NCBI GenBank assembly: GCA_029932675.1
Contig: JAOZPP010000038.1
Location: 1-27,411, forward strand
Origin: a bacterium
GTDB lineage: Bacteria; SM23-81; DAOVCL01
DNA: 27,411 bases
Direction: 5' to 3'
The notes below the pieces were generated by a model. The model was not told the origin of the DNA. It did no database searches and worked only from the letters and a program-made list of their open reading frames with translations. The position numbers and the translations under genes are program-made. Shown here one piece after another: positions 1 to 27,411 of the stretch. How positions within the stretch are numbered: position 1 is the first letter of the stretch; each line of letters opens with the position of its first letter.

Positions 1-39
1 TTTCAAAGAACACATCCAAGGCCAATTTTGCCCCTTTGA

Positions 40-855
40 CTGTCAAACTTGGGTCAGAAACATTTTATCAACCTCTGTGTTAGGATAGGGCGTTTCAAAA
101 CGGAAACCACAATAATCGATGACAAATGGGCAAAGGGAAATCTTTTTCAGCAGTTTGAAGAAACCCTGAGTATCCTTAAGCAACATATGAGTGTCCGATA
201 TGAAATAAGGGGTATTCAGCGAGAGGATATCTGGGATTACCCGATAGAGGCTCTTCGTGAGGTAGTGCTCAATGCCCTGACACATCGGGACTATTTTAAT
301 ATTGCAAACTTCATCTTGATAAAGGTTTATGACGACCACATCTGGTTTTCTAATCCAGGCGGACTTCCTGAAGGAATCACGATTGAAGAATTAAAAAAGC
401 CCCATAGTTCATTTTTGAGAAACCCCTTGCTCGCCAAGGTGTTTTACCTTGCAGGTTTTATAGAACAATACGGCAGTGGCACAGTTCGAATGGTGGAATG
501 GATGAAGCAAGCAGGACTGCCTGAGCCAGAATATAAGGAGGAGATGGGCGGATTTTCAGTATATTTCTACAAGGATATCTACACCGAAGAGAACCTGAGG
601 AAGATGGACCTGAATGAGAGGCAGATTAAGGCAGTAATGTATGTAAAAGAAAAGGGAAAGATAACAAATAAGGAGTATCAGGAATTAAATAATACAATTA
701 AAAAGACGGCAAGTAGAGATATGGCTGATTTGGTTAAAAAAGAAATTTTTGAACAACTGGGAAGCACTGGTAAGGGAACTTATTATATTTTAAGGGGACA
801 TAAAGGGGACATAAAGGGGACAAGTAACAAAGGATTCAGAAAGGGGACGACTTAG
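40..855 (+). pseudogene. 5'-truncated AlbA_2/Schlafen-type ATP-binding transcriptional regulator
   Basis: The readable product is about 268 residues from a possible TTG at 49. It matches the C-terminal half of the large family that has an N-terminal AlbA_2 (Schlafen-like) DNA-binding domain, a GHKL-like ATP-binding domain and a winged helix. Seen here: the N-box-like stretch with REVVLNALTHRDY, then FSNPGGLPEGIT, then RNPLLAKV and EQYGSGTVRM, all typical of the family, followed by a helix-turn-helix-like tail. The AlbA_2 half is absent. An in-frame TGA at 37-39 closes the frame, and none of the three + frames upstream gives the expected LTNAGVLLFGK-type sequence. It is therefore a remnant or is cut by a rearrangement near the window edge. 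Such proteins often travel with restriction-modification and toxin-antitoxin genes, as here. Family assignment is firm; loss of function is inferred. Confidence 0.75.
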
Positions 856-880
856 GCACCAAGGGGAACAGAGAAAGGAG

Positions 881-1335
881 ATGCCAAGAGAGGCAAGAAT
901 GAATCCAAAGGGCGATGAGAAATATGAACTAAAGGAAGACGATATACTTTTTGCAAGGAGTGGGTCTATAGGTCGGACATTTTTGTATAGTGGGATTCCT
1001 CCAAAAGCTGTTTTTGCTTCCTATCTTATTAGATTCAGGTTGAAGGATGAAATTATCGATCCTCTATGGTTATTTCCCTATACTCATTCGGCACAATATT
1101 ATGAGTTCATTGAGGCAAAGAAACACATTCTTTCACAGCCAAACATTAATGCTCAAGAGTATAAATTGCTCCTTATACCACTTCCTCCTCTTCCTGAGCA
1201 GCGCCGCATTGCTGCTAAAATTCAGGAACTGATGCAGGAGGTGGAGCGTGCCCGGAATGCTTGCGAAAGGCAGCTTGAAGCCTTAAATGCCCTGCCCCAG
1301 ACAATTTAAAGAAGGCATTTAGGGGAGAATTGTGA
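881..1335 (+). pseudogene. hsdS: Type I restriction specificity subunit HsdS, C-terminal fragment with 3' frameshift
   Basis: The roughly 142 readable residues correspond to the second target-recognition domain and distal conserved helix of HsdS, the DNA-specificity subunit of type I restriction-modification enzymes. Diagnostic pieces are LKEDDILFARSGSIGRT in the target-recognition domain and IPLPPLPEQRRIAAKIQEL at the start of the coiled coil. The first target-recognition domain and central helix are missing, and no hsdM or hsdR lies nearby. The frame stops at TAA 1307-1309. Shifting by one base from about 1306 reads LKKAFRGEL and a TGA at 1333-1335, which is the usual HsdS C-terminus. One base, most likely a T in the run at 1305-1307, has therefore been lost. 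The frame is open for some codons upstream of the ATG at 881, so that ATG need not be a true start. Confidence 0.8.
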
Positions 1336-1425
1336 TGCTATTAGGTTTCATCCGCATGCCAAAGAACGAATGCAAGAACGCGGGGCAAATGTGGAGGAGG
1401 GAGAAAATTTTCCGGTAAAATTTGG

Positions 1426-1451
1426 GGTTCCTCCCAGGAATCTGTGCCGAA
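1426..1451 (+). repeat. Left terminal inverted repeat of the 400-bp element
   Basis: A 26-nt end that pairs with 1800-1825 with one mismatch. The target duplication AAATTTGG precedes it at 1418-1425. Confidence 0.85.
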
Positions 1452-1477
1452 GATTTGAAGAGTTGGCAGCTAAGTGC

Positions 1478-1645
1478 TTAAAGGTTAATGAATTCCCAGT
1501 TGTTGCCCAAGGAGGTTATACCTATTAGTAATAGTGGTTTCCATGGATACCCAATCTCTTCAAAATACTGCGGATAGCTCTTTATTTTGAGCCATTCCTC
1601 ACTTATTCTAGCAGATAGATAATGGGGAAATTGGAGCGAATACAC
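1478..1645 (-). CDS. Possible 55-codon reading frame inside the mobile element
   Basis: On the minus strand a frame from GTG (1643-1645) to TAA (1478-1480) reads with protein-like composition, for example SARISEEWLKIKSYPQYFEE followed by IGYPWKPLLL. It does not resemble any transposase I recognise. No clear ribosome binding site is seen, and a stop codon lies directly upstream of the GTG. It may be a captured gene fragment or a chance open frame. No function is proposed. Confidence 0.2.
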   Translation of the reverse strand: MYSLQFPHYLSARISEEWLKIKSYPQYFEEIGYPWKPLLLIGITSLGNNWEFINL

Positions 1646-1799
1646 CTACTAATCTATGGGAGACACCTGTAAGCAGTTTATATACCTTGACAATCATCGA
1701 TCGCCTTTAAAGAGTTTTATTTTGACATGGTCTCAAGATGAACTGAATTTCTCCTCTTTTAGCCTATGAGAGTGATTTTTGACCCCGCAAACCCTCACT

Positions 1800-1825
1800 T
1801 TCGGCACAGATTCCTGGGAGGAGCC
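1800..1825 (-). repeat. Right terminal inverted repeat of the 400-bp element
   Basis: Reverse complement of 1426-1451 at 25 of 26 positions. The second target-duplication copy AAATTTGG follows at 1826-1833. Confidence 0.85.
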
Positions 1826-1929
1826 AAATTTGGTAGGATTGGATTCAGGCGCAATTTTACTTTCGGAGGTGTTTGGAGGGGCAAGGAATATAAAACAGGT
1901 GGAAGTGTATTGTATTTAAGGAGGGAGCT

Positions 1930-2163
1930 ATAAAGGTAAGTTATGACCCACGGTATAACATCGCATACATAAGACTGAGGTAAAAGACCACAGAGGTTGA
2001 AACCATTCATATAAGCGACGAACTGAATGTTGACATCTCTCCTGATGGGAAAATTTATGGCATTGAATTACTTAATGCCAATGAACAGCTTGAAATTGCG
2101 AAACAGGGTGGCTTGGTTCTGTCAAACGAATCTACAGGTAAAACGGTTAAACTAACAATTTGA
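1930..2163 (+). pseudogene. DUF2283 family remnant
   Basis: The frame reads KVSYDPRYNIAYIRLR, then a TAA at 1981-1983, then KTTEVETIHISDELNVDIS, DGKIYGIELLNA and a natural TGA at 2161-2163. This is the complete length and motif order of the DUF2283 family, whose members usually begin MKVxYDxxxDxxYIxL and contain DGxIxGIEIL. The expected ATG is ATA at 1930-1932, so both the start codon and one internal codon are damaged. DUF2283 genes commonly sit directly downstream of DUF4258 genes, as here, and the pair is often regarded as toxin-antitoxin-like. The stop falls where most members have a charged residue, so a single-base change (for example from AAA or GAA) explains it. Confidence 0.75.
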
Positions 2164-2443
2164 TTTTTTTAGGCAGGATTCATCGTGCCCCTACAAAATG
2201 GGGATTCCTGAAGAGTTGATATATGATAAAACCTTAAAATGATGGTGTAGCAAAAAGTCCATGAGAGCTATAACAGGCTAAGTTCCAAAATGTAACATAT
2301 TTATGTTCAATAAGTTGTATTTTGCGTCTGGAGCGCCTTAGAACAAATTTTGACTTTTTGCCTAACCATCAAGAATAACTCCCGCAAAATCACCACTTCC
2401 CAATCTCTATTGTAGAAGTCTTAATGGTATCATAAAAGGAGCT
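2164..2443. other. Intergenic stretch, no gene seen
   Basis: An AT-rich gap between the DUF2283 remnant and the lolA-rimO pair. I see a small dyad at 2294-2307 (AACATA-TT-TATGTT) and a TTGACT at 2350-2355 that could be a -35 box. No convincing -10 lies 17 bases on, so I do not call a promoter here. Confidence 0.3.
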
Positions 2444-2506
2444 ATGAACAAAGAAGCAATAAAAGAGGCAATTAAGAGTTTCAGGAAGGGAAATAGATTT
2501 AGATGA
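2444..2506 (+). CDS. 20-codon upstream reading frame coupled to the lolA-like gene
   Basis: ATG at 2444 reads MNKEAIKEAIKSFRKGNRFR and ends at TGA 2504-2506. The stop overlaps the ATG of the next gene by four bases (ATGA). An AAAAGGAG lies just upstream, though very close to the ATG. The ATGA overlap suggests translational coupling of the carrier protein to a leader peptide. It may instead be the decayed start of a small protein: a one-base shift near 2489 gives EIDLDDLPQELKDS in the other frame. Function unknown. Confidence 0.3.
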   Translation: MNKEAIKEAIKSFRKGNRFR

Positions 2507-3156
2507 TCTACCCCAAGAGCTTAAAGATAGTCATCCCTTTGATTTTTACCTTTGTAATTACCCCCCCAGGTGAAGGGAAAAGGCCACCGACCTTATTAGA
2601 AAAGATTGAGGCCAGGGTGGATAGCCTCTCCGACTTCTCCGCCCAGTTCGTGCAGAGGGTGAGCTATTCCCTGAGTGGAAAGGTGAAAAGTTTCCAGGGC
2701 AGACTCTACCTGAAGAGGCCAGGCAAATTCAGAATAGAGACCAAAGACTATGCCTTTGTCTCCGATTCCCACCTACTCTGGGTCTTCTCCGCCCGCAACG
2801 AACAAGTGACCATCTACCAGGCCGATTCCGCCCCTCCCTCCCTAAACCCCTATTCTACCCTTTTGGAGTTCAGGAAGGGATATGAGTTAGATACCCTTAT
2901 GGTGCGAGGCAACGATAAGCTCATCTATCTTCAACTCCACCCCCAGGATGAGGGCTATATAAAGCTATTGGAGATATGGTGCGATGGGGATAACCTTCTC
3001 CCCCAGCGGTTAAGATGGGTGGATAATGCTGACAACTTAGTAGATTTCGATTTCCAAGGAATCGGCTTTAATCAGGGGATCGACGACTCCCTCTTTAGCT
3101 ACCACCCCCCAAAGGGGATAGAGGTGGTGGACATGAGGAGGAGGGATGAAGAGTAA
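2503..3156 (+). CDS. lolA: LolA-type outer-membrane lipoprotein carrier protein
   Basis: A 217-residue periplasmic protein. The N-terminus is a basic-hydrophobic signal segment (K6 and K9, then IVIPLIFTFVI to about residue 20). The mature part begins with LEKIEARVDSLSDFSAQFVQ, the usual opening helix of LolA, then the beta strands FQGRLYLKRPGKFRIE and LLWVFSARNEQVTIYQ. LolA shuttles lipoproteins across the periplasm from the LolCDE exporter to the outer membrane, so the cell should have two membranes. Length and motif order fit the family (about 200-220 residues). The start at 2503 is chosen because it includes the signal segment; no strong ribosome binding site precedes it. The 3' end overlaps rimO by 11 bases, suggesting one transcript. 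A LolA-like relative with a different cargo cannot be excluded. Confidence 0.8.
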   Translation: MIYPKSLKIVIPLIFTFVITPPGEGKRPPTLLEKIEARVDSLSDFSAQFVQRVSYSLSGKVKSFQGRLYLKRPGKFRIETKDYAFVSDSHLLWVFSARNEQVTIYQADSAPPSLNPYSTLLEFRKGYELDTLMVRGNDKLIYLQLHPQDEGYIKLLEIWCDGDNLLPQRLRWVDNADNLVDFDFQGIGFNQGIDDSLFSYHPPKGIEVVDMRRRDEE

Positions 3157-4498
3157 GTTCTACCTATTAAACTTGGGATGTCCAAAGAACTTGGTTGATT
3201 CAGAGACAATGGCTGCAAAGCTGATCAAAGCCGGATTCTCCCTCACCACCTCCCCCGCGCAGGCGGATCTTATCCTGGTAAATACTTGCGGTTTCATCGA
3301 CGACGCCAAGGCCGAATCGATAGAGGCAATCCTTCAGCTTTCCGAGCTAAAGAAAAAACTGGTGGTTACTGGGTGTCTGGCCCAAATCGAGGGGAGGGAG
3401 ATCTACCGGGATATCCCGGAGGTCTCCGCAGTAGTGGGCATTGGGGCGGAGAGGGAGATCGTCAGAATCTGTCAGGATCTTCTCCAAGAGGACCGCCGCA
3501 TCCTTAGGGTGAGCCCCCTCAGATCGGACTACAGGGGTCGCTTCTTACGCAAACCCCTCACCCCTTTCTACACCTCCTACCTGAAGATAGCCGATGGCTG
3601 TGACAATCGGTGTAGTTATTGTCTCATCCCACAGATAAGGGGGGGGCTGAGGAGCATCCCAATGGGGGAAGTGGTTGAGCGAGCGAAATCCTTGGTGCAA
3701 GAAGGGGTAAAGGAGATAATTTTAGTGGCTCAAGATCTATCTTCCTATGGGCTCGACCTCTACGGAAGGCCAATGCTTGCTGAGCTGCTCAGGGAGTTGG
3801 GCCGTTTGGAGGGGGCAGGTTGGCTTAGACTCCTCTATCTTCATCCGGCTCATTTGAACTCGGAACTAATAGAGGTGATAGCCTCTATGGAGAGAATCTG
3901 CAAGTATATTGACCTCCCCTTGCAGCATATATCAGATAGGATCCTGAAAGAGATGAATCGAAAGATGGGGGGAAGGGAGATAGAAGACCTTTTAGCCCTG
4001 CTCAGGGCTTCCATACCGGGGGTGGTCCTGCGCACAACCTTCATCGTGGGCTTCCCAGGGGAAACAGAGAGGGAGTTTGAGGAGCTATTAGAGTTTGTCT
4101 GGAGGAGCAAGTTTGGGAGGTTAGGGTGTTTCCCTTACTCCCCCCAAAAGGGAACCCCAGCAGCCAGGCTCCCTGGCCAGATCCCTGCTGAGGTGAAAAG
4201 GGAGAGAGAGGAGAGGCTTTTAGCTCTGCAGGTCGAGGTCTCCCGCACTGTAAACCAGAAAAGGGTGGGGAGGGAAGAGATCGCCCTCATAGAGGAGGAG
4301 ATCTCACCGAATACCTATTCCGGTCGCACCCAGGGGGAGGCCCCAGAGATAGACGGAGGGGTGATCATCAAGGGGGAGGGGCTGAAACCTGGAGACATGG
4401 TAAGGATCAAGATCACTGGTAGCTCTGACTTTGACCTCATTGCTCAGGTGATAAATGACCGGAGCTTAATTGGGTTAGAACCCTCCATGGGGGGGTGA
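3146..4498 (+). CDS. rimO: Ribosomal protein S12 methylthiotransferase RimO
   Basis: A 450-residue radical-SAM enzyme that adds a methylthio group to the conserved aspartate of ribosomal protein S12. Three parts are visible. The UPF0004 N-terminal domain has cysteines at about 12, 48 and 77 for the auxiliary iron-sulfur cluster. The radical-SAM core carries C152-x3-C156-x2-C159 (GCDNRCSYCLIP). A C-terminal TRAM domain runs from about residue 380. NLGCPKNLVDSE near the N-terminus is the RimO signature and separates it from MiaB. Length is normal for RimO. The ATG lies inside the end of the lolA-like gene, so the two are probably coupled. A short hairpin follows the stop codon. Nothing looks damaged. 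Confidence 0.95.
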   Translation: MKSKFYLLNLGCPKNLVDSETMAAKLIKAGFSLTTSPAQADLILVNTCGFIDDAKAESIEAILQLSELKKKLVVTGCLAQIEGREIYRDIPEVSAVVGIGAEREIVRICQDLLQEDRRILRVSPLRSDYRGRFLRKPLTPFYTSYLKIADGCDNRCSYCLIPQIRGGLRSIPMGEVVERAKSLVQEGVKEIILVAQDLSSYGLDLYGRPMLAELLRELGRLEGAGWLRLLYLHPAHLNSELIEVIASMERICKYIDLPLQHISDRILKEMNRKMGGREIEDLLALLRASIPGVVLRTTFIVGFPGETEREFEELLEFVWRSKFGRLGCFPYSPQKGTPAARLPGQIPAEVKREREERLLALQVEVSRTVNQKRVGREEIALIEEEISPNTYSGRTQGEAPEIDGGVIIKGEGLKPGDMVRIKITGSSDFDLIAQVINDRSLIGLEPSMGG

Positions 4499-4506
4499 AC
4501 CTTTCT

Positions 4507-4525
4507 ACAGTGGCCATGCCACTGT
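4507..4525. terminator. Hairpin in the convergent gap between rimO and the STAS gene
   Basis: ACAGTGGC and GCCACTGT form a perfect 8-bp stem around CAT. It lies eight bases past the rimO stop and between two convergent transcription units, where a two-way terminator is expected. The + strand continues TTGGCTTTGCC rather than a clean T-run, so terminator strength is doubtful. The rest of the gap, 4526-4662, shows nothing recognisable. Confidence 0.35.
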
Positions 4526-4662
4526 TGGCTTTGCCTTCTCTATCATTAGGGCAAAATCCTTGAATCCTCCCCTTGGGAAGATCTTCTGGCATGGCGCCAG
4601 TTGCTGGTTGTCCCCTCCGTGGCTACCCCGGTGTTCATTGGCTGTCCGATGTTTTCTTAGGA

Positions 4663-5007
4663 TCAGGGGGGAGCTTGAAAGCTTCTCAACGCTTCCTCCT
4701 TGGTCTTGTAGATCTCGAATATCTTGGTTAGTCCAGCCATCTGGAGGGTCTTCCTCACCTGGGGTTCCAGGCTGCTCAGTTTGAGGTTCCCCCTTTTATC
4801 CTTCAAGCAGATTAGGGATGTGATCAGGGTGCCAATCCCAGAGGTATCTATGAAGGGGACACCATTAAAGTCGACGACTATGTCCTTTCGCCCCTTAGCC
4901 ATCTCTTCCCCTATAGCCTTCTCCAAGGCCCTGCTGCTGCTCAAGTCCAATTCCCCTTGCGGAGAGAGAACAGCCACCTTGTTCGCCTTAGTTACCTTAA
5001 CCTCCAT
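4663..5007 (-). CDS. STAS-domain anti-sigma factor antagonist
   Basis: A single STAS domain of about 114 residues starting MEVKVTKANKVAVLSPQGEL. The motif FIDTSGIGTLI contains the serine that is phosphorylated in SpoIIAA/RsbV-type antagonists. These proteins bind and sequester a serine-kinase anti-sigma factor when dephosphorylated, freeing a sigma factor or partner protein. An upstream in-frame ATG at 5068-5070 would overlap the end of galT. I prefer 5005-5007 because family members start at this point, leaving a 29-bp gap to galT. It is the last gene of the minus-strand operon. No RsbW-like kinase or PP2C phosphatase is present in the window, so its partners are elsewhere. Confidence 0.85.
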   Translation of the reverse strand: MEVKVTKANKVAVLSPQGELDLSSSRALEKAIGEEMAKGRKDIVVDFNGVPFIDTSGIGTLITSLICLKDKRGNLKLSSLEPQVRKTLQMAGLTKIFEIYKTKEEALRSFQAPP

Positions 5008-5036
5008 TCTGCTCTTCAATTTTAAGTCTCGGCCAG

Positions 5037-6032
5037 TTAAACATCTATCTTCCTCAGATATTCCGCACACCCCTCGGGAAGGGAAGTATTAATGTAGATA
5101 CCCGTTCCCAACTCAAACCCTGCCGGTATAGTAAGCTTAGGGATAATTACCATGTACCAGTGGTAGTGTTTTGCCTGAATGGACTCCGTGCGCCAAGAGC
5201 GGATAATATAATTGTAGTCCGGATTTTTTAGGCCGATATAAATCTTCCCCAAGGTAAATCTTAACACATCCGCTAAGTCCTCGATCTCCTCTGAGCTAAT
5301 GGTGCCAAAGGAAGAGACGTGTCTCTTAGGGAATATCCTCACCTCAAAGGGAGAACGGGAGGCAAAAGGGCATAAGCTTACAAAATGATTTGATTCTATC
5401 ACTATCCTCACCCTCTGGGAGAGCTCCTCCCTGAGCATATGGCAGAAGACACAGGCCCCATAGGTATCATAGGCCACCCGGCATTTGGTCATATGATCGC
5501 TCACATGGGGGGGAACGATGGGGGTGGCAATGATCTGGGAGTGGGGATGTTCCAGGGAGGTACCTGCTTCCCGGCCATTGTTGCGGAAGATGGTGATCAG
5601 ATTTACCCTCTCATCCCGGGCAAGTTCAATGTAACGCACCCTGTAGGCCTCTAATATCCCACTTACTGTGGGATGGTCCATAGTGGCTATAGTCTGGTTG
5701 TGTTCTGGGGTCTCGATAACCACCTCGGCCATTCCAAACCCTCCAGCCTTAAGGAACTTCCCCACCTGTTCCCTATGGGGGGAGAGGTCTGGTTGGAGGG
5801 CGGCAAATTTGTTGGGCACAACCCTCAGCCGCCAGCCATTATCTCCATCAATGGTAAAGAGAGGTGGAGGGGTCTTATCCTCATTCCCAGGACAGAAGGG
5901 GCAATCATCCCGCTGGGCGGGGAGTTTTTCCCTATTGGGATGGCCCTTAGAGAAATCCTCTGGCCTTTTGGCCCTCTCGGTGGCAATTACTACCCACTCT
6001 TTGGATATGGGATTCTGTCTAAACTCAGGCAT
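5037..6032 (-). CDS. galT: Galactose-1-phosphate uridylyltransferase (GalT)
   Basis: A 331-residue HIT-superfamily nucleotidyltransferase that exchanges UMP between UDP-glucose and galactose-1-phosphate in the Leloir pathway. Visible features are NPISKEWVVIATERAKRPEDF at the N-terminus, the metal-binding CPFC (residues 44-47), and the active-site HPHSQ at 162-166, whose second histidine is the covalent nucleophile. The C-terminal half has KHYHWYMVIIPKLT, typical of bacterial GalT. Length is normal for the family. Some short GalT-like proteins act on other sugar phosphates, so exact substrate use is inferred. It lies 59 bp downstream of the membrane HD-GYP gene and 29 bp before the STAS gene, in the same direction. 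UDP-sugar supply for polysaccharide would fit a biofilm context. Confidence 0.9.
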   Translation of the reverse strand: MPEFRQNPISKEWVVIATERAKRPEDFSKGHPNREKLPAQRDDCPFCPGNEDKTPPPLFTIDGDNGWRLRVVPNKFAALQPDLSPHREQVGKFLKAGGFGMAEVVIETPEHNQTIATMDHPTVSGILEAYRVRYIELARDERVNLITIFRNNGREAGTSLEHPHSQIIATPIVPPHVSDHMTKCRVAYDTYGACVFCHMLREELSQRVRIVIESNHFVSLCPFASRSPFEVRIFPKRHVSSFGTISSEEIEDLADVLRFTLGKIYIGLKNPDYNYIIRSWRTESIQAKHYHWYMVIIPKLTIPAGFELGTGIYINTSLPEGCAEYLRKIDV

Positions 6033-6091
6033 AAGAGGCCTTTCCGTCCCTCCTCAGTTGGGAGGAACAAAGAAGTGCTCCCTGCACCAGA

Positions 6092-7081
6092 TCAGCTTTC
6101 TTCCACCCTCTTAGAAATAACCCTCTTGAATGCCTCTACAACTCCTGGATCAAATTGGGTCCCCGCGTACTTCTCCAGCTCTTGGATAGCTTGCCATGGT
6201 TGTTTCCCAGCCCGATACGGCCTGTCCGTAACCATTGCATCATAGGCATCAGCAACCGCGATAATCCGTGCCCCCAGAGGAACCTTCGATTTGGGGGTTC
6301 CTCCATTCCCAGAGGGGGAGATCTCTTCGATGAAGTGGGTGTGATGCGCTAAGACAATGGGTATTGCCTCTTGAAGGACACTGCCCACTGAATTTAGCAG
6401 TTTAACGCCCCTCTCCACATGCTGATCGAGTTCTTGCTTCTCCTCCTGGGTCAGGGTAGCAGCCTTCTGGATCAGATCGGTGGAAATCTCTATCTTCCCT
6501 ATATCATGCAGGAGCCCAGCCACCCTGATATTCTCCACCTCCGGTCGGGTAAGTCCCATAGCAATCGCAATTTCGGTTGCATAGTCAGCTACCCTCACTG
6601 AATGACCTTTGGTATATCGATCCGAAGCCTCGAGATATTTGGTCAATATTTCCACAACCCCGATATACGCTTGCTTCAGTTCAACGATCTTCTTCTCCTT
6701 CTCCGCATATAGATCTCCTACAACATAGGCAGTAAGGATCAAAAACCCCCCCCAGATAATCAAATCTAAGGAGAGCCTTAAGCTTGACCCCCTCTGCCAA
6801 AATGAGGCTGGATCTAATATGGCGATAAAGGCAACCAAACATATCACCAGGAGGCTGGTCAAAATCGCCTGTTTCCTACCCAAAAAGTAGCCAGCGACGA
6901 GCACGGGAAGATAATAGAAATTGAGAAATGCCAACTTCTGAAGGATGAAGCAATTGGTGACCACAATCGCCAAAACTAATCCGATGATTAGAAACTTCTC
7001 AAAGTGGTTGATGAAGATCTCCTTCAGCTTTTCCACTTTAACCCCTTTTTTGTACTTTGTCACCCCTCCCCCGGCAAACAT
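6092..7081 (-). CDS. Membrane-anchored HD-GYP protein with degenerate GYP motif
   Basis: A 329-residue protein with about four N-terminal membrane segments (roughly residues 30-49, 53-68, 72-90 and 105-123), a short linker helix and a cytoplasmic HD-GYP domain (about 140-320). The metal-binding HD pair is present in LLHDIGKIEI (H192, D193), as are H160 and the HH pair at 246-247. Where relatives have HHExWDGxGYPxGL, this protein reads GNGGTPKSKVPLG, so the GYP tripeptide is GTP. HD-GYP domains hydrolyse c-di-GMP, and the GYP loop contributes to binding and partner contacts, so activity is uncertain. A GTG at 7034-7036 with AAGGGG five bases upstream is an alternative start. It follows the REC-only gene by 43 bp and precedes galT by 59 bp. 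Confidence 0.85.
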   Translation of the reverse strand: MFAGGGVTKYKKGVKVEKLKEIFINHFEKFLIIGLVLAIVVTNCFILQKLAFLNFYYLPVLVAGYFLGRKQAILTSLLVICLVAFIAILDPASFWQRGSSLRLSLDLIIWGGFLILTAYVVGDLYAEKEKKIVELKQAYIGVVEILTKYLEASDRYTKGHSVRVADYATEIAIAMGLTRPEVENIRVAGLLHDIGKIEISTDLIQKAATLTQEEKQELDQHVERGVKLLNSVGSVLQEAIPIVLAHHTHFIEEISPSGNGGTPKSKVPLGARIIAVADAYDAMVTDRPYRAGKQPWQAIQELEKYAGTQFDPGVVEAFKRVISKRVEES

Positions 7082-7124
7082 CCCCCTACCTATCGGAATT
7101 CCTGAGAAATCCCGAAACCATTCG

Positions 7125-7634
7125 TTACCACTCCTCTATCACATAAAAGCCCTCCTCATCCCGCGGGAGCTCGGTTATCCCTGGATACTTCCTCTCCAGA
7201 TCGGTAAGAAGATGTGCCTGTCTCTTCACCGTTTGAAGGAGGTTCTGGTTTTCCTTCTTCAACCTATGGTGTTCTAAGGCCTGTCGCACAGTAACCCGCA
7301 ACTCCTCTGGATCCCAGGGCTTGGTGATGAACCTGTAGACTTCCCCCTCATTTATTGCCTTGATGGCTATTTCAGCATCCGCCTTACCCGTAAGGAGAAG
7401 TCTCATCGTATCCGGCTGGCGCTTCTTGAGGATATACAGAAACTCGATCCCACTCATTCCCGGCATACAGTTGTCCACCAACACCAGATCAACCTCCCCT
7501 TCGTCCAGCTTGGCTAAGGCCTCCTCGCTATTGGAGGCGGTGAAGATACGATACCTATCTGAGCGGAGGACCCTGACCAGGGAATTCCGCACCCCCTCCT
7601 CATCATCAACGATAAGTATGGTGTATTCTTCCAT
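7125..7634 (-). CDS. Stand-alone response regulator (REC only)
   Basis: A 169-residue receiver with no DNA-binding or enzyme domain. Acidic residues D10-D11, the phospho-acceptor D54 (LVLVDNCMPGMSG), the switch threonine in LLTG and the lysine in FITKPWD are all present. A helical tail follows, with ERKYPGITELPRDEEG near the end, a segment found at the C-terminus of some related regulators. The receiver is of the RpfG type and closely resembles those of the neighbouring REC-HD-GYP proteins, pointing to local duplication. A good ribosome binding site, AAGGAGG, lies about six bases before the ATG. It follows the REC-HD-GYP gene by 24 bp. A single-domain receiver could act as a phosphate sink, a shuttle or an allosteric partner of the adjacent HD-GYP proteins. 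Confidence 0.9.
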   Translation of the reverse strand: MEEYTILIVDDEEGVRNSLVRVLRSDRYRIFTASNSEEALAKLDEGEVDLVLVDNCMPGMSGIEFLYILKKRQPDTMRLLLTGKADAEIAIKAINEGEVYRFITKPWDPEELRVTVRQALEHHRLKKENQNLLQTVKRQAHLLTDLERKYPGITELPRDEEGFYVIEEW

Positions 7635-7658
7635 AATCGGCCTCCTTCACCCTTAATT

Positions 7659-8969
7659 CTAAACCTCCCCAGTTGCCTCAGGTTTATAGACATATACCCC
7701 ACCGACGATGGGGTCTATGCGATGATAATTGCGGATTTTGTCGATGTGTGCCTGTCTAATCACTTCATCCTTGGGGATGAGCAGAATACCCTTGGAGGTA
7801 TAGAGATCCCGGGCAAGGATCATCCCCTCCTCAAGCTGATCGAGGGCAATCCTGATCTCTACCCGTTCTGCCGCCTCTATCTCCTTAACCTCCAATAGTT
7901 CAAGGAAGATGTTCACCACTTCAGGGTCGAACTGCACCCCTCGACCTTTCTTGAGCCTCTCGATGACCTGAAACCGCGTGACCCTCTGAGTATATTTCCT
8001 CCTATTGAGCATAGTGTCATAGGCGTCCACTGCGGAGATGATGCGTGAGCCCAGGGGGATCCCATCCTCCTTTAGCCCGTCTGGATAGCCCGTTCCATCC
8101 CAGCTTTCATGATGGTGCCTGATCAATACCCCCACCTCCTGGAGGTTATCAATTATCTGAATGCTCGCCTGTCCAATTATCGGGTGTTGTTCGTAAACCC
8201 TCCTCTCCTCCTGGCCCATCTCCTCGTAGGATTTGGCCAAAACCTTATCCGATATCCCTATCTTCCCTATATCATGGAGGATAGCCGCTATCTCTACATC
8301 CAACACCTCCTTCTCGTCCAAGCCCCACTTCTCGGCTATGCTCCTGGAAAATGCGGCTACCCTCTTGGAATGGCTCCCAATATAGGAATCCCTCAGCTCG
8401 ACCAAGCTGGCAAAAACCCTGATGCTGTCCAAGAAGTTCTCCTCCAAGTCGGTATAGAGCTTGGACAGTTCCTCGTTCTTCCGCCTTATCTCCTTGGTCC
8501 GCTCCTGGACCTTCTTCTCCAGATCCCTGTTTAGCTCCTTCAGTTCCTCATTCTGTTTTCTGGTTAGCTCGTTCAGCCTCCTATTCTCCAAAACAAGGTC
8601 GCGTTGCTGCAAAGCCCTCTTTACTGTAAGTTTGAGGTCCTGATCATTCCAGGGTTTGGTGATGAACCGATAGACCTCCCCCTGGTTAATGGCGTCCATA
8701 GCCGCTTGCACATCGGCATAGCCGGTGAGGATGATCCTCACCGTATCCGGGGAGGTCTTCCTCACCTCCCGGAGGAACTCCACCCCACTCATTCCTGGCA
8801 TCCTCTGATCGGAGAGGATGAGGTCAACCTTGGTCTGGACAACCTTTTCTAAACCCTCCTTCCCACTGGAGGCCGTTAATAGGTTATATCCCTCTTTGCG
8901 GAATACCCTCTGCAGAGACCGTTGGATATTCTCCTCATCATCTACAAAGAGGAGGGTATGCTCTCCCAT
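7659..8969 (-). CDS. Response regulator with HD-GYP phosphodiesterase domain
   Basis: A 436-residue RpfG-like protein. The receiver (1-125) has D10-D11, phospho-acceptor D54 in LILSDQRMPGMSG and K105. A coiled coil follows (about 125-178), then an HD-GYP domain (about 180-365) with HD at 232-233 (AAILHDIGKIGIS), HHH at 285-287 and an intact GYP at 294-296. It should hydrolyse c-di-GMP to pGpG or GMP in the cytoplasm when phosphorylated. Residues 370-430 form an extra small domain (LEEGMILARDL and KGILLIPKDEVI) that resembles the whole of the separate 107-residue protein encoded at 9985-10308. No kinase is directly adjacent, so the phosphate donor is inferred to be one of the four hybrid or PAS kinases upstream. 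Confidence 0.93.
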   Translation of the reverse strand: MGEHTLLFVDDEENIQRSLQRVFRKEGYNLLTASSGKEGLEKVVQTKVDLILSDQRMPGMSGVEFLREVRKTSPDTVRIILTGYADVQAAMDAINQGEVYRFITKPWNDQDLKLTVKRALQQRDLVLENRRLNELTRKQNEELKELNRDLEKKVQERTKEIRRKNEELSKLYTDLEENFLDSIRVFASLVELRDSYIGSHSKRVAAFSRSIAEKWGLDEKEVLDVEIAAILHDIGKIGISDKVLAKSYEEMGQEERRVYEQHPIIGQASIQIIDNLQEVGVLIRHHHESWDGTGYPDGLKEDGIPLGSRIISAVDAYDTMLNRRKYTQRVTRFQVIERLKKGRGVQFDPEVVNIFLELLEVKEIEAAERVEIRIALDQLEEGMILARDLYTSKGILLIPKDEVIRQAHIDKIRNYHRIDPIVGGVYVYKPEATGEV

Positions 8970-9017
8970 AATGACCTTTCTTCCTGTTTAGCTGGGGCTA
9001 TTCATAAATCCAACCCA

Positions 9018-9075
9018 GGTGGCAGAACCCGATCCTGCCACCCTCCCTTTACCCTCAGAACCGAGGTGCTGAGGG
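9018..9075. repeat. Double-palindrome (REP-like) intergenic repeat, copy 1
   Basis: Two hairpins in tandem: GGTGGCAG/CTGCCACC (9018-9025 with 9035-9042) and CCCTCAG/CTGAGGG (9052-9058 with 9069-9075). The first arm and its AGAACCC loop side match the copies at 13983 and 14186. It lies in the 122-bp gap between the HDOD gene and the REC-HD-GYP gene, where it could affect mRNA stability or attenuate readthrough. Confidence 0.6.
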
Positions 9076-9091
9076 CCGCGGTAGAATTGAA

Positions 9092-9988
9092 TTAGGTATC
9101 GGTTTGGGCCACCTCACCTCCCCCCTCCTCTTCCTTAAACAGGGTGAGGAAGCTGCTTGACTTCTCCACCTCATCCCCGATCTCCCCCAACCACCCGGAG
9201 ATCGTCTTCAAGTCCAGTTTCAACCCTTCCCATATCCGCTTGTTTATCTCAGGGACAAAGTCATCACCGGAATGGCCAATTCCCATAGCCTTAACTAAGA
9301 CATCGGCTAAATGGCAAGCGGAGACAAGCTTCAGCTCAACTTCCGCAGAGGCGGGGTTGTGATGATAGGCGATGGTCTCCTCTAAGGGGGGAGGGAGGTT
9401 CCACCTTTGAGCTAAGCTTCTGCCCACCTCCGGGTGACCCATTCCCAAGACCTCCTCCTCAGCAACCAAGAAAGGGACCCCCCGCTCGTTAACGAGACGG
9501 AGGATCTTGACGAATTCTTCGTTAAGGAATTGCTCCAAGACCAATTTCCCGATATCATGAAGCAAACCACCTACGAATGCCTCCTCAGGGTCCTTAACCC
9601 CTAAATGCCTGCTAATTACCCGGGTGGCAGCTCCACAAGCAATTGAATGTTCCCAAAACCTGTATCTATCGAACCCCTCGGTCTGAGAATCATAGGAGAA
9701 ACTCTCGAAGACGGAGACGGAGAGGATCAGATTCTTGACGATGTTAAAGCCTAAGATGACTACAGCCTGGCTGATGGTGCTTATCTGACGCTGGCAGCCG
9801 TAGAAGGCGGAGTTCACTAAACGCAGGACCTTGGAGGCTATGGCCTGATCTTTGACAATAACCCTCCCCACATCTGCAGCAGAGATGTCCGGGTCCTGGA
9901 GCAGCTTGGTGGCCCTCTGGAGGACCGTTGGCAGAGTAGGCAGCCCGGCTATGCCGTCGATTATCCTCTTCATCACCTCTTCCTTCAT
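9092..9988 (-). CDS. HDOD-domain signalling protein
   Basis: A 298-residue protein whose main body (about 10-210) is an HDOD domain, a non-canonical relative of the HD phosphohydrolases common in c-di-GMP and chemotaxis networks. Seen: LPTLPTVLQRATKLLQDPD at the start, IVKDQAIASKVLRLVNSAFYG, ISQAVVILGFNIVKNLILS, and GGLLHDIGKLVLEQF. Most HDOD proteins have no shown enzymatic activity and act as adaptors, though this one keeps the HD pair. The C-terminal 90 residues are helical with no recognised domain. Its start overlaps the end of the preceding 107-residue gene by four bases (ATGA), so the two are translationally coupled. Confidence 0.9.
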   Translation of the reverse strand: MKEEVMKRIIDGIAGLPTLPTVLQRATKLLQDPDISAADVGRVIVKDQAIASKVLRLVNSAFYGCQRQISTISQAVVILGFNIVKNLILSVSVFESFSYDSQTEGFDRYRFWEHSIACGAATRVISRHLGVKDPEEAFVGGLLHDIGKLVLEQFLNEEFVKILRLVNERGVPFLVAEEEVLGMGHPEVGRSLAQRWNLPPPLEETIAYHHNPASAEVELKLVSACHLADVLVKAMGIGHSGDDFVPEINKRIWEGLKLDLKTISGWLGEIGDEVEKSSSFLTLFKEEEGGGEVAQTDT

Positions 9989-10308
9989 TCTCCCTCCCTC
10001 CTCACCAGATAGTCGAATATCCGATCCTTTAATCCCCCCATAAGCGGATCCTCAATCACCAATCGGAATCTTCTATCCAGATCCTCCTGGATCTTCTCCT
10101 TTGTCCTCTCTATCTCCTCGGGGCTGAGAGATCCCTCCTCCCCATCGCCTTTTACCCAGACCACATCCACATCCCTTTGGCAAAGCCGGGAGATCAACCC
10201 CTCATTTAAGGTAACCCCTTCGGCAACCAAGATCCTCCCGGCGATATCGGTGACGACCTTGGCCACTACCATCCCAGGCTGCAGTTCGGTTGTCCTCAAC
10301 CTTTTCAT
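9985..10308 (-). CDS. Small stand-alone domain resembling the accessory domain of HD-GYP proteins
   Basis: A 107-residue protein reading LQPGMVVAKVVTDIAGRILV and VTLNEGLISRLCQRDVDVVWV. This pattern (LxPGMxLAxDV, a glycine turn, then a hydrophobic strand and INERLIxRL helix) is the small domain often attached N- or C-terminally to HD-GYP proteins; a related segment forms the C-terminus of the protein at 7659-8969. Here it is encoded alone, with a charged helical tail. It overlaps the upstream REC-PAS gene and the downstream HDOD gene by four bases each (ATGA), so all three are probably made in fixed proportion and may form a complex. Its biochemical role is not known to me. Confidence 0.7.
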   Translation of the reverse strand: MKRLRTTELQPGMVVAKVVTDIAGRILVAEGVTLNEGLISRLCQRDVDVVWVKGDGEEGSLSPEEIERTKEKIQEDLDRRFRLVIEDPLMGGLKDRIFDYLVRREGE

Positions 10309-11126
10309 TCCTCGAAGGTGACTAAGATGGTCCCTTGGGTTCCCAGGCGGCCTTCAAAGGGGACACACTTGACCCGGAAAGGAGTAGCCCCAGAGGTTAA
10401 ATCCCTTAAATCCGTCGGTTGTTTTGTGTTCAACGTCCTCTTAACCAACTCGGCAAGGTTTTCGGGCAAGATCTCCTCAGCCTTAGATCCCAGGGCGTTT
10501 GCCCCGGCACCCTCGAAGAACTTGGGGGCGGCATCATTGAGAAAGACGATTGTCTCCTTCTCATCCGTTCCGATAACCCCTACCGGAAGGCGAGCCACGA
10601 TCTCCTGGGTGAGCATCAGTGCTCGGTTCCTGAGGAGTAACTCCCTGGTCCTTTCTTCGACTTTCTTCTCCAAATCCTCATTTAACATCTTCAGTTCCTC
10701 ATTCTGCCTTTTTATCTTCTCCACCAGCCTCTTGTTCTCCATCTGCAGTTCCCACTGCTCTAAGGCCCGCCTGATGATGGACTTTAGCTCCTCATCGTTC
10801 CAAGGCTTGAGGATGAACTGATAGATGTGTCCCTCGTTGATGGCCGCAGTTATGGCATTTACATCGGTATAGCCACTCAAGATAATCCTGATCGTATCCG
10901 GGTATAACTCCATCACCCTCTTTAGGAACTCCACCCCCTTCATACCCGGCATCCTTTGATCGGAGATGATCAGGTTCACCTCGCCTTTTTCCAGGATGTT
11001 TAAGCCCTCCTCGGCCGAGTTGGCCAGCAGGAGCTCGTAGTTCTCCTTTCTCAGCAAACGGCGAAGGGAATGAAGGATATTTACCTCATCATCTACGGCG
11101 AGAATTCTATATCTTTTCTCTCCCAT
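10305..11126 (-). CDS. Response regulator with C-terminal PAS domain (REC-coiled coil-PAS)
   Basis: A 273-residue protein. The receiver (1-127) has D12-D13, phospho-acceptor D56 in LIISDQRMPGMKG and the conserved lysine in FILKPWN. A long coiled coil (about 128-175) leads into a PAS domain (about 178-273) containing LPVGVIGTDEKETIVFLNDA, a typical PAS opening. There is no kinase, HD-GYP or DNA-binding domain, and the stop codon overlaps the next start, so the protein looks complete rather than truncated. It may sense a ligand through PAS and pass its state to the coupled downstream proteins. The REC and coiled coil closely resemble those of the 436-residue REC-HD-GYP, suggesting that a duplicated gene exchanged its output domain. 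Confidence 0.88.
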   Translation of the reverse strand: MGEKRYRILAVDDEVNILHSLRRLLRKENYELLLANSAEEGLNILEKGEVNLIISDQRMPGMKGVEFLKRVMELYPDTIRIILSGYTDVNAITAAINEGHIYQFILKPWNDEELKSIIRRALEQWELQMENKRLVEKIKRQNEELKMLNEDLEKKVEERTRELLLRNRALMLTQEIVARLPVGVIGTDEKETIVFLNDAAPKFFEGAGANALGSKAEEILPENLAELVKRTLNTKQPTDLRDLTSGATPFRVKCVPFEGRLGTQGTILVTFEE

Positions 11127-11159
11127 TTTGCCTAACCTCTAAGTTTCTTCTCTCCTTTT

Positions 11160-11185
11160 GCCGTCAGAATCGGGGTTCTGACGGC
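11160..11185. repeat. REP-like palindrome, copy 2 (single hairpin)
   Basis: GCCGTCAGAA and TTCTGACGGC form a perfect 10-bp stem around TCGGGG. The same palindrome, with one loop base different, occurs at 14226-14251. It sits between the REC-HD-GYP gene that ends at 11290 and the REC-PAS gene that starts at 11126. A second small hairpin, GGGGC-AAAA-GCCCC, lies in the same gap at about 11247-11260. Confidence 0.65.
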
Positions 11186-11289
11186 TCGGGAATTATTTTA
11201 TTCTCACCTTCTTCGACCAGAGCAATGAAAGGTATGTGGAGCGCCAGCGGGGCAAAAGCCCCTCTGGGGCGAGCGTAGCGAGCTAAGTT

Positions 11290-12252
11290 CTATTTGTTAT
11301 CCTCTAAGAACTCCAGGAAACTCTCCACTATCATTGGATCAAACTGTTTACCCTTCTCTTTGGAGAGAATGGCTACCGCCTCCTCAGGGGAGAGGGCCTT
11401 TCTATAAGGACGGTCGGAGGTCATCGCATCATAGGCATCAGCAACGGCTATAATCCTTGCCCCTAAGGGTATCTCCTCCCCAGCCTTGCCGTCTGGGTAT
11501 CCTGACCCATCCCAACGCTCGTGGTGGCTTCGGATTAGGGGGGCTATTCTGAGGAAGAAATTTGCCTGCTTAACCACGTTCTCTCCCATCTGAGAATGTT
11601 TCTTCACCTGTTCCCATTCCTGCGCGGTGAGCTCCCCAGCCTTATTTAGCACCTCCCTGTCTACGCCTATCTTTCCACAATCGTGGAGATAGCTGGCATA
11701 TTCCAGATATCTGATCTCCTCCTCAGGGAGGTTCAACCTGCGGGCAATCCCCAGCGCGTATTTTGCCACCCTATCGCAATGGCCCCTGGTATAAGGGTCT
11801 TTAAGCTCGACGGCCTCTGATAATGCCTTAACTGCTTGTAGGTTAGAGCTCTTTAGCGCTTCAACGAGTTTGGTAGTGGAATCGTATCTCTCAAGCGCCT
11901 GGCGAATGACCTCCTTGATCTCCCCCTCATTCCAGGGCTTGGTGATGAACCGAAAAACCTCCCCACTATTTATCGCTGCTATTGCTGCTTCAATGTCAGC
12001 ATATCCGGTGAGCATTATCCTCACGGTTTCCGGCCACCTCTCCTTCACCAAGCGTAAAAAATCCACTCCGCTCTTCCCTGGCATCCTTTGATCGGAGATG
12101 ACCAAAGCGACAGGAGTCGACTCCAGCTTTTCCAACCCCTCTTCGCCGTTGGAGGCCGTCAGAATGGTATAGCCTTCCTGGTGAAGCAGTCTTTTCAGGG
12201 AGTGCAAGACATTCTCTTCATCGTCTACTAAAAGTAGTGTAGGGGCCGGCAT
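11290..12252 (-). CDS. Response regulator with HD-GYP phosphodiesterase domain
   Basis: A 320-residue RpfG-like protein, shorter than the one at 7659-8969 because it lacks the long coiled coil and the C-terminal accessory domain. The receiver (1-125) has D10-D11 and phospho-acceptor D54 in LVISDQRMPGKSG. The HD-GYP domain (about 135-315) has HD at 190-191 (SYLHDCGKIGV), the HH pair at 243-244 and GYP at 251-253 (HHERWDGSGYPDG), all intact. It should degrade c-di-GMP under phosphorylation control. A ribosome binding site AGGAGAAG precedes the ATG by about seven bases. It is the first minus-strand gene downstream of the divergent DUF4143 ATPase, and its promoter is not evident to me. Confidence 0.93.
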   Translation of the reverse strand: MPAPTLLLVDDEENVLHSLKRLLHQEGYTILTASNGEEGLEKLESTPVALVISDQRMPGKSGVDFLRLVKERWPETVRIMLTGYADIEAAIAAINSGEVFRFITKPWNEGEIKEVIRQALERYDSTTKLVEALKSSNLQAVKALSEAVELKDPYTRGHCDRVAKYALGIARRLNLPEEEIRYLEYASYLHDCGKIGVDREVLNKAGELTAQEWEQVKKHSQMGENVVKQANFFLRIAPLIRSHHERWDGSGYPDGKAGEEIPLGARIIAVADAYDAMTSDRPYRKALSPEEAVAILSKEKGKQFDPMIVESFLEFLEDNK

Positions 12253-12332
12253 CTCTAATCTTCTCCTGTGCGGTTTTTGGCAAAAGGCAAAAGTTCAACC
12301 ACAGAATCTCATGGAACTACACAGCTCTTCTC

Positions 12333-12455
12333 CGCAACCACAAAGTTCGCAGAGTAGACGCGGGGAACGCAAAGAAAGAAATGCACTTCATGATTATTGC
12401 GCCTTCTTCGGGTTCTTTGCGGTTATTGTTTGCGGCTTTGCCGCTTTGTGAACTG
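12333..12455. repeat. Imperfect foldback repeat in the gap between REC-HD-GYP and DUF4143 ATPase
   Basis: The divergent gap 12253-12553 holds an imperfect inverted repeat of about 120 bp. GAACGCAAAGAA (about 12365-12376) pairs with TTCTTTGCGGTT (about 12414-12425) with one bulge. CACAAAG-CGCAGAG near 12350 pairs with CTTTGCCGCTTTGTG near 12437-12451. The ACCACAAAG, CGCAGAG and CGCAAAGAA words resemble a dispersed intergenic repeat type seen in many environmental genomes. It encodes no obvious peptide. Confidence 0.45.
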
Positions 12456-12492
12456 TTACCAAACCGGAAAGAAAAGTTCCCCAATTATTCTC

Positions 12493-12521
12493 TTGACTTT
12501 TTTAGACAACCCCTTTAAATT
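12493..12521 (+). promoter_or_regulatory. Sigma-70-type promoter of the DUF4143 ATPase gene
   Basis: TTGACT at 12493-12498 (five of six consensus) is followed after 17 bases by TAAATT at 12516-12521 (four of six). It stands about 30 bases before the ATG at 12554, in an AT-rich stretch unlike the surrounding DNA. Confidence 0.5.
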
Positions 12522-12534
12522 TAGTCAGACTAAA
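12520..12534. promoter_or_regulatory. Operator-like dyad overlapping the promoter start region
   Basis: TTTAGTC-A-GACTAAA is a perfect 7-bp dyad around a central A. It overlaps the 3' end of the proposed -10 box and the expected transcription start, a position suited to a repressor. Who binds it is unknown. Confidence 0.45.
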
Positions 12535-12553
12535 ATTAAAGGATAGTAGCAGA

Positions 12554-13906
12554 ATGATACCTGAATCCATTAAAGCCAAGGAATTATACCCCAGAGCGGT
12601 CGTCCCTCACATCCTTCAGTGGCTGGAAGACAAACAGGCCATAGTATTAGTCGGCTCCCGTCAGGTAGGCAAAACCAGCCTTCTTTACCTATTGATCCAA
12701 TATCTTCTGGCACAAAAGATAAATCCAAATAACGTTTTCTACTTTGATCTGGAGAATTTTGATCATCTGAATTTATTGGAGAGAGGACCCGATGCCCTTA
12801 TCCAATCGCTCCGCCTGGAGGGTGCCGATTTTAAGGAACGCATCTATCTCCTCATTGACGAGATCCAGTATCTCACTCATCCCACTAACTTCCTGAAACT
12901 TATGGTGGATCATCATCCTTTGGTAAAGATCATCTGCACCGGCTCCTCTTCCCTGAGTATCCGCCGTAAATTCAAGGATTCCCTCGTTGGACGAAAGGTT
13001 GTCTTTGAGATCTTCAGCCTCTCTTTTGAGGAGTTTCTCCAGTTTAACAACCAAACCAACCTGTTGCGAGTTTTTGAACAATACAGGCTCTCTGTTCTCC
13101 TTCAGGAAGAGAAGTTGCCTCCAGTCCTTCCTGATGGCTACATTCATTCCCTCCAAAACCAGTTTGAAGAGTACTGCAGGTATGGCGGTTATCCTGCAGT
13201 GGTCTTGGAACCAAACCTTGAAAAAAAGCTGAGCTTGCTGAGTGAGATCCATTCTGCATATGTTCGCAAGGACCTCAGCAGTCTGTTTACTATCGAAAAC
13301 ATCAATGCTTTCAATCAGCTCACTCAACTCCTGGCGTTGGGGATGGGCAATCTGGTTAACTTGAATACGCTAACCACCGATCTGGGAATCTCGCGTCCCA
13401 CTCTGGAAAATTACCTTACTATTCTGGAAAACACCTTTATCATCAAAAGACTCAGACCTTTTTTTAGGCGTAAGAAGCGAGAGCTGATCAAGATGCCCAA
13501 GGTATATTTCCTCGATCTGGGGCTACGCAACCTGATGATCAAGCAGTTCGGTGAGTTAAACATCCGACCTGATAGAGGTGCCCTGGTAGAGAACTTCACT
13601 TTCATTCATCTCTACCGAGAGTTGCCCGTTTTGAATGAACTCAATTTCTGGCGAACAAAGAATGGAACCGAGGTCGACTTCGTATTGCAGACCCCTACCA
13701 CTCTAGGAGAGCAACTCCTCCCCATAGAGGTCAAATACCAGACGCTTAAGAAGCCAACGCTCCCTTCTACTCTGCAAAGCTTCCTTACCGCCTATCCCGT
13801 GACCAAGGCGGCAGTAATCACTAAGGACTGTTATGGCCAGAGCAAGTCGGGCGATACCAGGGTGCTTTTCCTCCCGGCATGGCTTTTGGGGACGGTGACT
13901 TCATAA
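12554..13906 (+). CDS. AAA-family ATPase with DUF4143 / PD-(D/E)XK-like C-terminus
   Basis: A 450-residue protein of the widespread 'ATP-binding protein with DUF4143' family. The Walker A motif is G34-SRQVGKTS, Walker B is IYLLIDEIQYL near residue 100, and CTGSSSLSIR is the sensor region. The C-terminal DUF4143 part includes AYVRKDLSSLF, LGISRPTLENYLTIL (winged-helix-like) and EVDFVLQ followed by PIEVKY, which resembles the catalytic core of restriction-like nucleases. Cellular role is generally unknown; such genes are often mobile and horizontally spread. It is the only + strand gene inside the minus-strand signalling block, has its own AT-rich promoter and dyad, and is flanked by palindrome-rich DNA, so it is probably an insertion. 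It is intact. Confidence 0.9.
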   Translation: MIPESIKAKELYPRAVVPHILQWLEDKQAIVLVGSRQVGKTSLLYLLIQYLLAQKINPNNVFYFDLENFDHLNLLERGPDALIQSLRLEGADFKERIYLLIDEIQYLTHPTNFLKLMVDHHPLVKIICTGSSSLSIRRKFKDSLVGRKVVFEIFSLSFEEFLQFNNQTNLLRVFEQYRLSVLLQEEKLPPVLPDGYIHSLQNQFEEYCRYGGYPAVVLEPNLEKKLSLLSEIHSAYVRKDLSSLFTIENINAFNQLTQLLALGMGNLVNLNTLTTDLGISRPTLENYLTILENTFIIKRLRPFFRRKKRELIKMPKVYFLDLGLRNLMIKQFGELNIRPDRGALVENFTFIHLYRELPVLNELNFWRTKNGTEVDFVLQTPTTLGEQLLPIEVKYQTLKKPTLPSTLQSFLTAYPVTKAAVITKDCYGQSKSGDTRVLFLPAWLLGTVTS

Positions 13907-13982
13907 GTAAAAGGTCAAGGGGTCAGTTTCCAGGGGTCAGAGAAAACCCAGGATAACTGACAACCGATAACGGCTTTTGCTA

Positions 13983-14044
13983 CACCGAGGTGGCAGAACC
14001 TTGTTCTGTCCCCCCTCTTGCCGCCAGGTTGGGGTTCTGCCGGC
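13983..14044. repeat. Double-palindrome (REP-like) repeat, copy 3
   Basis: CACCGAGGTGGCAGAACC at 13983-14000 is repeated exactly at 14186-14203. Hairpin one pairs CAGAAC (13994-13999) with GTTCTG (14003-14008). Hairpin two pairs GCCGCCAG (14020-14027) with CTGCCGGC (14037-14044) with one mismatch. This copy is more diverged than copy 4. Confidence 0.6.
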
Positions 14045-14058
14045 TCGCCCGATTTCTA

Positions 14059-14154
14059 CCCGACTTTAGTCGGGGTCACCGGGCTTTAGCCTCCTACTTA
14101 GGGCCTGAAGGCCCTGAACCCCTGCTAAAGCGGGGTAGAACCCTTGCATCAGGG
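14059..14154. repeat. Cluster of short hairpins with CTTTAG/CTAAAG cores
   Basis: At least four small palindromes lie in under 100 bases: CCCGACT-TT-AGTCGGG (14059-14074), GGCT-TT-AGCC (14082-14091), GGGCCT-GA-AGGCCC (14101-14114) and a CCCC...GGGG stem around TGCTAAAGC (about 14118-14134). A weaker CCCT...AGGG pair follows at 14141-14154. Sequences differ, but the stem-short loop-stem design and the TTTAG core recur. No reading frame is convincing across this stretch. Confidence 0.55.
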
Positions 14155-14165
14155 CAGCGCTCTAC

Positions 14166-14266
14166 CAGCACATATCTGCGTTCTCCACCGAGGTGGCAGA
14201 ACCCCGATTCTGCCACTCGCCTTTTGCCGTCAGAACCGGGGTTCTGACGGCTCAGCACATATCTGC
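14166..14266. repeat. 14-bp direct repeats flanking palindrome pair copy 4
   Basis: CAGCACATATCTGC occurs at 14166-14179 and again at 14253-14266, 87 bases apart, immediately on either side of the double palindrome 14186-14251. This could be a duplication made when the palindrome unit arrived, or the seam of a tandem unit. Confidence 0.5.
14186..14251. repeat. Double-palindrome (REP-like) repeat, copy 4 (best conserved)
   Basis: Hairpin one: GTGGCAGAA (14193-14201) and TTCTGCCAC (14208-14216) around CCCCGA. Hairpin two: GCCGTCAGAAC (14226-14236) and GTTCTGACGGC (14241-14251) around CGGG, a perfect 11-bp stem. The two are joined by TCGCCTTTT. It sits just beyond the stop codon of the minus-strand PAS kinase. 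Confidence 0.65.
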
Positions 14267-14267
14267 A

Positions 14268-16103
14268 TTAACCTGGGGTTTCCCCTTCCCTTGCCGCCCT
14301 CAGCGGGAGTTCTATGGTAAAGGTCGTTCCCTTGCCCACCTGGCTCTGCACATCTATCTTCCCCCCATGCTTCTTGATGATCCCATAGCTCATCGATAAC
14401 CCCAACCCAGTCCCCTTCCCTACCTCCTTCGTGGTGAAAAATGGCTCAAAGATCCGAGAAAGATTCTCCTTGGGGATGCCTACCCCTGTATCGCTTATCT
14501 GCACATATACCCGCCCCCCATCACTATAGGTCCTGATCCTTATCTGCCCCCTCTCCTCTATCGCCTGGGCAGCATTAACCAACAGGTTCATAAATACCTG
14601 ATTCAACTGCTGAGGATAACACTCTATATCCGGTAGCTCACCATACTCCTTGACCACCTCCGCCTTATACTTCAGCTCATTCCACACTATGTTCAAAGTG
14701 CTCTCTATCCCCTCATTGATGTTCGCATACTTCAACTCCGCCTCATCCACATGGGCAAAGCTCTTCAAATCCTTCACTATCTTGGTAATCCTCTCCGCCC
14801 CCTCCAAGGACTCGCTGATTGCATCCTTGATGTCCTCCAACAACAGATCCACATCCAACTCCTCCTTCACCCTCTCCACCCTTTGGGCCAAGGAGAGCAG
14901 TTCCTCATCCCCCTTGCTCTTGCAAACAGAAAGAAGCTCCTCATACTCCTTGAGGATCTTGATGAAGTCCTCGGTGTATTCCTGGAGGCTGTTCAGGTTG
15001 GAGAAGACAAAGCCCGCTGGGTTGTTTATCTCGTGGGCGATGCCAGCGGCCAACTGGCCAATGGAGGCCAACTTCTCCCTCTGCAACAGTTGGGCATGCG
15101 CTTCCTTAAGCTCCTTGTTCACCCTCTTCAGCTCCGCATTCCCCTTCTTCAAGGCCCTCTCTGCTCTTTCTGCCCGCTCCTTTGCCTCGGTCAATCTCCT
15201 CTCCGCCTTCTTGCGCTCAGTGATGTCCCGCACAATGAGCACCCTGAATGACGTTAGTTCCTCGCTTCTCGAACGCTTGCAGGGCTTGAGCTCGATGGAG
15301 AGGTAACGTTTGAGGAACTGATCATAGGCTTCGCATCGGGCGGACTGACCTCGGATTGTCCTCTTCCACGCCTTCTCCCAGAAGGATTTCAGATAACAGG
15401 AGGCATCCCCGCACTTAGGATGGAGGAGCCCGTGAACCACCCTACCCTTCACATTCTCAATTTGCCCTAAGCTCCAGGCCTCGACAGTGCGATTTGCCCG
15501 CACAATAGTCCCTCCACCGTCAACCAGACAGACAAGGTCGGGAAGCGAATCGGCCGCTGATTCCCACTCCTGCTTTGCCTGCTCTACCTTTCTCCAAAGC
15601 GTAATCAGCTCCTCCTCCACCCGCTTCCGCTCGGTGATGTCCCGCACGATGACGCATAGGTTCCCCACTTGGCCATCTTTCTCTATCAAACGAGTGTTGG
15701 CTTCTACATAGAGCTTATTGCCGCTCTTATGATTGACCTCCAACTCCACGATTTGTGGCCTCCGCTGCTGGAGCACCGTCTTCATAAGTTCGACCACCTT
15801 GAGGAGCTCATCTTCCTCAAAGAAGCCAAGTTCGGCGAAATTCCTCCCAATGACCTCCTCCCGCTTGTAGCCAAGGACATCCTCTATCCTCCCATTTACA
15901 TCGATGATCACCCCCGACCTATCCAGGTAGATGATCTCATCATTAGCATTCTCAAATATCGTCCTATACTTTGCCTCGCTCTCCCTCAACGCCTCCACTA
16001 CCTCCCGGTGGCTGTTTTGCAGTGCCTCCAACTGGCCAACCCGGCGACGCAATTGTGCCAGCTCGGCAAGGAGCTCCTGTTTTGTCTTTCGGTTATCTTC
16101 CAT
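14268..16103 (-). CDS. PAS-PAS sensor histidine kinase
   Basis: A 611-residue cytoplasmic sensor kinase with no membrane segment seen. After an N-terminal coiled coil come PAS 1 (about 40-160, ending in DITERKR) and PAS 2 (about 180-300) that contains HPKCGDASC, a cysteine pattern of unknown meaning. A second coiled coil leads to the dimerisation domain with H357 in GIAHEINNPAGF. The ATPase domain has NQVFMNLLVNAA, DTGVGIP and [11 protein letters not shown]. It should autophosphorylate and pass phosphate to separate receivers. Residues from about 322 to the end of the core are identical to those of the neighbouring REC-kinase at 16216-17529. It lies 112 bp downstream of that gene and probably shares its transcript. 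A weak GAGAGAAG ribosome binding site abuts the ATG. Confidence 0.93.
   Translation of the reverse strand: MEDNRKTKQELLAELAQLRRRVGQLEALQNSHREVVEALRESEAKYRTIFENANDEIIYLDRSGVIIDVNGRIEDVLGYKREEVIGRNFAELGFFEEDELLKVVELMKTVLQQRRPQIVELEVNHKSGNKLYVEANTRLIEKDGQVGNLCVIVRDITERKRVEEELITLWRKVEQAKQEWESAADSLPDLVCLVDGGGTIVRANRTVEAWSLGQIENVKGRVVHGLLHPKCGDASCYLKSFWEKAWKRTIRGQSARCEAYDQFLKRYLSIELKPCKRSRSEELTSFRVLIVRDITERKKAERRLTEAKERAERAERALKKGNAELKRVNKELKEAHAQLLQREKLASIGQLAAGIAHEINNPAGFVFSNLNSLQEYTEDFIKILKEYEELLSVCKSKGDEELLSLAQRVERVKEELDVDLLLEDIKDAISESLEGAERITKIVKDLKSFAHVDEAELKYANINEGIESTLNIVWNELKYKAEVVKEYGELPDIECYPQQLNQVFMNLLVNAAQAIEERGQIRIRTYSDGGRVYVQISDTGVGIPKENLSRIFEPFFTTKEVGKGTGLGLSMSYGIIKKHGGKIDVQSQVGKGTTFTIELPLRAAREGETPG
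14305..15141 (-). repeat. 837-bp duplicated kinase module, copy A
   Basis: Matches 16259-17095 at a constant offset of 1954. All parts I compared base by base are identical, and the translation is identical in the coding frame and on the opposite strand. It covers the linker coiled coil, HisKA and HATPase domains. Confidence 0.9.
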
Positions 16104-16215
16104 CTTCTCTCATAAATAGAAAATACCCGCAAACGAGGGATTCAAATCAATCAAGGCCATCCATTCAAAGGTCAAGGGGCGACTTCCGGAGCAACAATTG
16201 GCCGATCCCTGCCAC

Positions 16216-17529
16216 CTACTCCGCCAGTTGCTCCCCCTCACCCCTCTCTAATTTAAGGGGGAGTTCTATGGTAAAGGTCGTTCCCTTGCCCACCTGGCTC
16301 TGCACATCTATCTTCCCCCCATGCTTCTTGATGATCCCATAGCTCATCGATAACCCCAACCCAGTCCCCTTCCCTACCTCCTTCGTGGTGAAAAATGGCT
16401 CAAAGATCCGAGAAAGATTCTCCTTGGGGATGCCTACCCCTGTATCGCTTATCTGCACATATACCCGCCCCCCATCACTATAGGTCCTGATCCTTATCTG
16501 CCCCCTCTCCTCTATCGCCTGGGCAGCATTAACCAACAGGTTCATAAATACCTGATTCAACTGCTGAGGATAACACTCTATATCCGGTAGCTCACCATAC
16601 TCCTTGACCACCTCCGCCTTATACTTCAGCTCATTCCACACTATGTTCAAAGTGCTCTCTATCCCCTCATTGATGTTCGCATACTTCAACTCCGCCTCAT
16701 CCACATGGGCAAAGCTCTTCAAATCCTTCACTATCTTGGTAATCCTCTCCGCCCCCTCCAAGGACTCGCTGATTGCATCCTTGATGTCCTCCAACAACAG
16801 ATCCACATCCAACTCCTCCTTCACCCTCTCCACCCTTTGGGCCAAGGAGAGCAGTTCCTCATCCCCCTTGCTCTTGCAAACAGAAAGAAGCTCCTCATAC
16901 TCCTTGAGGATCTTGATGAAGTCCTCGGTGTATTCCTGGAGGCTGTTCAGGTTGGAGAAGACAAAGCCCGCTGGGTTGTTTATCTCGTGGGCGATGCCAG
17001 CGGCCAACTGGCCAATGGAGGCCAACTTCTCCCTCTGCAACAGTTGGGCATGCGCTTCCTTAAGCTCCTTGTTCACCCTCTTCAGCTCCGCATTCTTCTT
17101 CTCCAAGCTCTTCCTTATCGCGTTGAGCTGCAGATGGGTTTTTACCCTTACCCTCACCTCCTCGTTATCGATCGGTTTGGTAATGTAATCTACCGCACCG
17201 AGCTCGAAGCCCTTCTCCCTCATCCCACTTTCATTCACCGCGGTGATGAATATGACTGGAACCTCCTCAGTCCTCTTTTCCTCCCTCATCCTCTTGAGCA
17301 CCTCCAGTCCACTCATCTCCGGCATCATAACATCAAGCAAGACGAGATCGATGGATTCCTTCTCCAGCAGATTGAGAGCCTGCTTACCGTTCTCCGCGCT
17401 TAGTGTGGTGTAGCCACATTTGCCCAGCAACTTCTCCAGGAGCATCCTATTTATGGGGACATCATCCACTATAAGGATTTTCGCTCCCCTCCCCTCTTCA
17501 CCTCTCAGCTCTTCTCTCTTCATCTTCAA
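16216..17529 (-). CDS. Receiver-histidine kinase (REC-HisKA-HATPase)
   Basis: A 437-residue protein with an N-terminal receiver (about 15-135; D22-D23, phospho-acceptor D66 in LVLLDVMMPEMSG, K118 in YITKPID), a coiled coil, then HisKA with H181 in GIAHEINNPAGF and an HATPase domain with DTGVGIP and [11 protein letters not shown]. Having the receiver first means that an upstream kinase can set the activity of this one, giving a two-step relay. It has no other sensor domain. From about residue 146 the kinase core is identical to that of the PAS-PAS kinase downstream. A sigma-28 promoter lies at 17628-17654, giving a leader of about 90 bases. A good ribosome binding site, GGGAGGGA, precedes the ATG. 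Confidence 0.93.
   Translation of the reverse strand: MKMKREELRGEEGRGAKILIVDDVPINRMLLEKLLGKCGYTTLSAENGKQALNLLEKESIDLVLLDVMMPEMSGLEVLKRMREEKRTEEVPVIFITAVNESGMREKGFELGAVDYITKPIDNEEVRVRVKTHLQLNAIRKSLEKKNAELKRVNKELKEAHAQLLQREKLASIGQLAAGIAHEINNPAGFVFSNLNSLQEYTEDFIKILKEYEELLSVCKSKGDEELLSLAQRVERVKEELDVDLLLEDIKDAISESLEGAERITKIVKDLKSFAHVDEAELKYANINEGIESTLNIVWNELKYKAEVVKEYGELPDIECYPQQLNQVFMNLLVNAAQAIEERGQIRIRTYSDGGRVYVQISDTGVGIPKENLSRIFEPFFTTKEVGKGTGLGLSMSYGIIKKHGGKIDVQSQVGKGTTFTIELPLKLERGEGEQLAE
16259..17095 (-). repeat. 837-bp duplicated kinase module, copy B
   Basis: Partner of 14305-15141 at offset 1954, with sharp edges: on one side the match ends at a GGG before the differing C-terminal tails, on the other inside the coiled coil directly after CCGCATTC. 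Confidence 0.9.
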
Positions 17530-17627
17530 TCCCTCCCTAATCGCCCCTGTTTAGGGCACAAGTTGAGTATTTCCCCGGTGGGTGAAGAGCCAAATCCTGG
17601 GCAGTCTGATTCCTTTTCCCTCTATCT

Positions 17628-17654
17628 ATATCGGCAGATTCCCAAAAAACTTTA
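17628..17654 (-). promoter_or_regulatory. Sigma-28 (FliA/SigD) promoter upstream of the REC-kinase
   Basis: On the minus strand TAAA (17651-17654) is followed after exactly 15 bases by GCCGATAT (17628-17635), the full SigD/FliA consensus. The preceding C and following GTTTTTT are shared with the site at 27384-27410. The start codon at 17529 lies about 95 bases downstream. This places the REC-kinase, and probably the PAS-PAS kinase behind it, in the flagellar regulon. Confidence 0.8.
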
Positions 17655-17672
17655 GTTGTTTCTTAGGTTGAG

Positions 17673-17702
17673 CCTCCCGCGGGTTTGAAAACCCGCGGGA
17701 GG
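17673..17702. terminator. Strong perfect hairpin between the HNOBA kinase and the sigma-28 promoter
   Basis: CCTCCCGCGGGTTT and AAACCCGCGGGAGG are perfect 14-base inverted arms around GA. It begins 17 bases past the stop codon of the hybrid kinase. No T-run follows directly on either strand, so it may be a 3'-end stabiliser or a factor-dependent terminator rather than a classic intrinsic one. It separates two transcription units. Confidence 0.5.
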
Positions 17703-17718
17703 TCTGGAGGTAAGCCAT

Positions 17719-20700
17719 CTATCGCAGGGCCTGCAAGTAATCCCTCAACTGTAGTCTCTCCTTCTCCAACTCCTCGATTAGCGCTGGCGCCTTAGCCAGG
17801 TTGCCATCTTTACCCATATACTCAAGGTCGCGGGCCAAGTTTGTCATCCTCTCCGCAGTAAGGTTAGCTGCTGCCCCTTTGATACTGTGGGCCTCCCTCT
17901 CCACCCTCTGCGCATCCCCTGCCTCCACCGCCTGGGCTAACTCCTTGAGCTGCTCCTGGGTGTAGTCCACAAACTCCTGGAGCATATCGACTAAGAATTC
18001 CTTGTCCCCATCCAATCTGGCCAAGGCGGCATCCAGTTCGATGGGGGGCACCAACCCACTTCCCCCAGCGGGAATTTTCTTCTCCTTCTGCATACTTCCT
18101 CCTTTCTTTGGCCCCTTAGGCCTATTCCATCTCTCTATGGCCGCAAAAAGCTCCTTTTGGTTTATGGGTTTAGAGACATAGTCGTCCATCCCCGCTTCCA
18201 AGCAGCGTTCCTTGTCCCCCTTCATAGCATGGGCGGTCATCGCGATTATCGGTATCCTCCTTTTTTTCTTCATCTTCGATTCTAAATCCCTAATCTGTCG
18301 GGTAGCGGCTAACCCATCGAGTTCTGGCATCTGCACATCCATAAGCACAAGATCGTAACTTCCCCTCTGTAAAGCCTCTATGGCCTGCTTGCCATTCTCC
18401 ACGGCATCAACCGGATACCCAGCCTTCTCCAAAACCTTGATGGCCAACTTGCGGTTGACCGGGTTATCTTCAGCCAAAAGTATCCTCGCCCTCCGCCGTT
18501 TCTGCTCAGCGAGGCTATGGCGAGTGACTATGCTGCCCCGCTTACCCTTAGTATGTTTCCTCCCTAAGACAGTGACTATGGCGTCAAACAACTGGGACTG
18601 CTTTATGGGCTTCATCAGGTATCCACTGCATCCGATGGCCTCCAACCGGGCAGCATCACCCCTTACCCCAAAGGAGGTGAGGACGAGGATAAGCACATCC
18701 TTGATCTGGACATCCCCTTTAATTGCCTTAGCCGTCTGCTCACCATCCATCTGGGGCATCTGCATATCGAGGAGAACAAGCTTGAATGGCCGGCCGGAGT
18801 TGGCTGCATTCCGCAGAGCCTCAATTGCCCTTCTCCCATCCCCTACCGCCTGGGGCTTGCACCCGAAGGATTCCAACATCCTCACCAAGACCGCCCGGTT
18901 GGTGGCGTTGTCATCGACCACCAAAACGGGCAAACCCCTCACCTCTACATCCTCAATTGGCTCCTCGAGGCTCCCCTCGGGTTGCCTCTCGAATACGGCG
19001 GTGAACCAGAACCTGCTCCCCTTCCCTGGTTTGCTCTCCACCCCTATCTCCCCACCCATCAGCCCAGCCAACTGCTTGGAGATGGCCAAACCCAACCCTG
19101 TACCCCCATACTTGCGGGTAGTGGAACCATCGGCCTGGGAGAAGCTCTCAAATATCTTCTCCTGCTTATCCTTAGGAATACCTATACCCGTATCCTTCAC
19201 CGCAAAAAGCAACTTTACCTTATCCTCCTCGACTTTCGGCTTGCGGCTTGCGGCTTGCGCCCCTCCCTCGGCCCTCTTTACCTCCACCACCACCTCCCCC
19301 TTCTCGGTGAACTTAATGGCATTGCCCAACAGGTTCACCAGGATCTGCCGGAGCCTCCCGGGGTCACCCCGCAGCCTGGTGGGAATTCCAGGCTCGATGT
19401 CCAAGGCCAATTCCAACCCCTTCCCAGCAGCTCGGGCGGCAACGGTCTCCACCGTCCCCTCCAAGGTGGTCTGGAGGTCGAAGTCTATCTTCTCCATCTC
19501 CAGCTTGCCCGCCTCGATCTTGGAGAAGTCCAGGATATCGTTGATCAGGCAAAGCAGGGCATTGGCGCTTTCCTTAACCGTGTTCAGGTAATCCCTCTGT
19601 TCCTCAGTAAGCTCTGTATCCAGGGCTAAATCGGTCATCCCAATGATCCCGTTCATTGGGGTGCGGATCTCGTGGGACATATTGGCCAGAAACTGCGACT
19701 TGGCCACATTGGCCTCCTCGGCTGCCCGTCGGGCCTTCTCCAATTCAGTGACCAAAGCCGAGAGCCTGGCGCTATTCTCCTCCTCAGCTTCCTTGGCCAG
19801 TTGAAGCTCCTCTATGAACTTCTGTCTCTCCTCCTCCATCCTCTTCCGTTTGGAGATGTCTATAATCTGAACCTCAATTACCCCTCTTCCCTGGTATTCC
19901 GTCAACCTCCCCCTGATGATCGCATAGAGCCAATTCCGCTTCTTGTTCCACATTGGGAGCTCACATTCACAGAAGGGGCCAGCTCCAAGGTGGCTCATCG
20001 TCTCCTTCACCTTACCCCTCACCTCTGGGGGGAAGAGGTTCTCTACAAAATCAAATTCCCTGGTTAACATCTCCTCGAGAGAGTAGCCAAACAGCTCCAG
20101 GGCTGCCTTGTTTGCATATCTCACCTTACCCTTCTCCAGGATCAAATAGGCCACTACAGAGTTCTCCACCAAGGAACGATACCTCTCCTCTGACTGTCTG
20201 AGGATATCGTCCATCAGTTTGCGCTCGGTGATGTCTTTTTCCACCCCGCGATAGCCAAGGAGGTTTCCTCCTCCATCCAGCTTTGGAACCCCGTTGGTAA
20301 GCAGGCAGACCCTATGGCCGCCCTTGTGGACTTTCCAACTTTCCAGATCCTTAATGGGCTGTTTGTGTTTGGCTATCTCCCGGATGTGCTTTCTCACCCT
20401 TGCTGCCTCATCCTCCGGCATAAAATCGAAGGGGGTCTTCCCGATGAGCTCCTCCGGACGATAACCGAGGATACCCTCCACCTGGGGAGAGCAATAGGTG
20501 AATACCCCTTTTGCATCCACCTCCCAAACCCAATCAGACATACTGAAGACTATATCCCGGAACCTCTCCTCGGAGGCCTTCAGCTCCTCCTCCCACCGTT
20601 TCCGTTCGGTTATGTCCTCTCCCGAGCTTAAGGTGCCGGCGAACCGACCGTAATCATCCTCTAAAACAGTATTTTGCCAGGCGATGAGCCTCTCCTGGCC

Positions 20701-21507
20701 ATCTTTAGTCAAAATCGGGTTTTCAAAATATCTTACCGCTTCAATCTCTCCCCCTCGCAGCTTTTCAAATATCGCCTCCGCCTTATCCCGGATCTTAGGG
20801 GGGAGGAAGTTTTCAAACCAGTCCCTGCCCAAGATCTCATCTTCGCTGTAACCCAAGATCTTACAACCCTTTTGGTTTATTAAACTAACCTTTTTGTCCG
20901 CATCAATGGCTAACAGGATAACTCCGGCCACATCCAGGTATTTCTGAGCCCTATCCCTCTCCCTCCCCAAGGCCTCCTCAGCCTTCCTCCGTTCGTTGAT
21001 CTCCCTTTCCAAGGAGGCATTGAGGGATCTAAGCCGATCGTTATTCTCCTTTAGGGCTTTGGTGGCCAACGCTGCCTCTTTTAGGGACTGACGCAACTCC
21101 TCCTGACTGGTCAAGAAGTCAACCAGGTGATCCCCCTCGGGGAAATCGTCAAAGGAGAAATGGGCCATCTCCTCAGTGGTCTTTGGACCAGGGCTCCCCA
21201 AGAACACGAACCCTCCACCGGAAGGGAGCCAACGGCCGGTTAAAGGGAGCGCTGCCCCCATAGCCTGGAGGGTAAACTTACCGCAGATACCGATCTTGGC
21301 AGCTATGGAGGCAGCGGAGATTTCCCCCTCGGGATCTGCGTATTTAACCAATTTGGCTGCACCCAGGCCAACCACCCCCTTAACCCGCTTGTGAATCGCT
21401 GGGCTGGCATAGGTTACCACCAGGTCTCGGTTGGTAGCCAGGACGAAGGGGGTAAGACAGATCAGGTGGGCGAGGTCGACCTTCGCCTTGCTTTCTCCCC
21501 GGCTCAT
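17719..21507 (-). CDS. HNOBA-PAS-hybrid histidine kinase with two receivers and Hpt (H-NOX partner)
   Basis: A 1262-residue phosphorelay kinase. Residues about 10-135 resemble the HNOBA domain that accompanies H-NOX in guanylyl cyclases and bacterial kinases: [20 protein letters not shown], then LTGRW, then [20 protein letters not shown]. Next come a coiled coil, three PAS domains (about 185-305, 310-430 and 438-555), HisKA with H612 in [11 protein letters not shown], an HATPase with DTGIGIP and [10 protein letters not shown], two receivers ([13 protein letters not shown] and [13 protein letters not shown]) and an Hpt with [11 protein letters not shown]. The layout is BarA-like. The start is set at 21507: GGAGGTGA stands seven bases upstream and the ATG overlaps the H-NOX stop by four bases (ATGA). 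A longer in-frame start at 21630 would lie inside the H-NOX gene. Kinase and H-NOX are thus translationally coupled, and H-NOX probably regulates this kinase. Confidence 0.92.
19237..19257. repeat. Three tandem copies of a 7-bp unit inside the kinase gene
   Basis: CGGCTTG is repeated three times without interruption, encoding the AASRKPK-type linker in the HATPase region of the hybrid kinase. A unit of seven bases changes the reading frame if copy number changes by one. Confidence 0.7.
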
Positions 21508-22046
21508 GGGAAGGTCACCTCCATGGTGCAGCGCGGATCCCCTCTGTGCATACAGGCGGTTTCCTTCACTCGCACTTCCTGGTTGAAGTAGAGCCCCACA
21601 CCTAAGATAAGGCCGCGCAGGACTGGGCAAAGCCCCCGCTTGGAATGGTAGTGCATAAGCAGCCGGCCATCAGGAAGTTCCTCGTAGTCGAATTTAGGGG
21701 GGGCTGCCCCGGTAATGCTCCTGGTAGCCTGTTCATGGACCCGATCCATATTGAGCAAGAACTCCCGCGGGGATGACCCAGCCAGTTGGAAATAGGTGGC
21801 ATAGTATTTCTTGAGGGTGTGGGGGACCATAAACTTGCCATACTCCACCTGGACGGTCTCCACTGGAAGTCCAGAGACCTGGGAGGCTGCCTTGATCAGG
21901 GCTATGGTGAGCTCGTCTGGATAGTCTTGACCGATGGCAAAGAATGGTTCCTCGCAGCCAGCTAAGGACTTCACCTCCTCCCACGCCTCCGCGCCAAACC
22001 TCGCCTCCACCATCTCCTGAATACCCTTGTTGATAATGCCCTTCAT
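21504..22046 (-). CDS. hnoX: H-NOX heme nitric-oxide sensor protein
   Basis: A 180-residue stand-alone H-NOX (HNOB) domain, the bacterial relative of the heme domain of soluble guanylyl cyclase. It opens [18 protein letters not shown]. The proximal heme ligand is H104 (MDRVHEQA), the heme-distorting proline is at 116-117 (GAAPPKF), and the heme-propionate motif YxSxR is Y133-H-S-K-R137. The position matching the distal tyrosine of oxygen-binding H-NOX is V142, so NO rather than O2 should be the ligand. Cysteines C140, C165 and C173 sit where zinc-binding cysteines occur in some relatives. A strong GGAGGTGA ribosome binding site precedes the ATG. It follows the channel gene by 59 bp and overlaps the HNOBA kinase by four bases, the standard partner arrangement. 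Confidence 0.95.
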
Positions 22047-22105
22047 TGGGGTTCACCTCCTTCCTGTGAGCACAACATCTGGGTTCGGGCTGCACAAATG
22101 CAACC

Positions 22106-23536
22106 CTACGGGCTTCTCTCTTCCTGGCTTTGTAGCATGTCTACCGGGACTCCATCTCTGTTGTTGAGTAGGTTCTCCTCCTCATTGAGGATGCGGATGA
22201 CCGCTTCAATTAACTGAGATGATTCGGCGGTCTTAGTGATGAACTCATCTGCACCCGCCTCTAAGGCCCGCCTGCGCGTTTCCGGATGTTCGTCGCTGGT
22301 AAAGAGGATCAATTTGGTATGGGAATTTCGTGGATCCTCCCTCACCCGGCGGCAAATCTCGATGCCAGAGAGGACAGGAAGCATAAAGTCGATCACTGCG
22401 GCATCGGGCTTCTCCTCCTTGATCCTATTCAGGGCATTGGCCCCATCTGCAGCCTTTAAGGGGATAAACCCTGCCCTGGCCAAGAGGCGGGAATAGAGGC
22501 TGAGGATGACGGGGTTGTCATCCACGATGAGAACCCGCTTTGGTTTCTTCTCCTGGGCAAGGCCCTCCTCCTTTAATTCACCCTGACTCTCCAAAATTAG
22601 CAGGGAATCGTTGCAATTGAGCCGCTCCTCTTTGCTCGGACATAACCAGTCCCTATTCCCCCGCCGCAACCCAATGACCTCTTGCCCCATCTCCCGGGAG
22701 ACCTCCTCGATGGTCTGTCCCACCATACTCGATCCCTCCCTGACAGTTATCCACCGCGGCGCAACAGCAGGAGAAGGGGATAGAACCTCCTTCACTTTCA
22801 ACTTTCCAGTAGCAATGAGGAGCTCATTGGCAAATTCCCTTCCTGCTGTGGCAAACAGGGAGATAACCTTATCTGCTCCAGCGCGCAGGAGCTTCTTCTC
22901 CGAGGTGGCCTCCACTGCCCTGGCGATTATGTGAAGGGTGGGATTGAGTTCCCTGGCAGTTAGGGTGATGAAGAGGTTCTCTGGATCCGAGCCGGCAAGG
23001 GCAAGAAGGCCGGCGGCGGTCTTGATGTTTGCTTTGAGGAGTATCTCCTCATCGGTGCAATTTCCTTGGATAACCAGGAACCCCCTTTCCCTCAACCTCT
23101 CCACCTGTTCTGAATCCGCCTCTACCCCGACGAATTTGGCCCCTGCCCGGGAGAAGCTCTCCGCGGCAACAGAACCAACCCGTCCACAGCCACAGATAAT
23201 ACAATGCGCTCTTAGTTGGGAGATCTGTTTCTGCATCTTCCTCTCCTCCGACATACTGGTCACCACCTTTTCGAAGACGAACCTCGCTATGGTGCTGGCC
23301 GAAAAGGCCAAGGTGGCAAATCCGCCCAAGATGAGGATACAAGAGAATATTCGGCCTGTATCGGAGAGCGGCTTTACCTCCCCATATCCCACGGTGCTGA
23401 CCGTGATGATGGTCATATAGAATGCCTGGAGAAGGCTATAGCCCTCCAGAAGCACATATCCCACCGTCCCCCCAAAGATTACCAGTAGCGCCACTAAGCC
23501 ACAGAGGGTAATCCGCTTATCAAGGCGAAGATGCAT
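22106..23536 (-). CDS. Two-TM potassium channel with RCK domains and a fused C-terminal receiver
   Basis: A 476-residue protein counted from MHLRLDKR, chosen over an upstream GTG at 23564-23566 because GGAGAG stands five bases before it. Order: TM1 (about 10-30), pore helix and selectivity filter TVGYGE (48-53), TM2 (about 63-85), an RCK/TrkA-N Rossmann domain with GCGRVG (116-121), an RCK/TrkA-C domain (about 250-325), then a complete response-regulator receiver (about 334-455). The receiver has D339-D340, phospho-acceptor D383 (AAVIDFMLPVLSG), a threonine switch in LFTSD and the lysine in FITKTA. The first part is a standard MthK-like channel gated by cytoplasmic ligands. The receiver is continuous with it in one frame. 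Phosphorylation probably gates or assembles the channel. It lies between the six-PAS hybrid kinase and H-NOX genes, same strand. Confidence 0.92.
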   Translation of the reverse strand: MHLRLDKRITLCGLVALLVIFGGTVGYVLLEGYSLLQAFYMTIITVSTVGYGEVKPLSDTGRIFSCILILGGFATLAFSASTIARFVFEKVVTSMSEERKMQKQISQLRAHCIICGCGRVGSVAAESFSRAGAKFVGVEADSEQVERLRERGFLVIQGNCTDEEILLKANIKTAAGLLALAGSDPENLFITLTARELNPTLHIIARAVEATSEKKLLRAGADKVISLFATAGREFANELLIATGKLKVKEVLSPSPAVAPRWITVREGSSMVGQTIEEVSREMGQEVIGLRRGNRDWLCPSKEERLNCNDSLLILESQGELKEEGLAQEKKPKRVLIVDDNPVILSLYSRLLARAGFIPLKAADGANALNRIKEEKPDAAVIDFMLPVLSGIEICRRVREDPRNSHTKLILFTSDEHPETRRRALEAGADEFITKTAESSQLIEAVIRILNEEENLLNNRDGVPVDMLQSQEERSP

Positions 23537-23667
23537 TGGCTCTCTCCAGCGAGGGGAAGGGTCCACCCCGGTTCTTGAGCTGGGTTGGCGCCTTCAACCA
23601 TCAGGGTAGGTCAATCCGAACGGATCTGGAAATATACCGGCTTAGGTTGCAACCCAAGATGATCAGT

Positions 23668-26600
23668 CTATCCATCGAGCACCTCCCGCACCTTATGGGA
23701 TATCTCCTCCATAGAAAATGGTTTGTGCAGAAAGCCCTTCACTCCCAGATCCAGAATCCGCTGGGCAGCCGTGTTTTTCGAGTACCCACTGGCCAGCAGT
23801 GCCTTTACCTGCGGATCAATCCGCTTCAGTTCTTGGAAGGTCTCCCTCCCCCCCATCTTAGGCATCATCATATCAACAATCACCAAGTCTATCTCATCCC
23901 TGTGTTTACGATATAGCTCCACTGCCTCCTCTCCATCGGAGGCCAACCTCACCCTGTATCCCAGATCCTCCAATATATCCTTCATCAGATCGCGGAGCAT
24001 CTGCTCATCATCGACCACAAGAATGGATTCACTCCCTATGGTCACCCTTTCCTCCCTCCGCTTAGGCTGGATAGGGAAGCCTTGGGAGAGGGGTAAGTAA
24101 ACTTCAAATGTGGTCCCTTTCCCCACTTCACTGTAGACGGAGAGGTAACCACCGTGGTTCTTGACGATTCCATAGACCATTGAAAGTCCCAAACCTGTTC
24201 CCTCCCCCTGCCCCTTAGTAGTGAAGAAGGGATCGAATATCTTGGTTTTGGTCTCCTCATTCATCCCCACACCTGTATCGGATACCGTAATACAGACATA
24301 ATCCCCTGGGACAGCTCCCAAGTGTTCGGAAGCAAATCTCTCATCCAGATGGACAAGTCGAGAGCCAATGGATAGCTCTCCACCATCCGGCATTGCGTCC
24401 CGGGCATTGACGCAGAGGTTCATCAAGACCTGCTCTAATTGATTGGGATCTCCCTTGGTGAGAGGATTCTCCCCACACAAGTTCATCTCGATCTCTATCC
24501 GCTTGTCTATGGATGCGGAGAGCAACTCCACCACCCCGCCGATTAGTTGGTTAATGTCTACAGGCTTCTCCTCATATTTGCCCTGACGGGCGAAACCAAG
24601 CAACCTATTGGTCAGTTCGGCCGCCCTATTACTCGCGCTCTCGATGAGTTCCACATACTTGCGATTGGGATCAGTGGGGGCCAGTTTATTCAAAAGCAAT
24701 GAGGAATAGCCGAGGATGCCACCAAGGAGGTTGTTGAAATCATGGGCGATCCCTCCAGCAAGAGTCCCTACCGCCTCCATCTTTTGGGCGTGGCGCAGTT
24801 GTGCCTCTAACTTAACCCTCTCCTCCTCTGCCCGTTTGCGTTCAGTGATGTCACGACTTAGCCCGCTAAAGCCGATTATCTTGCCCTCCTCGTCTCTGAT
24901 GGGTTGGCTTCTTGTCGCCACCCAGACGATCTCACCACTCCGTTTTACCAACCGATATTCCGCATCTACGTCAACTCCTACGATGCCCTCTATGGGTTCT
25001 CCATTGAGCACTCGTCGCATACCCCCCCATAACAGAGGTATATCATCCTGGTGTACAAACTCCGTAAAGTTGTGCCCTATCGCCTCCTCTGGTTCACACC
25101 CGATGAACTGCTTGGTTACCGAATTGGCGAAGAGGATTTTCCCCTGTGGGTCAACCGTGAAGACGAGATCGCCTATCGTGTTGACCAGGTTCCGATATTT
25201 CTCCTTGCTCTCCTTTAATGCCCTTTCCGCCCGCTTCCGTTCGGTTACATCCCGGAAACTCCACACCCTCCCCACCGTCTCTTCCCCTATCTTCTGAGGT
25301 TGGGAATAGCGCTCAAAGATGCGACCATCCTTTAATTCCAACTCGTCATAGCTCTCCGCATCGGGTTGATCATACAACTCCTTTACCTTGGCAAGAAAGC
25401 TCTCTGGATCTTTCAACTGAGTTACGGCATATGCCAGCGCCTCTTCATCATCACCCGAGGCGAGAATGGAATCGGGAACGCCCCACATATCCACAAACTT
25501 CTGATTAAATCCTGCCCATCTCCCGTTTCTGTCTACAACAAGGATACCATCCGCAGTGGATTCCAGCGTTGCCCGCAACAGGGAGAGGGATTCCTCTAAG
25601 GCCTTCTCCGCCTGTTTCCGTTCGGTAATATCGCGGGCAATTCCGCAGAGTCCAATGATATCGCCTGAGCTGTTCCGCATTGGCACTTTAATGACATGGA
25701 AGGTGGTAAGAGCACCATTCACCGGTTTGGTATGTTCCTCCTCGATGATCTCACCATTTAGTACACGATGATCCACCTCCGTGATGTGTGCTGCCGCCCC
25801 CTGCCCGAAGAGGTCCTCATCCCTCATCCCGATCAGCTTTGCGGCCGGGAGCCCAAAGAGTTTCTCCATGGCCGGGTTGACCTGGGTGTATCTCAAATCG
25901 CGATCCTTGATGAAGATGGAATCCTGCGCCGTCTCGAAGATGGTGCGGAACCGCTCCTCGCTCGCCCGCAGGGCCTCCTCCATCCTCCGGTGTTCGGTTA
26001 TATCACGGCTCACCCCCACCAAGCCAATAACTTCCCCTTTATCGTTGAACACCGGAGATTTGATGGTATCGAAATAGACCCTCTCGCCCCTCTGGTTGTT
26101 TACGGCCTCTCCAACTTTGATGGTCTCCCGCCTCTTGAAGACGAGCTCATCGCTCCTTCTACACGCCTCAGCCAACTCCGGGGGGAACAACTCGGCGTCC
26201 GTCCTGCCGAGGATCTCCTCCCTCTTCAAGCCCACTAACTTCTCAAATGCCTTGTTTATCAGAAGGTTTCGGCCATTGACGTCCTTGAAATAGATGACAT
26301 CGGAGACCGCCTCCAGTAAGGTACTGAGGCGATTGGTCGTCGCGCGGAGCTCCTCTTCGGCCCTTTTTCGCTCGGTGATGTCCCTCTGGACTGAGACCGA
26401 ATACTTGAGCCCCCCACGGTCCTCCCTCACGGCACCAGCGCTGAGGAGCACCGTGCGCCTCTCCCCCCCTTTGGTGATGATTGTCATCTCCTCATCATGT
26501 AGCTTCCCGGTCCTCTTCCAAATGGAGAAAAGCTCCTCCATCTTCCTCTGCGATTCAGGGGCATAGATCTGATTCAAGGGTTTACCGACGAGATCTCTCT

Positions 26601-27168
26601 TTCTATAGCCCAAGGCCCGGAGGGCTGACCTATTCACATCAAGCACTATTCCTTCAGGGGAGATCATATAGCAGTATTCAGGATCGTTTTCAAAGAACTC
26701 CCTAAACCGCTCCTCGCTCTCCTGGAGAGCCTCTTCTGCCCGCTTGCGCTTGGTGATTTCCAGAGTTATCTCCACCGCACCCATCATCCCCCCATCAACC
26801 CCCCTCACCGCAAACCCTTTGATGAGCCAAGGCCTCCCATCAGGAGTAACTTTCTCTATCTTCTGGGGCTCCCCGGTCTGCATAGCTTTTATCACCGGAC
26901 AATCCGGACAGGGACTATTTCGTCTGGGCCACACCTCGTAGCAGCGGCGACCGATAAGCTCCTTCCGCTTTACGCCAACCGATTCGCAGGCCGCCCGATT
27001 CGCCCAGAGGACCCTCATCTCCCGATCCTGGTAGACAACATGCTCAATCAAGTTGTCCAGAATGGACACCCCCCACCCCCCTCCACTGATTAACTCCCTC
27101 ACTACCCCCATAATCCCTGCCTCCGGCTCGGAAACTGGTTGAGGCAAACTCGATGGCTCTTCACTCAT
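23668..27168 (-). CDS. Six-PAS hybrid histidine kinase with C-terminal receiver
   Basis: A 1166-residue soluble sensor kinase with no membrane segment. Six PAS domains follow one another (roughly residues 30-145, 147-270, 272-395, 398-520, 522-650 and 652-785), most ending in [10 protein letters not shown]. The first carries SPCPDCPV, a cysteine pair seen in some PAS domains that may bind metal or sense redox; this is uncertain. HisKA has the phosphorylated histidine in [13 protein letters not shown]. HATPase has DTGVGM and [11 protein letters not shown]. The receiver has the acceptor aspartate in [13 protein letters not shown] and the lysine in FLHKPFS. It is the first gene of the run leading to the channel, H-NOX and HNOBA kinase, and has a sigma-28 promoter about 210 bases upstream. 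A ribosome binding site, GAGGAG, lies just before the ATG. Confidence 0.93.
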
Positions 27169-27383
27169 TTCTCCTCTTCCTTTTATCCCTCATTAACCCC
27201 AATCGGTTCACAGGTTAGTAGGAAACCAAACCCCCCAAGGCTCTTGTTACGGAAAGAGATTACTGAACCTATGCGTGGAGGTGGAGGGGTACAAAGCTCT
27301 CTCCCTCCAAAACAGGGTGATCCCCCATTCTTAAACCATTTGCCCAATCAACATCCGTTTAAAGAGCAAAGGCCCTTCTATTC
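27169..27383 (-). other. Leader region of the six-PAS kinase transcript
   Basis: About 210 bases between the sigma-28 promoter and the start codon. I see one possible stem, GGTTCA with TGAACC on the minus strand, and GGAGGGAGAG, but no recognisable riboswitch and no convincing small gene. The length would allow post-transcriptional control. Confidence 0.4.
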
Positions 27384-27410
27384 ATATCGGCAAAATGGGA
27401 AAAAACTTTA
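27384..27410 (-). promoter_or_regulatory. Sigma-28 (FliA/SigD) promoter upstream of the six-PAS kinase
   Basis: On the minus strand TAAA (27407-27410) and GCCGATAT (27384-27391) are separated by exactly 15 bases. The flanks match the site at 17628-17654, sharing CTAAAGTTTTTT before and ATAGA after. It would drive the kinase and probably the channel, H-NOX and HNOBA-kinase genes behind it. Confidence 0.8.
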
Positions 27411-27411
27411 G

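Follow-up and report, generated by a model that had tools for sequence, protein, structure and literature searches.

Can an ion channel be the direct target of a bacterial phosphorelay? The outputs of bacterial two-component systems are mostly transcription, second messengers or motility. A gene in the window (the whole stretch of 27,411 nucleotides analysed here) raises the question, since it couples a K+ channel to a response regulator receiver in a single chain. An earlier note on this DNA had described an uninterrupted frame comprising a TVGYGE pore, RCK-N and RCK-C domains and a complete receiver, a description with which the frame, the Pfam matches and the receiver residues agree. The note gave no strand; its coordinates hold, and it is on the minus strand that the interval forms a single open frame, while the plus-strand translation is riddled with stops (Table 1).

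Table 1. Positions of the channel gene, its encoded domains and sites, and the neighbouring signalling genes in the window
Feature	Position	Strand	Remark
Channel-RCK-REC gene	22106..23536	minus	476 aa, ATG at 23536
TM1, residues 5-31	23444..23524	minus	AlphaFold2 helix H5-31 and Ion_trans_2
Selectivity filter TVGYGE, residues 48-53	23378..23395	minus	T48, G50, G52 and E53 invariant in 13 fusions
TM2, residues 59-90	23267..23362	minus	First part of AlphaFold2 helix H59-106
GGAGGAG, Shine-Dalgarno-like, 6 nt ahead of codon 101	23243..23249	minus	
Internal ATG, Met101, candidate second start for soluble RCK-REC	23234..23236	minus	Invariant; near MthK Met107 position
RCK-N / TrkA_N, residues 111-242, GxGxxG motif	22811..23206	minus	Pfam and AlphaFold2
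RCK-C / TrkA_C, residues 258-318	22583..22765	minus	Weak Pfam match and modelled fold
Receiver (REC), residues 333-455	22172..22540	minus	Pfam and complete (beta-alpha)5 fold in model
Phosphoacceptor Asp383	22388..22390	minus	Invariant in 13/13
Stand-alone H-NOX protein (haem NO-binding)	21504..22046	minus	HNOB 5.5e-46; PDB match Alr2278 H-NOX 3e-30
H-NOX-associated hybrid kinase	17719..21507	minus	HNOBA-like, PAS x3, HisKA, HATPase, REC, REC, HPt
C-terminal HPt of H-NOX-associated kinase	17725..17988	minus	4.5e-15
Multi-PAS hybrid kinase with REC, upstream of channel gene	23668..27168	minus	Pfam

Pfam recognizes Ion_trans_2 (6e-17), TrkA_N (3.6e-36) and Response_reg (5.9e-25) in the window protein. 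The TrkA_C match is weak (4e-5, 23.8 bits against a cut-off of 27 bits), yet RCK-C is present, as its fold in the AlphaFold2 model and the alignment to MthK indicate. The model, which was computed from an input alignment of 58 sequences and reaches a mean pLDDT of 90, is uninformative on gating and shows, in order, TM1, the pore helix, the long helix of TM2, RCK-N and a small RCK-C, followed by a linker and the complete receiver. The linker of about 14 residues (approximately 319-333) is modelled with low confidence, variable and poorly conserved (identity 0.11). With a TxG(Y/F)G-filter pore plus RCK-N and RCK-C in one chain, the protein is by architecture an RCK-gated 2-TM K+ channel, the K+ selectivity of which is suggested by the filter; the GxGxxG motif of the RCK domain is kept in the fusion alignment. 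A Foldseek search with the model returned GsuK as the best match and MthK among the first matches, and among the matches listed there was neither a solved structure nor an NCBIfam model above cut-off that combines channel and receiver.

The Ca2+-gated K+ channel MthK is the closest solved channel with a single RCK domain. It shares with the window protein the 2-TM pore and the single RCK per subunit, and its internal start lies within two codons of the aligned candidate start of the window protein, whereas the C-terminal receiver is found on the window protein only. The residues D184/E210/E212 of the MthK Ca2+ site are replaced by A181/R206/V208 in the window; among the 13 fusions described below, the first position is Ala, Ile, Leu or Val, Arg206 is invariant and the third position varies. 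MthK-type calcium gating was therefore rejected. The Geobacter channel GsuK, which carries tandem RCK domains and is sensitive to NAD and ADP, likewise combines a 2-TM pore with a GxGxxG RCK, but has two RCKs per subunit and lacks a receiver.

How widespread is the fusion? A search of 386 genomes from many phyla yielded a channel homologue in 146 and a full-length fusion in at least three, including the window's own genome. Follow-up searches by phylum found the fusion in at least 2 of 52, at least 1 of 7, at least 3 of 40, at least 6 of 395 and 0 of 398 genomes; in the larger searches the best four candidates per genome were scored, and the counts are lower bounds. In a phylum represented by two genomes no fusion was found, and a plasmid collection contained unfused channels only. 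Overall, roughly 1,350 genomes were searched, of which at least about 1% carry the fusion. Together with the window protein, 12 full-length homologues (41-52% identical to it) make 13 fusions from five phylum groups. In a tree built by a quick method from channel residues, with the receiver columns removed, the 13 form a single clade (SH-aLRT 100) separate from 45 unfused channels, which were picked as high-scoring matches, so that receiver-losing members of the fused lineage could be missed. The simplest reading is a single old fusion event, inherited or transferred and often lost, and the family appears to be rare and ancient, occurring in at least five phyla. The idea that the fusion is common to near relatives was rejected, as a search at 1e-25 gave no match in the other three genomes from the phylum of the window. 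Among 12 long-open-frame regions around other channels, channel-RCK was readable in six, none of which contained a receiver. A Geothermincola candidate (L028), which tblastn suggested to be a fusion, is actually a channel plus a separate REC gene: in this MAG (L028:4236-6318) an RCK channel without fusion precedes a REC protein, a possible split counterpart, in which what looks like a stretch of HisKA type was apparent by eye, with no ATPase domain.

The same domain order in 12 homologues excludes a frameshift between RCK-C and receiver, a concern raised in the earlier note, and we consider the architecture and the family as real with near certainty. The genome searches indicated that the architecture is not common, and no paper on, or characterization of, a receiver-fused K+ channel was found in the open-licence literature. 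The individual domains are all known; what would be new with respect to that literature is that K+ channel subunits contain a receiver as one of their conserved parts.

The receiver itself has kept its catalytic residues. The residues D339, D340, N341, D383, T413 and K435 are invariant in 13/13 fusions, which thus all possess the acidic pair, the phosphoacceptor Asp, the Thr/Ser and the Lys of a response regulator receiver. Receivers of the CheY, PhoB and PleD type have the same fold and catalytic residues; the differences here are the fused partner, an ion channel, and the Pro following the catalytic Lys, which is replaced by Thr, Ser or Gly in all 13. This Pro is typical for receivers though not essential, and the K-P to K-T/S/G change may indicate an unusual phospho-state geometry. 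Mean pairwise identity among the fusions is 0.53 for the receiver, 0.55 for RCK-N and 0.36 for RCK-C; within the receiver it amounts to 0.66 for beta1, 0.66 for alpha1, the docking helix for kinases and HPt domains, and 0.32 for alpha5. The fusion receivers form a tight set, scoring 175-202 bits with their own profile compared to at most 80 bits for other receivers in the DNA searched, although a profile built from the 13 themselves inflates their scores.

Phosphorelay components accompany the channel in several homologues. Two fusions from different phylum groups (L084 and L095) carry a C-terminal HPt domain after the receiver (3.8e-13 and 1.1e-9) with the motifs HTLKG and HQIKG, respectively. 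In a third locus (L092) a same-strand run of hybrid kinase, HPt and REC-GGDEF genes leads to the channel gene after a gap of about 20 nt. With the two HPt fusions and this gene run, the link to a phosphorelay is a recurrent one that does not depend on the window. In 9 of the 13 fusions, neither an adjoining kinase or HPt gene nor an HPt domain within the protein was recognized among neighbours inspected mostly by eye and partly scanned.

Taken together, these data favour, with a probability of roughly 60%, a phosphorelay-modulated, MthK-like RCK K+ channel, the behaviour of which would be altered by phosphorylation. This reading is supported by the single-clade family, the intact receiver residues and the HPt/kinase linkage in homologues, as well as by a receiver that is better conserved than RCK-C and has an alpha1 helix as conserved as the catalytic strand. 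It is weakened by the nine fusions with no recognized adjoining kinase or HPt and by the replacement of Pro after the receiver Lys. In mechanistic terms, translation from the gene start would produce a membrane subunit and translation from codon 101 an RCK-REC subunit that is soluble. An octameric RCK ring could be assembled from four copies of either kind, with as many as eight receivers attached by flexible linkers, through which a histidine-kinase/HPt phosphorelay would set or bias opening. Phosphorylation of Asp383 might alter the pairing of the receivers or their pressure on the ring, and thereby shift K+ conductance. The phospho-input would add to whatever nucleotide sensing RCK provides, such that the ring could read nucleotides through RCK and the kinase state through REC. 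We infer octamer assembly and phospho-gating; judging from sequence, phosphorylation might either open or close the pore.

Which kinase might feed this channel? As the earlier note had claimed, the channel stands beside an H-NOX phosphorelay: the channel gene lies between the multi-PAS hybrid kinase and the strongly matching H-NOX gene, followed by the REC-REC-HPt kinase, all on the minus strand. The HNOBA match in the latter kinase (3e-4) is slightly under the cut-off. The candidate haem-ligand His of H-NOX aligns with that of Alr2278, the YxSxR motif is present as YHSKR, and together with the adjoining HNOBA-like kinase this agrees with the make-up of an H-NOX NO-sensing phosphorelay. O2-binding H-NOX proteins have a Tyr in the segment following YxSxR; no Tyr occurs in the segment right after YHSKR, and the ligand is likely NO rather than O2. 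A consensus scan, which says little, found no promoter-like site in the channel region.

From gene order, the H-NOX kinase with its HPt may be the nearest candidate phosphodonor, although that the H-NOX system serves as donor to the channel in this genome is a tentative proposal, somewhat on the doubtful side. At about even odds, the channel is instead regulated by a different phosphorelay, the H-NOX pair serving another regulator of the kinase-rich cluster and its adjacency being incidental, an explanation compatible with a phosphorelay-gated channel. The input from the flanking kinases suggested by the earlier note has to be divided. Phosphorelay input to the channel gains from the invariant receiver site, the two HPt fusions and the L092 run, while NO or redox input has synteny in this genome on its side, and no H-NOX gene was seen beside the channel in the 12 homologues (neighbours inspected mostly by eye). 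Incidental adjacency is further favoured by three genomes of the same phylum without an H-NOX match and by several further kinases and receivers in the window cluster. The compact arrangement on one strand speaks against it, with 59 nt between channel and H-NOX and a kinase ATG overlapping the H-NOX stop by 4 nt, as does the HPt at the end of the H-NOX-associated kinase; in known relays, a separate receiver obtains its phosphate from the HPt. In H-NOX/hybrid-kinase/HPt phosphorelays such as the NO quorum-sensing circuit of Vibrio (PMC6759604), a stand-alone H-NOX similarly lies beside an HNOBA-like hybrid kinase. In the portions of the literature on such circuits that we covered no channel target was found, whereas the channel link here is one of gene order.

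Alternatively, the receiver might not gate the pore at all and instead serve for dimerization, for docking or as a sink for phosphate, localizing the channel or its soluble RCK subunit to a signalling cluster, with RCK still sensing nucleotides or ions as usual. The low-confidence, poorly conserved linker weakens the case for receiver-ring contact and fits such a role, as do the altered K-P motif and the scarcity of recognized adjoining kinases. Yet every phosphotransfer residue has been kept across deep divergence, the docking helix is well conserved and two members have an HPt fused, and we regard a non-gating receiver as unlikely.

The second subunit of the proposed ring depends on the candidate internal start. 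Met101 occurs in 13/13 fusions, 12 codons ahead of the RCK glycine motif, and by our reading of the alignment MthK Met107 lies two residues from it; the window has a second start candidate, Met95, behind AAGGTGGTGA (-12.8). At the codon-101 position, 39 of 47 unfused channels have a start codon (28 ATG, 7 GTG, 4 TTG), the flanking codons seldom being any of these, and Val at this position is encoded by GTG in 7/7 cases (background 0.34, p 5e-4). Pairing with the anti-Shine-Dalgarno sequence was compared to upstream codons resampled synonymously from the same gene in 200 draws. Mean energy at the unfused start-codon sites is -8.01 versus -4.20 (sd 0.38) and in the 13 fusions -6.28 versus -3.98 (sd 0.60), with 0/200 draws as low in either set; these statistics, like those on start codons, ignore relatedness, the unfused rows stemming mostly from different families and phyla. 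At 80 control internal ATGs the energy shows no difference from that of the resampled codons, and two fusions (from G353 and G428) show a weak Shine-Dalgarno-like signal. Start-codon choice and the strength of anti-Shine-Dalgarno pairing thus exceed synonymous expectation, which points to selection on the nucleotide signal and fits a second translation start. An internal start at codon 101 producing a soluble RCK-REC subunit is, in our judgement, quite probable. An internal start codon with a strong Shine-Dalgarno-like signal before RCK is general in MthK-like channels of many phyla (L009-L070, 47 unfused), and as a codon-selected feature it appears to be independent of the receiver.

According to PMC2920069, the internal start Met107 of MthK yields soluble RCK, it is disputed whether E. 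coli Kch uses a second, soluble product of its gene to build the ring, and removal of a putative internal start left Kch expression and function unchanged (Kuo 2003, cited therein). The Kch result weakens the internal-start part of our reading, and the codon-level signal across many phyla bears on whether bacterial RCK rings use a second soluble product. The strong conserved start signal also fits the soluble RCK-REC being a true response regulator apart from the pore, for instance as a free subunit with phosphorylation-set ring assembly; this seems improbable, as the signal is stronger in unfused channels, where MthK-type ring assembly fits, and no sign of a separate partner was found. That two genes were wrongly joined by annotation or assembly, in a draft of 116 contigs, is practically ruled out by the same fusion in 12 other genomes forming one clade.

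The existence of this rare family suggests that in some bacteria the target of a phosphorelay may be an ion channel itself. If this is true, a receiver on a K+ channel connects kinases directly to membrane potential. Slightly short of even odds, we would go further and propose a class of response regulators with ion-channel output, in which a phosphorelay, here possibly driven by NO, directly gates a K+ pore by way of eight receivers on a mixed ring of membrane-bound and free RCK-REC subunits, so that bacteria would obtain kinase-driven, transcription-free control of membrane potential.

Several minor observations concern the window and related loci. By eye, window positions 7125-12252 appear to be a dense signalling cluster, in which successive receiver proteins, HD-type motifs being present in some, are accompanied by an HDOD-like protein on the minus strand. 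Positions 14305-15141 and 16259-17095, in two neighbouring kinase genes, are exactly identical over 837 bp, owing to either a very recent duplication, gene conversion or an assembly repeat. A few genes from the channel at another locus (L058:14139-18047), a 1302-aa protein begins like a receiver and continues as a long body that is acidic and rich in repeats. The fusion homologue of G461 (L083:990-2420) has no in-frame ATG, GTG or TTG before codon 24, reflecting either an unusual start codon or a sequence error. Finally, a Spirochaetaceae MAG (L030:8001-9395) encodes a channel-RCK protein that carries a hemerythrin domain (PF01814, 4.4e-16) at its C-terminus, a further case of a sensor fused to an RCK channel.
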